Source of the DNA: Streptomyces sp. NBC_01235
Lineage (GTDB): Bacteria; Actinomycetota; Actinomycetes; Streptomycetales; Streptomycetaceae
NCBI RefSeq assembly: GCF_035989285.1
Contig: NZ_CP108513.1
Span: 5,270,001-5,334,000, forward strand
Direction: 5' to 3'
Length of the DNA: 64,000 nucleotides
Shown here: positions 1 to 64,000 of the stretch, in pieces
Position numbering within the stretch: the stretch's first letter is position 1
Layout: every line of letters begins with the position of its first letter
Notes under the pieces: model-generated
What the model saw: only the letters and a program-made list of their open reading frames with translations
What the model was told of the DNA's origin: nothing
Databases searched by the model: none
Made by a program: the position numbers and the translations under genes

Positions 1-141
1 GTGCCAGTAGCCGGCTCCTGCGTCGGCCGCGACGGCGGCCCCAGGGGCGTCGGCCGCGTGGGCCGTCTGCGCGACGGCTCCCAGCGGTATCAGGAGCGCG
101 GCGGCGACAGCGCACAGTGCTCTTCGCAGGCTGCGGAACAT
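1..141 (-). CDS. Secreted protein N-terminus, probable GH5-type cellulase (truncated by window edge)
   Basis: Only the first 47 codons are in the window; the gene runs off the left edge. The start at 141 is preceded by a good ribosome site (GAGAGGAAG, about 8 nt away). The visible part is a Sec signal peptide: Arg-rich start (MFRSLRRAL), a hydrophobic stretch to about residue 24, and an AHAAD-type cleavage region near residue 30. After it comes AGYWH. From family memory, Streptomyces endoglucanases often begin the mature enzyme with a GYWHTSG-like motif. The decisive context is a perfect CebR box at 182-195, about 40 bp upstream; CebR/CelR controls cellulose-utilisation genes. A cellulase is therefore inferred from signal peptide plus operator, not from a catalytic domain, which is outside the window. 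Confidence 0.6.
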   Translation of the reverse strand, partial: MFRSLRRALCAVAAALLIPLGAVAQTAHAADAPGAAVAADAGAGYWH

Positions 142-181
142 CTCGCTGCTTCCTCTCGGGGGGAGGCGCGGGCCCGGAACA

Positions 182-195
182 TGGGAGCGCTCCCA
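182..195. promoter_or_regulatory. CebR/CelR operator (cellulose-utilisation box)
   Basis: TGGGAGCGCTCCCA, a perfect 14-bp palindrome identical to the known CebR (Streptomyces) and CelR (Thermobifida) operator. It sits 40 bp upstream of the start of the secreted protein that leaves the left edge, as expected for a repressor released by cellobiose or cellotriose. Confidence 0.85.
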
Positions 196-346
196 CACAC
201 CGCGCTCCCCCCAGGAAACTGACACACCATGACCACGTCAAGAAGAATGACAAGGCGGCGTCACCGGCGAGTACGGCCTGCAGCGGATCCCGGACGGCCT
301 GGAGGTATTGGTCGCGCGCCGCTCGGGGGAGGCATAGGGGCGGGAT

Positions 347-1351
347 TCAGTTCCGGCGACGGAGTCGGCGGAAGCCGAAGACGACGGCGCAGGCGGCGGC
401 CACGGCGAGCGCGCCGAACTTGACGCCGCCGCCGACGGCCGAGAAGCCGTCGCCGTCCCCCGAGGCGCTCGAACTCCCGCCCCCCGAGGGGGACTTGGAA
501 CCGGATGAGGAGGCGCCCTCGGGTGCGTCCTCCGCCACCACGGAACTCGCGGAGCCCTCGGTGCCGTACATGATCTTGGTGCCGTCGGCGGAGTAGCTGA
601 CGGACTCCCCCTGCCGTTGCAGCGGCACGTCGAGCCGCCCCTTGCGCTCGATCTTCCCGCCGTTCCAGTCGTAGGAGATGCCGCCGAAGTAGCCGCGGAC
701 GGCGAGCTGGGTGCCGTCCGGGGAGAAGGCGGCGTCGGTGGCCCACAGGTCGACGGCGGCGACGGGCTTGAAGATGTTCGTCCCGGAGGCGGACAGGTTC
801 GCCGGACCCTCGTAGAGGTGCCCGCCGTCCTCCTTCTTGTCGATGATGTACACGCGCCCGGTCCTGGGGTGCACGAGGAGCGACTCGGCGTCACGGGCGC
901 CGTCGGAGTACTTCACGACGTACTGCGTGGCCTTGACCGTCTGGTCGACGAGCTTCTTCGGCTCGGGCAGCCGATAGACCCACACGTACTTCCAGGTCCC
1001 GCCGAGGTTGTCGCCGATGTCGCCGACCCAGATCTGGTTGTCGGGTCCTATCGAGATCGCCTCGACGTCACGTGGCGTGCCGATGCCGGTGAGGGTGAGC
1101 CGGGCGACGGTCTTTCCGGTCGCGCTGTCGACGGCGTAGAGGTAGGGGCCGTCGTCGCTGTCGTTGTGGGTCCAGTAGACGCCGGGGTGCTGCCGCGAGG
1201 CGGCGAGACCGCTGGACTCGGTGATGCGCGGGTCCTCGATGGTGAACCCCTTGTCACCGTCGGCGGCGAAGGCGGCGGGCAGGGCGAAGGCACCCGCGAG
1301 GAGGACTCCGGCGAGGAGGGCTACCGCTCGGACGGCGAAGGGTCGGCGCAT
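347..1351 (-). CDS. Secreted, C-terminally membrane-anchored beta-propeller-like protein
   Basis: A 334-residue protein of unknown specific function. It has a signal peptide (MRRPFAVRAVALLAGVLL, cleaved near residue 30 at AFA-ADG). A body of repeated blade-like segments follows (YLYAVDSATGKTV, IWVGDIGDN, VYIIDKK, AAFSPDGTQLAVRGY, VSYSADGTKIMYG), resembling WD40/TolB-type beta-propellers. A Ser/Gly-rich linker runs from about 265 to 300. A single hydrophobic helix follows (GALAVAAACAVVFGF, about 308-323) with a basic tail RRLRRRN. This architecture places the propeller outside the cell, tethered to the membrane or wall. The gene is monocistronic, with the divergent pseudogene scrap behind its start. 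No catalytic motif was recognised, so binding or scaffolding is an inference. Confidence 0.75.
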   Translation of the reverse strand: MRRPFAVRAVALLAGVLLAGAFALPAAFAADGDKGFTIEDPRITESSGLAASRQHPGVYWTHNDSDDGPYLYAVDSATGKTVARLTLTGIGTPRDVEAISIGPDNQIWVGDIGDNLGGTWKYVWVYRLPEPKKLVDQTVKATQYVVKYSDGARDAESLLVHPRTGRVYIIDKKEDGGHLYEGPANLSASGTNIFKPVAAVDLWATDAAFSPDGTQLAVRGYFGGISYDWNGGKIERKGRLDVPLQRQGESVSYSADGTKIMYGTEGSASSVVAEDAPEGASSSGSKSPSGGGSSSASGDGDGFSAVGGGVKFGALAVAAACAVVFGFRRLRRRN

Positions 1352-1414
1352 GCCCCCAAGCGTGCCATCCCGCCCGGCGGTTCACGGGCCCGCACGAGCT
1401 CGTGGCCGGGGCCG

Positions 1415-1684
1415 CCGGCGGTACCAGGACGTCGGGTTCGTCGCCGAAGTCATCTCCGAGGGGACGGCCGCCAACGACTACGGCCCGAAGAAGACCGCCC
1501 AGCCGTCGCCGAGATCCCTGTCCATGTCATCACCGATCCCTACCAGGGGCGGTGTTACGTCCACACCGACCCCAAGGACGACGACTGCGCCAACTGGACA
1601 CGGGTGGACTTCGGCACCGGCACCGACCTGACCGGCACCGAAATCGACCTCACCTTCAAGACCGACGAGTTCCCCCGCGGCTGA
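1415..1684 (+). pseudogene. Frameshifted 3' remnant of an unidentified gene
   Basis: Two adjacent reading frames together give protein-like sequence. One frame reads YQDVGFVAEVISEGTAANDY and on to GPKKTAQ (about 1421-1502). A one-base slip near 1500-1505 then moves to a frame reading VAEIPVHVITDPYQGRCYVH and ending DEFPRG with a stop at 1682-1684. The composition (acidic, with Asp-Tyr and Cys residues) is unlike a random high-GC shadow frame. There is no start codon or ribosome site. This looks like the tail of a gene that lost its 5' part and one base. The family was not recognised. Confidence 0.55.
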
Positions 1685-1710
1685 CCGCCCGCGGCCCGCC
1701 GCCCGCCGGG

Positions 1711-2640
1711 TCAGAACATCGTGTTGTCGTTCGCCGACGTGGCCGGGACGTCCTGGAGGACGTCCCAGTGCTCGACGATCTTGCCGTTCCGCACGCGGAA
1801 GAGGTCCACGACCGCCTGGCCCCGTTCGCCCGGCGCGTTCACGTAGTGACTGTGGACGGCGACCAGGTCCCCTTCGGCGACGATCCGCTTCGGCGAGACC
1901 GACAACTGGGGGAACGCCTCGAAGTACGCCCCGAGCCCCGTCTTCGCACCGGCGATGCCGTCCGCGATGTCGGGGTTGTGCTGGTGATACTCGGGCCCCC
2001 AGTACCTGTCGAGCGCCGACAGGTCCTTGCGCACGATCAGTTGCTCGAAGGCCGCGCCCACCAGCTTCTTGTTGTGGGCCGTCAGCCACCGCGGGCCCGG
2101 CGACTCGGTTCGCGGCCGGCTCACCGTCGAGAACATGTCGTTGCCGTTGGCGGTGGTCTCCGGCACGTTCTGCCCGGTGTCCCAGTGCTCGGCGATCTTC
2201 CCGCCCTGGAAGCGGAAGATGTCGAAGACGGCCATGCCCCGGGTGCCCGGCGTCAGCACGACATTGGAGTGCACGAGGACCAGGTCGCCGTCCGAGATGA
2301 CCCGCTTGATGTCGTACGAGGCCTGCGGGAACTGCTGGTGCGCCCCTGCCGCGAGGTTCTTCAGCGCCTCGGCACCGTCGGGCGCGAGCGGGTTGTGCTG
2401 GATGTAGTCCGGCCGGACGAACGCGTCGACGACGCCGGTGTCGCCCCGCTCGAACACGCCCTTGAGGACGCTGACGGCCACGGCCTTTTGGCGGTCGAGC
2501 CGCGCGCCGTCGCCGTGGCGCACCGAGTGGTGCGGCGCGGACGGTGTGGCGGCGACCGCGGGCACCGCCGCCGTTCCCAACAGGGCACTCGCGGCGAGCG
2601 CGGCGAAAAGTACCCGGCGTGCGGACGTGGTGGGGGTCAC
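1711..2640 (-). CDS. Secreted protein with two SnoaL-like (NTF2-fold) domains
   Basis: A 309-residue protein starting at GTG 2640, with GGAG 10 nt upstream. A signal peptide occupies residues 1-31 (MTPTTSARRVLFAALAASAL, cleaved near VAA). Two homologous halves follow, about 55-165 and 195-309. Each has the SnoaL pattern: DAFVRPDYIQHNP / DRYWGPEYHQHNP, then F/Y..FP, SDGDLVLVHSNV / AEGDLVAVHSHY, and VFDIFRFQGGKIAEHWD / VVDLFRVRNGKIVEHWD. This NTF2-fold 'predicted ester cyclase' family binds small molecules; some members isomerise or cyclise polyketides. A secreted tandem version suggests binding or turnover of an extracellular small molecule, but no substrate can be assigned. It is divergent from the aldo/keto reductase across a region with two palindromes. 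Confidence 0.85.
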   Translation of the reverse strand: MTPTTSARRVLFAALAASALLGTAAVPAVAATPSAPHHSVRHGDGARLDRQKAVAVSVLKGVFERGDTGVVDAFVRPDYIQHNPLAPDGAEALKNLAAGAHQQFPQASYDIKRVISDGDLVLVHSNVVLTPGTRGMAVFDIFRFQGGKIAEHWDTGQNVPETTANGNDMFSTVSRPRTESPGPRWLTAHNKKLVGAAFEQLIVRKDLSALDRYWGPEYHQHNPDIADGIAGAKTGLGAYFEAFPQLSVSPKRIVAEGDLVAVHSHYVNAPGERGQAVVDLFRVRNGKIVEHWDVLQDVPATSANDNTMF

Positions 2641-2670
2641 GACGGTCCAGCTCCGATCAAGGGAGGGAAT

Positions 2671-2731
2671 CTTGAAAGTTCAAGCTAGCACTCAGCGCCA
2701 CCCACAGGGAAGCGCTAACCCCCAGTTAGCG
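2671..2731. promoter_or_regulatory. Two palindromes in the divergent SnoaL / aldo-keto reductase promoter region
   Basis: CTTGAA-AG-TTCAAG lies at 2671-2684, and CGCTAAC-CCCCA-GTTAGCG (7-bp perfect arms) at 2713-2731. Both are in the 139-bp gap between divergent starts, where operators are expected. No regulator gene is adjacent, so the cognate factor is unknown. Confidence 0.45.
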
Positions 2732-2779
2732 TGAATCCTCCTTGCATAGAGCGCACTCCACGTCGTTGGCTTGAGTGTC

Positions 2780-3769
2780 ATGGAGTACACGCAGCTCGGA
2801 CGCACCGGACTCAAGGTCAGCCGCCTCGTCCTCGGCACCATGAACTTCGGCCCGCAGACCGACGAAGCCGACAGCCACGCGATCATGGACGCGGCGCTCG
2901 GCGCGGGCATCAACTTCTTCGACACGGCCAATGTCTATGGGTGGGGCGAGAACAAGGGCCGTACCGAGGAGATCATCGGCAACTGGTTCGCGAAAGGCGG
3001 CGAGCGGCGCGACAAGGTCGTCCTCGCCACCAAGGTGTACGGCAACATGGCCGCCGACGGCGACGCCTGGCCGAACCACGACAAGCTCTCCGCCGTCAAC
3101 ATCCGACGGGCCGTCGACGCCAGCCTCAAGCGGCTGCGGACCGACCACATCGACCTCTACCAGTTCCACCACATCGACCGGCGCACTCCCTTCGAGGAGA
3201 TCTGGCAGGCGATCGACGTGCTGGTGCAGCAGGGGAAGATCCTGTACGCCGGGTCGTCCAACTTCCCGGGCTACAAGATCGCCCAGGCCAACGAGGTCGC
3301 CGCCCGGCGCGGGTCGTACGGTCTCGTCAGCGAGCAGTGCCTGTACAACCTCGCCGAGCGGCGCGCCGAGATGGAGGTCGTGCCGGCCGCGCAGGAGTAC
3401 GGGCTCGGGGTCATCCCGTGGTCGCCGCTGCACGGCGGTCTGCTCGGCGGCGTCATCAAGAAGGAGGTCGAGGGCGGGCGCCGGGCGAGCGGCCGGGCCG
3501 CCGACTCCCTCGCCAACACCGCGCTGCGCGCGCAGGTCCAGGCGTACGAGGACCTTCTCGAGAAGCACGGTGTCGAGCCGGGCGAGGCCGCTCTGGCGTG
3601 GCTGCTCACCCGGCCCGGGGTGACCGGCCCGATCGTCGGCCCGCGCACCGCCGAGCAGCTCGACTCCGCCGTGCGCGCGGTCGAGCTGGAGCTGAGCGAG
3701 GAGCTGCTGGCCGGTCTGGACGAGATCTTCCCCGGCCCGGGGCCGTCCCCGGAGGCCTTCGCCTGGTAG
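2780..3769 (+). CDS. Aldo/keto reductase
   Basis: An NAD(P)H-dependent carbonyl reductase of the AKR superfamily, 329 residues, cytoplasmic. The start was set at ATG 2780 (MEYTQLGRTGL), the usual family N-terminus, rather than the in-frame TTG 9 nt upstream. The catalytic tetrad is visible: Asp48 and Tyr53 in FDTANVY, Lys85 in LATKVYG, and His130 in YQFHHID. The cofactor-binding C-terminal motif GPIVGPRTAEQL is present near 280, with the PWSPLHGG loop near 216. The protein resembles the YghZ/L-glyceraldehyde-3-phosphate reductase-like group (AKR14/potassium-channel beta-like), but the substrate cannot be told from sequence. It is a single gene, divergent from the SnoaL protein. Confidence 0.92.
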   Translation: MEYTQLGRTGLKVSRLVLGTMNFGPQTDEADSHAIMDAALGAGINFFDTANVYGWGENKGRTEEIIGNWFAKGGERRDKVVLATKVYGNMAADGDAWPNHDKLSAVNIRRAVDASLKRLRTDHIDLYQFHHIDRRTPFEEIWQAIDVLVQQGKILYAGSSNFPGYKIAQANEVAARRGSYGLVSEQCLYNLAERRAEMEVVPAAQEYGLGVIPWSPLHGGLLGGVIKKEVEGGRRASGRAADSLANTALRAQVQAYEDLLEKHGVEPGEAALAWLLTRPGVTGPIVGPRTAEQLDSAVRAVELELSEELLAGLDEIFPGPGPSPEAFAW

Positions 3770-3828
3770 GGCGCCCTCAGGGCATCGCAGGTCAGGTCAG
3801 GTCAGGGCGCGGTGGCGGCCGGCGTCGG

Positions 3829-3918
3829 TCATCTTCCGACCGCCGCCGCCACCGCCACCACCACGAACATCAGCACGAGCGCACCGGCCATGATCCGGTT
3901 CCGGGTCTTCGGGTCCAC
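3829..3918 (-). CDS. 29-residue single-span membrane microprotein
   Basis: A very short gene: GTG start at 3918 and TGA at 3829-3831. The product begins with a basic, polar head (VDPKTRNRIM), followed by one hydrophobic helix (AGALVLMFVVVAVAAAVG) and a final Arg. A -10-like TAGTCT ends 6 nt before the GTG with no Shine-Dalgarno, so the mRNA is probably leaderless. From memory, near-identical small hydrophobic proteins are annotated in many Streptomyces genomes; the function is unknown. The clean N-in/C-out type helix and the promoter placement support a real gene. Confidence 0.65.
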   Translation of the reverse strand: MDPKTRNRIMAGALVLMFVVVAVAAAVGR

Positions 3919-4096
3919 GCGTCGAGACTAACCGGCCCCGCCCAGAACCTGTCCGGCGGACCCTGCCGCAGACGCGGAGTCCGGCACGCGCTCCCCCCGA
4001 GAGGGGGACCCCCCGTCGCGCTGTCCTCAGTTGCCGGCTCCCCCACGCTCGAACGCGCTCGCGCAAGGGCCCGTCGCCCCCGCTCACCGGCGCCGA

Positions 4097-4699
4097 TCAC
4101 TCGCCGTTGCTTTCCTGCGGCCTGATCCGCCGGGCAGGCCCCAGCGCCCAACGTCCGACCGGCTCGTAGCGCGGCTGCTCCCCCGCGACCCCGGACCTCG
4201 GCAGGCTGCTGCGCACCAGCACCAGCTCCCCCACCGTCCAGGTACGGCCCTCGAAGGCGTCCAGCGCCTCGACGTAGGGCCGCACGTCCACCGCGTCCCG
4301 GCTGCGGGCCAGCGTGAGGTGGGCCTTGTAGCGGCGGTGCTCGCCCATCTCCACGCCCGCCCTCCGCCCCGCCGCCTCCGCCCGGTCGGCCAGCAGCCGC
4401 AGCGCCGGGACGTCTCCGGCCGCCCCCGCCCACAGCGCCCGCCCGTGCCCGAACTGCCCTCCACCGCGCAACGCCAGCGCGAACGGCGCACCGCGGTGCG
4501 CGGCCCGCTTCAGCCGCGCCGACAGCTCCGGTACGAGGTCGTCGTCGACCTCGCCGTAGAAGGCGAGGGTGAAGTGCCAGCCGGGGCGGCCTGTCCAGCG
4601 CAACCCCTCCGCGCCCGGCAGGCTGCGCAACTCCGCTACTTCAGCGGCGAGTTCACGGGCGACGTCCTCCGGGGGCAGCACGGCGGCGAAGAGTCTCAT
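4097..4699 (-). CDS. thpR: RNA 2',3'-cyclic phosphodiesterase (2H family, 2'-5' RNA ligase-like)
   Basis: A 200-residue cytoplasmic enzyme of the 2H phosphoesterase superfamily. It opens 2',3'-cyclic phosphate ends of RNA and, in reverse, can join 2'-5' RNA ends. Both HxTx catalytic motifs are present: WHFTLAF (His42-Phe-Thr44) and YKAHLTLAR (near 130). The N-terminus MRLFAAVLPPEDV is typical of the family and supports the start at 4699. Length matches ThpR/LigT (about 180-200 aa). It is divergent from an acetyltransferase, with only 39 bp between the starts. Its physiological RNA substrate is not known in the family. Confidence 0.88.
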   Translation of the reverse strand: MRLFAAVLPPEDVARELAAEVAELRSLPGAEGLRWTGRPGWHFTLAFYGEVDDDLVPELSARLKRAAHRGAPFALALRGGGQFGHGRALWAGAAGDVPALRLLADRAEAAGRRAGVEMGEHRRYKAHLTLARSRDAVDVRPYVEALDAFEGRTWTVGELVLVRSSLPRSGVAGEQPRYEPVGRWALGPARRIRPQESNGE

Positions 4700-4738
4700 G
4701 CCCCCGATTTTCCCGGCAGGCAGGGCCGGAAGCCCGCC

Positions 4739-5269
4739 ATGATGGACGACATGCGGATCACGATCAGAGAAGGCGGACCCGACGACATCCCCGTGATACT
4801 CGGCATGCTCGACAGCAGTGTCGAGTGGCTGGTCTCACAGGGGCGCACCAGGCAGTGGGGCACGGAGCCCCTGTCGGAACACACGAAGACGGTGGAGTCG
4901 GTCGCCCGGTACATGGACAAGGGTGACGTGTACATCGCCGAGGCCGACGGCGTGCCGGCCGCCACGCTCACCCTCACCGACGCGCCCGGCGCCTACCTCG
5001 CCCATCTCCCGCCGCCCGGCGAGCCCGAGCGGTACATCCACTGGCTCGCCTCCGACCGCCGCTTCAAGGGCCACGGCGTGGGCAGCGCCCTGCTGGCGCA
5101 CGCCGCCGAGGTGACCCGGAAGGCGGGCGTCTCCCTGCTCCGGGTGGACTGCTACGCGGGCGACGACGGCAAGCTCGTCGCCTACTACGAGAGCAACGGC
5201 TTCACCCCGATGGAGACGTACACCGCGAACGGCGACTGGCCGGGGCAGGTGCTGGCCCGGAGGGTGTGA
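4739..5269 (+). CDS. GNAT-family N-acetyltransferase
   Basis: A 176-residue acetyl-CoA-dependent transferase. The start at ATG 4739 follows GGAAG by 6 nt; the in-frame ATGs at 4742 and 4751 are alternatives. The N-terminal beta-alpha unit (ITIREGGPDDIPVILGMLDS) and the acetyl-CoA pyrophosphate loop (RRFKGHGVGSALLAHA, Q/RxxGxG/A form, near 101-116) are clear. The closing LLRVDCYAG..LVAYYESNGF is the usual GNAT motif B. The substrate is unknown. It is divergent from thpR and probably monocistronic; a low-complexity stretch follows. Confidence 0.88.
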   Translation: MMDDMRITIREGGPDDIPVILGMLDSSVEWLVSQGRTRQWGTEPLSEHTKTVESVARYMDKGDVYIAEADGVPAATLTLTDAPGAYLAHLPPPGEPERYIHWLASDRRFKGHGVGSALLAHAAEVTRKAGVSLLRVDCYAGDDGKLVAYYESNGFTPMETYTANGDWPGQVLARRV

Positions 5270-5309
5270 CTCGCGGGCGGTGCAGTGCGCGGGCGGCTGC
5301 AGCGGCTTG

Positions 5310-5396
5310 CACGGGTGCGGCACGGCACGGCACGGCGTGGCGTGGCGTGGCACGGACGCGACACAGGGTGGCGCGGCACGGCGTGGCACGAGTGGG
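5310..5396. repeat. Low-complexity GGCAC/GGCGT pentamer run
   Basis: A degenerate run of 5-nt words (GGCAC, GGCGT) repeated several times between the acetyltransferase and the convergent MFS gene. The 5270-5491 gap holds no convincing gene. The short words suggest slippage-generated sequence. Confidence 0.6.
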
Positions 5397-5491
5397 TGTC
5401 CGGATGGGCGGTCCGTCCGGGTCACCCACCGGTGTCGCGCCCGTGCCGCACACCGACACCGCGCCGATGTCGCACCGATGCCGCACCGGCA

Positions 5492-6880
5492 CTACGACGC
5501 CGGAGCCAGCTCACGCTCCCCGGGCTCGCGCTCGCCCTCGCTCTCGCGCGGGACGAACCGCACCCGCGGGTGCCCGTGGTTCCAGCCCACCGACATGCGC
5601 AGGTTGCCGACGCGGGCCAGGACCAGGCCGATGGTGACGGCGGCGACGGCCGAGATCACGCCGCCCGCCGCGAGGCCCGCCCGGACGCCGTACGCGTCCG
5701 TGACCCAGCCGGCGATCGGCGCGCCGATCGGCGAGCCGCCCATGAACACCATCATGTAGAGGGCCATCACACGGCCGCGCATGGCCGGGTCGGTGCCCAT
5801 CTGGACGGTGGTGTTGGCGGTGACGTTGACCGTCATGCCGAACATGCCGATCGGGACCATGAACAGGGCGAAGAGCCAGAGGGAGGGGGCGCCCGCCGCG
5901 ACGATCTCCATCGCGCCGAAGGCCACCGCCGCGGCGATCATCACCCGCATCCGGGCCGTGCCGCGCCGGGCCGCCAGCAGGGCGCCCATCAGCGAGCCGA
6001 CCGCCATCAGCGTGTTGAAGAGGCTGTAGGAGCCGGCGCCGGCGTGGAAGACGTCGTCGGCGAAGGCGGAGAGGTAGACGGGGAAGTTGAAGCCGAAGGT
6101 CCCTATGAAGCCGACGAGCACGATGGTCCAGATCAGGTCGGGGCGCCCGGCGACGTAGTGGAGCCCCTCTCGTAGCTGGCCCTTGCCGCGCGGCGCGCGC
6201 TCGACGACGTGCAGTTCGCGGGCCCGCATCAGCAGCAGGCCGGCGATGGGCGCGATGAAGGACAGGCCGTTGGCGAGGAACGCCCAGCCGGTGCCCACGC
6301 CGGTGATCATCAGACCGGCGACGGCGGGGCCGACGAGGCGGGCCGACTGGAAGTTGGCGGAGTTGAGGCTGACCGCGTTCTGCAGTTGGGCCGGGCCGAC
6401 CATCTCGGAGACGAAGGACTGGCGGGCCGGATTGTCGACGACGGTCGCGAGCCCGACGGCGAAGGCGGCCACGTACACGTGCCAGACCTCGACGTGGCCG
6501 GTGAGGGTCAGAGCGGCCAGCGCGATCCCGGTGAGGGCCATCGCGGACTGCGTGAACAGCAGTGCGCGGCGCTTGGGGAGCCGGTCGACGAGGACGCCGC
6601 CGTAGAGGCCGAAGAGGAGCATCGGCAGGAACTGCAGGGCCGTAGTGACGCCGACGGCGGTCGCGGAGCCGGTGAGGCTGAGGACCAGCCAGTCCTGTGC
6701 GATGCGCTGCATCCAGGTGCCGATGTTGGAGACGACCTGGCCGAGGAAGAACAGGCGGTAGTTCCTGATCCTCAGGGAGCCGAACATCGAGGACTTGCGG
6801 GAGCCCCCGGCGCGGTCACCGGGGGCGGTGTCGTGGGTGGTCGGTGCGGGGGCGGAGTCTGCTCCGGGTCCCGAACTCAA
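5492..6880 (-). CDS. MFS transporter, MarR-linked (drug-efflux type)
   Basis: A 462-residue polytopic transporter. The start is TTG 6880, with GAGGAGG 9 nt upstream. After a polar N-terminus of about 35 residues come roughly 12 hydrophobic helices. The MFS A-like loop GGVLVDRLPKRR (about 95-106) and the family pattern FQSARLVGPAVAG (about 178-190) match the MFS_3 / EntS-like 'transmembrane secretion effector' group. The C-terminus is long and hydrophilic (after LVLARVGNLRM). It lies 25 bp downstream of a marR gene on the same strand, so export of a compound sensed by that MarR is the natural inference. The substrate is unknown. Confidence 0.88.
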   Translation of the reverse strand: MSSGPGADSAPAPTTHDTAPGDRAGGSRKSSMFGSLRIRNYRLFFLGQVVSNIGTWMQRIAQDWLVLSLTGSATAVGVTTALQFLPMLLFGLYGGVLVDRLPKRRALLFTQSAMALTGIALAALTLTGHVEVWHVYVAAFAVGLATVVDNPARQSFVSEMVGPAQLQNAVSLNSANFQSARLVGPAVAGLMITGVGTGWAFLANGLSFIAPIAGLLLMRARELHVVERAPRGKGQLREGLHYVAGRPDLIWTIVLVGFIGTFGFNFPVYLSAFADDVFHAGAGSYSLFNTLMAVGSLMGALLAARRGTARMRVMIAAAVAFGAMEIVAAGAPSLWLFALFMVPIGMFGMTVNVTANTTVQMGTDPAMRGRVMALYMMVFMGGSPIGAPIAGWVTDAYGVRAGLAAGGVISAVAAVTIGLVLARVGNLRMSVGWNHGHPRVRFVPRESEGEREPGERELAPAS

Positions 6881-6905
6881 CAGGGTTCGCCTCCTCAGAT
6901 ACTGC

Positions 6906-7343
6906 TTACAGGTGTGCGAGTTTCTCCAGCACGGGGGCGGCGGCGCGCAGTTTCGCCCACTCGTCCTCGTCGAGGCCGTCGACCAGGGTGGCCAGGAAGG
7001 CGTTCCGCTTGGTGCGGCTCTCCGCGAGCATGGCCTCGGCCTGCTCGGTCTTCGTGACGACCTTCTGGCGCCGGTCCTCGGGGTGCGGCTCCAGCCGGAC
7101 CAGACCCTTGGCCTCCAGCAGGGCCACGATGCGGGTCATCGAGGGCGGCTGCACATGCTCCTTGCGGGCGAGCTCGCCCGGCGTGGCACTGCCGCAGATG
7201 GAGAGGGTGCCGAGCACCGACATCTCGGTGGGGCTCAGCGACTCGTCGACCCGCTGGTGCTTGAGGCGACGGGACAGCCGCATCACGGCTGATCGCAGGG
7301 AGTTCACGGCGGCAGCGTCGTCGCCATGGCTTAGGTCAGGCAT
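6906..7343 (-). CDS. MarR-family transcriptional regulator
   Basis: A 145-residue winged helix-turn-helix regulator. The HTH spans about residues 45-75 (PTEMSVLGTLSICGSATPGE, then LARKEHVQPPSMTRIVALLE), followed by the wing KGLVRLEPHPEDRRQKVV and dimerisation helices at both ends. The start was taken at ATG 7343 (MPDLSHGDD); ATG 7361 is an in-frame alternative preceded by GCGAGGG. It is the first gene of a two-gene operon with the MFS exporter. An inverted repeat overlaps its start region (7347-7374), suggesting autoregulation with ligand-controlled derepression of the pump. The ligand is unknown. Confidence 0.88.
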   Translation of the reverse strand: MPDLSHGDDAAAVNSLRSAVMRLSRRLKHQRVDESLSPTEMSVLGTLSICGSATPGELARKEHVQPPSMTRIVALLEAKGLVRLEPHPEDRRQKVVTKTEQAEAMLAESRTKRNAFLATLVDGLDEDEWAKLRAAAPVLEKLAHL

Positions 7344-7346
7344 CTC

Positions 7347-7374
7347 TTTAGGATAACTCATTACCCTCGCTAAA
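7347..7374. promoter_or_regulatory. Candidate MarR operator overlapping the marR start
   Basis: A nested imperfect palindrome: outer arms TTTAG (7347-7351) and CTAAA (7370-7374), inner GGATAA-CTCA-TTACCC. Location at the translation start region of the marR gene fits an autoregulatory site. Its AT content is higher than its surroundings. Confidence 0.4.
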
Positions 7375-7493
7375 CAAGCTGGGCGCGCCGGAATTCCCGT
7401 GACCCTGGCCACGGAAACCTCTCCATCACTCGAACGAGTGAGTAGGCAGCGGAAAGTGACCGGATTGCGGTACGCGCCCGCGACCCTCGTCTC

Positions 7494-7676
7494 ATGGGGA
7501 CCAGTGTGCTCAGCCTGCGGATAGACGGAGAGCTGCTCGAACGGCTCCGGCAGCATGCCGCGAAAAGGGGAATGAGCGTCCAGGACTATGTCGTCCAGAC
7601 GCTCATTCGTGATGACTTCGACGAGCGGTTCCAGACCGCCGTCGAAGAGACGGAGAAGTTCTACGGGCTCACCTGA
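7494..7676 (+). CDS. Small ribbon-helix-helix (CopG/Arc-like) DNA-binding protein
   Basis: A 60-residue protein. The beta strand SVLSLRIDGELLERLRQHAA, then KRGMSVQDYVVQTLIRDDF, matches the ribbon-helix-helix fold, with a short acidic tail (RFQTAVEETEKFYGLT). Such proteins bind DNA as dimers and are often antitoxins or autoregulators. No toxin-like gene is adjacent: the downstream gene is a convergent permease and the upstream gene is divergent marR. It is therefore either an orphan RHH regulator or works with a distant partner. No Shine-Dalgarno is visible. Its last codons form one arm of a perfect hairpin shared with the convergent permease gene. Confidence 0.75.
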   Translation: MGTSVLSLRIDGELLERLRQHAAKRGMSVQDYVVQTLIRDDFDERFQTAVEETEKFYGLT

Positions 7677-7698
7677 ACCGCGTTACGCGGTTCAGGTG
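7670..7698. terminator. Bidirectional terminator overlapping two stop codons
   Basis: A perfect 13-bp stem with a 3-nt loop (CACCTGAACCGCG-TTA-CGCGGTTCAGGTG). It includes the stop of the RHH gene on the plus strand (7674-7676) and of the NCS2 permease on the minus strand (7692-7694). The two coding ends are each other's inverted repeat. Confidence 0.85.
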
Positions 7699-9143
7699 AG
7701 GCCGAGGGCCGGCATCAGGTAGTAGAAGGTGAAGACGGCGGCGACCACGTACATCGGCACCGGCACGTCCCGGCCGCGCCCGGCCGCCAGGCGCAGCAGG
7801 ACGAAGGCGATGAAGCCCATGCCGATGCCGTTGGTGATCGAGTAGGTGAACGGCATCATCACCATCGTGATGAAGGCGGGCATGGCGATGGTGTAGTCGG
7901 TCCAGTCGATCTCCTTGACCGAGCCCGCCAGGATCAGGAAGCCCACCGCGAGCAGCGCGGGGGTGGCGGCCTGGGACGGGACCATCGTGGCGACCGGCGT
8001 GAGGAACAGCGCGACGGTGAACAGGCCGCCGGTGACGAGGTTCGCGAAGCCGGTGCGGGCGCCCTCGCCGACGCCGGCCGTGGACTCCACGAAGGCGGTG
8101 GTGGCGGAGGAGGAGCTGGCGCCGCCCGCTGCGACCGCGAGGCCGTCGACGAAGAGGACCTTGTTGATGCCGGGCATCTCACCGTTGGCGTTGGTCAGCT
8201 TGGCCTCGTCGGAGACGCCCATGATCGTGCCCATCGCGTCGAAGAAGCACGACAGCAGGACGGTGAAGACGAAGAGGACGCCGGTCAGCACGCCGACCTC
8301 GTCGAACCCGCCGAAGAGGCTGACCTCGCCGATGAGACCGAAGTCGGGGGTGGCGACGGGGTTGCCGGGCCACTCGGGGGTGGTGAGGCCCCAGGAGGGG
8401 ACGGTGGCGACGGCGTCGATGATCAGCCCGAGGACGGTCATCGCGACGATCGAGATCAGGATCGCGCCGGGCACCTTGCGGGTGATCAGGGCCAGCGTGA
8501 GCAGGGCGCCCAGGATGAAGACGAGGACCGGCCAGCCGTTCAGGTGACCGTCGGCGCCGAGCTGGAGCGGGACGGTGGTGTGGGCCGCGTCCGGGATGCG
8601 GCTGACGAAGCCGGAGTCGACGAGCCCGATCAGCATGATGAACAGGCCGATACCGATCGAGATCGCCTTGCGCAGGCCGAAGGGCACCGCGTTCATCACG
8701 CGCTCGCGCAGACCGGTGGCGACCAGGAGCATCACCACGAAGCCCGCGAGCACGACCATGCCCATGGCGTCCGGCCAGGACATCCGGGGCGCGAGCTGGA
8801 GCGCGACCACCGAGTTCACGCCGAGGCCGGCGGCCAGCGCGATGGGGACGTTGCCGATCACACCCATGAGGAGGGTGGTGAAGGCCGCCGTCACACAGGT
8901 GGCGGTGACCAGCTGACCGTTGTCGAGCTGGTGCCCGTACATGTCCTTCGCGCTGCCGAGGATGATCGGGTTCAGCACGATGATGTACGCCATGGCGAAG
9001 AAGGTGGCGAAGCCGCCCCGGATCTCGCGCGGCAGCGTGCTGCCCCGCTCGGAGATGCGGAAGTAGCGGTCGAGGGCGCCGAAGAGGGGCGTGGCTCCCG
9101 GCTGTTCAGGGGCGGGGACCTTGGCGGGGGCCGACGTTGGCAT
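7692..9143 (-). CDS. NCS2-family purine (hypoxanthine/guanine-type) permease
   Basis: A 483-residue membrane transporter of the AzgA/PbuG branch of NCS2, importing purine bases with protons. The start was set at ATG 9143 (MPTSAPAK), with AGGAA 11 nt upstream, rather than an upstream in-frame start at 9182. The N-terminus has RYFRISERGSTLPREIRGGF and ATFFAMAYIIVLNP, diagnostic of this branch. Helix signatures ALAAGLGVNSVVA and SCFFDAMGTIMGV and the loop AAGGASSSSATTAFVESTAG follow, the last being the conserved substrate region near 320. About 12-14 hydrophobic segments are present. It is a single gene sharing a hairpin terminator with the convergent RHH gene. Confidence 0.92.
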   Translation of the reverse strand: MPTSAPAKVPAPEQPGATPLFGALDRYFRISERGSTLPREIRGGFATFFAMAYIIVLNPIILGSAKDMYGHQLDNGQLVTATCVTAAFTTLLMGVIGNVPIALAAGLGVNSVVALQLAPRMSWPDAMGMVVLAGFVVMLLVATGLRERVMNAVPFGLRKAISIGIGLFIMLIGLVDSGFVSRIPDAAHTTVPLQLGADGHLNGWPVLVFILGALLTLALITRKVPGAILISIVAMTVLGLIIDAVATVPSWGLTTPEWPGNPVATPDFGLIGEVSLFGGFDEVGVLTGVLFVFTVLLSCFFDAMGTIMGVSDEAKLTNANGEMPGINKVLFVDGLAVAAGGASSSSATTAFVESTAGVGEGARTGFANLVTGGLFTVALFLTPVATMVPSQAATPALLAVGFLILAGSVKEIDWTDYTIAMPAFITMVMMPFTYSITNGIGMGFIAFVLLRLAAGRGRDVPVPMYVVAAVFTFYYLMPALGLT

Positions 9144-9260
9144 GTTTTGGCGTTTCCTACGAAGAGAAGTGGTCGGACACAAACCGTTTCAGTATGAACG
9201 TATAGTGTTCGAATCAGCCATCTCCGCGCGTAGATGTGACCTCCTCGTAAGCTGTGCCCC

Positions 9261-9545
9261 ATGGCCGCGTTTTTCTCGGGACCCACCAAGCACGAGGCGC
9301 CGGAGCCCCTGGAGGGCCCCGTGGTCGCCACCATCACCGGCGGCACGATCCTCTGGTTCGTCCTCTTCGTCGTCCAGCTCCCCTTCTACGGCTGGTTCGA
9401 CGACCACGGCCGTCTGTGGTGGCTGTGGACCTGCCTCGCCGGCGCCGGGCTCGGACTCATCGGCATCTGGTACGTCCGCAAGCGCGACGCGGCGATCAAG
9501 CGGGAGGCGGCGGCCGGGGTCACCAAGGCGGAGGCCGTCGAGTAG
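9261..9545 (+). CDS. DUF2530 two-span membrane protein
   Basis: A 94-residue actinobacterial protein of the DUF2530 type, function unknown. After a polar head with Pro/Glu (KHEAPEPLEGPVV) come two transmembrane helices (GGTILWFVLFVVQLPFYGWF and LWWLWTCLAGAGLGLIGIWY) and a charged Lys/Arg/Glu tail. The start is supported by a leaderless promoter: TAAGCT at 9248-9253, then 7 nt, then ATG 9261, with no Shine-Dalgarno. It lies between the divergent permease and the P-type ATPase, which has its own leaderless promoter. Confidence 0.82.
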   Translation: MAAFFSGPTKHEAPEPLEGPVVATITGGTILWFVLFVVQLPFYGWFDDHGRLWWLWTCLAGAGLGLIGIWYVRKRDAAIKREAAAGVTKAEAVE

Positions 9546-9639
9546 GCGTACAACCGGCGTACCAGCCAGGTCCTCCCCAGGTCGGATCTTCGCCCCTTCC
9601 GACGGGTGAACCCCCAAATCCGCACGTACCGTCGATTCC

Positions 9640-12009
9640 ATGGCCCACACCGACGCCCCCGCCTCCGTGCCGACGACGGCGACCGGTCTGACCGCCGCCG
9701 AGGTCGCGGACCGCGTCGCGCGCGGTCAGGTGAACGACGTCCCCGTCCGCAGCAGCCGCACCGTCGGCGAGATCGTCCGGGCGAACGTCTTCACCCGGTT
9801 CAACGCGATCATCGGCGTCCTGTGGCTGGTCATGCTTGCCGTCGCGCCCGTCCAGGACGGCCTGTTCGGGTTCGTGATCCTCGCCAACACCGGCATCGGC
9901 ATCATCCAGGAGTGGCGGGCGAAGCAGACCCTGGACTCCCTCGCGGTCGTCGGCGAGGCCCGCCCCACCGTCCGCCGCGACGGCACCGCGACCGAGGTCT
10001 CCACCTCCGAACTCGTCCTGGACGACGTCATCGAGATCGGCCCCGGTGACAAGGTCGCCGTGGACGGGGTGTGCGTCGAGGCGGACGGGCTGGAGATCGA
10101 CGAGTCACTGCTCACCGGCGAGGCGGACCCCGTCGTGAAGCGGTCGGGCGCACAGGTCATGTCGGGAAGCTTCGTGGTGGCCGGCGGCGGCGCCTTCCGG
10201 GCCACGAAGGTCGGCCGCGAGGCCTACGCCGCCCAGCTCGCCGAGGAGGCCTCCCGCTTCACGCTGGTCCACTCCGAGCTGCGCTCCGGCATCTCCACGA
10301 TCCTCAAGTACGTGACGTGGATGATGATCCCGGCCGCCATCGGCCTCGTCGTCACACAACTGTTCGTGAAGAACAACGACATCAAGGAGTCGATCGCCCG
10401 CACCGTCGGCGGCATCGTCCCGATGGTCCCGGAGGGGCTGGTCCTGCTCACCTCCGTCGCCTTCGCGATCGGCGTCATCCGGCTTGGCCGGAAACAGTGC
10501 CTGGTGCAGGAACTCCCGGCCATCGAGGGCCTCGCCCGCGTCGACACCGTCTGCCTGGACAAGACCGGCACCCTCACCGAGGGCGGCATGGACGTCACCG
10601 GGCTCAGGACGCTCGACGACTTCGAGGAGACGTACGTACAGCAGGTGCTCGGCGCTCTCGGGGAGTCCGACCCGCGGCCCAACGCCTCCCTCCAGGCGAT
10701 CATCGACGCCTACCCGGACGCCGAGGAATGGCGCTGCACCGAGTCCCTGCCCTTCTCCTCCGCCCGCAAGTACAGCGGCGCCAGCTTCAGCGAGGGCAAC
10801 GGGGAGAGCGGCACCTGGCTGCTGGGGGCGCCGGACGTGCTGCTGGCCGACGGCTCCCCCGCCCTCGCCGAGACCGAGCGGCTCAACGAGCAGGGTCTGC
10901 GGGTGCTGCTGCTGGCCCGCGCCGCCCGCGACCTCGACGACCCCGAACCCGCACGCGGAGCCCGGCCCGCCGCCCTCGTCGTCCTCGAACAGCGGCTGCG
11001 GCCCGACGCCGCCGACACCCTGCGTTACTTCGCCCGGCAGGACGTCCACGCCAAGGTCATCTCCGGCGACAACGCGGTGTCGGTGGGGGCGGTGGCCGCG
11101 AAGCTCGGGCTCGACGGCGGCACGGTGGACGCCCGCCGGCTGCCCCAGGACCAGGACGGCATGGGGCGGGCCCTGGACGAGGGCACGGTGTTCGGGCGGG
11201 TCACCCCGCAGCAGAAGCGGGACATGGTCGGCGCGCTCCAGTCCCGCGGGCACACCGTCGCCATGACCGGGGACGGCGTCAACGACGTCCTCGCGCTGAA
11301 GGACGCCGACATCGGCGTGGCGATGGGGTCGGGCTCCGAGGCCACCCGGGCGGTCGCGCAGATCGTGCTGCTGAACAACAGCTTCGCGACGCTGCCGTCG
11401 GTGGTGGCGGAGGGCCGACGGGTCATCGGCAACATCACCCGCGTGGCGACCCTGTTCCTGGTGAAGACGGTCTACTCGGTGCTGCTGGCCCTGCTGGTGG
11501 TGTGCTGGCAGGTCGAGTACCCGTTCCTGCCACGCCACGTGACCCTGCTGTCCACGCTCACCATCGGCGTCCCGGCCTTCTTCCTCGCCCTCGCCCCCAA
11601 CACGGAACGGGCCCGCCCGCACTTCGTACGACGGGTGATGCGGTACTCGATCCCGGGCGGCCTGATCGCGGGCGTCGCGACCTTCGTGACGTACCTGATC
11701 GCCCGTCACCACTACGTGGGCAAGGGCTCGTTGGACGCCGAGACCAGCGCGGCGACCCTCACGCTGTTCCTGGTCTCGATGTGGGTGCTGGCGATCATCG
11801 CCCGCCCGTACACCTGGTGGCGGGTGCTGCTGGTGGCCTCGATGGGCGCGGCGTTCCTGCTCGTCCTGGTGGTCCCGTGGCTCCAGCACTTCTTCGCACT
11901 GAAGCTGGTCGGAGAGACGATGCCGTGGATCGCGGTGGGCGTGGCCGCGGTGGCGGCGGTCGCCCTGGAGTTCTCCTGGAAATGGGTCGACCGCCGCGTT
12001 CCCGCTTAG
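9640..12009 (+). CDS. CtpE-like cation-transporting P-type ATPase
   Basis: A 789-residue P-type ATPase that pumps cations across the membrane at the cost of ATP. All core motifs are present: the actuator loop LLTGEADPV (about 163-171), the PEGL helix motif (VPMVPEGLVLLTS, about 264), the phosphorylated Asp307 in DKTGTLTEGG, a KYSGASF nucleotide-binding segment (about 377), and the hinge TGDGVNDVLALKDADIG (about 544-560). The C-terminal half has about six helices. There is no heavy-metal N-terminal domain or CPx motif, which argues against a copper/zinc P1B pump. Overall form matches mycobacterial CtpE, linked to calcium uptake; Ca2+ is therefore a reasonable but unproven substrate. A -10 TACCGT ends 7 nt before the ATG, so the mRNA is probably leaderless. 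Confidence 0.9.
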   Translation: MAHTDAPASVPTTATGLTAAEVADRVARGQVNDVPVRSSRTVGEIVRANVFTRFNAIIGVLWLVMLAVAPVQDGLFGFVILANTGIGIIQEWRAKQTLDSLAVVGEARPTVRRDGTATEVSTSELVLDDVIEIGPGDKVAVDGVCVEADGLEIDESLLTGEADPVVKRSGAQVMSGSFVVAGGGAFRATKVGREAYAAQLAEEASRFTLVHSELRSGISTILKYVTWMMIPAAIGLVVTQLFVKNNDIKESIARTVGGIVPMVPEGLVLLTSVAFAIGVIRLGRKQCLVQELPAIEGLARVDTVCLDKTGTLTEGGMDVTGLRTLDDFEETYVQQVLGALGESDPRPNASLQAIIDAYPDAEEWRCTESLPFSSARKYSGASFSEGNGESGTWLLGAPDVLLADGSPALAETERLNEQGLRVLLLARAARDLDDPEPARGARPAALVVLEQRLRPDAADTLRYFARQDVHAKVISGDNAVSVGAVAAKLGLDGGTVDARRLPQDQDGMGRALDEGTVFGRVTPQQKRDMVGALQSRGHTVAMTGDGVNDVLALKDADIGVAMGSGSEATRAVAQIVLLNNSFATLPSVVAEGRRVIGNITRVATLFLVKTVYSVLLALLVVCWQVEYPFLPRHVTLLSTLTIGVPAFFLALAPNTERARPHFVRRVMRYSIPGGLIAGVATFVTYLIARHHYVGKGSLDAETSAATLTLFLVSMWVLAIIARPYTWWRVLLVASMGAAFLLVLVVPWLQHFFALKLVGETMPWIAVGVAAVAAVALEFSWKWVDRRVPA

Positions 12010-12050
12010 CGCTCGGCGTGGACCGGGAAGCCGGTCCTGCCGCTCGTTCC

Positions 12051-12974
12051 CTACTGCACGTCGACGAAGTCACCCGCGGCGGTGGCCGCCGGGGAGGTGG
12101 TGGTGCCGACGAAGATGTAGCGGTAGTAGCCGTCCACGCTCGCCGTGACGGTGGTGCCCAGCCCACCGGTCGAGGTGGTCTTGACCGACTTCACCGTGCT
12201 GTAGGTGGTGGCGCCCTTCTTGCGGAACTGCAGCTGGGCGTAGACGCCGGCGTAACCGGTGTACGTGGCGGTGTCCCAGTTGGCGCGGGTCAGGCGGCCC
12301 GTGACGGTGATGGTCCTGCCCTTCTTCACCGGCTCCGGGGCGGCGTTGACCGTCAGCTTGGACAGGCGCTGGAGCTTGGTGGTGGCCAGGGTGTCGCCCT
12401 CGGCGTAGCCGACCTTGCTGAAGTCGACGTCGTCGGCGTTCGGGTCGACGTCGTTCCAGTCGACGATGTAGCCGGCCGCCTTCCACGTCGTGGCGTCGGC
12501 GTTCTCCAGCTCGTCGGCCGGGTAGACGTCGATGGTGCCCTTGCAGGTGGCGACCGTGGCCGAGGTGTTGGTGCAGGCCGGGTAGTCGTCGCCGAGGAGG
12601 AAGTTGGCCGGGTCGTCGTACGAACCGCGGTAGAGGAGCAGGTCCAGCTCGGTGTCGTCCGCGGTGACGTCGACGCCCGCGCCGTGCGTGACCGTGAAGG
12701 TGACCGGGGCGGTGACCTTGCCGCTGGTGCCGGCGACGATCGGCTTGCCGTTGTTGACCTTGACGTTGCCGAACTTGGCGTCCAGCGCGTACGGGGTGCC
12801 GCTGTCGGCGGTCGAACCGGTGAAGGCGCTCTTGCCGGAGGCGGCCGCGTGGAGGGCCGTGAAGGTGTCGACGGAGCTGTGCGAGTCGCTGCCGGTGGCC
12901 TGTGCGGCCGGCATGGCGAAGGCGGACAGGGCCACGGCGCCGGTGACGGCGACCACGGTGGCGCGTATGCGCAT
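12051..12974 (-). CDS. Secreted protein of unknown function with Ig-like C-terminal region
   Basis: A 307-residue exported protein. The start at ATG 12974 has AGGGGGAA about 5 nt upstream and opens a clear signal peptide (MRIRATVVAVTGAVALSAFA, cleaved at AQA-TGSDS). An N-terminal beta-rich segment contains one Cys pair (PACTNTSATVATCKG, near 155-168). The C-terminal 110 residues (LTVNAAPEPVKKGRTITVTG to the end) resemble Ig/Big-like or 'calcium-binding secreted' Streptomyces proteins, with the pattern VTGRLTRANWD..YAGVYAQLQFRKKG. No enzyme motif was found. It is a single gene; the 200-bp region upstream (12975-13175) shows no gene or clear operator. Confidence 0.75.
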   Translation of the reverse strand: MRIRATVVAVTGAVALSAFAMPAAQATGSDSHSSVDTFTALHAAASGKSAFTGSTADSGTPYALDAKFGNVKVNNGKPIVAGTSGKVTAPVTFTVTHGAGVDVTADDTELDLLLYRGSYDDPANFLLGDDYPACTNTSATVATCKGTIDVYPADELENADATTWKAAGYIVDWNDVDPNADDVDFSKVGYAEGDTLATTKLQRLSKLTVNAAPEPVKKGRTITVTGRLTRANWDTATYTGYAGVYAQLQFRKKGATTYSTVKSVKTTSTGGLGTTVTASVDGYYRYIFVGTTTSPAATAAGDFVDVQ

Positions 12975-13175
12975 GTGCGTTCCCCCTGAGGAGAGGGGCC
13001 CACGGACGGTTGCCGTTCGCACGGTCGTCGTCACATCCGGGGCCCAAAGTGATGGTGGAGTCTGTTGACTCACACGATCAGATGCCCGGTGGGGGCGGAT
13101 GGTTGTACGTCCCGTGAGAAATTCGTGGAAGAAATCTTCACGTCCGCCGCCACCCGCCCTCGCACCCCGTGAGCG

Positions 13176-16100
13176 TCAGTCGAACCAGCGGTCGCGGGCC
13201 AGTTCCCGGGTCCGTGACGGGTCCTCCAGCAGGGCCGCGACCTCGAAACGGCGCGGCCACTGCCGTGCCGCCCAGGCGAGCCCGGCGGCCACGCCCTCCA
13301 GGGTGGCGGCGTGCAGGACGCCGTCGGCCGTCAGCCGCCAGTCGATCTCCACGCCGTCGACGACGAGTTCCTCGTGCTCGACGTACGTGTCGGGCGTGCG
13401 CGGCCCGAGCAGCACCCGCACCGACTCCGGTACGTCGTGCTCGGCGCCCTCGGAGTCGACGCCCCCGGTCACGGACTCGCTCAGCCGCCGCACCTGGAAC
13501 AGCTCGGCCAGTTCGGCGGCGCGCGAGGGCCGTACGGGCAGCAGCGGGACGCCCTGCGTGAACGGCAGCAGATCGGGCGAGTCGACGACGACGGCGTCGG
13601 CGGCGTCCACGACCTCGACCCGCCCGTCGACGACGGCCCGCAGCTCGTCGGGGAGGGTCACCTGCTCGGGGTCCAGCTCGGCCAACGCACCGTAGAGGCC
13701 GTGCAGTTGGGCGGAGGTGACGGGGCGATCCGGGTCGGCCAGCCGGTCGAGGAGTTCGGCGGCGCCGCCGGGCTCGTCGAGGAGGGCCGCCACGGAGGTC
13801 CGTACGCCCAGCGCCCGCAGCACCTGCTCGTCGTCGAACCCGGTGGCGTCGGCCTCGTCGTACAGGCCGTGCAGGAGCGGGTCCCCGCCGGCGGCCAGCA
13901 GGCCGGCCGGGCGCCGCCCGTCGAGCACCGGGTTTCCGCGCAACCACCAGGCGGTGTAGGGCCGTACGGCCTCGTGGGTGCCGTCCGGGAGGAGGATGCG
14001 GACGGGCTGGATGAGGGCGTCGCGCAGCGGCGGCCGGGCGAGCAGCGCGAGGGCCTGCGGCCAGCGGTCCTCGTCGACGAGGTCGAGGTCGCGGACGGCG
14101 ACGAGCTCGGTGGCGACGGGCGGCACGGGCGAGTCGGGGAAGCGGTCGAGGATGTCCTCGCACCACACGTCGACGGCGTCCAGCAGCCCGGCGTCGTCGG
14201 GTTCGGCGAAGTCCCCTTCGCGGGGCTCCAGTTCGTCCGGGTCCAGGACGACGTCCGTGGCACGCACGAGCGCGAAGTTGGCCAGCACGCCACAGGCCGC
14301 GAGGGGCTGTTCACCCCATTTGTCCGCCAACTCGGCGTCGACAGCGGCGAGTTCGTCCTCCCGGATGACGGAGGCGAACGGGCTGCCCGGCAGCACCAGT
14401 TCACCGGCGGGGACGAGTTCCCCGTCCTCGTCGGGCAGGGCGAGGGCGCCGAGCCAGGGCTCGTCCCCGGGCTCCAGACCGGCGTCCCGGACGAGGGCGA
14501 GGACCGTGTCGGCGAGCTCCTCCGCGTCCGGGGCGTCCCTGTCGTCCCAGGCGCCGCCGTCGTCGTCCAGGGAGGCGGCGACGGCGGCCCGCACCTGCGG
14601 GGTGGTCAGGACGGCGCGGGGCGTGGCGGGCAGCGCGCCGAGCTTCTCCAGGAGGGGGTGCGCGGCGTCCTGGTGGGCGACCTTGAGACCGAGCCGGGCG
14701 AGGGATTCGGAGGTGGCGGCCCAGGTGTCGTCGGGGGTGGGGCCGTCGGGGAGGGGCAGCAGCACCTGGCGCGGACCGATGGTGGTCCGCCCGTCGGCGA
14801 GCGGCACGGGAAGCCCGGAGAGCCGGTCCGGATCGACCCCGGCGAGGCTGTCGTAGAGCCGGTACCACCAGTCCGGGTCCTTCTCCAGACCGGCCAGCCG
14901 GTCGATCGCGTCGGCGAGCGGGATCCGGGCGACGCCCAGTGTGCGCAGCTCGGCCCGCCGCTCCAGCCCGGCGGGCAGCAGGGTCGGCAGCACCTCCGCC
15001 AGCACCCGCACGGTGTCGGCGCCGGCACCCTCGACGACCTCGGCGTCACGGGGCCGCAAGGCCTCCGGAAGCTCGATCACGTCCTCGACCCCGGCCCCGT
15101 CCTCGCCCTCGTTCTCGGGCGCGGGCCGGACGGCGGGCGGCAGGAACGCGGTGCGCGGCAGCCGCTCGAGGACGGCCTGCCGAAGGGCCCCGTCCAGCAC
15201 CCCCTTGCCCAGCGGCCCGGGCACGAGATCGATGATCCCCGTGCCCACCGGCCGCCAGCCGGCGAGGAGTTCGGTGTACACGTCCGCCGCACGCTGCACG
15301 AGGTGGTCGGTCAGCGGTCCGGGGGCGGCGTGCCGGCGGGTGGTGTCGAGGGGGAAGGAGGCGATGAGCAGGGCGGGCACGCCGAGGGGCTCGTCGCTGG
15401 GGGTGGGCGCGTGGACGACGGGAGTGGTGCGGGGCCGGGCGGGCGCCCCGTCCTCGTCGACCGGCACGGCCCAGGTGACCGACCAGTGGGGCCGCAGCCG
15501 CTCCTCCACCGGCCGGTCGGCCAGCAGCTCGGGGCTGAGGGGACCGTGCGCGGCGGCGACCCGCCACCGCGTGGTCCCGTCCCGCGTGTCCGCCACGACG
15601 GTGAGGGCGCCGTCGGCGGGGTCGGCGGAACGGCGGAGGGTGCGCGGAGCGTGGTCGTCGACCTCGATCACGACCTCCTCCAGCCCCGGGAGGGCGAGCA
15701 GCAGAGCGTCGTCGACGGCGGTGAGGAGCCGTTCGGCGAGATCGGCGGCGGCGGTGTCGCGCAAGGGCAGGATGACGGCGGTGTCGTACGGGTCGGGCGC
15801 GGTGCCCTGGGCGGCGAAGGGCAGCCGGAGCAGCGGCACATGTCCGTCACGCCTGCGGATCTCGTCACCGAGGCCGGGGCTGTGCCGGGCGGTGTCCTGG
15901 GCCAGCTCGCGAGCCTCCGCGAGGGACCAGCGGACACCCCCGTGCCGCCCCACCACGGCGGGCTCGTCGGTGACGGCGACGACGGCGGCGAAGCCGACGC
16001 CGAACCGCCCGACGGCCACGGCCGACTGCTGGGCCTCACGCTTGGCGGAGGCCCGGAGCGTGGCGAGTGACTCGACGCCGGCGGCGTCCAGGGGCGCGCC

Positions 16101-16367
16101 CGTGTTGGCGGCGACGAGGACACCGTCGCGGAGGGTGAGCCGCAGCCGCCCCGGCACTTTGGCCCTGGCGGCGGCGTCGGCGGCGTTCTGAGCGAGCTCG
16201 ACGACGAGCCGGTCCCGGTACCCGCCGAGGACGAGGTCCTCCTCGGCGTTGGCGTCCTCCCGGAAACGGGCGGGACTCGTGGCCCAGGCGTCCAGCACTC
16301 CGCGACGCAGGCGGGCCGTGCCGAAGGGGTCCGCGCCCTCGGGTGCCGGCCGCACGAACTTGCTCAC
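13176..16367 (-). CDS. Giant protein with sacsin/HSP90-type GHKL ATPase N-terminus
   Basis: A 1063-residue protein. The start was set at GTG 16367 (VSKFVRPAPEG), 7 nt after GAGGAG. The N-terminus has an ATP-binding GHKL fold like sacsin and HSP90: the N-box LVVELAQNAADAAARA (Glu and Asn at about 48-52), the G1-like VLVAANTGAPLDAAGVESL, and the lid/G2 VGRFGVGFAAVVAVTDEP (near 115). The remaining roughly 800 residues are acidic, Leu/Asp/Glu-rich and without recognised domains. From family memory, this 'sacsin N-terminal ATP-binding-like' protein is conserved across actinobacteria and uncharacterised. A chaperone-like or signalling ATPase role is an inference from the fold only. The DUF3027 gene lies 178 bp upstream on the same strand. 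Confidence 0.82.
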   Translation of the reverse strand: MSKFVRPAPEGADPFGTARLRRGVLDAWATSPARFREDANAEEDLVLGGYRDRLVVELAQNAADAAARAKVPGRLRLTLRDGVLVAANTGAPLDAAGVESLATLRASAKREAQQSAVAVGRFGVGFAAVVAVTDEPAVVGRHGGVRWSLAEARELAQDTARHSPGLGDEIRRRDGHVPLLRLPFAAQGTAPDPYDTAVILPLRDTAAADLAERLLTAVDDALLLALPGLEEVVIEVDDHAPRTLRRSADPADGALTVVADTRDGTTRWRVAAAHGPLSPELLADRPVEERLRPHWSVTWAVPVDEDGAPARPRTTPVVHAPTPSDEPLGVPALLIASFPLDTTRRHAAPGPLTDHLVQRAADVYTELLAGWRPVGTGIIDLVPGPLGKGVLDGALRQAVLERLPRTAFLPPAVRPAPENEGEDGAGVEDVIELPEALRPRDAEVVEGAGADTVRVLAEVLPTLLPAGLERRAELRTLGVARIPLADAIDRLAGLEKDPDWWYRLYDSLAGVDPDRLSGLPVPLADGRTTIGPRQVLLPLPDGPTPDDTWAATSESLARLGLKVAHQDAAHPLLEKLGALPATPRAVLTTPQVRAAVAASLDDDGGAWDDRDAPDAEELADTVLALVRDAGLEPGDEPWLGALALPDEDGELVPAGELVLPGSPFASVIREDELAAVDAELADKWGEQPLAACGVLANFALVRATDVVLDPDELEPREGDFAEPDDAGLLDAVDVWCEDILDRFPDSPVPPVATELVAVRDLDLVDEDRWPQALALLARPPLRDALIQPVRILLPDGTHEAVRPYTAWWLRGNPVLDGRRPAGLLAAGGDPLLHGLYDEADATGFDDEQVLRALGVRTSVAALLDEPGGAAELLDRLADPDRPVTSAQLHGLYGALAELDPEQVTLPDELRAVVDGRVEVVDAADAVVVDSPDLLPFTQGVPLLPVRPSRAAELAELFQVRRLSESVTGGVDSEGAEHDVPESVRVLLGPRTPDTYVEHEELVVDGVEIDWRLTADGVLHAATLEGVAAGLAWAARQWPRRFEVAALLEDPSRTRELARDRWFD

Positions 16368-16545
16368 GTTCACTCTCCTCATCGGCGTGGGCACGAAGGT
16401 ACCGCGCGAAGGAGTGACGGCCGAACGGGATGCGAGGCAGGGGCCGGGCACCGAGCCGCCCCTACATCACAATCACACAACGACTACGGGATCGCCCGAC
16501 AACGGACGAGGCGGGACGGCACGCCAGGACGACGGGGCCGGACGG

Positions 16546-17472
16546 CTAGGAGTGCCCCAGCTCCGCCGCGTCCTCGTCCTCCACCGTCGGCACGGACCCC
16601 GAATCCGGGGCCGGACGCAGCGGGAACGGATCCACCCGGGTCTCGTCGATCACCGGCGGGGCGGGCCGCGGCGGCGCGGGCATCACCGCTGCCTCCGAGT
16701 GGCCCCCACAGCCGTACGCCAGGGAGACGACCCGGCCGTCCGCCGGGGAGAACTCGTTGGCGCAGACGCCGAAGGCCTGCCCGAGGGAGCCCCCGATGGG
16801 CGTGAGGAAACCGCAGCTCTGGCAGGTCGCGGGGGCCGCCTGGGCCATGGGCGTCTGGGGGCCGTAGCCCTCCTCCCAGCGGTCCGCGGCGATGTGCAGG
16901 CCGTACCGGGACAGCACCCGGGCCCGGCGCATCCCCAGCTCCTCGGCCACCGCGGCGATCGTCCCGCGCACCGGTGTCGTGGGCAGCTTCGCCGACGCGG
17001 CCGGGGTCACCTCGGCGTCCTCCGCCTCCACCAGCTCGGCCATCTGCTCGGAGACGGGCGAGTTCGGCAGCGGCTCGTCCACGCCGGTGAAGCCGGGCTC
17101 CAGACGGAGGTCCTCCGCGTCCGTGGGCAGGAGGTCGCCGGGGCCCATGTCGCCGGGGCGCAGCCGCTCGCTCCACGGGACCCACTCGGGCGCCAGCACC
17201 GCGTCGGGGCCGGGGAGGAGGACCACCTCGTCCAGGGTGACGATCTTCGCGCGGGACGCCCGCGCCACCGTCACCGCCCAGCGCCAGCCCCGGTACCCGA
17301 GCTCCTTGCACCCGAAGTAGTGGGTGACCACCCGGTCGCCCTCGGAGAGCATGCCTACGTGCTCTCCGACCACGCCGGGGGCGGCTGCCTCCTCGGCTGC
17401 GGCACGGGCGAGGTCGACGGCCTCGGCGCACAGGCGGTCGGGGGTGCGGCTTCGCGTGGTCGCTGCGCTCAC
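16546..17472 (-). CDS. DUF3027 protein with Cys-rich (zinc-finger-like) segment
   Basis: A 308-residue actinobacterial protein of unknown function. The start was set at GTG 17472 (VSAATTRSRTPDRLC), with AGGAGAG upstream. The N-terminal domain (VGEHVGMLSEGDRVVTHYFG, then CKELGYRGWRWAVTVARASR) is typical of DUF3027. The middle holds a region like a small DNA-binding domain (VRGTIAAVAEELGMRRARVL). The C-terminal part has a Cys cluster (CQSCGFL..FGVCANEF..YGCGGHSE) with CxxC spacing suited to a metal site. The tail is Pro/Asp rich. It probably interacts with nucleic acid or a nucleic-acid enzyme, but this is inferred only from the Cys motif. Confidence 0.8.
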   Translation of the reverse strand: MSAATTRSRTPDRLCAEAVDLARAAAEEAAAPGVVGEHVGMLSEGDRVVTHYFGCKELGYRGWRWAVTVARASRAKIVTLDEVVLLPGPDAVLAPEWVPWSERLRPGDMGPGDLLPTDAEDLRLEPGFTGVDEPLPNSPVSEQMAELVEAEDAEVTPAASAKLPTTPVRGTIAAVAEELGMRRARVLSRYGLHIAADRWEEGYGPQTPMAQAAPATCQSCGFLTPIGGSLGQAFGVCANEFSPADGRVVSLAYGCGGHSEAAVMPAPPRPAPPVIDETRVDPFPLRPAPDSGSVPTVEDEDAAELGHS

Positions 17473-17931
17473 AGGTATCGCTTCTCTCCTACGCCGTCTC
17501 TCGGTGCGCCTGCCTGAAGGCGGCGGGTGCGGACGGAGCGGACCAAAGGGCCGCGTCGACGTCCGCGCCCGATCGCGCTCGGGCGCACCTGCTGTCATCC
17601 ATTCTGCGGGATGGCCGGGAGGCGCGCGGCCGAGATCGATCGCCACGGCGCGCTACGCACGCTACCTGCTCCCGGACGCTCGGCCTACACCGGCGGGACG
17701 TTTCGCACGACCGGAAGCCGCCGAACGGCCTCGGAACGCCCTCCGAAAGTCCCTCGGAGGCTCTTCGAACGGCCGCCGGACGGGCACTCCCGCCACCATC
17801 ACACGGCCATACGCGCGGTAACCCCACTACATACAGCGTTCTCGGGGCACTATGACGGAGTGGCAGCCGCGAGGACACCCCAGGGCGCCACCGGGATCGG
17901 TGCGACGAAGGGGAACAAGGGGAGGAGCCGG
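17473..17931. promoter_or_regulatory. 459-bp divergent intergenic region with two inverted repeats
   Basis: No convincing gene lies between the divergent DUF3027 and MFS starts. Two inverted repeats stand out: GCGCCCGA-N6-TCGGGCGC at 17565-17586 and CCTCCGA-N7-TCGGAGG at 17740-17760. Either could be an operator or an RNA hairpin. Confidence 0.4.
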
Positions 17932-19293
17932 GTGAGCGGTTCGGGCCGGATGAGCGGGTCCGTCCGCGCGATCGGCCGTGCCCTGCACTTCCCGTTCACC
18001 GGCACCGCCCGCGGCATCAGAAAGGCCACGCACGCGCACGGCGCCGGCGAGTCCGGCCTCGGCAAGCTGATCGAGCTGCACGGCGTGAACGGCGCCGGCG
18101 ACGTCATGATCACCATCGCGCTCGCCTCCACCGTCTTCTTCTCCGTGCCGACCGACGAGGCCCGCGGGCGCGTCGCGCTCTACCTCGCCATCACCATGGC
18201 GCCCTTCACCGTCCTCGCCCCCGTGATCGGCCCCCTCCTGGACCGGCTCCCGCACGGACGGCGCGCCGCCATGGCCGGGTCCATGATCGCCCGGGCGATC
18301 CTCGCGCTCGTCCTGTCCAGCGCGGTCGCCACCGGCAGCATCCAGCTGTACCCGGCCGCGCTCGGCGTGCTCGTCTCCTCCAAGGCGTACGGGGTCGTCA
18401 GAAGCGCCGTGGTGCCACGCCTCCTGCCGCCCAGCTTCTCCCTCGTCAAGGCGAACTCGCGGGTCACCCTCGGCGGCCTGCTGGCCACCGGCGTCGCCGC
18501 GCCCGTGGGCGCCGGGCTACAGGCCCTCGGGCCGCGCTATCCGCTCTACGGCGCCTTCGTGATCTTCGTGGCCGGTACGTTCCTGTCGTTCTCGCTGCCC
18601 CGCAAGGTGGACTCCGCCAAGGGCGAGGACGTCGCGCTGCTCGCCGCCGACGAGCAGCACCTGCACGGCCCGCACCTCAAGCCGGTGAAGCGGCCGGGGC
18701 TCAGGACGGTCGGCATCGCCGTCACCCACGCCCTGGGCGCCAACGCGGCCCTGCGCTGGTTTTCCGGGTTCCTGACCTTCTTCCTGGCGTTCCTGCTGCG
18801 CGAGCACCCGCTGACCGGGCAGAGCGCGGCGGTGTCGCTGGGCATGGTGGTCGTGGCGGCCGGCGTGGGCAACGCGCTCGGGACGGCGGTGGGGGCGTGG
18901 CTGCGCTCCAAGGCCCCGGAGCTGATCATCGTGACGGTCGTCGCCGTCGTCCTGGGCGCGGCGCTCATCACCGCCGTCTTCTTCGGGGCGTTCCTGGTGG
19001 CCTGCCTGGCGGCGCTCACCGGGTTCTCGCAGGCGCTCGCCAAGCTGTCCCTGGACGCGCTGATCCAGCGGGACGTGCCGGAGCTGGTGCGCACCTCGGC
19101 GTTCGCCCGCTCGGAGACGCTGCTCCAGGTGTCCTCGGTGTTCGGCGGCGTGGTCGGCATCGTCATGCCGCTGAACGGGACGCTGGGCCTGTCGGTGGCC
19201 GCCGCGGTGGTCGCCGTGGGCTGGCTGACCACGGTCCGCGGCCTGCTGTCCTCGGTGCGGCACGGGGGCGGCGCGACGCCCCGGGCGGCGTGA
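17932..19293 (+). CDS. MFS-fold membrane protein
   Basis: A 453-residue polytopic protein. The start was set at GTG 17932, 5 nt after GGGGAGGAG; an in-frame GTG at 17860 is the alternative. A basic, cytoplasmic N-terminus of about 50 residues precedes about 10-12 hydrophobic helices (ALYLAITMAPFTVLAPVIGP, then LLDRLPHGRRAA is the MFS loop 2-3 motif). The central cytoplasmic loop (about 235-265: SLPRKVDSAKGEDVALLAAD) is characteristic of an actinobacterial MFS-like family without known substrate. It is a single gene; a lipoprotein gene with its own promoter follows 105 bp later. Confidence 0.85.
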   Translation: MSGSGRMSGSVRAIGRALHFPFTGTARGIRKATHAHGAGESGLGKLIELHGVNGAGDVMITIALASTVFFSVPTDEARGRVALYLAITMAPFTVLAPVIGPLLDRLPHGRRAAMAGSMIARAILALVLSSAVATGSIQLYPAALGVLVSSKAYGVVRSAVVPRLLPPSFSLVKANSRVTLGGLLATGVAAPVGAGLQALGPRYPLYGAFVIFVAGTFLSFSLPRKVDSAKGEDVALLAADEQHLHGPHLKPVKRPGLRTVGIAVTHALGANAALRWFSGFLTFFLAFLLREHPLTGQSAAVSLGMVVVAAGVGNALGTAVGAWLRSKAPELIIVTVVAVVLGAALITAVFFGAFLVACLAALTGFSQALAKLSLDALIQRDVPELVRTSAFARSETLLQVSSVFGGVVGIVMPLNGTLGLSVAAAVVAVGWLTTVRGLLSSVRHGGGATPRAA

Positions 19294-19398
19294 GCACCGC
19301 ATGGCGCGGGCACCGGCGCGGGCACCGCGTGGCGTAATACACAGCCACGCCGCACCCCACGTAAAGAGACGGCTGGACGTGCCCGATAGCCTTCCGCC

Positions 19399-19911
19399 AT
19401 GACCACGATGCCCCGCGGCGGAGCCGCTGATGTACTCGGCGTTCGGCGACGCCGCCGCGCCGTCGCCGCCGCCGGCGCCGTTTCCGCCGGACTGCTCGTC
19501 CTGTCGGCCTGCGACAAGCCGACCCCCCTGTCCACGATCACCGTCGGCCGCGACTCGGTCAGCTCCGAGGCCACCTGCGGCGGCGAGGGCGACACCCTTC
19601 AGGCCGCGGAGCTCACCAAGTGCCTCGCCGACAAGGACATCAAGTCCATCAGCGTCGACCCTGACGAGACCGTCCGCTTGGGCGTCGACCCCGACGTGGC
19701 CGACAAGCGCTGGACGATCCTCATGAACGGCCAGCCGCTCACCGAGGACAGCGACAAGACCTACCGGACGATCCCGGGCAGCGTCTTCTTCAACGCCCAG
19801 TACGGCGCCCAGGGCGACTCCACGCTCGTCACCATCAAGGCGGGCGACGGCAAGAAGGACAGCCAGTCGGCGACCGGCCTGTGGTCCTTCAAGCTCAAGA
19901 AGGACGACTGA
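19399..19911 (+). CDS. DUF2771-type lipoprotein
   Basis: A 170-residue exported lipoprotein. The basic N-terminus (GVRRRRRAVAAAGAVSAGLL) is followed by the lipobox LSAC (Cys near 38), which predicts lipid anchoring outside the membrane. The small domain contains two further Cys (TCGGEG..LTKCLADK), probably a disulfide, and the conserved stretch RWTILMNGQPLTEDSDKTYR. From memory, DUF2771 lipoproteins commonly neighbour the menaquinone gene mqnB in Streptomyces. The start is supported by TAGCCT at 19387-19392, 6 nt before the ATG (leaderless). Its stop overlaps the beginning of mqnB, implying coupled expression. Confidence 0.85.
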   Translation: MTTMPRGGAADVLGVRRRRRAVAAAGAVSAGLLVLSACDKPTPLSTITVGRDSVSSEATCGGEGDTLQAAELTKCLADKDIKSISVDPDETVRLGVDPDVADKRWTILMNGQPLTEDSDKTYRTIPGSVFFNAQYGAQGDSTLVTIKAGDGKKDSQSATGLWSFKLKKDD

Positions 19912-20633
19912 CCACGTCCCGCGCACGCGTCCTCGTGGCCACCGCGGTCCCCGCCGAACGGGACGCGGTGGCACGGGCGTTGCCGGATCCGTCCGCCGAC
20001 ATCCGGCTGCCCGGCGTGACCCTGTACCGCACCGCCGGGATCTACGACCTCCTCGCCGCCGGAGTCGGACCGGCCCTGGCCGCCGCCTCCGTCTCCGCCG
20101 CCCTCACGGCGGCCGCGCTGAACGGCGCCCCCTACGGTCTCGTCGTCTCGACGGGCATCGCCGGCGGCTTCGCGCCCGCCGCCCCCGTCGGCTCCCTGGT
20201 CGTCGCCGACGAGATCACCGCCGCCGACCTCGGCGCCGAGACCGCCGACGGCTTCCTGCCGGTCACCGAGCTGGGCTTCGGCACGGTCACCCACCGTCCG
20301 CCCGAGTCCCTCGTACGGGAGACCTCGGCCGCCGCCGGGGCCCTCACCGGCGTCGTCCTGACCGTCTCGACGGTCACCGGCACCGCCGCCCGGGCCGCCG
20401 CCCTGCGCGAGCGCCACCCGCGCGCTCTCGCCGAGGCGATGGAGGGCTTCGGGGTCGCCGAGGCGGCCGCCGCGCACGGCGCGCCCGTGCTGGAGATCCG
20501 CGCGGTCTCCAACCCCGTCGGCCCGCGCGACCGCGCCGCCTGGCGCATCGGCGATGCGCTGGCCGCCCTGACCACGGCCTTCGGGAAGCTCACCCCCGTC
20601 CTGGAGAGTTGGAACCCACATGACCACCAGTGA
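19881..20633 (+). CDS. mqnB: Futalosine hydrolase
   Basis: Cleaves futalosine to dehypoxanthinylfutalosine plus hypoxanthine, the second step of the futalosine route to menaquinone. The protein has the nucleoside phosphorylase/hydrolase (MTAN-like) fold: LVVSTGIAGGFAP, LVVADEITAADLGAE, and the catalytic-region signature EAMEGFGVAEAA (about 190). The true start is unclear. GTG 19881 gives 250 residues but has no ribosome site. CTG 19908 sits just after AAGAAGGA, overlaps the lipoprotein stop, and matches the usual N-terminus best (LTTSRARVLVATAV). GTG 19935 would be too short. The end overlaps the start of mqnD, showing translational coupling. Confidence 0.88.
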   Translation: MVLQAQEGRLTTSRARVLVATAVPAERDAVARALPDPSADIRLPGVTLYRTAGIYDLLAAGVGPALAAASVSAALTAAALNGAPYGLVVSTGIAGGFAPAAPVGSLVVADEITAADLGAETADGFLPVTELGFGTVTHRPPESLVRETSAAAGALTGVVLTVSTVTGTAARAAALRERHPRALAEAMEGFGVAEAAAAHGAPVLEIRAVSNPVGPRDRAAWRIGDALAALTTAFGKLTPVLESWNPHDHQ

Positions 20634-21474
20634 GCAGCCGCTGCGGATCGCGTACTCCCCCTGCCCGAACGACACCTTCGTCTTCGACGCCCTCGCCCAC
20701 GGCCGCGTGCCGGGCGCGCCCGCGCTCGACGTCACGTTCGCGGACATCGACCTCACCAACGGCATGGCCGAGCGCGGCGAGTTCGACGTGCTGAAGGTGT
20801 CGTACGCGGTGCTGCCGTACGTCCTCGACGAGTACGCGCTGCTGCCGTGCGGAGGCGCGCTGGGCCGGGGCTGTGGCCCGCTGGTGCTGACCAGGGAGGC
20901 CGGGACGGACCTCACCGGCCGCACGGTCGCCGTGCCGAGCGAACGGTCGACGGCGTACCTGCTGTTCCGCCTCTGGGCGGCGGACACGGTCCCGGGGGGC
21001 GTCGGCGAGATCGTCGTCCTGCCGTTCCACGAGATCATGCCGGCCGTGCGGGACGGGAAGGTCGACGCGGGCCTGGTCATCCACGAGGCCCGCTTCACCT
21101 ACCAGAACTACGGCCTGCACAAGCTCTCGGACATGGGCGAGCACTGGGAGGACACCACCGGCCTGCCCATCCCCCTGGGCGCGATCATCGCCAAGCGCTC
21201 ACTGGGGGCGGACACGCTGACCCTGCTGGCCGACTCGATCCGCACGTCCGTGCGCGCCGCCTGGGACGCCCCCGAGGTCTCCCGCCCGTACGTCATGGAA
21301 CACGCCCAGGAAATGGACCCGTCGGTCGCCGACCAGCACATCGGCCTGTACGTGAACGAGTTCACGGCCGACCTGCGCGAGGACGGCTACGCGGCGGTAC
21401 GCGGACTGCTCACACGCGCTGCGGCCGAGGGACTGGTACCTGCGCTGGGGCCCGAGGCGCTTTCGTTTCCCTGA
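20620..21474 (+). CDS. mqnD: 1,4-dihydroxy-6-naphthoate synthase
   Basis: Converts cyclic dehypoxanthinylfutalosine to 1,4-dihydroxy-6-naphthoate in the futalosine menaquinone pathway. The 284-residue protein has the periplasmic-binding-protein-like fold of this family. Diagnostic stretches include IAYSPCPNDTFVFDAL (7-22), NGMAERGEFDVLKVSY, LPCGGALGRGCGPLV (about 73-87), VPSERSTAYLLFRLW, and LVIHEARFTYQNYGLHK (about 150, holding the catalytic-site His). It starts inside the end of mqnB (14-nt overlap). The last ~85 bp of this gene are repeated, in degraded form, about 170 bp downstream. Confidence 0.93.
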   Translation: MTTSEQPLRIAYSPCPNDTFVFDALAHGRVPGAPALDVTFADIDLTNGMAERGEFDVLKVSYAVLPYVLDEYALLPCGGALGRGCGPLVLTREAGTDLTGRTVAVPSERSTAYLLFRLWAADTVPGGVGEIVVLPFHEIMPAVRDGKVDAGLVIHEARFTYQNYGLHKLSDMGEHWEDTTGLPIPLGAIIAKRSLGADTLTLLADSIRTSVRAAWDAPEVSRPYVMEHAQEMDPSVADQHIGLYVNEFTADLREDGYAAVRGLLTRAAAEGLVPALGPEALSFP

Positions 21475-21562
21475 GCCTCACGGTCATCGGAGCCGACGGA
21501 CGAAGTCCGGCACGACCGCCCACAGCCCGCGAAGCGGCGCAAGGACGGCAGAAAGAGAGGCC

Positions 21563-21646
21563 GCGGCGGTACGGGGACTGCTCACACGCGCTGCGGCCGA
21601 GGGACTGGCACTGCGCTGGGGCCCGAGGCGCTCGGCTTTCCCTGAG
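21563..21646 (+). repeat. Degraded second copy of the mqnD 3' end
   Basis: 84 nt almost identical to 21391-21475 (the last codons of mqnD and its stop). There is one 1-nt deletion (ggtacctgcg versus ggcactgcg) and a few substitutions, so it no longer reads in frame. It is a direct repeat with offset about 172 bp. Confidence 0.85.
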
Positions 21647-21660
21647 GCTTCGGTCCTTGG

Positions 21661-22161
21661 CTAGGGCTTCTCGTCGTCACCGTCGGCCAGGGGTGTACGG
21701 GGCGGCCACTGGGCCAGCGACAGCATCCCCAGAACCTTGCGGATGAGGAAGCCGGCCAGGGGCAGTTCGACGCACACCGCGAGCGTCGCCGACAGCCACA
21801 CGTCGGGGGTGCCGAGGGCGAGCGACACGTCGAACCACGCGTCGCAGACCAGCAGTGCCGCCGTCGCGGCGGCGGCCACGGCGACGGCCCGGTGCCGGCG
21901 CCAGCCGAGCAGGGCGGTGCACGCCACCGCGAGCACGAGCAGGGCGTCGAATCCGACCCAGGCCGTGCGCCACTGGCGGACCGTGTACCCGCTGGGCAGA
22001 GTGAACCAGAGCAGGACCGTCCACGGGACCAGGCCGACGCTGGAGACGGTGAGCAGTTCCAGGGTGTGCCGCCGCTGCCGCCGTATCCGCTCCAGCAGCT
22101 CAGGGGTCGGCGACGGGGCGGCGGGAGCCCCGCCGCCGGGTTGGGTTCGTATGTCGCTCAC
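21661..22161 (-). CDS. Four-span integral membrane protein, function unknown
   Basis: A 166-residue protein with a Pro/Gly-rich cytoplasmic N-terminus (to about 30), an amphipathic basic helix (LLERIRRQRRHTLELL), then four hydrophobic segments (SSVGLVPWTVLLWFTL, GFDALLVLAVACTALLGW, AVAVAAAATAALLVCDAW, LSATLAVCVELPLAGFLI) and an acidic C-terminal tail. No family motif was recognised. It is downstream of, and co-directional with, a cold-shock gene whose stop is 18 bp upstream of its start, so the two are probably co-transcribed. Confidence 0.75.
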   Translation of the reverse strand: MSDIRTQPGGGAPAAPSPTPELLERIRRQRRHTLELLTVSSVGLVPWTVLLWFTLPSGYTVRQWRTAWVGFDALLVLAVACTALLGWRRHRAVAVAAAATAALLVCDAWFDVSLALGTPDVWLSATLAVCVELPLAGFLIRKVLGMLSLAQWPPRTPLADGDDEKP

Positions 22162-22179
22162 GTCGGCCGGTCCGGGGGT

Positions 22180-22563
22180 TTACACGTCCAACTGGTCGGC
22201 GACCGCGCGCAGTAGACCGGCGATCTTCTTGCCGGAGGTCTTCTCCGGGTAGCGGCCCTTCTCGAGCATCGGGGTGATGTTCTCGAGAAGGGTGGTCAGA
22301 TCCTGGACGATGGAGGCCAGTTCGTCGGGCTTCTTGCGCTGCGCCGCGGCGACCGACGGGGTCGGGTCGAGAATGACGACGGAGAGTGCCTGGTCGCCGC
22401 GCTGTCCGGCGACGACGCCGAACTCCACCCGCTGGCCCGGCTTCAGTGCCTCGACTCCGGCGGGGAGGACCGAGGAATGGACGAAGACGTCACCGCCGTC
22501 GTCGCGGGAGAGAAAGCCGAAGCCCTTCTCGCTGTTGAACCACTTGACCTTGCCGGTAGGCAC
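22180..22563 (-). CDS. Cold-shock-domain protein with C-terminal extension
   Basis: A 127-residue protein. Residues 1-65 form a classic cold-shock domain with RNP1 (KGFGFLSRDD) and RNP2 (DVFVHSSVL), so it binds single-stranded nucleic acid, probably as an RNA chaperone. Unlike the 68-residue CspA at 46765, it has a 60-residue C-terminal extension (DELASIVQDLTTLLENITPM, then LEKGRYPEKTSGKKIAGLLR). The extension is predicted helical and seems specific to this actinobacterial subgroup. It may add dimerisation or partner binding (inference). It is the first gene of a likely two-gene unit with the downstream membrane protein. Confidence 0.92.
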   Translation of the reverse strand: MPTGKVKWFNSEKGFGFLSRDDGGDVFVHSSVLPAGVEALKPGQRVEFGVVAGQRGDQALSVVILDPTPSVAAAQRKKPDELASIVQDLTTLLENITPMLEKGRYPEKTSGKKIAGLLRAVADQLDV

Positions 22564-22749
22564 GTCTGTCCTCGTCCTCGTACTCGTCGGAAAACTGCTT
22601 CGGAAACAGCTCTGGAACCGCTACGGAACGGCTCCGGATAGCACTTGGGCGGGTCGACCACGACCCGCCGGTACCAAGGCTAATGGTCTGTGGACCGGTG
22701 ACAAGACGTCCCCCGGTTGTTCCTCAGGGCTGGGAACTACCCTGGTCCG

Positions 22750-23001
22750 GTGCGTGACAAAACCCAAACGAATTCCGCGGCTCCCGGTGACCGACTGATC
22801 CGTGCCGGTGCCATCGTGTTCTTCGTCGGCGCCGTGGCCACACTCGTCACGGTCGCCCCGCTGTTCCTCGGCACGAAACCTTTTCCGACGTACATGTTCG
22901 GATTGAGCATGCTCATGGGTGTCGGCTTCCTGATCGCCGGCGCGGGCGTCCTGCGGTCGGTCGCGGCCGGCCGGCGTCAGGCGCGGGGCGCGGTGCGCTA
23001 G
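22750..23001 (+). CDS. Small two-span membrane protein
   Basis: An 83-residue protein starting at GTG 22750. TACCCT at 22738-22743 ends 6 nt before it and no Shine-Dalgarno is present, so the mRNA is probably leaderless. Two transmembrane helices (AGAIVFFVGAVATLVTVAPL and YMFGLSMLMGVGFLIAGAGV) are joined by FLGTKPFPT, with basic residues at the end. The stop overlaps that of the convergent HAD gene by 4 bp (CTAG). It possibly belongs to a DUF3188-like family (memory, unsure). No function is known. Confidence 0.78.
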   Translation: MRDKTQTNSAAPGDRLIRAGAIVFFVGAVATLVTVAPLFLGTKPFPTYMFGLSMLMGVGFLIAGAGVLRSVAAGRRQARGAVR

Positions 23002-23615
23002 TTGCTCAGGTGTCCGGAGAGCCAGGCGGGGAATTCGGTCAGGTCGGCGAGCACGACATCCGCACCGGCCGTCCGCAGTTCCTCCGCGCCGATCGGCCCG
23101 GTCGGCACGGCGACCGACAGCGCCCCGGCGGTGTGGGCGCCGCGCACGTCCCCCACGTGGTCGCCGACGTAGACGCTCGCACCGTGCTCGCGCAGCGCCT
23201 CCGCCTTCTCCTCGGCCCACAGATCGCCTATCACCGCGTCGGGGCCCAGGCGCAGATGCTCCACCTGCAGCTTCGCGTTGGGCTGGTGCTTGGCGGTGAC
23301 GACGATGGCCCGCCCGCCGGCCGCCCGCACGGCCGCGATCGCCTCCCGGGCGCCGGGCAGCGCGGTCGCGCCGGTGACGCCGTATTCGGGGTACAGCGAG
23401 CGGTAGAGGTCGGCGATGGCCGCCACCTGCTCCGCCGGGTACCAGTGGGCCAGCTCCGTCTCCGGCGGCGGACCGAGCCGGGTGACCACGAGGTCGGCGT
23501 CGATGTACGTCCCCGTCCGCTCGGCGAGCGCCACATAGGTGGCGCGGATACCGGGCCGGGAATCGATCAGGGTCATGTCGAGGTCGAAGCCGACGGTGAG
23601 CGCGGGTGACGTCAT
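22998..23615 (-). CDS. HAD-superfamily hydrolase (phosphoglycolate-phosphatase-like)
   Basis: A 205-residue HAD phosphatase. Motif I FDLDMTLIDSRPG (Asp10, Asp12) supplies the nucleophile. Motif II is IVVTAK, with Thr. Motif III/IV VYVGDHVGDVRGA supplies Mg-binding Asp residues. An alpha-helical cap follows motif I. The substrate is unknown. The start was set at ATG 23615 (MTSPALTVGFDLD). The same reading frame stays open upstream for another ~360 nt through a 12-nt repeat array, right up to the TAG that ends the preceding gene (23976-23978). An N-terminally extended product cannot be excluded on frame grounds, although no strong start lies in the array. The stop overlaps the stop of the convergent small membrane protein. 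Confidence 0.87.
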   Translation of the reverse strand: MTSPALTVGFDLDMTLIDSRPGIRATYVALAERTGTYIDADLVVTRLGPPPETELAHWYPAEQVAAIADLYRSLYPEYGVTGATALPGAREAIAAVRAAGGRAIVVTAKHQPNAKLQVEHLRLGPDAVIGDLWAEEKAEALREHGASVYVGDHVGDVRGAHTAGALSVAVPTGPIGAEELRTAGADVVLADLTEFPAWLSGHLSN

Positions 23616-23664
23616 GCGGCCATTCTGCCCGGCCGCCACGCCCCGACTTCCGGCCCCGGTTTTC

Positions 23665-23975
23665 CGCCCCTGCTTGCGCCCCTGCTTCCGCCCCTGCTTC
23701 CGCCTCGGCTTGCGCCCCTGCTTCCGCCTCGGCTTCCGTCCCCTGTTCTGCCTCGGCTTGCGCCCCTGCTTCCGTCCCCTGTTCTGCCTCGGCTTGCGCC
23801 CCTGCTTCCGCCTCGGGTTCCGTCCCTGCTTCCGCCTCGGGTTCCGTCCCTGCTTCCGCCTCGGGTTCCGTCCCTGCTTCCGCCTCGGCTTGCGCCCCTG
23901 CTTCCGCCTCGGGTTCCGTCCCTGCTTCCGCCTCGGCTTGCGCCCCTGCTTCCGCCTCGGCTTGCGCCCCTGTTT
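23665..23975 (-). repeat. 12/24-nt tandem repeat array, in frame between two genes
   Basis: About 310 bp of repeated 12-nt words (plus strand CGCCCCTGCTTC, CGCCTCGGCTTG, CGTCCCTGCTTC, CGCCTCGGGTTC), alternating mostly as 24-nt pairs. On the minus strand, in the frame shared by the upstream HAAS-type gene and the downstream HAD gene, it reads as repeated KQGRKPRR / KQGRNPRR with no stop. The array begins immediately after the TAG of the HAAS gene. Confidence 0.9.
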
Positions 23976-24983
23976 CTACCTCTGTTTCTGCGAGCGCCAG
24001 ACCAGGAACAGCGCCGATGCCACGGCCGCGCCCCGGATCACCCACGGCCAGGTCTGGGCGACGGCGGCGTTCATCTGTCCTTCGGCGATGGGCTCGCCCC
24101 AGCGCCCGTCGGACCGCCCCCACAGCCAGACCAGCCCGGCGGTGACCGAGAGCCCCGGCAGCCAGACGACCGCCAGCTTCGTCTCCTGCTCGGTCAGCCG
24201 CCGCGAGGCGTAGGCGATGGCCCAGCCGAGGATCAGCGCGAACCAGTTGCCGAGCACGGCGCCCGCGACAAGACACGCGGCGGCGATGAGGAGCAGCGGG
24301 TTGCTCCAACGACGCCCCGGCTCACCGGAGGAGCCCCGGAAGAGCCGAAGCCGACGACGGCGGGGCCCGGCGTCCTCGTCCTCCCCCGCCTCCGCTTCCT
24401 CCCCCCCGACAGCGGCCTCGTCCTCGTCCTCGTCCGTCTCTTCTCTCGACGGCGGAGGCTTGAGCAGGTCCGCGATCTCCACGCCGCCGACGAACCCCGG
24501 CACGTCCTCGCCGAGGCCGAGCGGGGTCGGCTCGTGCAGCCACCAGTCGGGCGTCTCCCGGCTGTCGCCCAGCTCGTGCGCGGGGGCGCGGTGCGGCGGG
24601 GACGGGACCTCGGAGGGGGCGGCGGGGGGCGGTGCGCTCGACCGGGGCCGCGGCACGACCCGCCGGATCCCCTTCGGCCGCCCCGGCGCCTCCTCACGGT
24701 CCCGCTGGACGGGCACGGAGGGCGCCGGCGTCTGCGGAGCACCGTGGCCGGTGCCGGTGTCGGCCGCGGCGGCGACGATGTCGTCCGGACTGCCGAGGCG
24801 GTCGATGATGCGGCGGACGGCGGCGGGTGAGTCGACGGCCGCCTTCGCCCGGCGCCGGTCGATCTCGTTGCGCAGCTCGGAGACGAGCCGCATCCGCGTG
24901 GCCGACGACAACTGCCGCTGGTGCGCGACATCCCCGACCCGGCTCAGATACTCGTAGACGACTTGGTCGCTCTCGATCCCCAC
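23976..24983 (-). CDS. HAAS-type membrane protein (permease-prefix-like helical domain)
   Basis: A 335-residue protein starting at GTG 24983. TAGCGT ends 7 nt before the GTG without a ribosome site, so it is probably leaderless. Residues about 5-75 (YEYLSRVGDVAHQRQLSSAT, MRLVSELRNEIDRRRAKAAV, RIIDRLGSPDDIVAAA) match the small helical HAAS / permease-prefix domain. A Pro/Ser-rich and then very acidic linker (about 80-210, with runs of Glu/Asp) follows. Three to four transmembrane helices fill the C-terminal third (NPLLLIAAACLVAGAVLGNW, VWLPGLSVTAGLVWLWG, WVIRGAAVASALFLVW), and the protein ends RSQKQR. The TAG stop is followed in frame by the K/R-rich repeat array; a single C-to-T change (CAG to TAG) would explain the stop. 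Confidence 0.78.
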   Translation of the reverse strand: MGIESDQVVYEYLSRVGDVAHQRQLSSATRMRLVSELRNEIDRRRAKAAVDSPAAVRRIIDRLGSPDDIVAAAADTGTGHGAPQTPAPSVPVQRDREEAPGRPKGIRRVVPRPRSSAPPPAAPSEVPSPPHRAPAHELGDSRETPDWWLHEPTPLGLGEDVPGFVGGVEIADLLKPPPSREETDEDEDEAAVGGEEAEAGEDEDAGPRRRRLRLFRGSSGEPGRRWSNPLLLIAAACLVAGAVLGNWFALILGWAIAYASRRLTEQETKLAVVWLPGLSVTAGLVWLWGRSDGRWGEPIAEGQMNAAVAQTWPWVIRGAAVASALFLVWRSQKQR

Positions 24984-25000
24984 GGGAATGACGCTACCGC

Positions 25001-25180
25001 TTCTCCTCGCAGGCGCCGGTTTCTCCTTGCCGGCGCCGGTCTCTCTTTTGTAGGCGTCGGTCGGCATCGTCCAGCCCGTCCGGGGGTTCCCGCGCCCGAG
25101 CGCAGCGAGAGCGGGGGAGATGGAGGACAGGCCCCTCAAGGGCCGGAGGGGGGTCTGGGGCGCAGCCCCCAGGGGACGCC
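25001..25180. repeat. Intergenic repeats: three ~21-bp units plus a Streptomyces-type GC element
   Basis: 25001-25062 holds three imperfect ~21-nt units ending in GGCGCCGGT or GGCGTCGGT. 25066-25180 carries the kind of GC-rich sequence often found between Streptomyces genes (gggtctggggcgcagccccc). No gene is seen in 24984-25199 apart from the two leaderless promoters at its ends. Confidence 0.55.
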
Positions 25181-25199
25181 AACCGCTACCGTGGGCAAG

Positions 25200-27764
25200 A
25201 TGAGCACCGAGGACCAGCTGGCCCCCCGCTCCCTGGCGGCTGCGCTCCGCGCCCGGGACGACGCTTCCCTGGCCGCGCTCCTGCGCGCCCGCCCCGACCT
25301 CATCACCCCGGTCCCCACGGATCTCACCCAGCTCGCCACCCGCGCCGGCACCCGCGCCTCCGTCGTCCGCGCGCTGGAGCGGCTCGACCGGTTCGCCCTG
25401 CAGACCGCGGAGGCGCTGGCCGTGGCCGACGACCCGGCGACGTACGACGAACTGCTCGGGCTGATGGCGGGCGACGCCCGCGACCCGGCCGTCGTCCAAG
25501 CGCTCCCCGGCGCCCTGGCGGCCCTGCGCGAACAGGCCCTCGTCTGGGGCGCCGCCGACCGCCTCCACCTCGTGCGCACCGCCCGCGAACTGCTCGCGCC
25601 GTCCCCGCAGCACCCGTCCCCGACGGGGCTCGGGCCGAGTGTGCGGGAGGCGACGGCGGGTATGTCGCCCGGCCGGATCCAGGAGATCGTGGCGGCGGCC
25701 GGGCTGCCGTCCACGCACGACTCGGTGTCCGCCGTCGCCGCGCTCACCGCCCTCTTCGGCCACCGCAAGAAGATGGCCGCCCTGCTCGCCGAGGCGCCCG
25801 CCGACTCCCTCGACGTGCTGGAGCGGCTGGTGTGGGGGCCGCCGTACGGGCAGGTCACCCACGACCCGGCGGCGCGGCTGCGCTGGCTGCTCGACCGCGG
25901 GCTGCTGTTGCCGACGGCGCCCGGGACCGTCGTCCTGCCCCGTGAGGTCGCCCTGCATCTGCGCGAGGGGCGGGCCCATCGCGCGCCCGATCCGGTGCCG
26001 CCGGCCGTGGCGCCGGTCGCCGCGCACCGGCCACAGGTTGTGGACGCGACGGCGGCCGGGCAGGCGTACACGGCGCTGGCGACCGTCGAGGAGCTGCTGA
26101 AGGACTGGGACGAGGGCGGCCCCGCGGTGCTGCGGGCCGGCGGGCTGAGCGTGCGCGACCTCAAGCGGACGGCCGTCGCGCTGGACGTGTCCGAGCCGGT
26201 GGCCGCGTTCTGGGTGGAGCTGGCGTACGCGGCCGGGCTGCTCGCCTCCGACGGCGAGGCCGACGAGCGGTACGCGGCGACCCCGGAGTACGACGAGTGG
26301 TTGGAGCGGCCGCCCGCCGAGCGGTGGGCGCAGTTGGCGCAGACATGGCTGGCGGCGACCCGGACCTCCGGGGTGGTCGGCGGCCGGGACCTCAAGGAGC
26401 GGGCGCTGGCGGCGCTGGGTCCGGGCCTGGACCGGTCTGCCGCGCCCGAGGTGCGCCACCGGGTGCTGACGCTGCTGGCCGGGCTGCCGGAGGGGGCCTC
26501 GCCCGACGCGGAGGCGCTGCTGGCCCGCCTGCGCTGGGAACGCCCCCTGCGCGGCCCGCAGAGCGCTCAGGCCGGTGACGAGGACCTGCGCTCCCGGCTG
26601 GCCCGCTGGACCCTGATGGAGGCCGAGATGCTGGGCGTGACCGGCCGGGGCGCGCTGTCGGCGCACGGTCGGGCCCTGCTGGGGGCACCGGCGCCGGCTG
26701 AACCGGCCCCCGCTCCCGAGGCCGCTCACGACGCTCCGGCCGGCCCCGGCGACAAACTGCCCGCCCACCACCGCCCGGCCGTCCCCGACCCGGGCCACCT
26801 CTCACCCCCCGAGCAGGCCGTCGCCACCGCGTCCGCCGTCCGTCTGCTGGCCCCCCTCCTCCCGGAGCCCCTGGACCACGTCCTGCTCCAGGCGGATCTG
26901 ACGGCGGTCGCCCCCGGCCCGCTGCGGCGTCCGCTCGCCGACGTGCTGAACGTCCTCGCGGACGTCGAGTCCAAGGGCGGCGCGACCGTCTACCGTTTCA
27001 CGCCCGGCTCGGTCCGCCGCGCCCTGGACGCCGGCCGCAGCGCCTCCGACCTGCACGCCTTCCTCGCCGAGCACGCGCGCACGCCGGTGCCGCAGCCGCT
27101 GGCGTACCTGATCGACGACGTGGCCCGTCGGCACGGCCATCTGCGGGTGGGCGCCGCCTCGGCGTATGTGCGCTGCGACGACGACGCCGTGCTGAACGAG
27201 ATCCTCGCCGACAAGCGCGCCGCCGTCCTGCGCCTGCGCCGTCTGGCCCCCACCGTGCTCGCGGCCCAGGCCGACCCGGCGACCCTGCTCGACGGGCTGC
27301 GCGCGATGGGCTTCGCGCCGGCCGCCGAGTCCGCCGAGGGCGACGTCCTGATCACCCGCGCCCACGCCCACCGCACCCCGCCCCGCACGGCCCCCGAGCC
27401 GGTGCCGGACGGCCCGCCGGTCCCCGACGCCACGCTCCTCACGGCGGCGATCCGCGCGATCCGGGCCGGCGACCTGGCCGCCACGGCGCCCCGCAAGCCG
27501 ACGGAGGACGCCGCCCCGCTCGCCCCTGGCGAACTCCCCCGCACCAGCTCCGCCGAGACCCTCGCCACCGTGCAGGCGGCCGTCCTCACCGGCGAGGCCC
27601 TGTGGATCGGCTACGTCAACGCCGAGGGCACCGCCAGCCAGCGCGTCATCGCCCCGGTGCGGGTGGAGGGTGGCTTCGTGACGGCGTACGACCACACGGC
27701 GGACGAGGTCCGCACGTACCCGCTGCACCGGATCACGGGAGTGGCGGAACTCGCGGACGACTGA
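25200..27764 (+). CDS. Helicase-associated (XPB/Ssl2-like C-terminal domain) protein
   Basis: An 854-residue protein. The start is ATG 25200, with TACCGT at 25187-25192 and a 7-nt gap (leaderless). No Walker A or DEAD/H motif is visible, so it is not itself a complete helicase. The C-terminal ~300 residues (SPPEQAVATASAVRLLAPLL..LDHVLLQADLTAVAPG..YRFTPGSVRRALDAG..YLIDDVARRHGHLRVG..) match the 'helicase conserved C-terminal domain' (Helicase_C_3) found beside XPB genes in actinobacteria. It ends with a WYL-like segment (GEALWIGYVNAEGTASQRVIAPVRVEGG). The N-terminal half is Leu/Ala-rich with winged-helix-like stretches. The XPB helicase gene lies about 740 bp downstream, suggesting a joint role in DNA repair or transcription-coupled processes (inference from neighbourhood and domain). 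Confidence 0.82.
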   Translation: MSTEDQLAPRSLAAALRARDDASLAALLRARPDLITPVPTDLTQLATRAGTRASVVRALERLDRFALQTAEALAVADDPATYDELLGLMAGDARDPAVVQALPGALAALREQALVWGAADRLHLVRTARELLAPSPQHPSPTGLGPSVREATAGMSPGRIQEIVAAAGLPSTHDSVSAVAALTALFGHRKKMAALLAEAPADSLDVLERLVWGPPYGQVTHDPAARLRWLLDRGLLLPTAPGTVVLPREVALHLREGRAHRAPDPVPPAVAPVAAHRPQVVDATAAGQAYTALATVEELLKDWDEGGPAVLRAGGLSVRDLKRTAVALDVSEPVAAFWVELAYAAGLLASDGEADERYAATPEYDEWLERPPAERWAQLAQTWLAATRTSGVVGGRDLKERALAALGPGLDRSAAPEVRHRVLTLLAGLPEGASPDAEALLARLRWERPLRGPQSAQAGDEDLRSRLARWTLMEAEMLGVTGRGALSAHGRALLGAPAPAEPAPAPEAAHDAPAGPGDKLPAHHRPAVPDPGHLSPPEQAVATASAVRLLAPLLPEPLDHVLLQADLTAVAPGPLRRPLADVLNVLADVESKGGATVYRFTPGSVRRALDAGRSASDLHAFLAEHARTPVPQPLAYLIDDVARRHGHLRVGAASAYVRCDDDAVLNEILADKRAAVLRLRRLAPTVLAAQADPATLLDGLRAMGFAPAAESAEGDVLITRAHAHRTPPRTAPEPVPDGPPVPDATLLTAAIRAIRAGDLAATAPRKPTEDAAPLAPGELPRTSSAETLATVQAAVLTGEALWIGYVNAEGTASQRVIAPVRVEGGFVTAYDHTADEVRTYPLHRITGVAELADD

Positions 27765-27790
27765 CGGGCGCGAGTCGGCCGCGGGCTGTC

Positions 27791-28345
27791 TCAGCAGCTC
27801 CCGACAGAGGCGTCCGCGGGCAGACCGAAGTGGGCGCGGGCCTCGGTCTCCAGGGCGGCGGAGGACATCGAGTCCTGGAGGGAGGACCTCACGTATACGC
27901 CGAAGTGGGAGTCCGTCCACCGCCCGTACCCCGCGCCGTCGGGCGGCGCCTCCCGTGAGACGACCCGGTAGCCGCCGACGGCCGCGTCGTCCCGCTCCAG
28001 CCGCACCACCTGCGGGTACTGCCCGGCGCCGCACTCCACCAGGCTGCCGTCCCGCACCCCGTACTCGACGCACAGCGTGTTGACGCCCGCCCGGACCTCG
28101 CCCGCGTGCTCCACCAGTTCGAGCGCGTCCGCCCGGCAGAACCAGCGTGCGTCGAGCGCGGGCACCGTCTCGCCGAAGCCGCTCCCCCGCGACTCCGCCG
28201 CGATCCGGGCCTCGATCACCGGCCGTACCTCGGCCCACAGCCCCTCGTCGACGTCCGCCGGCCACATCACCCAGCTGCCCGTGGCCGCCAGCACCGCCGC
28301 GGCGCCCGCGCCGACCGCCCCTCTGCGGAACGACAGGACCGACAT
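27791..28345 (-). CDS. Exported or membrane-anchored protein of unknown function
   Basis: A 184-residue protein with an N-terminal hydrophobic signal (FRRGAVGAGAAAVLAATGSW) after a short basic head. The mature part contains three to four Cys (FCRADALEL, LCVEYGV, VECGAGQYP, final VGSC), which suggests disulfides outside the cell. No family was recognised. It sits on the opposite strand between the helicase-like gene and XPB, with its stop 27 bp after the convergent helicase-like gene. Confidence 0.68.
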   Translation of the reverse strand: MSVLSFRRGAVGAGAAAVLAATGSWVMWPADVDEGLWAEVRPVIEARIAAESRGSGFGETVPALDARWFCRADALELVEHAGEVRAGVNTLCVEYGVRDGSLVECGAGQYPQVVRLERDDAAVGGYRVVSREAPPDGAGYGRWTDSHFGVYVRSSLQDSMSSAALETEARAHFGLPADASVGSC

Positions 28346-28508
28346 ACCGTGGACTCCTCACCGCGTCGCGCCCACCGCGCTGCTCCCCCGGTCAGACACC
28401 CAACCGGTGCACAGGGTTGCGCAGAGTCGCGGTCGGGCAGCGGACGACGGTTTCGGCGCGCCGTACGGCACACTGGACGTTTGGCCGGTGCGGAAGGGAT
28501 GTACGTAG

Positions 28509-30155
28509 GTGAACGGACCGCTGATCGTCCAGTCGGACAAGACTCTGCTCCTGGAGGTCGACCACGAGCAGGCCGACGACTGCCGTCGGGCCATCGCGCC
28601 GTTCGCTGAACTGGAGCGGGCGCCGGAGCACATCCACACCTACCGGGTGACCCCGCTGGGCCTGTGGAACGCGCGGGCGGCCGGGCACGACGCCGAGCAG
28701 GTCGTGGACGCGCTCGTGCAGTACAGCCGCTACCCGGTGCCGCACGCGCTGCTCGTCGACATCGCCGAGACGATGGACCGCTACGGGCGGCTGACGCTCA
28801 GCAAGCACCCGGCGCACGGCCTGGTGCTGACGACCACCGACCGGCCGGTGCTGGAGGAGATCCTGCGCTCCAAGCGGGTCGCCCCGCTCATCGGCGCCCG
28901 GATCGACCCGGACACCGTCGTGGTGCACCCCTCCGAGCGCGGGCAGATCAAGCAGACGCTGCTGAAGCTGGGCTGGCCGGCCGAGGACCTCGCGGGGTAC
29001 GTCGACGGCGAGGCGCACGCGATCGAGCTGGACGAGAACGGGTGGGCGCTGCGGCCCTACCAGAAGCAGGCGGTGGAGAACTTCTGGCACGGCGGGAGCG
29101 GCGTCGTCGTCCTGCCGTGCGGCGCGGGCAAGACCCTCGTCGGCGCCGGGGCGATGGCCCAGGCGAAATCCACCACCCTCATCCTCGTCACGAACACGGT
29201 CTCGGCGCGGCAGTGGAAGCACGAGCTGGTGAAGAGGACGTCGCTGACCGAGGAGGAGATCGGCGAGTACAGCGGGACGAGGAAGGAGATCCGGCCCGTC
29301 ACCATCGCCACCTACCAGGTGCTGACGACCCGGCGGAAGGGCGTCTACCCGCACCTGGAGCTGTTCGACTCCCGGGACTGGGGGCTGATCCTCTACGACG
29401 AGGTGCACCTGCTGCCCGCGCCCGTCTTCAAGTTCACCGCGGACCTCCAGGCCCGCCGCCGTCTCGGCCTGACCGCGACCCTCGTCCGCGAGGACGGCCG
29501 CGAGTCGGACGTGTTCTCGCTCATCGGGCCGAAGCGGTTCGACGCGCCGTGGAAGGAGATCGAGGCGCAGGGCTACATCGCGCCCGCGGACTGTGTCGAG
29601 GTCCGGGTCAACCTGACCGACTCCGAGCGGCTGGCGTACGCGACCGCCGAGGCGGAGGAGAAGTACCGCTTCTGTGCGACGACCGCGACGAAGCGGAAGG
29701 TGACGGAGGCGATCGTGCGGCGGTTCGCCGGGCAGCAGATCCTCGTCATCGGGCAGTACATCGATCAGCTCGACGAGTTGGGCGAGCACCTGAACGCCCC
29801 CGTCATCAAGGGCGAGACCTCCAACGCCCAGCGCGAGAAGCTCTTCGACGCGTTCCGGCAGGGCGAGATCAGCGTGCTGGTCGTCTCGAAGGTCGCCAAC
29901 TTCTCGATCGACCTGCCGGAGGCGACGGTCGCCGTCCAGGTCTCGGGCACCTTCGGCTCCCGCCAGGAGGAGGCCCAGCGTCTGGGGCGGGTCCTGCGCC
30001 CGAAGGCGGACGGCCACCAGGCCCACTTCTACTCCGTCGTCGCCCGGGACACCATCGACCAGGACTTCGCGGCACACCGCCAGCGCTTCCTGGCGGAACA
30101 GGGCTACGCCTACCGGATCATGGACGCGGACGAACTGCTGGCCGAAGGGGCCTGA
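28509..30155 (+). CDS. DNA repair helicase XPB (SF2)
   Basis: A 548-residue 3'-5' DNA helicase of the bacterial XPB family. The N-terminal damage-recognition-like domain (about 1-170) is followed by RecA domain 1, with Walker A PCGAGKT (about 205), motif II DEVH (YDEVHLLPA, about 297), and GLTATLVREDGRE (about 321), which includes the XPB RED motif. RecA domain 2 ends with motif VI QRLGRVLRP (about 493). The family is implicated in nucleotide-excision-type repair in actinobacteria. The start is GTG 28509 (VNGPLIVQSDKTLLLEVDH); the ribosome site is weak. The downstream gene is convergent. Confidence 0.93.
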   Translation: MNGPLIVQSDKTLLLEVDHEQADDCRRAIAPFAELERAPEHIHTYRVTPLGLWNARAAGHDAEQVVDALVQYSRYPVPHALLVDIAETMDRYGRLTLSKHPAHGLVLTTTDRPVLEEILRSKRVAPLIGARIDPDTVVVHPSERGQIKQTLLKLGWPAEDLAGYVDGEAHAIELDENGWALRPYQKQAVENFWHGGSGVVVLPCGAGKTLVGAGAMAQAKSTTLILVTNTVSARQWKHELVKRTSLTEEEIGEYSGTRKEIRPVTIATYQVLTTRRKGVYPHLELFDSRDWGLILYDEVHLLPAPVFKFTADLQARRRLGLTATLVREDGRESDVFSLIGPKRFDAPWKEIEAQGYIAPADCVEVRVNLTDSERLAYATAEAEEKYRFCATTATKRKVTEAIVRRFAGQQILVIGQYIDQLDELGEHLNAPVIKGETSNAQREKLFDAFRQGEISVLVVSKVANFSIDLPEATVAVQVSGTFGSRQEEAQRLGRVLRPKADGHQAHFYSVVARDTIDQDFAAHRQRFLAEQGYAYRIMDADELLAEGA

Positions 30156-30180
30156 GGTCCTGAGCGCTGCCCGTGGCGGT

Positions 30181-30540
30181 CTACGGCGCGGGCAGCGTGA
30201 ACACCAGGAGCAGCACGGCGACCGGGGGCAGTACGGCGGCGGCCGCCAGCCAGGCCCGCAGGGCCGACCAGCGACGCGTCCAGGGCAGGGCCCATGTCGT
30301 GACGTACGCGAGAAACGTGAACAGCCCGCCGAACGTGAGGATCCCGTAGATCAGCGTCAGTGACGTCATGAGCGCCGAGGAGCAGTCGTCGGGGCCGCAG
30401 CTGTCGGTGGCCATCGCGGAGAGGCCGCCGAAGACGAAGGCGGGCGGGACCAGCAGGACGAGCAGGATCGTGGCGACGAACGGCGCCACCCAGGCGCGGC
30501 GGTCCCGGTCGTCGTGGGGCAGGCGGTGCGGTGTCGTCAT
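30181..30540 (-). CDS. Three-span membrane protein
   Basis: A 119-residue protein: a hydrophilic, His/Arg/Asp-rich head (1-17), then three hydrophobic helices (WVAPFVATILLVLLVPPAFV, SLTLIYGILTFGGLFTFLAY, LRAWLAAAAVLPPVAVLLLV), with a short loop containing DSCGPDDCSS that probably forms a disulfide outside. No family was recognised. It is convergent with XPB and 25 bp from its stop. The -10/-35 were not clearly seen. Confidence 0.72.
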   Translation of the reverse strand: MTTPHRLPHDDRDRRAWVAPFVATILLVLLVPPAFVFGGLSAMATDSCGPDDCSSALMTSLTLIYGILTFGGLFTFLAYVTTWALPWTRRWSALRAWLAAAAVLPPVAVLLLVFTLPAP

Positions 30541-30645
30541 GTCCCCGAGTGAACCGTCGGAGAGGGGCGCCGGGCATCGGCTCGGATACTCAACCGGGGC
30601 GCCGACGGGTACTGGGTACTCAGGCCGGCCCGGGGCTGTGGCGGG

Positions 30646-30831
30646 TCACTTACGGCGGACGCCCGCTTCCTCTCCGTACTCGCCGAGGATGATCACGTCG
30701 AAGGCGGCGCGCGCGAAGACCTTGACGGCGCGCAGGGCGTCACCGAGGCGGTGGTGGTGTATGTCGACGTCGGACAGGGGGGTCGCGCCGGACGGGCGAC
30801 CGGGGGCTGGGGTGAGGGTCGCTGCACTCAT
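30646..30831 (-). CDS. 61-residue conserved-looking small protein
   Basis: Starts at ATG 30831 after ATGGAGAC. The N-terminal half is Thr/Pro/Gly-rich. The C-terminal half is ordered and looks functional: DVDIHHHRLGDALRAVKVFA followed by RAAFDVIILGEYGEEAGVRRK. A triple His plus Asp/Glu could bind metal. Both sides of the gene carry a GTACTCAGG word (about 30622 on the plus strand, about 30893 on the minus strand). It is divergent from helR. The family was not recognised; coding status rests on the non-random C-terminus and clean start. Confidence 0.55.
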   Translation of the reverse strand: MSAATLTPAPGRPSGATPLSDVDIHHHRLGDALRAVKVFARAAFDVIILGEYGEEAGVRRK

Positions 30832-30991
30832 GTCTCCATGATGGATCCCGAGGCATAAAGGGGGCATCGGTCCCAGGTCCCCGGTTCTCCTACTACCTGA
30901 GTACACCTGGGGGGTGGAGCGTCCCCTAAGGGGTGGCGCGCCTCTCCTGGGGGACGGAGAAGAGACGGAGAAGAGCAGCACGGAAAAACCG

Positions 30992-31022
30992 TTGGATTCC
31001 GTCCGCCGCGCTCCCCTAGAAT
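30992..31022 (+). promoter_or_regulatory. Probable helR promoter
   Basis: TTGGAT (30992-30997) and TAGAAT (31017-31022), 19 nt apart (18 if TGGATT is used). They lie about 108 bp before the TTG start of helR. The 5' UTR contains GC-rich inverted sequences. Confidence 0.5.
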
Positions 31023-31129
31023 CTCCGCTCTTGCCCGCCTCCCTCAACCGGAGCGCCGTCGTCCGGACGGAAACCGGACGGCATCCCGCAGCCCGCAGCC
31101 CCACCCCCAGCCGGCCCGGAGGCACCCCC

Positions 31130-33208
31130 TTGTCCACGCCGTCCCTGCCCGCCCACGACGACGACCCCCTCGCCCGCGAACGCGGCCACCTCACGTCCTC
31201 CCGGGCCGCCCTGCGCGCCATGCGCGAGGACGTCGAGGCCCTCGACATCAGCGACGTCACCGCGAACTGGGTCAACGCCCAGATCCTGGAGCGGCAGATC
31301 GGGGAGCGCGTCAAGGCGCTCGCCGACCTCAGCGACACCCCGCTGTTCTTCGGCCGCCTCGACTACCTGCACGCACCGGGTGCCGACCGGGCAGAGGGCG
31401 CGGAGGGGGAAAGGTTCTACATCGGGCGGCGGCACGTTCACGACGGTGACGGCGACCCGATGGTCATCGACTGGCGTGCGCCGGTCTCGCAGCCGTTCTA
31501 CCGGGCCTCGAAGAAGGACCCGATGGACGTCGGGCTGCGCCGCCGCTTCGGCTACACCGGCGGCGACCTCACCGCGTACGAGGACGAGCACCTCTCGGAC
31601 CCGGCGGCTGGGGCACTGTCCGGCTCCGCCGGGGGCGCCCGCACCAGCAAGCTGCTCCAGCAGGAGATCGAGCGGCCGCGTGTCGGCCCGATGCGGGACA
31701 TCGTCGCCACCATCCAGCCCGAGCAGGACGAGATCGTCCGCAGCGGGCTGGGCGGGACGGTCTGCGTGCAGGGAGGCCCGGGCACCGGAAAGACGGCCGT
31801 CGGCCTGCACCGGGTCGCCTACCTCCTCTACGCCCACCGCGAGCGGCTCGCCCGCACGGGCACGCTGGTCATCGGGCCGAACAGGTCCTTCCTCCACTAC
31901 ATCGAGCAAGTGCTGCCAGCGCTGGGTGAGTTGACGGTCCGCCAGGGAACGGTGGACGACCTGGTGGCCCATGTGGAGGTGCGGGGCGCGGACGACGCGG
32001 CGGCGGCGGTCGTCAAGGGCGACGCGAGGATGGCGGAGGTGCTGCGGCGGGCCGTCTACTCGCACGTCACCATGTCGGCCGAGCCGATCGTCGTCGTGCG
32101 CGGCTCGCGGCGCTGGCGGGTTCCGGCGTACGAACTGGAGCAAATGGTAAGGGAGTTGCTCGACCGGGACATCCGCTACGGTGCCGCCCGCGAGGCCCTG
32201 CCGCAGCGCATCGCGCACGCGGTGCTGGTGCAGATGGAGCGCTCGGGCGAGGCCCCGGACGACCGCGTGCAGGACGCCGTCGCCCGCAACAGCGCGGTGA
32301 AGGCGGCCGTGAAGGCGGTCTGGCCGGCCGTCGACCCGGCGAAACTCGTCCTGCGGCTGCTGTCCGACGCGGAGTTCCTCGCCACGCACGCGCAGGGCGT
32401 GCTGAGCGAGGACGAGCAGAAGACGATCCTGTGGGCAAGGCCGGTGCGGTCCGTGAAGGCGGCCAGGTGGTCGGCGGCGGACGCGGTGCTGATCGACGAG
32501 ACGGCGGACCTCGTCGAGCGCACGCACTCCCTCGGCCACGTAGTCCTGGACGAGGCGCAGGACCTGTCCCCCATGCAGTACCGGGCGGTCGGCCGCCGTT
32601 GCACGACGGGTTCGGCGACCGTGCTGGGCGACCTCGCGCAGGGCACCACCCCCTGGGCGACCCGGAGTTGGGAGGAGGCCCTCGGTCACCTCGGCAAGAC
32701 GGACGCGGTGATCGAGGAACTGACGGCCGGTTTCCGCGTCCCGACGGACGTCATCACCTACGCCTCCCGCCTGCTCCCGCACATCGCCCCGGGCCTCACC
32801 CCCGTCGCGTCGGTCCGTGAGAACCCCGGCTTCTTCGACCTCCGGCCGGTCGGCGGTGACGCCGAAGTCGTCGCGGCCTGCGAGGAGTTGCTGCGCAACG
32901 AGGGCTCGACGGGCCTGATCGCGGCCGACGCCCGGATCCCGGCACTGGCCGAAGCGCTGACGGTGGCGGGCCTCGCCCACCTGTCCCCCGGTGAGGAGAC
33001 GACGGCCGAGACCCGCCTCACCCTGGTCCCGGCCTCCCTGGCCAAGGGCCTGGAGTACGACTACGTCGTCCTGGACGAACCCCGGGCGGTCGTCGACGGC
33101 GAACCGGACGAACGGACGGGCCTGCGCCGCCTGTACGTGGCCCTGACCCGAGCGGTGTCGGGCCTGATCGTGACCCACACGGCCCCGCTGCCGACGCAGC
33201 TCGACTGA
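31130..33208 (+). CDS. helR: HelD/HelR-family RNA polymerase recycling ATPase
   Basis: A 692-residue SF1 helicase-like ATPase. HelD proteins bind RNA polymerase and release stalled enzyme; actinobacterial HelR displaces rifamycin from RNA polymerase and gives tolerance. It starts at TTG 31130, with GGAGG 7 nt upstream. A coiled N-terminal arm (about 5-70, RERGHLTSSRAALRAMREDV) precedes the ATPase. Walker A is GGPGTGKT (about 218-225). Walker B is VVLDEAQDLSPMQ (about 473). Motif IV/V-like elements follow, with GLEYDYVVLDEP and the final RRLYVALTRAVSGL (motif VI). Length and domain order fit HelR. No rifamycin-associated element was recognised by eye upstream. The stop is followed in frame by a long AGS/AGP-type repeat array. 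Confidence 0.87.
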   Translation: MSTPSLPAHDDDPLARERGHLTSSRAALRAMREDVEALDISDVTANWVNAQILERQIGERVKALADLSDTPLFFGRLDYLHAPGADRAEGAEGERFYIGRRHVHDGDGDPMVIDWRAPVSQPFYRASKKDPMDVGLRRRFGYTGGDLTAYEDEHLSDPAAGALSGSAGGARTSKLLQQEIERPRVGPMRDIVATIQPEQDEIVRSGLGGTVCVQGGPGTGKTAVGLHRVAYLLYAHRERLARTGTLVIGPNRSFLHYIEQVLPALGELTVRQGTVDDLVAHVEVRGADDAAAAVVKGDARMAEVLRRAVYSHVTMSAEPIVVVRGSRRWRVPAYELEQMVRELLDRDIRYGAAREALPQRIAHAVLVQMERSGEAPDDRVQDAVARNSAVKAAVKAVWPAVDPAKLVLRLLSDAEFLATHAQGVLSEDEQKTILWARPVRSVKAARWSAADAVLIDETADLVERTHSLGHVVLDEAQDLSPMQYRAVGRRCTTGSATVLGDLAQGTTPWATRSWEEALGHLGKTDAVIEELTAGFRVPTDVITYASRLLPHIAPGLTPVASVRENPGFFDLRPVGGDAEVVAACEELLRNEGSTGLIAADARIPALAEALTVAGLAHLSPGEETTAETRLTLVPASLAKGLEYDYVVLDEPRAVVDGEPDERTGLRRLYVALTRAVSGLIVTHTAPLPTQLD

Positions 33209-33252
33209 CGGGTCACGGGCCGCGCGGTCTGTTCGACCCGCACGGCCTACCC

Positions 33253-33782
33253 GGCGGGCTCAGCCCACTCGGCCCACTCGGCGGGCTCGGCAGGCTCGGC
33301 AGGCCCAGCGGGCCCAGCCCACTCGGCGGGCTCGGCAGGCTCGGCGGGCTCGGCGGGCTCGGCGGGCTCGGCGGGCCCAGCCCACTCGGCAGGCTCAGCG
33401 GGCCCAGCGGGCTCAGCGCACTCGGCGGGCTCGGCGGGCTCGGCGGGCTCGGCGGGCCCAGCCCACTCGGCAGGCTCGGCGGGCCCAGCGGGCCCAGCGG
33501 GCTCGGCGGGCTCAGCGGGCTCGGCGGGCTCAGCGGGCTCGGCGGGCTCAGCGGGCCCAGCGGGCCCAGCGGGCCCAGCGGGCCCAGCGCACTCGGCGGG
33601 CCCAGCGGGCCCAGCCCACTCGGCGGGCTCGGCGGGCTCGGCAGGCTCGGCCCACTCGGCCCACTCGGCAGGCTCGGCAGGCTCGGCAGGCTCGGCGGGC
33701 CCAGCGGGCCCAGCGGGCTCAGCGCACTTGGCCTACTCGGCCCACTCGGTGGGCTCGGCGGCGCGGGCTCGGCGGGCTCGGC
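33253..33782. repeat. 9-nt tandem repeat array between convergent helR and cutC
   Basis: About 530 bp built from 9-nt words (GGCGGGCTC, GGCAGGCTC, GGCGGGCCC, AGCCCACTC and close variants), roughly 55-60 units. In the helR frame, after the TGA at 33206-33208, it reads without a stop as AGS, AGP and AHS triplets. The cutC frame on the minus strand is also open through it. No gene start lies inside. Confidence 0.93.
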
Positions 33783-34493
33783 CTACTCTGCCCGCTCTGC
33801 GTCCACCGCCCGCCGCCACTCCCGCACGGCCTCCGCCGATGCCGGGCCGGTCCAGCCGTTCGGGCGGGACGCGCCGCCGATGTGGAAGGCGTCGATGCCG
33901 GCCGCACGCAGGACCGGGACGTGGTCGAGGCGCAGGGCTCCGCCCACGAGGAGTTGCTGCTCGTAGCCCGGTTCTCCGTGGCGGCCCGCTTCGGCGAGGA
34001 GGGTGGGGAGCCCGGCGTCGACGCCCGCCGCGGCACCGGCCGTGAGGTAGGTGTCCAGTCCCGGAAGGCCGTCCAGCTGCTTGCGCAGGGCGTCACGGTC
34101 GGTGGCGTGGTCGAGGGCGCGGTGGAAGGTCCAGCGGCAGCCGTCCAACTCGGCGACGACCCGTTCCACCGCGGGCAGGTCCACCCCGCCCTCCGCGTCC
34201 AGGAACCCGAGCACGAACTCCTCCGCGCCGGCCGCCCGCAGCTCGCCGGCGACCCGGACGAGGCGGTCGACGTCCTCGGCGGTTCCCGCCGCGAAGCCCT
34301 CGGACAGTCTCAGCATCACGCGCAGGGAGAGGTCGACGGCGGACCGGATCCCGGCGAAGGCCGCGACCGGCGGGGTGAGCCCGTCGGCGGCGATGTCGGT
34401 GATCAGCTCGAGGCGGTCCGCGCCTCCGGCCTGGGCGGCGACCGCGTCCTCGACGTCGAGGGCGATCACCTCCAGAACTGCACGCTTGCTCAT
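33783..34493 (-). CDS. cutC: CutC-family protein
   Basis: A 236-residue TIM-barrel protein of the CutC family, historically called copper homeostasis; the biochemical role is unsettled. Family marks are LEVIALDVEDAVAAQAGGAD (N-term), RLELITDIAADGLTP, VMLRLSEGFA, EFVLGFLDAEGGVD, CRWTFHRALDH (about 121), LLVGGALRLDHVPVLR, and AFHIGGASR near the end. It is cytoplasmic. A DasR-like dre site lies 27-42 bp upstream of its start (34520-34535), so it may belong to the amino-sugar regulon rather than to copper handling (inference). The stop directly abuts a 9-nt repeat array, and the last codons (AERAE) already resemble the array composition. Confidence 0.9.
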   Translation of the reverse strand: MSKRAVLEVIALDVEDAVAAQAGGADRLELITDIAADGLTPPVAAFAGIRSAVDLSLRVMLRLSEGFAAGTAEDVDRLVRVAGELRAAGAEEFVLGFLDAEGGVDLPAVERVVAELDGCRWTFHRALDHATDRDALRKQLDGLPGLDTYLTAGAAAGVDAGLPTLLAEAGRHGEPGYEQQLLVGGALRLDHVPVLRAAGIDAFHIGGASRPNGWTGPASAEAVREWRRAVDAERAE

Positions 34494-34519
34494 GGGACCC
34501 CATTCGTCGACGGGCGGCT

Positions 34520-34535
34520 ACAGGTCTAGTCCAAT
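34520..34535. promoter_or_regulatory. DasR-like operator (dre) upstream of cutC
   Basis: ACAGGTCTAGTCCAAT matches 13 of 16 positions of the DasR consensus ACTGGTCTAGACCACT, including the GGTCTAG core. It lies between divergent cutC and the HD-domain gene, so it could act on either or both. Confidence 0.55.
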
Positions 34536-34589
34536 TGAGAATACGCCGTCGCGTCTCCCGGCTCGCCGGGGGCGCGCGACAATGAGGCC

Positions 34590-35234
34590 ATGGCCGATCT
34601 CGACGCCCTGCGCAGCCGCTTCAGTCACGCCCTGGAGAGAGCCCGGTCCCCCCTCGGCGGTCCCGACCCCGTGCCGTACGCCGACAACCTCCTCGCCCGC
34701 TGGCAGGAGCCGCAGCGCCGCTATCACACGCTCACGCACCTCACCGCGGTCCTCGACCGCGTCGACGAGCTCCAGGCGTCCGCCGACGACCCCGACGTCG
34801 TCCGGCTGGCCGCCTGGTTCCACGACGCCGTCTACCTGCCCGACCGCTCCGAGAACGAGGAGCGCTCCGCCCGGCTCGCCGAACGAGCCCTGTCCGAGGC
34901 CGGGGTCTCGCGGGAGCGGACGGCCGAGGTCGCGCGGCTCGTCCGGCTCACCGTCACCCACGACCCGGCCGACGACGACCCCGACGGCCAGGTCCTGTGC
35001 GACGCCGACCTCGCGATCCTCGCCGCGCCGCCGTCCGCGTACGCCGCCTACACCGCCGCCGTCCGCGAGGAGTACCACTTCGTGCCGAACGACGCCTTCC
35101 GCGCCGGCCGGGCGGCCGTCCTGCGCCAGCTCCTCGACCTGCCCCGGCTGTTCAGGACGCCGTACGGCAGCGAGCGGTGGGAGGAGACGGCCCGCTACAA
35201 CCTGCGGGGCGAGCTGGAGTTGCTCACCTCTTGA
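34590..35234 (+). CDS. HD-domain metal-dependent phosphohydrolase
   Basis: A 214-residue protein of the HD superfamily. Metal-ligand motifs are YHTLTHL (His near 46-50), WFHDAVY (the His-Asp doublet near 75) and DADLAILA (Asp near 136). Substrate type in this subfamily (predicted metal-dependent HD hydrolases) is unknown; nucleotides are a common guess. The C-terminus is LFRTPYGSERWEETARYNLR, often conserved in the group. The downstream acetyltransferase starts within its stop codon (TTGA overlap), so the two are translationally coupled. Confidence 0.87.
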   Translation: MADLDALRSRFSHALERARSPLGGPDPVPYADNLLARWQEPQRRYHTLTHLTAVLDRVDELQASADDPDVVRLAAWFHDAVYLPDRSENEERSARLAERALSEAGVSRERTAEVARLVRLTVTHDPADDDPDGQVLCDADLAILAAPPSAYAAYTAAVREEYHFVPNDAFRAGRAAVLRQLLDLPRLFRTPYGSERWEETARYNLRGELELLTS

Positions 35235-35767
35235 CCACCGTCACCCCACGCATCCCCGCCGGACGCCTCACCCTCGAAGGCGTCACCCCGTCCGCCGCCG
35301 CCGGACTGCGGGCGGGCGGCGGCGGAGGCTTCGTCTGGCTCGGGGGCGGACCGTTCGAGGGCACCCGGGACGCCGCCGGCATGCTGGTGAAGGCGTACGT
35401 GAACGGCGTGCACCGGCCCGAGTTCGGCCTCTACGTCCTCGTCCGGCACGAGGACGGCCGGGCCGTCGGCAGCATGGGCTTCCACGCGGCTCCCGACGAG
35501 GACGGCCGCACGGAGATCGGCTACGACCTGGTCGAGGCCGCCCGCGGCCACGGCTACGCGACCGAGGCCCTGCGCGCACTGGCCGCCTGGGCGCTGGCGC
35601 GGGACGACGTACGACGCCTGTTCGCGGTCGTCGAGCACGCCAACACCGCCTCGCGGGCCGTGCTCGAACGGACCGGGTTCGTCCGGGTCGGCGGGGGCGA
35701 GGGCGAGTACGCGTACGAACTCACCACCCGGGGCCTGTCCGAGGGCCGGTCCGAGGACGTCTCCTAG
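35231..35767 (+). CDS. GNAT-family acetyltransferase (RimJ-like)
   Basis: A 178-residue acetyltransferase beginning at TTG 35231, which overlaps the stop of the HD gene (TTGA); a GGAG about 12 nt upstream supports it. Domain features are SMGFHAAPDEDGRTEIGYDL, the acetyl-CoA loop ARGHGYATEALRALAAWAL (about 108-126), and the RimJ-like ending FAVVEHANTASRAVLERTGF. These marks fit protein or small-molecule N-acetyltransferases of the RimJ/RimL branch. The substrate is unknown. Its stop shares bases with the stop of the convergent DUF4031 gene. Confidence 0.88.
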   Translation: MTTVTPRIPAGRLTLEGVTPSAAAGLRAGGGGGFVWLGGGPFEGTRDAAGMLVKAYVNGVHRPEFGLYVLVRHEDGRAVGSMGFHAAPDEDGRTEIGYDLVEAARGHGYATEALRALAAWALARDDVRRLFAVVEHANTASRAVLERTGFVRVGGGEGEYAYELTTRGLSEGRSEDVS

Positions 35768-36033
35768 GCCGCACCGCCGCCCTTGCGTCTGCGCAGGCCG
35801 GACGTCGTCAGCAGCCGGATCACCTCACGGCTGCTCACCTCGACCGCGCCGGCCGCCACCACCTCGGCGTAACGATGGGACGGGATGTCGTAGTGGTCGC
35901 GTTCGAAGGCGCGGCGGGGGACGCCCAACCCGTCGGCGAACACGTGCAGTTCGGCGTACGAGACGTCGCTGACGAGGTGGGACCACATACGGCCGTGGCC
36001 CGGCCAGTTCGGCGGGTCGATATAGACGGTCAC
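35764..36033 (-). CDS. DUF4031 protein
   Basis: An 89-residue protein with the family's typical start (MTVYIDPPNWPGHGRMWSHL), then VSDVSYAELHVFADGLGVPR and ERDHYDIPSHRYAEVVAAGA. Conserved Asp, Trp, His and Tyr residues suggest an enzyme or ligand-binding domain, but none has been assigned. The start is 7 nt after the stop of the upstream zinc-ribbon-like gene, so they form a two-gene operon. The stop overlaps that of the convergent acetyltransferase. Confidence 0.85.
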   Translation of the reverse strand: MTVYIDPPNWPGHGRMWSHLVSDVSYAELHVFADGLGVPRRAFERDHYDIPSHRYAEVVAAGAVEVSSREVIRLLTTSGLRRRKGGGAA

Positions 36034-36040
36034 GAGAGCC

Positions 36041-36448
36041 TCACGAGGACGACGTGCCTCCCGTGGCCATCCCCAGCGAGCCCACCGACGCGACCTTCAC
36101 GCCCGCCTTGTGGCACACCCAGTGAGGGTCCGGGCCGAGTTCGGGCTCGACGTCGAGAGCGTGCGGGTCGCCGGAGCCGCAGACCGGGCACAGGGGCCAG
36201 CGGCCGTGGCGTTCGAGGAGCGCGTCCTGCACGTCCTGCGCGACCAGCCCGGCCACGTACTCCGCGCCCTCCGGCCACTGCTCGACCCACCAGCGGCGCT
36301 GCACGACGGAGTCCTCGACCATCGACACGACGTCCGCCGCCGCGACCTCGCCCGAGGCCAGATCGGCGAGCACGAGGGCGCGTGCGGCGTGCAACGCCAA
36401 TTCCAAGGGGCTGACGGGGTGGCCGATGGGGTCGCCGGTGGGATCCAT
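36041..36448 (-). CDS. Small protein with a zinc-ribbon-like Cys/His motif
   Basis: A 135-residue protein starting at ATG 36448 (MDPTGDPIGHPVSPLELALH). A CACAAT hexamer lies 6 nt before the ATG, so it may be leaderless. The N-terminal two thirds are helical (AARALVLADLASGEVAAADV, VSMVEDSVVQRRWWVEQWPE). The C-terminal part has CPVCGSGDPH..WVCHKAG, a CxxC plus CH arrangement able to bind zinc. It is the first gene of the operon with DUF4031. No known family was recognised, and a role in protein-protein or nucleic-acid binding is only a guess. Confidence 0.75.
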   Translation of the reverse strand: MDPTGDPIGHPVSPLELALHAARALVLADLASGEVAAADVVSMVEDSVVQRRWWVEQWPEGAEYVAGLVAQDVQDALLERHGRWPLCPVCGSGDPHALDVEPELGPDPHWVCHKAGVKVASVGSLGMATGGTSSS

Positions 36449-36528
36449 GCCCCTATTGTGCGCACTCTTGACCACAGACCCCAAGATCCGCAGGCTCGCC
36501 CCTTCCGCCGGCAGAAAGACCAGCCCCG

Positions 36529-37452
36529 ATGAACTCACGTGATCTGCGCGCCGAACTCGAGGTAATGACCACCGAAGGCTTCCGGGCCGAGCTCGCCGGG
36601 ATCGATCTGCTGCCCACCCTCGATCTCGCCCGGCTCATGAACAAGGAGGACGCCGCCGTTCCCGGCGCCGTGGGCGCGCAGCTTCCCCGGATCGCCGCCG
36701 TCGTCGACGCCGTCGCCGAGCGGATGGCGCGTGGAGGACGGCTGGTGTACGCCGGCGCCGGTACCGCCGGGCGGCTCGGGGTGCTCGACGCGTCCGAGTG
36801 TCCGCCGACCTTCAACACCGGCCCCGGGCAGGTCGTCGGGCTGATCGCGGGCGGGCCGCCGGCGATGGTGACGTCCGTCGAGGGCGCCGAGGACTCCCGG
36901 GAGCTCGCCGAGGCGGACCTGGCCGCCCTCTCCCTCACCCCCGACGACACGGTGGTCGGCGTGTCCGCCTCCGGCCGCACCCCGTACGCGATCGGCGCCG
37001 TGGCGTACGCGCGGGCGCGGGGTGCCCTGACCGTCGGGCTGGCCTGCAACGCGGGCAGTGCGCTGGCCGCTGCCGCCGAGCACGGGATCGAGGTGGTCGT
37101 GGGGCCCGAGCTGCTCACCGGCTCCACCCGGCTGAAGGCGGGCACGGCGCAGAAGCTGGTGCTCAACATGATCTCGACGATCACGATGATCCGGCTGGGC
37201 AAGACGTACGGGAACCTGATGGTCGACGTCCGCGCCTCGAACGAGAAGCTGCGCGCCCGTTCGCGGCGCATCGTGGTGCTGGCGACCGGGGCGGACGACG
37301 GGGAGGTCGAGGCGGCCCTCGCGACCACCGGCGGCGAGGTGAAGAACGCGATCCTGGTGCTGCTGGCCGGGGTGGACGGGCCGACGGCCGCCCGCCTTCT
37401 GGAGGAGTCCGGGGGGCATCTGCGCGCCGCGCTCGCCTCCGCGAACGGCTGA
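36529..37452 (+). CDS. murQ: N-acetylmuramic acid 6-phosphate etherase
   Basis: Cleaves the lactyl ether of MurNAc-6-P to give GlcNAc-6-P and D-lactate, feeding cell-wall sugar into the NagA pathway. The 307-residue protein carries a SIS domain. The signature AGAGTAGRLGVLDASECPPT (about 76-95) includes the catalytic-region Glu, VEGAEDSR holds the second Glu (about 118), and SASGRTPYAIGA is the phosphosugar loop. GTAQKLVLNMISTITMIRLG and KTYGNLMVDVRASNEKL are further family marks. It is the first gene of an operon with a PTS EIIBC permease 16 bp downstream. The product's next enzyme, NagA, is encoded in this window at 55.8 kb. Confidence 0.95.
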   Translation: MNSRDLRAELEVMTTEGFRAELAGIDLLPTLDLARLMNKEDAAVPGAVGAQLPRIAAVVDAVAERMARGGRLVYAGAGTAGRLGVLDASECPPTFNTGPGQVVGLIAGGPPAMVTSVEGAEDSRELAEADLAALSLTPDDTVVGVSASGRTPYAIGAVAYARARGALTVGLACNAGSALAAAAEHGIEVVVGPELLTGSTRLKAGTAQKLVLNMISTITMIRLGKTYGNLMVDVRASNEKLRARSRRIVVLATGADDGEVEAALATTGGEVKNAILVLLAGVDGPTAARLLEESGGHLRAALASANG

Positions 37453-37468
37453 GCCGCACGCTCGGGGG

Positions 37469-38899
37469 GTGCGTATCGACTCCTCCTCCACAGCCGCCGC
37501 GATCCTGCCCCTGGTGGGCGGCCCCGCGAACGTCACCTCCGTCGCCCACTGCATGACCCGGCTGCGGCTGGGCCTGACCGATCCGTCGCGGGCGGACGAG
37601 GAGGCGCTGCGGGCGGTGCCCGGGGTGCTCGGGCTCGTCGTGGACGGCGGCTCGTACCAGGTGGTCCTCGGACCGGGGGCGGTGACGACGGTGACGGCCG
37701 CGTTCGAGAAGCTGCTCGCCCACCCCTCGGCCGCCGACGAACTGGGCGCGCGGGGCGCCGAGTTGAGGGCGGCGCAGAAGCAGCGCAACGCGACCCCGCT
37801 GAAGAGCGCCCTGCGCCGTCTCGCCGCCGTCTTCGTGCCGCTCATCCCCGCCCTCATCGGCTGCGGGATCCTCGCCGGCCTCAACGGTCTCCTCCTCAAC
37901 GCCGGCTGGCTGCCGGGCCTCACGCCCGCCCTGACCGCCGTCGCCTCCGCCTTCATGGCGCTGATCGCCGTCTTCGTCGGCTACCACACGGCGAAGGAGT
38001 TCGGCGGCACACCGATCCTGGGCGGCGCGGTCGCGGCGATCGTCGCCTACCCGGGGGTCGCGAAGGTGACGGCGTTCGGGGTGACGCTCGCCCCTGGCCA
38101 GGGCGGGGTCCTCGGCGCGCTGGCCGCCGCGCTGCTGGCGACGGCCGTGGAGAAGTGGTGCCGCGGCCGGGTGCCGGAGGCCCTGGACGTGCTCCTCACC
38201 CCCACCCTGACGGTCCTCGTCGCCGGCCTCGGCACCCTGTACGGCCTGATGTACGCGGCCGGCGCGGTCTCCTCGGCCATCGGCACGGCCGCGAACTGGC
38301 TGCTCGCGACGACCGGCGCCTTCGCGGGCCTCGTGCTCGGCGGCCTCTTCCTGCCCCTGGTGATGCTCGGCCTCCACCAGGCCCTCATCCCCATCCACAC
38401 CACCCTCATCGACCAGCAGGGCTACACGGTCCTCCTGCCCGTCCTGGCGATGGCGGGCGCGGGCCAGGTCGGCGCGGCAGTCGCGGTGTACGTCCGCCTC
38501 CGCCACAACACCTCGATCCGTACGACGATCAGGTCGGCGCTCCCCGCGGGGCTGCTGGGCGTCGGCGAACCGCTCATCTACGGGGTGTCGCTCCCGCTGG
38601 GCCGCCCCTTCCTCACCGCCTGCGCGGGCGGTGCGGCCGGCGGAGCCTTCGTCGGCTTCTTCGCGATGCTCGGCGACAAGGTGGGCGCGACGGCGATCGG
38701 CCCGTCCGGCTGGGCCCTGTTCCCGCTGCTCGCGGGCAACCGGGGGCTGGGCGTGACGGCGGCGATCTACGCGGGCGGGCTGCTGACGGGGTACGCGGTC
38801 GGCTTCGCGGCGACGTACTTCTTCGGCGTCACCGACCGCGTGAGCGGGGCCGCCGCCACTTCCCTTTCCGGTAGCCCGACACCTTCGCGATCCAGGTGA
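37469..38899 (+). CDS. PTS permease EIIBC, probably for MurNAc (MurP-like)
   Basis: A 476-residue phosphotransferase permease that imports and phosphorylates a sugar. The N-terminal EIIB domain contains the phosphorylated Cys in SVAHCMTRLRLGL (Cys28). A linker (about 85-110) leads to an EIIC domain with about 10 helices, including FGGTPILGGAVAAIVAYPGV, PLVMLGLHQALIPIHTTLI, and the substrate motif LGVGEPLIYGVSLPLGRPF (about 365-383). There is no EIIA domain, so it must use a separate EIIA (Crr), as MurP does. Coupling to murQ makes MurNAc the likely substrate. The start is GTG 37469 with GGGG immediately upstream. The last ~15 residues overlap the remains of an antisense pseudogene and may not be native. 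Confidence 0.87.
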   Translation: MRIDSSSTAAAILPLVGGPANVTSVAHCMTRLRLGLTDPSRADEEALRAVPGVLGLVVDGGSYQVVLGPGAVTTVTAAFEKLLAHPSAADELGARGAELRAAQKQRNATPLKSALRRLAAVFVPLIPALIGCGILAGLNGLLLNAGWLPGLTPALTAVASAFMALIAVFVGYHTAKEFGGTPILGGAVAAIVAYPGVAKVTAFGVTLAPGQGGVLGALAAALLATAVEKWCRGRVPEALDVLLTPTLTVLVAGLGTLYGLMYAAGAVSSAIGTAANWLLATTGAFAGLVLGGLFLPLVMLGLHQALIPIHTTLIDQQGYTVLLPVLAMAGAGQVGAAVAVYVRLRHNTSIRTTIRSALPAGLLGVGEPLIYGVSLPLGRPFLTACAGGAAGGAFVGFFAMLGDKVGATAIGPSGWALFPLLAGNRGLGVTAAIYAGGLLTGYAVGFAATYFFGVTDRVSGAAATSLSGSPTPSRSR

Positions 38900-39085
38900 C
38901 GAAGTCGCCCGGGTCCTGGTCGGCGCCGTGGCCGCCGTCCCACAGGAGGACGTGTCGACGTAGGAGGACGTGTCGACGTCGTCGCCGAGGCCGGTCAGGC
39001 GGGTGGCGAGGGTGGCGAGCACCAAGAGGGAGGGGTCGCTGTCCTTGGTGCCGACGCGGAGGGGTCGGGCTCGGCCGTCCTGGAA
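38860..39085 (-). pseudogene. Decayed 3' end of a secreted esterase/alpha-beta hydrolase-type gene
   Basis: On the minus strand one frame reads RVGTKDSDPSLLVLATLATR and then GDDVDTSSYVDTSS. After a frameshift near 38965 another frame reads VLLWDGGHGADQDPGDFVTW and then IAKVSGYRKGK. Joined, this resembles the C-terminal catalytic-His region (DGGHG) of tannase/feruloyl-esterase-like alpha/beta hydrolases. An 18-bp tandem duplication (38945-38962 and 38963-38980, 17 of 18 identical) lies at the break and probably caused or followed inactivation. No start or 5' part is present. Confidence 0.6.
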
Positions 39086-39112
39086 CCGCGCCCGCCCCCT
39101 ACCCTTGGTGCC

Positions 39113-39685
39113 ATGAACCACGCCCAGCTCACCGCTCTCGGTCGCGCCCTCCGGCTGCTCGGGGAGCACGGCGAGGCCCTGACCACCGACTCGCCCGACG
39201 CCCGGCTGCACGAGGTCAAGGCCGATCTGCGGCGCGCCCTGGAGCTGCTGGACGAGAGCGTCGTCGGGGCCACACCCACCACCCGCTGCGCCGAGCATCC
39301 GCACGGTCCGGTGGACGAGGCGGCCCCCGACCTGTGCCTGCTGTGCGAGACCCGCCGCCGGGCGGCCCGGCGCGCCGAGTACAACGGCCCCGCCCCGCAG
39401 GCGCCGTACGCCCCGACCCCCTCCACCTCCCGTTACGGCACCCGCGCCGACCGCCCCCAGCCCCAGCAGCGCTGGCTGCCGGAGCTGTGGAACGGCCAGG
39501 AGTGGCACCTGTGCGGGACGCCGAGGCGGGACCGGCGCGAGGCGGAGCTGTACATCACCGCCCTGCGACGCGGCTCCCGGCCCGCGATGGCCTACCGGCT
39601 CGTGCACGAGTTCACCGACTACGAGGTCCTGCGCATCTGGGGCACCCCGGTGAAGGTCGACATCGAGCCCCTGGGCAACCTCTAG
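39113..39685 (+). CDS. Conserved-looking protein of unknown function
   Basis: A 190-residue cytoplasmic protein starting at ATG 39113. TACCCT at 39100-39105 ends 7 nt before it, a leaderless arrangement. The N-terminal helical part (LTALGRALRLLGEHGEALTT, VKADLRRALELLDES) is followed by a Cys/His cluster (TRCAEHPHG..LCLLCETRRR) that could bind zinc. After a Pro-rich linker comes a compact C-terminal domain (RWLPELWNGQEWHLCGTPRR, YITALRRGSRPAMAYRLVHE, WGTPVKVDIEPLG). No family was recognised. A strong bidirectional terminator follows. Confidence 0.75.
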   Translation: MNHAQLTALGRALRLLGEHGEALTTDSPDARLHEVKADLRRALELLDESVVGATPTTRCAEHPHGPVDEAAPDLCLLCETRRRAARRAEYNGPAPQAPYAPTPSTSRYGTRADRPQPQQRWLPELWNGQEWHLCGTPRRDRREAELYITALRRGSRPAMAYRLVHEFTDYEVLRIWGTPVKVDIEPLGNL

Positions 39686-39698
39686 GACCCCGGAAGAC

Positions 39699-39745
39699 GC
39701 CGGAGGCGGCCGTCACCCCTCGTGTGGGTGACGGCCGCCTCCGGC
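39699..39745. terminator. Strong bidirectional hairpin terminator
   Basis: A perfect 20-bp stem with a 7-nt loop, between the convergent unknown protein (stop 39685) and the MFS gene (stop 39769). Confidence 0.92.
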
Positions 39746-39768
39746 AGCTCGGGTTGGTCAGTTGGCTC

Positions 39769-41241
39769 TCACGCCTTGGCCGGGGCGACCTCCGGGGCCT
39801 CCTCGACGGCCTCGGCCGGGACGGCGTCCTTGCGCTTCGGGATGAAGGTGGCGAGGAGGAAGGCGGCCAGGGCCGCGCCGGCGCCGATGGCCATGACGAC
39901 CTTGAAGCCGTTCTCCGAGGGCAGTGCGTAGCCGCCGAAGTCGGTGGTCATCTGGGCGAGGATCACACCGGCGATGGCGCTGGCGAAGCTGGTGCCCAGG
40001 GACCGCATCAGGGTGTTGAGGCTGTTGGCCGCGCCCGTCTGGGAGGGGTCGACCGCGCCCATGATCAGGGCCGGGAGCGCACCGTAGGTGAAGCCGATAC
40101 CGGCGCCGATGATGCAGGACACCAGGATCAGGTGCCAGACCTCGGACATGAGCAGGATGTTCAGGGCGTAGCCGGAGGCGACGATCAGCGCGCCGATCAT
40201 CAGGGTGACCTTGGGGCCCTTGGCCTTGGTGATCTTGGCGGACGCGGCGGACATGACCATCATGACCAGACCCTGCGGGGCCAGCACCAGGCCGACGGTC
40301 AGCATCGACCTGCCCAGGCCGTAGCCGGTCTGCTCGGGCAGCTGGAGCAGCTGGGGCAGGACCAGGGACATCGCGAACATCGAGACGCCGAGGGCGATCG
40401 AGGCGAGGTTGGTGAAGAGCACCTGGGGCTTGGCGGTGGTGCGCAGGTCGACCAGCGGCTGCTTGGCCTTCAGCTCCCACCAGCCCCAGGCGGCCAGGAT
40501 CAGGACGGCGGCGGCACCGAGGACCAGCGTCGTACCGGAGGTCCAGCCCCAGTCGGCGCCCTTGGACACGGCCAGCAGCAGCGAGACCAGACCGGCCGAC
40601 AGGCCGAGCGAGCCGACGAGGTCGAAGCGACCGCCGACGCGGTTCTTCGACTCCGGGACGAACACCAGGACGAGCAGGAGGGAGACGACGCCGAGGGTGG
40701 CGGAGGTCCAGAAGAGGATGTGCCAGTCCCAGTTGTCCGCGATGAACGCGGCGGTGGGCAGACCGAGCGCACCGCCGACGCCGAGGGAGGCGCTCATGAC
40801 CGCCGTCGAACCGGCGAGCTTCTCGGCGGGGACCGTGTCCCGCAGGATGCTGATGCCCAGCGGCACCACGGCGGCCGACAGGCCCTGCAGGGCACGGCCG
40901 ACGATCATCGGGACGAGGGAGTCGGCGAGGGCGCAGACCACCGAGCCCGACACCAGCAGCACGATGCTGGTGAGCAGCATCCGCCGCTTGCCGACCATGT
41001 CGCCGAGCCGCCCGACGACCGGGGTGGCGACGGCGGCGGCGAGCAGCGTGGCCGTGACCGCCCAGGCGGTGTCGGAAGCGGGCGCGTTCAGCAGCTTGGG
41101 CAGTTCGGGGACGATCGGGATGACCAGGGTCTGCATCAGCGAGACGACGATCCCGGCCAGGGCCAGCACCGCCACCACGGCGTTCGACCTCGGTGGGGCG
41201 GATGTTCCCGCCGCAGCGGGTCGGGCAAGGGCGTCGGACAT
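39769..41241 (-). CDS. MFS drug:proton antiporter (DHA2 type, 14-span)
   Basis: A 490-residue exporter with about 14 hydrophobic helices. DHA2 marks are present: motif A in loop 2-3 (GRLGDMVGKRRMLL, about 76-89), the D1-like start (VVSLMQTLVIPIVPELPKLL), and the motif C region in helix 5 (GVGGALGLPTAAFIADNWDW, about 152-171). The C-terminus is acidic and cytoplasmic. Such pumps expel hydrophobic drugs or pigments. No regulator is adjacent, but two related operator-like sites overlap the promoter (41278-41322), indicating ligand-controlled expression by a distant repressor. The start is ATG 41241. Confidence 0.9.
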   Translation of the reverse strand: MSDALARPAAAGTSAPPRSNAVVAVLALAGIVVSLMQTLVIPIVPELPKLLNAPASDTAWAVTATLLAAAVATPVVGRLGDMVGKRRMLLTSIVLLVSGSVVCALADSLVPMIVGRALQGLSAAVVPLGISILRDTVPAEKLAGSTAVMSASLGVGGALGLPTAAFIADNWDWHILFWTSATLGVVSLLLVLVFVPESKNRVGGRFDLVGSLGLSAGLVSLLLAVSKGADWGWTSGTTLVLGAAAVLILAAWGWWELKAKQPLVDLRTTAKPQVLFTNLASIALGVSMFAMSLVLPQLLQLPEQTGYGLGRSMLTVGLVLAPQGLVMMVMSAASAKITKAKGPKVTLMIGALIVASGYALNILLMSEVWHLILVSCIIGAGIGFTYGALPALIMGAVDPSQTGAANSLNTLMRSLGTSFASAIAGVILAQMTTDFGGYALPSENGFKVVMAIGAGAALAAFLLATFIPKRKDAVPAEAVEEAPEVAPAKA

Positions 41242-41277
41242 GACAGGGCCTCCGTCGGATGCACGAGGGGTTCAACT

Positions 41278-41322
41278 GCTTGACTCAAGCAAGCTTATGC
41301 AGATTGATTGAGTTAAGCAAGC
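41278..41322 (-). promoter_or_regulatory. Promoter and paired operators of the MFS pump
   Basis: On the minus strand TTGCTT and TAAGCT are 17 nt apart, a good -35/-10. Overlapping them on the plus strand are a palindrome GCTTGA-C-TCAAGC (41278-41290) continuing as AAGC, and a related half-palindrome TTGAGTTAAGCAAGC (41308-41322). Two similar sites over a promoter suggest cooperative repression. Confidence 0.6.
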
Positions 41323-41403
41323 TAAATCTGTCACGCACGCGCTGACCTGGGAGAACGAGAGAGTGCTGGACGAGGGATACGAGGAGAAAGAGGAGACCGG
41401 GCC

Positions 41404-42273
41404 TCAGCCGTGCCGCGCGATGACCTCGCGCGTCCGCTCCTCATCGAGCTCGTAGACCGTCTCGTGGGCTCGCGGATCCCGCGCGTGGAAGGTGTGGAAC
41501 ATCGGCCCGGTCGCCCCGCCCAGCTCCACCAGCGACGCGGACGCCCCGCGCACCGCCCGCTCGGTTCCGGGCACGGTGGTCAGATCGATGCGGTTGACGA
41601 CCCCGGGCGTCACCCACACCGGCACGGAGGCGTCCAGCAGCCCGAAGAGCTGGAGATGGAAGTGCCCGGTGAGCAGAACGCGTACGTCACTCCCCCGGAT
41701 CGCCGCCGCCAGCCCACCGGGGTCGCGGAGCCCGAAGACCTGCTGCATGGCCGAGATGTCGAGGCTGATCGGAGGGTGATGGAAGGCGAGGACGGTGCCG
41801 TGCTCGGCCGGCACGCTCAGCACATCCCGCAGCCAGTCCAGTTGACCCGCGCCGATACGCCCGTACACCTTCCCCGGCACCAGTGAGTCGAGGGTGACGA
41901 TCCGCCAGCCGCCGACCGTGCTGACGGCGGCCCGCTCCTCGCCGGGGAAGTCACGAACGGCGTCCGCGTGCCCACTGCCCAGCACCTTCGCGAAGGCGGA
42001 CCGCTCGTCGTGGTTGCCGGTCGTATAGAAGACGGGGGCGTCGAGCGAGCGCGCGAAGTCGCCGACGAGCTCCCGCACGGTCGTGTACGCCTCCACCGAG
42101 CCGTCGTCGGCGAGATCACCGGTGACGACGACGGCGTCCACGCCCCGTTGATGACGCAGTTCGTGAAGGATGAGCCGCAGGGAGTCGGTGGCGTCGACGC
42201 GCCGGCCGTCGGGGCCGTCGATGCGTCCGATATGGGTGTCCGAGAGATGGAGGATCCTCATCTCCCGGACCAT
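41404..42273 (-). CDS. Calcineurin-type metallophosphoesterase (CpdA/Icc-like)
   Basis: A 289-residue phosphoesterase with a dinuclear metal site. Motifs are LSDTHIG (Asp/His, about 11-17), VVTGDLADDGS (Asp, about 51), TTGNHDER (Asn/His, about 85), LAFHHPP (His, about 165) and LLTGHFHLQLFG (GHxH, about 201). The family includes 3',5'-cAMP phosphodiesterases and phosphodiesterases of wall glycerol-phosphate compounds, so the substrate is open. The start at 42273 is kept, although ATG 42261 (MRILHLSDTHI) is the usual family start; the GGGAG there is too close to serve the inner ATG. The Old Yellow Enzyme gene lies upstream on the same strand, 16 bp away. Confidence 0.88.
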   Translation of the reverse strand: MVREMRILHLSDTHIGRIDGPDGRRVDATDSLRLILHELRHQRGVDAVVVTGDLADDGSVEAYTTVRELVGDFARSLDAPVFYTTGNHDERSAFAKVLGSGHADAVRDFPGEERAAVSTVGGWRIVTLDSLVPGKVYGRIGAGQLDWLRDVLSVPAEHGTVLAFHHPPISLDISAMQQVFGLRDPGGLAAAIRGSDVRVLLTGHFHLQLFGLLDASVPVWVTPGVVNRIDLTTVPGTERAVRGASASLVELGGATGPMFHTFHARDPRAHETVYELDEERTREVIARHG

Positions 42274-42289
42274 ACCCGGGAGTTGGCGG

Positions 42290-43417
42290 TCAGCTGAGGG
42301 TCTTCAGCGCGGCGGCGTCGTAGGGCTTCAGCTCGTCGAGACGACCGCCGAGCACCTTGGCGGCCCACTCCGGGTCCTGGAGCAGCGCCCGCCCGACGGC
42401 CACCATGTCGAACTCGTCGCGCTCCAGCCGGTCGAGGAGGTCGTCGATGCTCTTGACCGGGGAGCCCTCGCCCGCGAAGCCGCGGAGGAAGTCGCCGTCG
42501 AGGCCGACCGAGCCGACGGTGATGGTGGGCCTGCCGGTGAGCTTCTTCGTCCAGCCCGCGAGGTTGAGGTCGGAGCCGTCGAACTCCGGGAGCCAGTAGC
42601 GGCGGGTGGAGGCGTGGAAGGCGTCGACGCCGGCGGCGGCGAGCGGGGCGAGGACGGCCTCCAGCTCCTCCGGGGTCTCGGCGAGCCGCGCGTCGTACGC
42701 CTCCGACTTCCACTGCGAGTAGCGGAAGATGATCGGGAACTCGGGCGAGACGGTCTCGCGGACGGCCGCGACGATCTCGGCGGCGAACTTCGTACGCGCC
42801 ACGAGGTCGCCGCCGTAGGCGTCGGTACGGCGGTTGGTGCCGGCCCACAGGAACTGGTCGAGCAGATAGCCGTGGGCGCCGTGGAGCTCGACACCGTCGA
42901 AGCCGATGCGCTCGGCGGCCGCGGCCGCCTCGGCGAACGCGCCGATGACGTCGTCCAGGTCGCGCTGGGTCATCGCCTTGCCGGCGCCCTCGGTGCCGTC
43001 GAGACGCAGCCCGGACGGCCCGACGGCCGGAGCGTCCGCGTACGGCGGCTCACCCTGGTTGCGCACCATCCCGATGTGCCACAGCTGCGGCACGATCGTC
43101 CCGCCGTTCGCGTGCACGGCCTCGGCGACCTTCGCCCAGCCCGCCAGCTGCTCCTCGCCGTGGAACCGCGGCACCCGGTCGCTCTGCCCGGCGGACTCGT
43201 GCCCGACGTACGTCCCCTCGGTGACGATGAGCCCGACACCGGCGGCGGCGCGGCGGGCGTAGTACGACATGACGTCCTCGCCGGGAATGCCGTCCGGCGA
43301 GAACATGCGCGTCATGGGCGCCATCGCGATGCGGTTCGGAACGGTCAGTCCGTTGATGGACACCGGCCGGGAGAGGATCTCGGCGGCGCGGAACGGGACG
43401 GGCTGGGTGACGCTCAC
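42290..43417 (-). CDS. Old Yellow Enzyme-family alkene reductase
   Basis: A 375-residue FMN-dependent NADH/NADPH oxidoreductase of the OYE family, reducing activated C=C bonds. The start is GTG 43417 with GAGGAG 8 nt upstream. Signatures include NRIAMAPMTRMFSPDG (FMN binding, about 31), YYARRAAAGVGLIVTEGTYV, QLWHIGMV, GFDGVELHGAHGYLLDQFLW (about 185-204, with the substrate-binding His and catalytic-region residues), NRRTDAYGGD, and ITVGSVG..FDMVAVGRALLQDPEWA (phosphate-binding loop). The physiological substrate is unknown; detoxification of electrophiles is common. A palindromic operator lies in its promoter. The phosphoesterase gene follows 16 bp after its stop. Confidence 0.93.
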   Translation of the reverse strand: MSVTQPVPFRAAEILSRPVSINGLTVPNRIAMAPMTRMFSPDGIPGEDVMSYYARRAAAGVGLIVTEGTYVGHESAGQSDRVPRFHGEEQLAGWAKVAEAVHANGGTIVPQLWHIGMVRNQGEPPYADAPAVGPSGLRLDGTEGAGKAMTQRDLDDVIGAFAEAAAAAERIGFDGVELHGAHGYLLDQFLWAGTNRRTDAYGGDLVARTKFAAEIVAAVRETVSPEFPIIFRYSQWKSEAYDARLAETPEELEAVLAPLAAAGVDAFHASTRRYWLPEFDGSDLNLAGWTKKLTGRPTITVGSVGLDGDFLRGFAGEGSPVKSIDDLLDRLERDEFDMVAVGRALLQDPEWAAKVLGGRLDELKPYDAAALKTLS

Positions 43418-43451
43418 GTGGGGAGCTCCTCGTGACGGTGGACCGGCAGGT

Positions 43452-43461
43452 ATGTGCACAT
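43452..43461. promoter_or_regulatory. Palindromic operator candidate upstream of the alkene reductase
   Basis: ATGTGCACAT lies inside an AT-richer patch with repeated TATGCA words (about 43451-43480), in the gap between the divergent OYE and methyltransferase genes. This is typical of MarR, HxlR or TetR control of OYE genes; the regulator is not nearby. Confidence 0.4.
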
Positions 43462-43573
43462 GCATAAAGTGCCTGCATACGACAACTTCCCGCCCCCCGG
43501 CACCATTCCGCCCACCCCCGGAATCCCCCTGTGATCCCGACCACGCACGCCGCCCGCACCCGAGAATGACGGT

Positions 43574-44272
43574 ATGCCCAAGCCCCCACCGGTCCCGCCG
43601 ATCCCACCGCACCCTCTTGTCTCCACGACCGAGCTGGAGGCGTCCTCCGTGGTCGCGAACAACACGATGAACCGCGAACGCGGACTCACCGGGGTCAACA
43701 GCTACGCCCGCGAACTGGGCGTCAGCCCGCTCGCCCACCTCGCGGCCCGCCCCACCGCCCCCTCCTGGCTGGACCTCTGCAGCGGCGAGGGCCGTGCCCT
43801 GCGCGAGGCGGCCGCCGTCCTGCCCGCCGACGCGATACTCACCGGCGTCGACCTGGTGGGCCCGCTCACCCCCGCACCGCCCCCGCCCGCCCTGGAGGAG
43901 ATCGTCGCCTCCGTCTCCACCTGGACGCCCACCCGCACATACGACCTGATCACCTGCGTCCACGGCCTGCACTACGTCGGCGACCAGCTCGGCCTGCTCA
44001 CCCGGGCCGCGTCCTGGCTGACCGAGGACGGCCTGCTCGCCGCGCACTTCGACCCGGAGTCGGTGCGCCACGCCGACGGGTCGACGGCCGCGAGGACAGC
44101 GGTCGCGGCACTGCGCGCGGCAGGTTACTCGTACAGCCCCCGCCACCACCGGCTCACCCTCCGGGGCGGCCGAGCCGTACGGCTCCCGTTCCGCTACCTC
44201 GGCGCCGACCCGACCGCCGGCCCCAACTACACGGGCCAGCCCGCCATCGCCTCCTACTACACCTCCCTCTGA
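43574..44272 (+). CDS. Class I SAM-dependent methyltransferase
   Basis: A 232-residue protein. SAM-binding motif I is WLDLCSGEGRALREAA (about 69-84), followed by the acidic loop ILTGVDLVGP and motif II/IV region YDLITCVHGLHYVGDQ (about 123-138). The fold is a Rossmann-like methyltransferase. The N-terminus is Pro-rich with NTMNRERGLTGVNSYARELG. The acceptor is unknown. It is divergent from the OYE gene. GAGAAT lies 6 nt before the ATG, so it is possibly leaderless. A 350-nt stretch without a gene follows, ending in an orphan intrinsic terminator. Confidence 0.87.
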   Translation: MPKPPPVPPIPPHPLVSTTELEASSVVANNTMNRERGLTGVNSYARELGVSPLAHLAARPTAPSWLDLCSGEGRALREAAAVLPADAILTGVDLVGPLTPAPPPPALEEIVASVSTWTPTRTYDLITCVHGLHYVGDQLGLLTRAASWLTEDGLLAAHFDPESVRHADGSTAARTAVAALRAAGYSYSPRHHRLTLRGGRAVRLPFRYLGADPTAGPNYTGQPAIASYYTSL

Positions 44273-44299
44273 CCGACGACCTCCCGGGAGCGGGCGTCA

Positions 44300-44655
44300 C
44301 GATTCAACCGACGCCCCCTCTCCCGCAGCACGTCACCCGGCGACACCTCCCCCACGTCCTCCGAGGTCAGGGACGCACCCGCGCCTCGCCTGCACGCCGG
44401 GCGCGCTTGGCGGCCTGCGGCCCGAGGCGGGTGCCGGACCGTTGCGGACAGGCGCGCGGGCGTAATCGGAGGGAATGTGCCATGGCCTGCCCCCGATTGC
44501 CCAGGCACTGACCAGAGCGGATGGCGCAAACCCTCCAAATGCACCCCACCGAGCCGCACCCCACCGAGCCGCAGGCCGTCGGCCGAGGCCGCATATCGGC
44601 AGCCCGGGCGAGCCGTATCGGCCGGAGGGCGACACCGTCACCCTCCGTCTTTTTT
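44300..44655 (+). ncRNA. Candidate small RNA or independent transcript ending in an orphan terminator
   Basis: The 520-bp gap between the methyltransferase and groEL2 holds no convincing protein gene. It contains a 15-bp tandem repeat (about 44538-44567) and ends, on the plus strand, in a canonical hairpin plus T-run (44623-44655) far from any coding stop. Such terminators are uncommon at this GC. The 5' end is not defined. Confidence 0.3.
44623..44655 (+). terminator. Intrinsic terminator with T-run, orphan
   Basis: CGGAGGG pairs with CCCTCCG (44623-44629 with 44641-44647), with an inner GAC/GTC extension, followed by TCTTTTTTT. It is 350 bp from the nearest upstream plus-strand stop codon. 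Confidence 0.8.
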
Positions 44656-44725
44656 GTGTACTGAAGTGAAGGTCGGCCGCAGCACCTGACGCCGCCGGCC
44701 GTGCCCTCGGCCCCCCGGACACGCC

Positions 44726-44765
44726 CGAGGGCGGCACCCCCGTCGGAACAGGGGTACCGCCCTCG
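44726..44765 (-). terminator. groEL2 terminator hairpin
   Basis: A 15-bp stem (CGAGGGCGGCACCCC with GGGGTACCGCCCTCG, one G-T type mismatch) and a 10-nt loop, 29 bp beyond the groEL2 stop. Confidence 0.8.
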
Positions 44766-44793
44766 GTAAGGACGCAGATCAACCAGAGGTCGA

Positions 44794-46764
<1,971 letters not shown>

Positions 46765-46971
46765 TCAGCCGGTCGCGAGACGGACCATGTCCGCCTGCGG
46801 CCCCTTCTGGCCCTGCGAGATCTCGAAATCGACCCGCTGACCCTCTTCCAGGGTGCGGTAGCCGTCCATCTGAATCGCGCTGTAGTGGACGAAAACATCC
46901 GCACCACCGTCGACCGCGATGAAGCCGTACCCCTTCTCCGCGTTGAACCACTTGACGGTGCCCTGAGCCAT
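46765..46971 (-). CDS. Cold-shock protein CspA-type
   Basis: A 68-residue single cold-shock domain, an RNA chaperone binding single-stranded RNA or DNA. RNP1 (KGYGFIAVD) and RNP2 ([10 protein letters not shown]) are intact; the N-terminus [17 protein letters not shown] is canonical. It corresponds to the ScoF-type proteins of Streptomyces. An unusually long, less GC-rich upstream region (about 450 bp) with inverted repeats suggests a structured 5' leader, as in E. coli cspA. It is monocistronic with its own hairpin terminator. Confidence 0.95.
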
Positions 46972-47128
46972 GCCTAACTCCCCTATTACTGGCCCTTGCA
47001 CAGATCCACACTTCGCGGATCCGGGTCAGACCTCACCCCCCAGTTTGGTTGGGGGCGTGCGCCGGAACGCGTCGACCGCGGCCGAATGTATCTGTCCAAC
47101 TGCCCTCTGCAACAGGTCACTTGGACGA

Positions 47129-47178
47129 GAATTCTGGACGCACGGGATCCGGAATGTAACGAGAATTCGCCAGAATTC
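47129..47178 (-). promoter_or_regulatory. Inverted repeat in the cspA leader region
   Basis: GAATTCTGG (47129-47137) and CCAGAATTC (47170-47178) are perfect 9-bp complements 32 nt apart, 160-210 nt upstream of cspA in the least GC-rich part of the window. It could form a long-loop structure in a cold-shock leader or be an operator pair. Confidence 0.4.
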
Positions 47179-47260
47179 AGGGCAAGTCGGGCCCTGCAAA
47201 AGCCACAAAAGCCACGAATGAGGCGCACACTTTGGCTGCTTCTCATCGGGTACAGGGCAG

Positions 47261-47291
47261 AAATAAAAGGCTCCGGATCCGGTGATCCGGA
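47261..47291 (-). terminator. Intrinsic terminator with T-rich tail (minus strand)
   Basis: TCCGGATC-4 nt-GATCCGGA stem followed on the minus strand by TTTTATTT. It is the second barrier after the hairpin at 47327, separating the thrC-like/cysO-like unit from cspA. Confidence 0.7.
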
Positions 47292-47326
47292 CCCGGTTCC
47301 CCAACTGTACCGCGCTCAACCACACT

Positions 47327-47365
47327 GAATTGCCCCCTCCGCTTCTATCGCGGAGAGGGCAATTC
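47327..47365 (-). terminator. Hairpin terminator after the cysO-like gene
   Basis: GAATTGCCC-C-CTCCGC pairs with GCGGAG-A-GGGCAATTC: 15 pairs around one internal mismatch, 8-nt loop. It is 60 bp past the stop at 47425. Confidence 0.82.
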
Positions 47366-47424
47366 GATGAACACTCGGTAATCGCTGTTACCGACGGTTA
47401 CTACCGACGGGTACTGACCGACGG

Positions 47425-47700
47425 TCAGCCGCCGGCGACGGCCGGGATGATCGAGACGCCGGCGCCGTCCGGAGTCGCCGTCTCCAGCCCCTGCTCGAAG
47501 CGGACGTCGTCGTCGTTCACGTACACGTTGACGAACCGCCGCAGCTTGCCCTGGTCGTCCAGGACCCGGGCGGCGATCCCGGTGTGGTTCTTCTCCAGAT
47601 CGGAGATGACCTCGCCGAGGGTCCCTCCTTCGGCCGAGACCTCGGCCCGGCCACCGGTATAGGTGCGGAGGATGGTGGGGATGCGGACGGTAACGCTCAT
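47425..47700 (-). CDS. CysO-like sulfur carrier protein (ThiS/MoaD fold)
   Basis: A 91-residue ubiquitin-like protein ending in Gly-Gly (PAVAGG). The C-terminal glycine is adenylated and turned into a thiocarboxylate, the sulfur donor. It closely resembles mycobacterial CysO (TVRIPTILRTYTGG, LGEVISDLEKNHTGIAARV, RFVNVYVNDDDVRF, IIPAVAGG); CysO gives sulfur to the PLP enzyme CysM. It lies downstream of a threonine-synthase-family PLP enzyme that is led by a SAM-I riboswitch, on the same strand, with 117 bp between them holding a GC repeat. No cysM or Mec-type protease is adjacent. A role as sulfur donor to the neighbouring ThrC-like enzyme is an attractive inference. Confidence 0.88.
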   Translation of the reverse strand: MSVTVRIPTILRTYTGGRAEVSAEGGTLGEVISDLEKNHTGIAARVLDDQGKLRRFVNVYVNDDDVRFEQGLETATPDGAGVSIIPAVAGG

Positions 47701-47725
47701 GACTTTCGACCTCCGGTCAGGTGGA

Positions 47726-47804
47726 GCGCCCCGAAGGGGCACGGGGCTGTGTGTATGTGCGGCTCCGCCGCGGGGCGCGAGCAGCCCCCACCGGCCCGCA
47801 GACG
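47726..47804 (+). repeat. Streptomyces-type intergenic repeat, copy 1
   Basis: GC-rich repeat with the core TGCGGCTCCGCCGCGGGGCG followed by CGAGCAGCC and CCCGCAG. It is closely related to the copy inside nagA (55761-55829) and lies between the thrC-like and cysO-like genes. Confidence 0.75.
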
Positions 47805-47817
47805 AAACAACGACCTC

Positions 47818-49098
47818 TTACGCGAGCCCAGCTTCCCGGAAGGACTCGAGGCTGGGCCGGATCGTCGCCGTGAGTCCCGTACCCGCCACCGCGTCCAGGG
47901 TCTTCAGGCCGTCGCCCGTGTTCAGGACGACGGTCGTCCTGGTCGGGTCCAGCAGACCGTTCTCGATCAGCTTGCGCGTCACACCCACCGTCACCCCGCC
48001 GGCGGTCTCCGCGAAGATGCCCTCGGTCCGCGCCAGCAGCTTGATCGCGTCGACGATCTGCTCGTCGTTCACGTCCTCCACCGCACCGCCGGTCCGCCGG
48101 GCGATGTCGAGGACATACGGACCGTCCGCCGGGTTGCCGATCGCCAACGACTTGGCGATGGTGTTCGGCTTCTGGGGGCGCACGACGTCGTGCCCCGCCT
48201 TGTACGCGACGGACACCGGGCTGCACCCCTCCGCCTGGGCGCCGAAGATCTTGTACGGCTTGTCCTCGACGAGCCCGAGCTTGATCAGCTCCTGGAGCCC
48301 CTTGTCGATCTTCGTGAGCTGCGAACCCGAGGCGATGGGCACGACCAGCTGGTCCGGCAGCCGCCAGCCGAGCTGCTCGCAGATCTCGTACGCCAGCGTC
48401 TTCGAACCCTCGGCGTAGTACGGCCGCAGGTTGACGTTGACGAAGCCCCAGCCCTCGCCGGCCGGGTCGCCGATGAGCTCGGAGCAGAAGCGGTTGACGT
48501 CGTCGTAGTTGCCCTCGATGCCGACGAGTTCGCCGCCGTAGATCGCGGCCATGACGACCTTGCCCTGCTCCAGGTCGTGCGGGATGAACACGCAGGAGCG
48601 GAAGCCGGCGCGGGCGGCGGCGGCGCCGACGGCGCCGGCCAGGTTGCCCGTGGAGGAGCAGGAGAGGGTCGTGAAGCCGAAGGCGCGGGCGGCCTCGATG
48701 GCCTGGGCGACGACGCGGTCCTTGAAGGAGTGCGTCGGGTTGCCGGAGTCGTCCTTGACGAAGAGCTTGCCGGCGTCGACGCCCAGCTCGCGGGCGAGGT
48801 TGTCGGCCTGGACGAGCTTGGTCCAGCCCGGGTTGATGTTCGGCTTGTCCGCCACGTCGGCCGGGACGGGCAGGAGGGGCGCGTAGCGCCAGACGTTCGC
48901 GGGGCCCGCCTCGATGCGCTTGCGGAGCTCCTCCGTGTCGTAGGAGGAGAAGTCGTACGCGATCTCGAGCGGGCCGAAACACTCTTCGCAGGCGAAGACC
49001 GGGCCGAGGGGCACGCGGTGACCGCACTCGCGGCAGCTCAGCGCCGCGGCGGGACCGAGGTCGACGGTGGATTCGGTTTCAACAGTCTGCGCAGCCAT
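47818..49098 (-). CDS. thrC: Threonine synthase-family PLP enzyme under a SAM riboswitch
   Basis: A 426-residue fold-type II PLP enzyme. Threonine synthase converts O-phospho-homoserine to threonine. Features are an N-terminal zinc-ribbon-like motif (SCRECGH..FACEECFG, about 21-40), the PLP lysine in DSGNPTHSFKDR (about 117), CSSTGNLAGAVGA, and the PLP-phosphate/C-terminal region TAGGVTVGVTRKL. Two facts make the plain annotation doubtful. It is preceded by a SAM-I riboswitch, a control almost always linked to methionine or sulfur metabolism. It is also followed by a CysO-like thiocarboxylate carrier. From memory, Streptomyces keep another thrC in the hom-thrC-thrB cluster. This copy may use O-phospho-homoserine plus carrier-bound sulfur to make homocysteine (hypothesis). 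Confidence 0.9.
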   Translation of the reverse strand: MAAQTVETESTVDLGPAAALSCRECGHRVPLGPVFACEECFGPLEIAYDFSSYDTEELRKRIEAGPANVWRYAPLLPVPADVADKPNINPGWTKLVQADNLARELGVDAGKLFVKDDSGNPTHSFKDRVVAQAIEAARAFGFTTLSCSSTGNLAGAVGAAAARAGFRSCVFIPHDLEQGKVVMAAIYGGELVGIEGNYDDVNRFCSELIGDPAGEGWGFVNVNLRPYYAEGSKTLAYEICEQLGWRLPDQLVVPIASGSQLTKIDKGLQELIKLGLVEDKPYKIFGAQAEGCSPVSVAYKAGHDVVRPQKPNTIAKSLAIGNPADGPYVLDIARRTGGAVEDVNDEQIVDAIKLLARTEGIFAETAGGVTVGVTRKLIENGLLDPTRTTVVLNTGDGLKTLDAVAGTGLTATIRPSLESFREAGLA

Positions 49099-49118
49099 GT
49101 GAGGCGAGGCCCTTTCTC

Positions 49119-49271
49119 CTCATCTTCCTCACGACGCATCTCGCCGTGAGACGGATTTGGCACCTTCCCAAGCCGGGAGCCTCGCGGAACGATCAACGGT
49201 GATCGGTACGAGACCGGCTGGAGGGTTGCCGGGGCTTCATCGGGCCGTATCCCTCTGCCCCTCTGGATGAG
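49119..49271 (-). promoter_or_regulatory. SAM-I (S-box) riboswitch leader
   Basis: The minus strand shows the conserved S-box core in order: P1 strand CTCATC, then CAGAG, GGCCCGATGAAGCC..GGCAACC, GGGAAGGTGCCAAATCC, a P4 hairpin (CTCACG..CGTGAG), and GAAGATGAG closing P1. The purine-rich ribosome site (GGAGAAAGG) follows at once and the ATG is 20 nt away, so translational control is likely. Confidence 0.95.
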
Positions 49272-49450
49272 CGGTATTCGGTTGTTGAACGGTGAACGCC
49301 GATGACCCCGGACATGCGATGGTCATCCGCGTTGTTCAAGACTGTAACCGAAGGCCAGGACAGTTGAGATAGTCGTCCGAACCGCGAGATGGATCACACG
49401 GTGACCTGCCGTGCACTTGGTGTGATCACGACAGTGAGGAGCCGCTGACC

Positions 49451-50395
49451 GTGCTGGAAGAAGTCGAAAGCTGGCTGGCCACCCGCTCCTGGTCCGTGAC
49501 CGATCGCCCGCTGCACCGGATCCTGGCCGCGAAGCGCGCCACGAACCAGTCGGTGTCCGTGGTCCTGCCCGCGCTGAACGAGGAGGAGACGGTCGGCGAC
49601 ATCGTCGCCGTCATCCGTCACGACCTCATGCACCAGGTTCCGCTCGTCGACGAGATCGTCGTCGTCGACTCGGGATCGACCGACCGTACCTCGGAGGTCG
49701 CGGCGGCGGCGGGCGCGCGCGTCGTGCACCGCGACGCGATCCTGCCCCGCATCCCCGCCGTGCCCGGCAAGGGCGAGGTCCTGTGGCGCTCCCTGCTGGT
49801 CACCACCGGGGACATCGTCTGTTTCATCGACGCCGACCTGAAGGAGTTCTCCTCGGACTTCGTCTCGGGGATCGTCGGCCCGCTGCTCACCGACCCGGAC
49901 GTGGACCTGGTCAAGGGCATGTACGACCGTCCGCTGAGCGGTGCGGCCGGCCAGGGCGGGAGGGTCACCGAGCTCATGGCCCGCCCGCTGCTGAACATGC
50001 ACTGGCCGCAGCTGGCCGGATTCGTGCAGCCGCTCGGCGGCGAGTACGCGGCCCGCCGCAGCCTGCTGGAGCAGCTGCCCTTCCCCGTCGGGTACGGCGT
50101 GGAGCTGGGCATGCTGGTCGACGCCCTGCACCTGGTGGGGCTCGACGCCCTCGCGCAGGTGGACGTCGGGGTGCGCAAGCACCGCCACCAGGACGGCCAG
50201 GCCCTGGGCCGGATGGCGGCGGCGATCTACCGCACCGCGCAGCTGCGGCTGGCCCGCGGGCACATGATCCGTCCGGCCCTCACCCAGTTCGAGCGGAGCG
50301 CGGACGGCTTCGAGCCGCGCACCTACTCCGTGGACACGGAGGAACGGCCGCCGATGGCGGAGATCACGGAGTACGCGACCCGCAAGGTCGCGTGA
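49451..50395 (+). CDS. gpgS: Glucosyl-3-phosphoglycerate synthase
   Basis: Transfers glucose from a nucleotide sugar to 3-phosphoglycerate, giving glucosyl-3-phosphoglycerate, the precursor of glucosylglycerate and, in mycobacteria, of methylglucose lipopolysaccharide. The 314-residue protein is a GT81/GT2-like GT-A enzyme. Marks are SVVLPALNEEETVGDIVAVI (about 37-56), EIVVVDSGSTDRTSEVA, and the metal motif FIDADLKEF (DxD form, about 125-133). PGKGEVLWRSL, QPLGGEYAARRSLLEQLPFP and GYGVELGMLVDA follow. GTG 49451 has GAGGAG 10-12 nt upstream. It is followed by OtsA- and OtsB-like genes, which suggests a compatible-solute cluster. A dedicated GpgP phosphatase was not seen. Confidence 0.93.
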   Translation: MLEEVESWLATRSWSVTDRPLHRILAAKRATNQSVSVVLPALNEEETVGDIVAVIRHDLMHQVPLVDEIVVVDSGSTDRTSEVAAAAGARVVHRDAILPRIPAVPGKGEVLWRSLLVTTGDIVCFIDADLKEFSSDFVSGIVGPLLTDPDVDLVKGMYDRPLSGAAGQGGRVTELMARPLLNMHWPQLAGFVQPLGGEYAARRSLLEQLPFPVGYGVELGMLVDALHLVGLDALAQVDVGVRKHRHQDGQALGRMAAAIYRTAQLRLARGHMIRPALTQFERSADGFEPRTYSVDTEERPPMAEITEYATRKVA

Positions 50396-50450
50396 CGGGT
50401 CACGCGACGGATCGCGTGACGGATCGCGTACCACGTGGAACGGGCCGTAT

Positions 50451-50487
50451 ACGGGCGATATGCGGGTGATATACGGGTGATATACGG
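50451..50487. repeat. 11-nt tandem repeats before otsA
   Basis: ACGGGCGATAT, GCGGGTGATAT, ACGGGTGATAT, ACGG in tandem. Just upstream (50401-50430) there is a short GCGTGACGGATC duplication. The 162-bp gap between gpgS and otsA holds these repeats and a leaderless promoter. Confidence 0.75.
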
Positions 50488-50557
50488 CCGGATACGACCC
50501 CTCCACACAGTGCGACCGTACGTTTGAGTGTTTGCCGACCGGGCTAGGTTGTGGCGT

Positions 50558-51970
50558 ATGGCTTCCACGCACGACACGGCTGCTCGGGGTGCTGAGGTGC
50601 TGGTCGCGTCCAACCGCGGTCCGGTCTCCTACGAGGTGCGCGAGGACGGCTCGCTGCACGCGAAACGCGGTGGCGGCGGGCTGGTCTCCGGCCTGTCGGC
50701 CATCGGCCCCGACGCGGGCGCCCTCTGGGTGTGCGCGGCGCTCTCCGACGGCGACCGGGAGGCGGTCCGGCGCGGGGTCGGCGAGGAGGGCGTGCGCATG
50801 CTGCCCATTCCGGCCGACGTGCACGCCGACGCCTACAACGGCATCGCCAACTCGGTGCTCTGGTTCATCCACCACCTCCTCTACCTGACCCCGCTGGAGC
50901 CGGTCTTCGACACGGAGTTCCGCCGCCAGTGGGCGTCGTACGAGGCCTACAACCGCGCCTTCGCGGAGGCGCTGGCGCAGGAGGCGGCGCAGGGTGCGGC
51001 CGTCCTCGTCCAGGACTACCACCTGTGCCTGGTCCCCGGGATGCTCCGCGAGCTGCGCCCCGACCTGCGCATCGGCCACTTCTCGCACACCCCGTGGGCG
51101 CCGGTCGACTACTTCGGCATCCTGCCCGGGGACATCCGCGAGCAGCTGCTCCAGGGGATGCTCGGCGCGGACCGCCTGGGCTTCCTCACCCGTCGCTGGG
51201 CGAACGCGTTCGCCGCGTGCTGTACGGAGTTCGCCGGAGAGCCGGCGAAGACGCAGATCGGCGTGCACGGTCTCGGCGCCGACGCCGACTTCCTGCGGGA
51301 GCGCTCGCACCGGCCGGACGTCGACGAGCGGATGGAGGAGCTGCGTGCGCAGATCGGCGAGGGGCGCAAGACGATCGTCCGCGTCGACCGCACCGAGCTG
51401 TCCAAGAACATCGTGCGCGGGCTCCTGGCCTACCGGCAGCTGCTCGACGACCACCCGGAGTGGCGCGAGAGGGTCGTCCACGTGGCCTTCGCCTACCCCT
51501 CCCGCCAGGATCTCGCCGTCTACCGCGACTACATGGCGGAGGTGCGGCGCCTGACGGAGGAGATCAACTCCGGCTACGGCACCCCGGGCTGGACGCCGGT
51601 CCTGCTGAACCTGGAGGACGACTTCGCCCGTTCCCTGGCCGCCTACCGTCTGGGCGACGTGGCCCTGGTGAACCCGATCCGGGACGGTATGAACCTGGTC
51701 GCCAAGGAGGTCCCGGTCGTCTCCGACCAGGGCTGCGCGCTGGTGCTGTCCCGGGAGGCCGGGGCGTACTGGGAGCTGGGCGAGGACGCGATCGTCGTCA
51801 ACCCGTACGACGTCCTGGAGACCGCCCGCGCCCTGTACGAGGGGCTGACCATGAAGCCGGAGGAGCGTGCCGAGCGCACGAAACGCCTGACGGCGGCGGC
51901 GACCGCACTCCCCCCGGCCCAGTGGTTCCTCGACCAGCTGACCGCCCTGCGGGAGATCCAGCCGACCTGA
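50558..51970 (+). CDS. otsA: Trehalose-6-phosphate synthase (GT20)
   Basis: Joins glucose from a nucleotide sugar to glucose-6-phosphate. The 470-residue GT-B enzyme keeps the active-site residues: the N-terminal SNRGPVSY and RGGGGLVSGL, VQDYHLCLVP (Asp near 146), FSHTPWAP (His near 170), VDRTELSKNI (Arg and Lys near 280-285), and PIRDGMNLVAKE (Asp near 375). The start is ATG 50558. TAGGTT ends 7 nt before it with no ribosome site (leaderless), and this start was preferred over one 30 nt upstream. Its partner phosphatase OtsB is convergent, immediately downstream. Glucosyl transfer to other acceptors (GT20 cousins in natural-product pathways) cannot be excluded. Confidence 0.92.
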   Translation: MASTHDTAARGAEVLVASNRGPVSYEVREDGSLHAKRGGGGLVSGLSAIGPDAGALWVCAALSDGDREAVRRGVGEEGVRMLPIPADVHADAYNGIANSVLWFIHHLLYLTPLEPVFDTEFRRQWASYEAYNRAFAEALAQEAAQGAAVLVQDYHLCLVPGMLRELRPDLRIGHFSHTPWAPVDYFGILPGDIREQLLQGMLGADRLGFLTRRWANAFAACCTEFAGEPAKTQIGVHGLGADADFLRERSHRPDVDERMEELRAQIGEGRKTIVRVDRTELSKNIVRGLLAYRQLLDDHPEWRERVVHVAFAYPSRQDLAVYRDYMAEVRRLTEEINSGYGTPGWTPVLLNLEDDFARSLAAYRLGDVALVNPIRDGMNLVAKEVPVVSDQGCALVLSREAGAYWELGEDAIVVNPYDVLETARALYEGLTMKPEERAERTKRLTAAATALPPAQWFLDQLTALREIQPT

Positions 51971-51992
51971 GCCCAGCCGGACGCCCGCGCGG

Positions 51993-52074
51993 AGATCAGC
52001 CCACCCGCGCCGCCAGCCGCCGCAGCAGCCCCACCACCCCGGCGGGCCCGTCGACGACGAGGTCCGCGCGGGCG
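51993..52074 (-). repeat. Exact duplicate of the otsB 3' end
   Basis: 82 bp identical to 52157-52238, which contains the last codons and stop of otsB. The 82-bp segment between the copies (52075-52156) reads, on the minus strand, GDVLAFAAFEKPGF in frame with the duplicate, a second degenerate scrap of the OtsB C-terminus. Confidence 0.92.
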
Positions 52075-52159
52075 AAGCCGGGCTTCTCGAATGCGGCGAA
52101 GGCCAGGACGTCACCACCCCGTCCACCCGCGCCGAACAAGCCCGACACCCGCACGAAGA

Positions 52160-53029
52160 TCAGCCCACCCGCGCCGCCAGCCGCCGCAGCAGCCCCACCA
52201 CCCCGGCGGGCCCGTCGACGACGAGGTCCGCGCGGGCGGCCAGTTCGGTGACCTCGGTGCTGCCGCTGCACACCAGCAGGCCGGGGATGCCGTCGGAGCG
52301 CAGTTTCTCGACGGCGGCGAAGGCGGGGAGGTCGCCGAGGTCGTCGCCGGCGTAGAGGACCGACCGCGCGCCGATCTCGCGGACGTGCTCCAGCAGGGCC
52401 ACGCCCTTGTCCATACCGGGCGGGCGCAGCTCCAGGACCATGCGGCCGGGCTCGACGATCAGGCCGTGCCGGGCGGCGAGGTCGGTGAGGGGGGCGCGCA
52501 GGGCGTCGAAGGCGGCCTGGGGGTCGTCGGCGCGGCGGGTGTGGACGGCGACGGCCCGGCCGCCCTTCTCCTCGACCCAGACGCCCGGCCGGTTCCCGGC
52601 CGTTTCCAGGACCTGCGGGAGTTCGGCGCGGACGGCGGCCACTCCGGGGTGCGGGGCGGGGGCGCTCAGGGTGCCGGTGCGGGCGTCCCAGCGTTCGGCT
52701 CCGTAGTGGCCGAGGACGGTGAGATGCGCCAGCCCGTCGACCCCGGCGAACCCGCCGTGCCGTACGGCGACGTCGGCGGGCCGGCCCGTGATCACGGCGA
52801 CGGAGGCGACCTTCGGCGCGAGGACCGCGAGTGCGGGGACGGCGTCGGGGTGCGCCCGGGCGTCCTCCGGGTTCTCGACGATCGGGGCGAGGGTGCCGTC
52901 GAAGTCGAGGGCGACGAGCGTGCGGGAGGGACGGGCCAGGATCGCGGCGAGCGCCTCGCGTCCGGCGGGGGTGGTCGGGGTGGCGGGTTCGGGTGCGGGT
53001 TCCGTGGAGTGCGTCTCTGGGGTGCCCAT
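52160..53029 (-). CDS. otsB: Trehalose-6-phosphate phosphatase
   Basis: Dephosphorylates trehalose-6-phosphate to trehalose. It is a 289-residue HAD phosphatase. Motif I ALDFDGTLAPIVENP (about 40-54, with nucleophile and acid Asp), motif II AVITGRPA, the cap region with GHYGAERWD, motif III Lys in PGMDKGVALLEHV, and motif IV YAGDDLGDLPAF (about 242-253) are all intact. The N-terminal 25 residues are Pro/Thr-rich and disordered. It is convergent with otsA. Because gpgS is in the same cluster and no GpgP was seen, it could also act on glucosyl-3-phosphoglycerate (inference). The last 79 bp of the gene are duplicated downstream. Confidence 0.93.
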   Translation of the reverse strand: MGTPETHSTEPAPEPATPTTPAGREALAAILARPSRTLVALDFDGTLAPIVENPEDARAHPDAVPALAVLAPKVASVAVITGRPADVAVRHGGFAGVDGLAHLTVLGHYGAERWDARTGTLSAPAPHPGVAAVRAELPQVLETAGNRPGVWVEEKGGRAVAVHTRRADDPQAAFDALRAPLTDLAARHGLIVEPGRMVLELRPPGMDKGVALLEHVREIGARSVLYAGDDLGDLPAFAAVEKLRSDGIPGLLVCSGSTEVTELAARADLVVDGPAGVVGLLRRLAARVG

Positions 53030-53058
53030 ACGGCGACGATAGCCGTGAGGCGCCGTCG

Positions 53059-53310
53059 CTAGCGCTCCCCGCGCCTCGACTCCCGCACCCTGCGCAGCCT
53101 GTTCACCGTCACCGGATCGTGGGCCAGCGCCCGCGGATCGTCGAGGAGGGCGTTGAGGAGCTGGTAGTAGCGGACCGGGGACAGGTCCAGTTCCTCGCGT
53201 ATCGCCCGTTCCTTCGCGCCGGGGCCGGGGAACCCGCGCCGCTCCAGGGCCAGGATGTCCCGTTCCCTGGCCCCCAGCCCGTCCGCTTCCTCTGCCTCGC
53301 GCCGCTCCAT
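53059..53310 (-). CDS. DUF3263 protein (helix-turn-helix-like)
   Basis: An 83-residue actinobacterial protein of the DUF3263 type. Its central part, RERDILALERRGFPGPGAKE followed by RAIREELDLSPVRYYQLLNA, has the length and pattern of a sigma-70 region-4-like helix-turn-helix, and the C-terminus is highly basic (RLRRVRESRRGER). DNA binding is therefore likely, but targets are unknown. It lies between the sugar-binding lipoprotein gene (52 bp upstream) and otsB (29 bp downstream), all on the minus strand, so partial co-transcription is possible. Confidence 0.88.
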   Translation of the reverse strand: MERREAEEADGLGARERDILALERRGFPGPGAKERAIREELDLSPVRYYQLLNALLDDPRALAHDPVTVNRLRRVRESRRGER

Positions 53311-53362
53311 GCCCGCACCGTAACGCCCGCCACCGACACTCGGCCCACCCGGCGCGGTCGGC

Positions 53363-54640
53363 TCATTCGCCGGTGCTGTTGTCCAGCGTCGTCGCCGTCG
53401 TCTGGAGATCGCCCAGGACGTCGGCCGGGTTGCCGTTCGCGGTCACGGCCTGGCCGATCCGCTTCTTGATCTCCGCGCTGACCTTCGCCCAGGAGGTCCG
53501 CCCGACGGGGTAGGTCTCGGAGAGCGGGAGTTCCTCCAGGAACGGCTGGAGGGCGGCGTCCTCCTTGGCCGCGCCCATGACGAGGGAGGCGGAGTTGGTG
53601 ACCGGCAGCAGGTCGTACTCGCGGGAGAAGGCGAGCACGTTCTTCTCGCTGTAGACGAAGTCGAGGAAGTCGCCGATCTGCTCGGCGTGCCCGTTCTGCT
53701 TGAAGGCGGTCATCCAGTCGGCGACGCCCATGGAGACCTTGCTCGGGCCGGCGACCCCGGGCATCGGCACCATGCCGAACTTGACGCCCTTGCTCTTCGC
53801 CGTCTTCATCAGCGACGGGTGCCCGTTGAGCATGCCCACGTCGCCGGCGGCGAACGCGGAGAACGCGGCGGCCCGGTTCAGCTTGCCCGGCGCGACCGGC
53901 CCCGTCAGGTCCTTGCCGACCAGCTGGTTCTTCAGCCAGTCGAACGTGTCGACGTTCTCGGCGGAGTCGAGGGTGTAGCTGCTGACGGTCTGCGTGTAGC
54001 CGCCGCCGCCGCTGAGCAGCCACTGCAGGGTCTCGGCCTGCGCCTCCTCGGGGCCGAGGGGCAGCGCGTACGGGTACTTCACGCCCTCGTCCTTGAGCGC
54101 CTTCGCGTCCTTCGCGAGCTCGGCCCAGGTGGTCGGCGGGGTGAGGCCGGCCTTGGCGAAGAGGGTCTTGTTGTAGAACAGCAGCCGCGTGGAGGAGGCG
54201 AACGGCATGCCGTACTGCACCCCGCGCACCTCGCCCGCGCCTGCGAGCTGGGACACGAAGTCGGCCTCGACGGGGATGGAGAGCACGTCGCCGACCTTGT
54301 AGAGGAGGTCCTCGGCGGCGTAGTCGGCGTACGCGCCGATCTGGGCCATGTCGGGGGCCCTGCCCGCGTCGACCATCGCCTTGACCTTGGCGTCGACGTC
54401 GTTCCAGGAGTACACGGTCACGTCGACGGTGACGCCGGGGTGGTCCTTCTCGTACGCCTTGACGAGCTGGTCCCAGTACTTCTTGGAACTGTTGGCGCTG
54501 CTGTCGCCGTAGTCGGCGGCGACGAGTCTGAGGGTGACGTCGTCGGAGTCTCCGGTCAGTCCGCAGCCGGCGAGGACCGCCGCCATGCCGAGGGCGGACA
54601 CCGCCGCGATCGTCCCTGACTTCCCTGCCCGCCGCTCCAC
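53363..54640 (-). CDS. Sugar-binding lipoprotein of an ABC transporter (orphan, DasR-linked)
   Basis: A 425-residue family 1 extracellular solute-binding protein, anchored by a lipobox (VLAGCGL, Cys26) after a signal sequence. Typical features are YWDQLVKAYEKDHPGVTVDV, MVDAGRAPDMAQIG, YGMPFASSTRLLFYNK, PPTTWAELAKDAKALKD, and FAAGDVGMLNGHPSLMK. No permease or ATPase gene is next to it, so it must use membrane components encoded elsewhere. It is divergent from nagK-nagA across two DasR sites, which points to an amino-sugar or chitooligosaccharide ligand (inference from context). The start is GTG 54640, preceded by GGAGATTCG. Confidence 0.9.
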   Translation of the reverse strand: MERRAGKSGTIAAVSALGMAAVLAGCGLTGDSDDVTLRLVAADYGDSSANSSKKYWDQLVKAYEKDHPGVTVDVTVYSWNDVDAKVKAMVDAGRAPDMAQIGAYADYAAEDLLYKVGDVLSIPVEADFVSQLAGAGEVRGVQYGMPFASSTRLLFYNKTLFAKAGLTPPTTWAELAKDAKALKDEGVKYPYALPLGPEEAQAETLQWLLSGGGGYTQTVSSYTLDSAENVDTFDWLKNQLVGKDLTGPVAPGKLNRAAAFSAFAAGDVGMLNGHPSLMKTAKSKGVKFGMVPMPGVAGPSKVSMGVADWMTAFKQNGHAEQIGDFLDFVYSEKNVLAFSREYDLLPVTNSASLVMGAAKEDAALQPFLEELPLSETYPVGRTSWAKVSAEIKKRIGQAVTANGNPADVLGDLQTTATTLDNSTGE

Positions 54641-54712
54641 CGAATCTCCATCTCCTCAACTAATTGTTCATACCATTGGGTCCGCTATTCGGAGTAAGGT
54701 CTACACCACGCA

Positions 54713-54728
54713 AGTGGACTAGACCTCT
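54713..54728. promoter_or_regulatory. DasR operator (dre) 1
   Basis: AGTGGACTAGACCTCT, a close match to the DasR site A(C/G)TGGTCTAGACCA(C/G)T. It lies in the divergent region between the sugar-binding lipoprotein and nagK. It is part of a 25-bp exact direct repeat (54713-54737). Confidence 0.9.
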
Positions 54729-54767
54729 TGCGGGTCCATGAGACGGCACGGTACCCCCAAGAGCGTG

Positions 54768-54783
54768 AGTGGACTAGACCTCT
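54768..54783. promoter_or_regulatory. DasR operator (dre) 2
   Basis: Identical 16-mer to dre 1, 55 bp away and close to the nagK start (54811). The identity extends to 25 bp (54768-54792), which points to duplication of the operator with its flank. Confidence 0.9.
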
Positions 54784-54810
54784 TGCGGGTCCTCGGTCCA
54801 CACTGTTCCG

Positions 54811-55752
54811 GTGAGACATGTCATCGCCCTGGACGTGGGCGGCACCGGGATGAAGGCCGCCCTGGTCGGCGCGGACGGCACGCTGCTGCACCGGGCCCGC
54901 CGGGCCACGGGCCGCGAGCGCGGCCCCGACGCGGTCGTCGCCGGCATCCTCGACTTCGCCGCCGACCTGCGCGGACACGGCGCCCGGCAGTTCGGCGAGC
55001 CCGCCGCCGCGGCCGGCGTCGCCGTACCCGGCATCGTCGACGAGGCGCGCGGCGTCGCCTCCTACGCGGCCAACCTGGGCTGGCGGGACGTCCCCCTGCG
55101 CGAGCTGCTCGCCACCGCGCTCGGCGTTCCGGTCGCCCTCGGCCACGACGTACGCACCGGCGGCCTCGCCGAGGGCCGGATCGGCGCGGCCCGCGGCGCG
55201 GACCGATTCCTGTTCGTGGCGCTGGGCACAGGCATCGCGGGCGCGATCGGCGTCGACGGCCGGGTGGAGGCGGGCGCGCACGGCTTCGCGGGCGAGATCG
55301 GCCACATCGTCGTACGGCCCGGCGGGACCCCGTGTCCGTGCGGGCAGCTCGGCTGCCTGGAGCGGTTCGCGTCGGCGGCGGCGGTGAGCGAGGCGTGGGC
55401 GGCGGCCTGCGGAGACCCGGACGCGGACGCCGCCGACTGCGCCAAGGCCGTCGCGTCCGGCGACCCGAACGCCGTCCGGGTCTGGCAACGGGCCGTGGAC
55501 GCCCTCGCCGACGGCCTGGTCACCGCACTCACCCTGCTGGACCCGCGCACGCTCGTCATCGGTGGCGGCCTCGCGGAGGCGGGGGAAACCTTGTTCACAC
55601 CCCTGCGGACCGCGGTCCGGCAACGGGTGACCTTCCAGAAGCTCCCGGAAATCGTCCCGGCGGCCCTGGGCGACAGCGCGGGATGCCTGGGGGCGGGCCT
55701 CCTGGCCTGGGATCTCCTCAACACGACTGACGGCATGGAGGTAACAACCTGA
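54811..55752 (+). CDS. nagK: ROK-family sugar kinase, probable N-acetylglucosamine kinase
   Basis: A 313-residue ROK kinase, phosphorylating an amino sugar at O6 with ATP. The N-terminal phosphate loop is LDVGGTGMKAAL (about 6-17), GHDVRTGG is the catalytic-Asp motif (about 111), and FVALGTGIAGAI is the second phosphate loop. The ROK zinc site is GEIGHI (His) plus CPCGQLGCLERF (CxCGxxGCxE, about 171-182). GTG 54811 follows two DasR operators closely, as expected for GlcNAc catabolism. nagA begins within its stop codon (TGATG overlap), so the pair is translationally coupled. GlcNAc as substrate is inferred from operon and operators. Confidence 0.88.
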   Translation: MRHVIALDVGGTGMKAALVGADGTLLHRARRATGRERGPDAVVAGILDFAADLRGHGARQFGEPAAAAGVAVPGIVDEARGVASYAANLGWRDVPLRELLATALGVPVALGHDVRTGGLAEGRIGAARGADRFLFVALGTGIAGAIGVDGRVEAGAHGFAGEIGHIVVRPGGTPCPCGQLGCLERFASAAAVSEAWAAACGDPDADAADCAKAVASGDPNAVRVWQRAVDALADGLVTALTLLDPRTLVIGGGLAEAGETLFTPLRTAVRQRVTFQKLPEIVPAALGDSAGCLGAGLLAWDLLNTTDGMEVTT

Positions 55753-56957
55753 TGGCCACCCCCCTAGGGGCGCGGGACAGCGCCGATATGCGGCTCCGCC
55801 GCGAGGCGCGACCAGCCACGACGCACCCGCAGGTACTAGCCGGTGCCAGGGTGGTACTGCCCGCGGGCACGGTGCCCGACGGCCGCGTCACGATCGACGG
55901 CGAGAAGATCACGGCCGAAGCCCCCCACGCAGACGTCGTAGACGTGACCGGTCACTGGCTGGTCCCCGGCTTCATCGACCTGCACAACCACGGCGGCGGC
56001 GGAGCCTCATTCCACGGCAAGGCCGAGGACGTCCAGAAGGCCATCCACACCCACCGTCTGCACGGCACGACCACCCTCGTCGCCTCGACCGTCACCGACG
56101 ACATGGACTTCCTGGTCCGCCAGGCCGGCCTGCTGAGCGAGCTGGCCGAGCAGGGCGACCTGGCCGGCATCCACTTCGAGGGCCCGTTCATCTCGCCGTG
56201 CCGCAAGGGCGCGCACTCCGAGGCGCTGCTGCGCCACCCGGACCCGGCTCAGGTGCGCAAGCTGATCGACGCGGCGCGCGGCCAGGCGCGGATGGTCACC
56301 CTGGCCACGGAGCTTCCCGGCGGTCTGGACTCCGTACGCCTCCTCGCCGAACACGGCGTGATCGCCGCAGTGGGCCACACGGACGCCACCTACGAGCAGA
56401 CGGTTCAGGCCATCGAGGCCGGCGCCACCGTCGCCACCCACCTCTTCAACGCGATGCCGCCGCTCGGCCACCGCGCCCCCGGCCCCATCGCCGCGCTCCT
56501 GGAGGACGAGCGGGTGACGGTCGAGCTCATCAACGACGGCACCCACCTGCACCCGGCCGCCCTGGAGCTGGCGTTCCGTCACGCGGGCCCCCAGCGCGTG
56601 GCGTTCATCACGGACGCGATGGACGCGGCCGGCATCGGCGACGGCCACTACCTGCTCGGCCCGCTGGAGGTCGAGGTCAGCAAGGGCGTGGCCCGGCTGG
56701 TGGAGGGCGGCTCGATCGCGGGCTCCACCCTCACCCTGGACCGCGCCTTCCAGCGGGCGGTGACGATCGACCGGATCCCGGTCGGGGACGTGGTCGCGGC
56801 CCTGTCCGCCAACCCGGCCCGCCTGCTGGGCATCGACGACCGGGTGGGCTCCCTGGAGCCGGGCAAGGACGCCGACCTGGTCCTGCTGGACGAGAACTTC
56901 GAGCTCAAGGGCGTGATGCGCAAGGGGAATTGGGTGGTGGATCCCCAACTGGCCTGA
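55752..56957 (+). CDS. nagA: N-acetylglucosamine-6-phosphate deacetylase
   Basis: Removes acetate from GlcNAc-6-P to give GlcN-6-P, joining GlcNAc import and MurQ-derived GlcNAc-6-P to central metabolism. The 401-residue amidohydrolase has DLHNHGGGG (about 76-84), HFEGPFISPCRKGAH (metal Glu, about 139), AAVGHTDA, VATHLFNAM (His, about 230), and the catalytic Asp in FITDAMDAAG (about 287). It overlaps nagK by one base. Oddity: codons 4-26 (55761-55829) are an intergenic-type Streptomyces repeat inserted in frame, giving PLGARDSADMRLRREARPAT and a few more residues before the usual N-terminus QVLAGARVV. The enzyme is about 23 residues longer than expected at its start. An in-frame ATG at 55788 inside the insert could serve as an alternative start. 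Confidence 0.93.
   Translation: MATPLGARDSADMRLRREARPATTHPQVLAGARVVLPAGTVPDGRVTIDGEKITAEAPHADVVDVTGHWLVPGFIDLHNHGGGGASFHGKAEDVQKAIHTHRLHGTTTLVASTVTDDMDFLVRQAGLLSELAEQGDLAGIHFEGPFISPCRKGAHSEALLRHPDPAQVRKLIDAARGQARMVTLATELPGGLDSVRLLAEHGVIAAVGHTDATYEQTVQAIEAGATVATHLFNAMPPLGHRAPGPIAALLEDERVTVELINDGTHLHPAALELAFRHAGPQRVAFITDAMDAAGIGDGHYLLGPLEVEVSKGVARLVEGGSIAGSTLTLDRAFQRAVTIDRIPVGDVVAALSANPARLLGIDDRVGSLEPGKDADLVLLDENFELKGVMRKGNWVVDPQLA
55761..55829 (+). repeat. Intergenic-type repeat inserted in the nagA coding start (copy 2)
   Basis: 69 bp with the same core as copy 1 at 47726 (ATATGCGGCTCCGCCGCG, then CGACCAGCC and CACCCGCAG). The length is an exact multiple of three and the segment is read through as nagA codons 4-26. 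Confidence 0.8.
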
Positions 56958-56972
56958 AACGTCCGCCCGCAC

Positions 56973-57015
56973 AGGGACGGTGGCCGACCCGAGGGCTGGG
57001 CCGGTCGCCGTCCCT
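56973..57015 (+). terminator. nagA terminator hairpin
   Basis: AGGGACGG..CCGTCCCT outer arms with further inner pairing (GGCCGACCC / GGGCCGGTC), then TTTGG, 16 bp beyond the nagA stop. Confidence 0.75.
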
Positions 57016-57095
57016 TTGGCATGATCGGGCCTCCGGAAGCACGGAAAGCACCGGAAGCACTCGCGCACGCATGCCACCGGGGGAGGTCGGCCCAG

Positions 57096-58025
57096 GTGAT
57101 CCTCACCGTCACCCTGAACACCGCTCTCGACGTCACCTACCGCGTACCCGAGCTGCGGCCGCACACCTCGCACCGGGTGACCGACGTGCGGGAGCGGCCC
57201 GGCGGCAAGGGTCTGAACGTCGCCCGGGTGCTCGCCGCCCTCGGTCACGAGGTGACGGTCACCGGGTTCGTGGGCGGCGCCACCGGCCGCGTCGTACAGG
57301 AACAGCTCGCCGGGGCGACCGGGATCGTCGACGCCCTCGTCCCGGTCGCCGGGGCCACCCGCCGCACGGTCGCCGTCGTCGACGCCCGCACCGGGGACAC
57401 GACCCAGCTCAACGAACCCGGACCGGTCATCGCCCCGGCCGAGTGGTCCGCCTTCCAGGAGGCATACGGGGAACTGCTGCGCGGCGTCGACGCGGTGGCC
57501 CTGTGCGGCAGCCTGCCGCCGGGGGTGCCGGTGGGCGCGTACGCGGTCCTGGTGCGGACGGCCCGGGCCGCGGGCGTCCCCGTCCTGCTGGACACGAGCG
57601 GGGAGGCGCTGCGCCGGGGGGTCGCCGCCCGCCCGGACATCGTCAAGCCGAACGCCGACGAACTGGCCGAACTCACCGGCTCCCACGAGCCTTTGCGCGC
57701 GACGCAGGACGCCCGCAGGCGCGGCGCGCACGCCGTCGTGACCTCGCTGGGCCCTCAGGGCCTGCTCGCAGCCACCCCGGAGGGCGGCTGGCGGGCCGCC
57801 CCGCCGCGCCGCGTCCACGGCAACCCGACGGGCGCCGGCGACGCGGCGGTCGCGGGACTGCTCTCGGGCCTCGTGGAGCGCCTGCCCTGGCCGGACCGCC
57901 TGGCACGCGCCGTCGCCCTGTCCACGGCGACCGTGACGGCCCCGACGGCGGGCGACTTCGACCGGGGAACCTACGAGGAACTGACGGCGCGGGTTTCAGT
58001 CAGGGATGAAGGAAGAGTGGCCTGA
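57096..58025 (+). CDS. PfkB-family sugar-phosphate kinase (1-phosphofructokinase-like)
   Basis: A 309-residue ribokinase-fold kinase. The start is GTG 57096 with GGGGGAGG 8 nt upstream. The N-terminus ILTVTLNTALDVTYRVPELR matches the 1-phosphofructokinase / tagatose-6-phosphate kinase branch. RERPGGKGLNVARVLAALG is the substrate motif (about 34-52), LCGSLPPGV is the switch region, and the catalytic GNPTGAGDAAVAGLLSG anion hole holds the base Asp (about 249). It lies just after nagA but behind a terminator, so it is probably a separate unit. Fructose-1-P or tagatose-6-P are the usual substrates in this branch; which one applies cannot be decided. Confidence 0.88.
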   Translation: MILTVTLNTALDVTYRVPELRPHTSHRVTDVRERPGGKGLNVARVLAALGHEVTVTGFVGGATGRVVQEQLAGATGIVDALVPVAGATRRTVAVVDARTGDTTQLNEPGPVIAPAEWSAFQEAYGELLRGVDAVALCGSLPPGVPVGAYAVLVRTARAAGVPVLLDTSGEALRRGVAARPDIVKPNADELAELTGSHEPLRATQDARRRGAHAVVTSLGPQGLLAATPEGGWRAAPPRRVHGNPTGAGDAAVAGLLSGLVERLPWPDRLARAVALSTATVTAPTAGDFDRGTYEELTARVSVRDEGRVA

Positions 58026-58095
58026 CCCCATGCTGTCGGGATCGGGCAACCGCCGGCAGCCCGACGGCTCCCAGTGGTTCCTCCCGGACCGGCCA

Positions 58096-59052
58096 CTAGT
58101 TCCTCCAACCCGCCTCGAGCGACAGCTGGTCGAAGTTGGCGTCGCAGGAATTGCCCTGCTCACAGGAGATCTTGATGGTGTTGGTGCCTTTGTTGAGGAT
58201 GATGTTCCCCCAGGTGTTGGTCCAACCCTTCTGGTAGTCACCCTCCGGAGCCTTGGCGAAGTTCCCCATGTTGAGCGGGCGGGTCTGGGCCGTGCCGTTG
58301 ACCGTGAGCGTGGCATTGGCATCCTTGCCGGGCACCCCGTAGTTCACGTTCAGCGTGTATTTCCCGGACTCGGGGATGCCGCTGACGTTCCAGGTGATGG
58401 CCGCACCGACGTTGTTGAAGTTCGTGACGTAGATCCCACCGTCCGCCTTCGCGCCCTTCACGTCGGACGCCGTGGTCGTGCCGCCCGTCAGGCTGAGCGC
58501 CTTCGCGTCGACCGCCGGCAGATCGGCCTCGTTCGCGTCGCCGGTGCTCGACGCGCTGGGCGACGGGCTCGCGGAGGCGGAGGCCGGGGCGGAGGCCTCG
58601 CCGCCCGCCTTGTTGTCGGAGTCGTCGTTGTTGCCGTTGGCCATGGCGACCGCGATGCCGATCACGACCGCGGCGACCACCGCGACCGCGCCGATCAGCA
58701 GTCCCTTGGTGTTGGGGCCACGGCCGCGACCGCCGCCGCCCTGTGCCTGTTGCCGGCCGGTGGAGGGCCCGCCACCGGCGCCGAAGTTCTCGGGCGCCGC
58801 ATAGTGCGCGTTCGGCTGGCCGTACGCGCCCTGCTGCTGGGGAACCGTCTGCGGCTGCCCGTACTGCGCGGTCTGCTGCTGCGGCTGCCCGTACTGGCGC
58901 TCGCCGACCGCACGCACTCTGTTGACCGAGTTGGGGTAGCCGTAGCCACCGCCGGAGGGCGGCTGAGCGCCGTTGGCCTGGCCGTCGGCGTAAAGGTAGC
59001 CGAACGGGTCGTCGTCCTCGGGCGTACTCGCGCCGTTGTTGCCGGGCGTCAT
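58096..59052 (-). CDS. Single-span membrane protein with external CBM35-like carbohydrate-binding domain
   Basis: A 318-residue protein starting at ATG 59052 (MTPGNNGASTPEDDD), with GAGGAG 9 nt upstream. The cytoplasmic N-terminus (about 1-120) is Gln/Gly/Tyr/Pro-rich (GQPQQQTAQYGQPQ). One transmembrane helix (GLLIGAVAVVAAVVIGIAVA, about 128-147) and a Ser/Ala/Pro linker follow. The C-terminal domain (about 190-318) has the beta-sandwich pattern of CBM6/35: DGGIYVTNFNNVGAAITWNV, YTLNVNYGVPGKDANATLTV, TNTIKISCEQGNSCDANFDQ, LSLEAG. It likely binds wall or extracellular polysaccharide. A perfect 11-bp inverted repeat covers its promoter region. Confidence 0.85.
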   Translation of the reverse strand: MTPGNNGASTPEDDDPFGYLYADGQANGAQPPSGGGYGYPNSVNRVRAVGERQYGQPQQQTAQYGQPQTVPQQQGAYGQPNAHYAAPENFGAGGGPSTGRQQAQGGGGRGRGPNTKGLLIGAVAVVAAVVIGIAVAMANGNNDDSDNKAGGEASAPASASASPSPSASSTGDANEADLPAVDAKALSLTGGTTTASDVKGAKADGGIYVTNFNNVGAAITWNVSGIPESGKYTLNVNYGVPGKDANATLTVNGTAQTRPLNMGNFAKAPEGDYQKGWTNTWGNIILNKGTNTIKISCEQGNSCDANFDQLSLEAGWRN

Positions 59053-59086
59053 CCCTTCGAACTCCTCAACAGTGCGGGGCGGATGC

Positions 59087-59116
59087 GATACGCGTACGCG
59101 CACCTGTACGCGTATC
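59087..59116. promoter_or_regulatory. Perfect 11-bp inverted repeat upstream of the CBM protein
   Basis: GATACGCGTAC, 8 nt, GTACGCGTATC, 35-64 bp before the ATG. A TATAGA hexamer on the minus strand lies right next to it. It is a good candidate operator around the transcription start; the regulator is unknown. Confidence 0.55.
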
Positions 59117-59212
59117 TATACGTGCGGAGAACAGCGAGCCTACCCGCTCCCCACCCTCCAAACAGGTGAGTCAGATCGCATCAGCCCGGCGACGGTGCCG
59201 CTGACCTGGCGA

Positions 59213-60880
59213 TCATCCCGCACGTCTGTGCTGTTTGGGACGAGATCGTTTCTCGACGTACATGCGTTCGTCGGCGGACTTCAGCACTTCGTCCGCGGTC
59301 ATCCCGCAATGTGCCCAGCCGATGCCGAAGCTGGCGCCCACCCGCACGGCCCGGCCCTCGGCGCGGATCGGCTGGATGATCTCGTTGCGCAGGCGGACGG
59401 CGAGGTCGGCGGCGTCGGCGCGGCCGAGGCCGTCGGCGAGGATCACGAACTCGTCGCCGCCGAGCCGGGCCACCGTGTCGCCGTCCCGGACGGCGCGCGA
59501 GAGGCGCCGGGCGACCTCGATGAGAACCGCGTCACCCGCGTTGTGCCCGAACCGGTCGTTGATCGACTTGAAGCCGTCGAGGTCGCAGAAGAGGACCGCG
59601 AGCCCCTTGGTGCCGTCGTCGTGGCCCTCTTCGGGGGTGGTGGTGTGCACATGGTGGTCGTAGCCGTCGAAGGACTCGGCGCCGCCGGGCCGGTAGTCGA
59701 AGCCGTGGCCGTTGGCGTCGAAGGCGGCGTGGCCGTAGGCCGTGTCCATGGCGTCGACGGCGGCCGGGTGGGCCGACTGGGGGCGGTGACAGAGCCGGGC
59801 GGACAGGCGCGAGCGCAGTTCGGCGGAGTTCGGCAGGCCGGTGAGGGAGTCGTGCGAGGCGCGGTGGGCGAGCTGGAGCTCGCGGCGCTTGCGGTCCTCT
59901 ATGTCCTCGACGTGGGTGAGGAGGAAGCGGGGGCCGTCGGCGGCGTCGGCGACGACGGAGTTGCGGAGGCTGACCCAGAGGTAGGTGCCGTCCCGGCGGC
60001 CGAGGCGGAGTTCGGCACGGCCGCCCTCCGCGGAGGTGCGGAGCAGGGTGCCTATGTCCTCGGGGTGGACGAGGTCGGAGAACGAGTAGCGGCGCATCGC
60101 GGAGGCGGGGCGGCCCAGCAGGCGGCACAGGGCGTCGTTGGTCCGGAGTATCCGCCCGTGCTGTTCGCCGCCCATCTCGGCTATCGCCATGCCGGAGGGG
60201 GCGTACTCGAAGGCCTGCCGGAAGCTTTCCTCGCTGGCGCGCAGGGCCTGCTGCTCGCGTTCGAGCCGGACCAGTGCCCGCTGCATATTCGCACGTAGAC
60301 GCGCGTTGCTTATCGCGATGGCGGCCTGGAAGGCGTACATCTGGAGCGCCTCGCGCCCCCACGCGCCGGGCCGTCGGCCGTTGCGCGGCCGGTCCACGGA
60401 CAGGACGCCTATCAGCTCGCCGCAGGCGTCGCCGCTGCCGGGGGCGGCGGGCGTGAACATGGGGGCGAAGAGGCGGTCGGAGGGGTGCCACTCGTCCTCG
60501 AAGCGGGGCGCGGGCCCGTCGGTGTACCACTGCGGGACGTCGTCGTCGTCGAGGATCCAGCCCTCGGTGTGGGGGATGAAGACCAGGTCGCCCCAGTTCT
60601 CGCCCATGCCGAGGCGCCGCTCCCAGGACTCGCGCGAGCCGACCCGGCCCGTGATGAGGGCCTCGGCGGCCGGGTTGCCGGCGAAGGCGGCGACCACGAG
60701 ATCGCCGTCGGGGCGTACGAGATTGACGCACGCCAGCTCGTACCCGAGTGCCGTGACCACGCCGTCGGCGACGGTCTGCAGTGTGTCGGCCAGGCTGCGG
60801 GCCCTGTTCATGTCGGCCATGACCTGGTGCAGCTGTCGCAGGGACGCAAGACGGACGTACGGCTCCGACTCGGTCTCCAT
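59213..60880 (-). CDS. cdgB: GAF-PAS-GGDEF diguanylate cyclase CdgB
   Basis: A 555-residue cytoplasmic enzyme making cyclic di-GMP from two GTP. The start at ATG 60880 (METESEPYVRLASLRQLHQV) follows GGGAGGG. A GAF domain (about 15-190), a PAS domain (about 225-345, with RRYSFSDLVHPEDIGTLLR and the PAC-like FLLTHVEDIEDRKRR) and a GGDEF domain (about 350-540) lie in order. The catalytic motif is intact (ARLGGDEFVILADG), and LFCDLDGFKSINDRFGHNAG is the GTP/Mg site. Domain order and neighbourhood match CdgB of S. coelicolor (SCO4281 from memory), a BldD-regulated enzyme that influences development. The linker between the HRASHDSLTGLPN motif and LFCDLDG is unusually long (about 75 residues). Confidence 0.92.
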   Translation of the reverse strand: METESEPYVRLASLRQLHQVMADMNRARSLADTLQTVADGVVTALGYELACVNLVRPDGDLVVAAFAGNPAAEALITGRVGSRESWERRLGMGENWGDLVFIPHTEGWILDDDDVPQWYTDGPAPRFEDEWHPSDRLFAPMFTPAAPGSGDACGELIGVLSVDRPRNGRRPGAWGREALQMYAFQAAIAISNARLRANMQRALVRLEREQQALRASEESFRQAFEYAPSGMAIAEMGGEQHGRILRTNDALCRLLGRPASAMRRYSFSDLVHPEDIGTLLRTSAEGGRAELRLGRRDGTYLWVSLRNSVVADAADGPRFLLTHVEDIEDRKRRELQLAHRASHDSLTGLPNSAELRSRLSARLCHRPQSAHPAAVDAMDTAYGHAAFDANGHGFDYRPGGAESFDGYDHHVHTTTPEEGHDDGTKGLAVLFCDLDGFKSINDRFGHNAGDAVLIEVARRLSRAVRDGDTVARLGGDEFVILADGLGRADAADLAVRLRNEIIQPIRAEGRAVRVGASFGIGWAHCGMTADEVLKSADERMYVEKRSRPKQHRRAG

Positions 60881-61044
60881 GTGTTTCGCCCTCCCCCCGA
60901 GACTTCGCAGCGAATCAAGGGTTGTCTTCGGCGTAACGTCGGTTCTGGTGCAGTGTTGTCGGTGTGTGTCTCCTTGTGACGCCTCAGCCACTGAATCACA
61001 GCGCGCTGCCCACTCGGTACACAGGGTCAACAATTAATGCGTCT

Positions 61045-61060
61045 TGTGACTCAAGTCACA
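61045..61060. promoter_or_regulatory. Crp-like palindrome between cdgB and the flavin reductase
   Basis: TGTGACT-CA-AGTCACA, a perfect 7-bp inverted repeat. It fits the Streptomyces Crp motif GTG-N6-GNCAC exactly and lies 165 bp upstream of cdgB and 184 bp upstream of the divergent gene. Confidence 0.5.
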
Positions 61061-61243
61061 GATGAACATGAACAATTGAGTGGAGTTTCCGCGTTTTCCT
61101 GTGAGTTTCCTGAACACGGACAGCAACACAGGACAGCAACCCGTTCCGGAACAATGGCTGCGGGAATCGGTCTACGGTCCTACGACCCTACTCGGGCGGA
61201 GGTCCGATGCGGCGCGCACCGGACGGACACTAGCGTTCCGGAC

Positions 61244-61831
61244 GTGCCCCCAGACGTACTGAAGACGCCCCCTCTCCCCCTTCCCCTCGCGGCCTCCGGG
61301 CATGCTGAGGGGGTGAGCAACGACGCGTTCCGTGCCGCCATGTCCCGGCTCGCCGACGGCGTGGTCCTGGTGACCGCCCGGGAGCCGTCCCTGGACCCCG
61401 ACGATCCCGGGGCGCCGGACGCCGAGGACGTCGGCATGACGGCGACCGCCTTCGTGTCGGTCTCCCTGGACCCGCCACTGGTCCTGGTCAGCCTGCGCAA
61501 CGGCTCCCGCATGGACGACCTGCTCGACGAACAGCCCCTGTGGGCGGTGTCGGTGCTCTCCGAGAGCCAGCGGCACATCGCCGGCCGCTTCGCCATGAAG
61601 GGACGTATCAGCGACCGGCTGCTCTTCGAGGACCTCCCCTGCGCCCGCGGCGAGGCCAGCGGCGCGCCCCTGGTCGGCGGCGCCCTGGCGACCCTGGAGT
61701 GCCGCACCGAGCAGCGGGTCCCGGCGGGCGACCACACACTGGTGATCGGCCGCGTGCTGACCGCGGCGGTACCGAGCGCGGACGGCGGCCCCCTTGTCTA
61801 CTTCCGGGGCCGCTACCGGCAGTTGGGCTGA
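61244..61831 (+). CDS. Flavin reductase-like (FMN-binding split-barrel) protein
   Basis: A 195-residue protein of the flavin reductase/HpaC family, supplying reduced flavin to a monooxygenase or reducing flavin with NAD(P)H. The FMN motifs MTATAFVSVSLDPPLVLVSL and FAMKGRISDRLLFED and the typical FRAAMSRLADGVVLVTA near the N-terminus are clear. The end VYFRGRYRQLG matches the family. The start was set at GTG 61244 because TAGCGT (61231-61236) lies 7 nt upstream, giving a leaderless mRNA. GTG 61313 (VSNDAFRAAMSRL) is an alternative. No monooxygenase gene is adjacent, so its partner is unknown. It is divergent from cdgB and convergent with the sigma factor. Confidence 0.87.
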   Translation: MPPDVLKTPPLPLPLAASGHAEGVSNDAFRAAMSRLADGVVLVTAREPSLDPDDPGAPDAEDVGMTATAFVSVSLDPPLVLVSLRNGSRMDDLLDEQPLWAVSVLSESQRHIAGRFAMKGRISDRLLFEDLPCARGEASGAPLVGGALATLECRTEQRVPAGDHTLVIGRVLTAAVPSADGGPLVYFRGRYRQLG

Positions 61832-61835
61832 GAAC

Positions 61836-62756
61836 TCAGGCCCCGTCCTGGTCGTCGCCGGGCTGGAGGAGAGTCACCTCCAGCCGGGAGAGGAGTCCGG
61901 GGTCGGTCGTGATGTCGATCAGGGCGATCCGGCCGCCGCGTACGAACGTGAAGGCGAGCGCCCGCTCCACGCGGCCGTCGACCAGCACCACCAGTCCGGT
62001 CGCGCCGTCCACCAGGGCGGGCCGGGCCACTGCGGCCAGCTGGGCGAAGCTCGACGCGCCGCGCGCGACCGCCGCCGCGCCCGTGGTCACCCCTGCCCCG
62101 GAGCGGGCCACGACGTCCGGATCGAGGACGGCGAGCAGTCCGTCGAAGTCCCCCTCCCGGGCGGCGGCCAGAAAGGCGTCCACGACCTTCCGCTGCCGGA
62201 CGAGATCGACGTCCGGCTCCGCGGCGCCCCGCACCCGGCGCCGGGCCCGGCTGGCGAGCTGCCGGGCGGCTTCCGGGGTCCGGTCGACGATGCCCGCAAC
62301 CTCCTCGTACGGCACCGCGAACAGGTCGTGCAGCACGAACGCCAGCCGCTCGGCAGGAGCGAGGGTGTCCAGGACGACGAGAAGGGCGACACCCACGGAG
62401 TCGGCGAGCAGCGCGTCCTGCGCGGGGTCGGACACGGTCGACGAGGCGGACACGGCAGCCGGGGCGACCGGGGCGGACACGGCGGTCGGGTCCGCGGTCC
62501 AGCTCTCCAGCGGCTCCTCGGCACGGGAGCGGCGCGAGCGCAGCATGTCCAGGCAGACCCGGCCGACGACGGTGGTCAGCCACCCGGCGAGGTTGTCGAT
62601 CTCCTTGCTCTCGCTCCGGCTGAGCCGCACCCACGCCTCCTGCACGGCGTCGTCGGCCTCGGCGGCCGAGCCGAGCATGCGGTGGGCGACGGCGCGCAGC
62701 CGCCCGCGGTGCGCCTCGAAGGAGTCGGCGAGGAAGTCGTCGTCACCTGTTGCCAT
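61836..62756 (-). CDS. ECF sigma factor with C-terminal SnoaL domain (ECF41/SigJ type)
   Basis: A 306-residue alternative sigma factor. Region 2 (about 10-85) has FEAHRGRLRAVAHRMLGSAA and EADDAVQEAWVRLSR; WLTTVVGRVCLDMLRSRRSR is the -10-recognition helix. Region 4 (about 125-200) has LDTLAPAERLAFVLHDLFAV and PYEEVAGIVDRTPEAARQLA. The C-terminal ~100 residues (KVVDAFLAAAREGDFDGLLA to the end) form a SnoaL-like domain, which in ECF41 replaces a separate anti-sigma factor and gates activity. A perfect ECF41 promoter (TGTCACA-N16-CGTC) lies upstream, implying autoregulation. The usual ECF41 partner (a carboxymuconolactone or oxidoreductase gene) is not adjacent. The linker is longer than usual (SAPVAPAAVSASS). 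Confidence 0.9.
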   Translation of the reverse strand: MATGDDDFLADSFEAHRGRLRAVAHRMLGSAAEADDAVQEAWVRLSRSESKEIDNLAGWLTTVVGRVCLDMLRSRRSRAEEPLESWTADPTAVSAPVAPAAVSASSTVSDPAQDALLADSVGVALLVVLDTLAPAERLAFVLHDLFAVPYEEVAGIVDRTPEAARQLASRARRRVRGAAEPDVDLVRQRKVVDAFLAAAREGDFDGLLAVLDPDVVARSGAGVTTGAAAVARGASSFAQLAAVARPALVDGATGLVVLVDGRVERALAFTFVRGGRIALIDITTDPGLLSRLEVTLLQPGDDQDGA

Positions 62757-62797
62757 CGTTCGTCACATCCCTGCTCGCGGTCGGCTGTCATGAAGAT

Positions 62798-62824
62798 GAC
62801 GGATGGCACGCAGGAGATGTGACA
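62798..62824 (-). promoter_or_regulatory. ECF41-type self-promoter of the sigma factor gene
   Basis: On the minus strand TGTCACA (62818-62824), exactly 16 nt, then CGTC (62798-62801). This is the consensus published for ECF41 sigma factors. It lies 42-68 bp upstream of the ATG at 62756. Confidence 0.85.
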
Positions 62825-62851
62825 CATTCACGCGAAGTGACACGTTCACGA
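62818..62851. repeat. Direct repeat of the -35 region of the sigma gene promoter
   Basis: TGTGACACATTCACGCGA and AGTGACACGTTCACGAGA in tandem (about 17-nt units). The sigma factor's -35 box therefore occurs twice, as TGTCACA and a near copy TGTCACT further upstream. Confidence 0.7.
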
Positions 62852-62870
62852 GAGGTGGCAGGGGACCCGG

Positions 62871-63308
62871 TCAGGACCAGTCCCGCCCGTTTCTCCCCCG
62901 CTTCGTCTCCGACCGCTGCTTCTTCTCGCGCAACCGGCGCTCGTTGATCCCGCGCGGTATCCGGGTCGGCCGGCGCGGCTTGGGCGGCGGGGCGGTGGCC
63001 TCGGCGAGGAGGGCGGCGAGGCGTACGGCGGCGGTCTCGCGGTTGCGCCACTGGGAGCGGTGCTCGGAGGCGCGGACGGTGACGACGCCGTCGACGAGCC
63101 GCCCGGCCAGCCGCTGGAGCGCCCGCGCCTTCCACACCTCGGGCAGCGCCTCGGTGCGCGCGAGGTCGAAGCGGAGCTCCACCTGCGAGTCGCTGGTGTT
63201 GACGTGCTGCCCGCCCGGCCCCGAAGACCGCGAGAAACGCCACATGAGCTCGGCCTCGGGTAGGGAGACGGAGCCGCGGACGACATAGGGACCAGACATG
63301 CCGTCCAT
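62871..63308 (-). CDS. arfB: Ribosome-rescue peptidyl-tRNA hydrolase ArfB (YaeJ)
   Basis: Releases ribosomes stalled without a stop codon by hydrolysing peptidyl-tRNA. The 145-residue protein has the GGQ domain (RFSRSSGPGGQHVNTSDSQV, about 25-44) and a basic, disordered C-terminal tail (RRPTRIPRGINERRLREKKQ, then RSETKRGRNGRDWS) that enters the mRNA channel, the hallmark of ArfB as opposed to classic release factors. Length (about 140) is typical. The start is ATG 63308; ATG 63299 is an alternative. It is divergent from terD. The ECF sigma factor gene follows downstream on the same strand but has its own promoter. Confidence 0.93.
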   Translation of the reverse strand: MDGMSGPYVVRGSVSLPEAELMWRFSRSSGPGGQHVNTSDSQVELRFDLARTEALPEVWKARALQRLAGRLVDGVVTVRASEHRSQWRNRETAAVRLAALLAEATAPPPKPRRPTRIPRGINERRLREKKQRSETKRGRNGRDWS

Positions 63309-63427
63309 GTTCCCGCCCCCGGTACCCCGCAGTCACCCGAATATCCCGTGTGTGTTCCATTCCCCTCGGCCGCCCCCCCCAGGCCGCTTGGTAAAGAAAG
63401 TAAAGAAACGCGGTGTCGCGGGGAACC

Positions 63428-63486
63428 TTGACCACCCTTCGCTGCGTTCATAGGGATAGCTGTAGCTTCGTGCCCGTGCGAAGCCG
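63428..63486 (+). promoter_or_regulatory. terD promoter and leader hairpin
   Basis: -35 TTGACC (63428-63433) and -10 TAGGGA (63451-63456) are 17 nt apart, an excellent housekeeping-type promoter. The leader contains the hairpin GCTTCG-8 nt-CGAAGC (about 63464-63484). An A-rich duplication TAAAGAAAG/TAAAGAAA lies just upstream (63391-63408). Confidence 0.75.
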
Positions 63487-63513
63487 TACACAACGAGGGA
63501 AGGACTCCCAACC

Positions 63514-64000
63514 ATGGCTGTAAGCCTGTCCAAGGGTGGCAACGTCTCGCTCACCAAGGAGGCTCCGGGCCTGACCGCCGTCACCGTGGGCCTCGGCTGG
63601 GACGTCCGCACCACCACCGGCACGGACTTCGACCTCGACGCCTCCGCGATCGCGGTCAACCCCCAGGGCAAGGTCTACTCGGACGGTCACTTCGTCTTCT
63701 TCAACAACAAGCAGACGCCGGACCAGACCATCGTCCACACCGGCGACAACCGCACCGGTGAGGGCGCGGGCGACGACGAGGCGATCAACGTCAACCTGGC
63801 CGGTCTCCCGGCCGACGTCGACAAGATCGTCTTCCCGGTCTCGATCTACGACGCGGAGAACCGCTCGCAGAACTTCGGCCAGGTCCGCAACGCCTACATC
63901 CGCATCGTCAACCAGGCCGGCGGCGCCGAGATCGCCCGCTACGACCTCTCGGAGGACGCGGCCACCGAGACGGCCATGGTCTTCGGCGAGCTCTACCGCA
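63514..64000 (+). CDS. terD: TerD-family (tellurium/stress resistance) protein, truncated by window edge
   Basis: 162 of about 190 residues are visible; the 3' end is outside. The start at ATG 63514 follows GGAAGGA by 9 nt. The sequence is classic Ter[58 protein letters not shown], the calcium-binding signature [15 protein letters not shown] (about 83-97), and [20 protein letters not shown]. TerD proteins bind calcium and take part in tellurite and oxidative stress resistance and, in Streptomyces, in development. It is driven by a strong promoter and divergent from arfB. Confidence 0.95.

Follow-up and report, generated by a model that had tools for sequence, protein, structure and literature searches.

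A metM-metO locus behind a SAM-I riboswitch in Streptomyces sp. NBC_01235, a probable carrier-dependent route to homocysteine

The window analyzed here, a 64,000-nt stretch of Streptomyces sp. NBC_01235 (NZ_CP108513.1, positions 5,270,001–5,334,000 of the forward strand), carries on its minus strand a SAM-I riboswitch, a gene for a threonine-synthase-like enzyme (metM), and a gene for a ubiquitin-like sulfur carrier (metO), in that order (47425–49273). We read this locus, with a probability of about 0.92, as a metM-metO operon under the control of the riboswitch, which makes homocysteine from O-phospho-L-homoserine. The system is not new, having already appeared in print as MetM/MetO of Streptomyces albulus; the original prediction had deduced the same use of O-phospho-homoserine and carrier sulfur, correctly, but for a route already published.

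MetM is described as a homocysteine synthase of Streptomyces strains, converting O-phospho-homoserine to homocysteine (Hasebe et al. 2024, as summarized in PMC12172450), a report which supports the predicted reaction. By the same account, MetM prevents methionine auxotrophy in S. albulus, and a SAM riboswitch lies upstream of its gene (PMC12172450). The locus in the window resembles the S. albulus system in its threonine-synthase-like enzyme, metO carrier gene, upstream SAM riboswitch, and genus, and we found no difference between the two, the comparison being one of description given S. albulus was not among the fetched loci. By homology to its S. albulus counterpart, the product of metM is thus a putative homocysteine synthase. 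The S. albulus study reportedly also places metO directly downstream of metM, and is said to have MetO donating sulfur as a thiocarboxylate and many strains lacking the canonical acyl-homoserine enzymes.

The leader matched the full SAM-I (S-box) aptamer model RF00162 at 49117–49273 on the minus strand (77 bits, E 2.5e-16, model positions 1–108 covered; gathering threshold 44.4). Its P1 helix pairs CTCATC (49271–49266) on the 5′ side with GATGAG (49124–49119) on the 3′ side, and the coordinates originally predicted for the leader, 49119–49271, were right as the P1-to-P1 span, the covariance match being slightly wider (49273–49117). A search of the whole genome (11.09 Mb) with RF00162 at E ≤ 0.001, in which 150 of 644 first-look candidates were scored, returned the metM leader as the single match. 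Between P1 and the start codon lies only a short spacer (49099–49118, minus strand), within which GATGAGGAGAAAGGGCCTC is the same in 74 of 80 named relatives. Given that the aptamer match ends 18 nt from the ATG of metM, that a ribosome-binding-site-like AGAAAGG (49117–49111) starts one base past P1, and that a consensus scan noted no terminator-like site between the aptamer and metM, the control of metM-metO by SAM is likely translational. The leader folded with P1 forced reached −83.3 kcal/mol, against −84.0 kcal/mol for the unconstrained fold, which forms an alternative hairpin, and a gap of only 0.7 kcal/mol means that the switch is not demonstrated by folding alone. Relative to shuffled sequences, the leader gave a z of −1.41, with 19 of 200 shuffles equally or more stable.

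The first gene behind the leader, metM (47818–49098, minus strand), is an open reading frame of 426 a.a. which scored 223 bits with Pfam PALP and 267.9 bits with the NCBIfam thrC model TIGR00260 (cut-off 167.1). The canonical ThrC encoded elsewhere in the genome also passes TIGR00260 (328.4 bits), and the model therefore does not separate the two proteins. The best PDB matches of MetM are threonine synthases, its scores with ThrC models far exceed those with cysteine synthase models, and its N-terminus bears a zinc-ribbon-like CxxC...CxxC motif. The second gene, metO (47425–47700, minus strand; ATG at 47700, stop codon ending at 47425), encodes a carrier of 91 a.a. with the C-terminus AVAGG, assigned via its ThiS/MoaD-type match to Pfam ThiS (59 bits), its best PDB match, and its position beside metM. 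That PDB match is 3dwg_C, a Mycobacterium tuberculosis protein entered as '9.5 kDa culture filtrate antigen cfp10A' (113.7 bits), which we take to be CysO. RF00162, PALP/TIGR00260, and ThiS thereby confirmed the SAM-I leader, the ThrC-family PLP enzyme, and the 91-a.a. carrier ending in Gly-Gly that had been recognized on one strand from the letters of the window.

The spacer between metM and metO (47701–47817) contains many G+C palindromes (e.g., CCCCTTCGGGGCG), which presumably resemble Streptomyces intergenic repeats. Downstream of metO, the consensus scan marked an intrinsic-terminator-like hairpin (47272–47296, minus strand); the scan gave three sites in the window against 1.1 expected, and such a site alone is no proof of function. 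Genes for a cold-shock protein (46765–46974) and a GroEL-type chaperonin (44797–46425) follow further downstream on the same strand.

The whole trio of SAM-I, metM, and a MetO-like frame on one strand recurs in 80 of 80 named loci (86–96% identical), which rank highest among at least 590 confirmed matches and represent close relatives rather than independent cases. Since order and strand are kept in every one of them, the arrangement is not due to chance. The closest named relatives of MetM are from Streptomyces records and are at most 96% identical, although records very near the source genome were possibly omitted; within the genus, relatives range from 79 to 96% identity. Among the MetO frames of the 80 named relatives, 73 end exactly in Gly-Gly and seven carry one extra residue.

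Across the phylum, 246 genomes were sampled evenly, and 95 of them encode a MetM-type protein at a threshold of ≥371 bits, placed at a gap in the list after the data were seen. This count also takes in one protein whose two parts lie on separate contigs (281 and 254 bits), the match below them scoring 220, and two matches with an in-frame stop (G052 and G036) were kept. A SAM-I riboswitch lies 6–269 nt upstream of the MetM-type match, on the same strand, in at least 57 of the 95, a lower bound given the stricter filters behind the SAM-I matches used (150 in all, from 112 of 125 matching genomes). The remaining 38 genes have no listed SAM-I upstream, and three of these start less than 300 nt from the start of their contig. 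In the eight sampled genomes of the same genus (the source genome counted), SAM-I directly precedes metM in all. A carrier was found in the fetched flank of metM at 28 of the 30 loci examined out of the 95; 20 of these carriers end exactly in Gly-Gly, seven have residues after Gly-Gly, and one (L046) ends in Trp-Gly. The fetched flanks of the other two loci (L032 and L052) showed no carrier, and the L032 genome still has SAM-I upstream of metM.

A second, ordinary thrC had been expected if this enzyme makes homocysteine, and it was found in a hom-thrC-thrB cluster, with flanking genes matching Pfam homoserine dehydrogenase and GHMP kinase, and NCBIfam thrB above its cut-off. Judged by protein families and gene position, this separate cluster probably accounts for the supply of threonine. 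Its ThrC shares with MetM the PLP enzyme family, the presumed substrate, and 37% identity over residues 72–413. We compared 34 MetM-type sequences (the window, 29 from L024–L052, and four of the 80 named loci) with 20 ThrC sequences (the genome's own and 19 fetched, a subset of all found). Over these 54 sequences, 31 positions were near-fixed in each group yet different, including (as ThrC/MetM) T89/L153, S156/N223, N158/R225, R161/Y228, and N189/S257; MetM accordingly lacks the 31 residues near-fixed in ThrC. The motif CxxC-x8-14-CxxC, a candidate metal site, occurs at the N-terminus of 34 of 34 MetM-type proteins and in none of the 20 ThrC proteins. Invariant in both groups are the lysine of SFKDR (K126 in MetM, K62 in ThrC), presumably the PLP lysine, and 40-odd further positions. 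By alignment, T89, S156, R161, and N189 of ThrC correspond to T88, S155, R160, and N188 of Thermus thermophilus, residues which we take to bind the substrate phosphate. If these roles hold, we hypothesize that the MetM pocket is altered where ThrC retains the phosphate for the formation of threonine.

The residues that the two groups have in common, K126 and many others, would also suit a bifunctional enzyme, forming threonine as well as homocysteine from O-phospho-homoserine in proportions that depend on how much thiocarboxylated carrier is available. We regard this as improbable, given that MetM differs at the positions presumed to hold the phosphate in ThrC and that a second threonine synthase would be superfluous beside the canonical one. 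The reading does gain from a Microcystis homologue, 51.6% identical to MetM, for which threonine synthase and deaminase activity is described (PMC12172450). According to the same source, that homologue lies by a sulfur-carrier-family gene resembling S. albulus metO, has no SAM riboswitch, and does not have full MetM function in the cell.

A slightly lower probability still attaches to a plain second threonine synthase under odd SAM control, with the carrier as an unrelated neighbor. Such an enzyme would be expected to score above the TIGR00260 cut-off and to find threonine synthases in the PDB, as MetM does, and in vitro the Microcystis relative reportedly forms threonine (PMC12172450). However, the canonical thrC already occupies the hom-thrC-thrB cluster, the 31 near-fixed positions set MetM apart from ThrC, SAM-I and the carrier are conserved neighbors of metM, and MetM of S. 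albulus has been reported to act as a homocysteine synthase (PMC12172450). The coexistence of the two enzymes also extends through the phylum sample, where 89 of the 95 MetM-type genomes contain a strong ThrC match at E ≤ 1e-100, a cut-off chosen after the data were seen; the best ThrC matches in the other six had E values of 2.8e-88, 1.7e-80, 2.4e-75, 6.1e-53, 1.1e-51, and 7.5e-50.

The genome encodes a second, CysO-like carrier (genome positions 4512104–4512373; positions 5096–5374 of fetched locus L011), which is 60% identical to MetO and adjoins a gene passing the NCBIfam cysKM cut-off (a CysK/M-type cysteine synthase); metO itself has no CysM-type neighbor. The CysO-like carrier ends in Gly-Gly-Met-Ala, and MetO in Gly-Gly, which suggests that the former, unlike MetO, would need trimming before sulfuration. 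One Prok-JAB (JAMM, Mec-like) protein was found in the genome (4519817–4520140), about 7.4 kb from cysO and adjoining neither carrier gene; this one protease may serve both carriers. The suggestion that cysM and mec would accompany another cysO was therefore borne out for the CysK/M-type gene, but not for the protease, which is encoded at a distance. The genome also encodes MoeZ (NCBIfam, 754.6 bits; cut-off 647), the enzyme that sulfurates CysO in mycobacteria (PMC3227635). A second cysteine route, in which MetM takes O-phosphoserine as CysM does with MetO as its carrier, is the least credible of the alternatives, as the 60% identity of the two carriers has against it the separate CysO-CysK/M pair, the far higher scores of MetM with ThrC than with cysteine synthase models, and a SAM sensor ill-suited to cysteine supply.

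Other routes to homocysteine were sought over the whole genome, with control genomes that were positive in the MetX, HTS, and HcyBio searches alike. MetX gave only eight weak matches (best E 2.6e-5), compared to scores above 370 bits in those genomes of the sample (85 of 246) that have MetX; HTS and HcyBio gave no match, with 8 and 3 of the 14 control genomes matched, respectively. The canonical acyl-homoserine enzymes are thus represented in this genome by weak MetX matches and by no HTS. A cystathionine-gamma-synthase-family protein is present (genome positions 7089216–7090334; 679 bits, cut-off 513), and a second homocysteine route via this enzyme is possible on the basis of its family. Approximately 2 kb from its gene, we noted a PALP gene. 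Its assignment as a cystathionine beta-synthase, which would have formed a reverse transsulfuration pair, was considered and dropped, as the matched piece of 220 a.a. fitted the threonine ammonia-lyase models best.

MetX is also found in 22 of the 95 MetM-type genomes, and in three of eight within the same genus, indicating that the MetM route is not always the sole one. MetX was less frequent in MetM-type genomes than in the others (22/95 vs. 63/151; Fisher p 0.0037, kinship ignored), a weak anticorrelation. The MetX threshold of ≥371 bits (with a gap down to 171.5) was set after the data were seen, and no genome among the 246, nor any of the 14 controls, attained the curated cut-off of 500.

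Within the metM-metO operon as we read it, MoeZ would activate the C-terminal Gly-Gly of MetO to a thiocarboxylate. MetM, with PLP, would then eliminate the phosphate of O-phospho-L-homoserine and take up sulfur from the thiocarboxylated MetO to yield homocysteine, a reaction reported by others for S. albulus and assigned here through homology and context. Methionine synthase would convert homocysteine to methionine, the precursor of SAM, and SAM bound to the leader would shut off metM-metO, most probably at translation.

Two known systems use a carrier in a comparable manner. In the CysO-CysM-Mec system of M. tuberculosis, the thiocarboxylate of CysO is the sulfur donor to a PLP enzyme, and the metM-metO locus resembles it in the expected transfer from a carrier thiocarboxylate to a PLP enzyme whose substrate is a phosphorylated amino acid, and in the best PDB match of MetO being the protein of 3dwg. 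It differs in its enzyme of the ThrC branch, its presumed homocysteine product, its SAM control, and the presence of a separate CysO-CysK/M pair. The HcyS-HcyD system of Wolinella succinogenes likewise employs a carrier thiocarboxylate for homocysteine, but with O-acetylhomoserine and a MetY-type enzyme, in place of the ThrC relative and O-phospho-homoserine assigned here.

A further, tentative reading, which we consider possible but doubtful, is that the genome maintains two insulated carrier routes which share a single activating enzyme and a single protease, and that MetM was derived from ThrC. MoeZ would charge both CysO and MetO, and the single JAMM protease would trim CysO and perhaps free adducts from both carriers, MetO being left untrimmed, so that specificity would rest with the two PLP enzymes. 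MetM would have arisen from ThrC by the loss of the residues holding the leaving phosphate, with the intermediate diverted from water to carrier-bound sulfur.

For the metM-metO operon, the published homocysteine route is supported here by sequence and context, and present annotation does not yet reflect it, as NCBIfam still labels MetM, which scores above the model's cut-off, as thrC. In an annotation study of Streptomyces, the table of which gives 22 elements, 21 with RNA-seq support, RF00162 stands before a two-gene transcript of S. lividans (SLIV_16930-SLIV_16925) and is labelled as threonine biosynthesis (PMC8079986). We infer that these two genes are metM and metO. The occurrence of the MetM type in 95 of 246 sampled genomes suggests that it is common in the phylum, which bears on metabolic models and on the prediction of methionine auxotrophy in actinobacteria.
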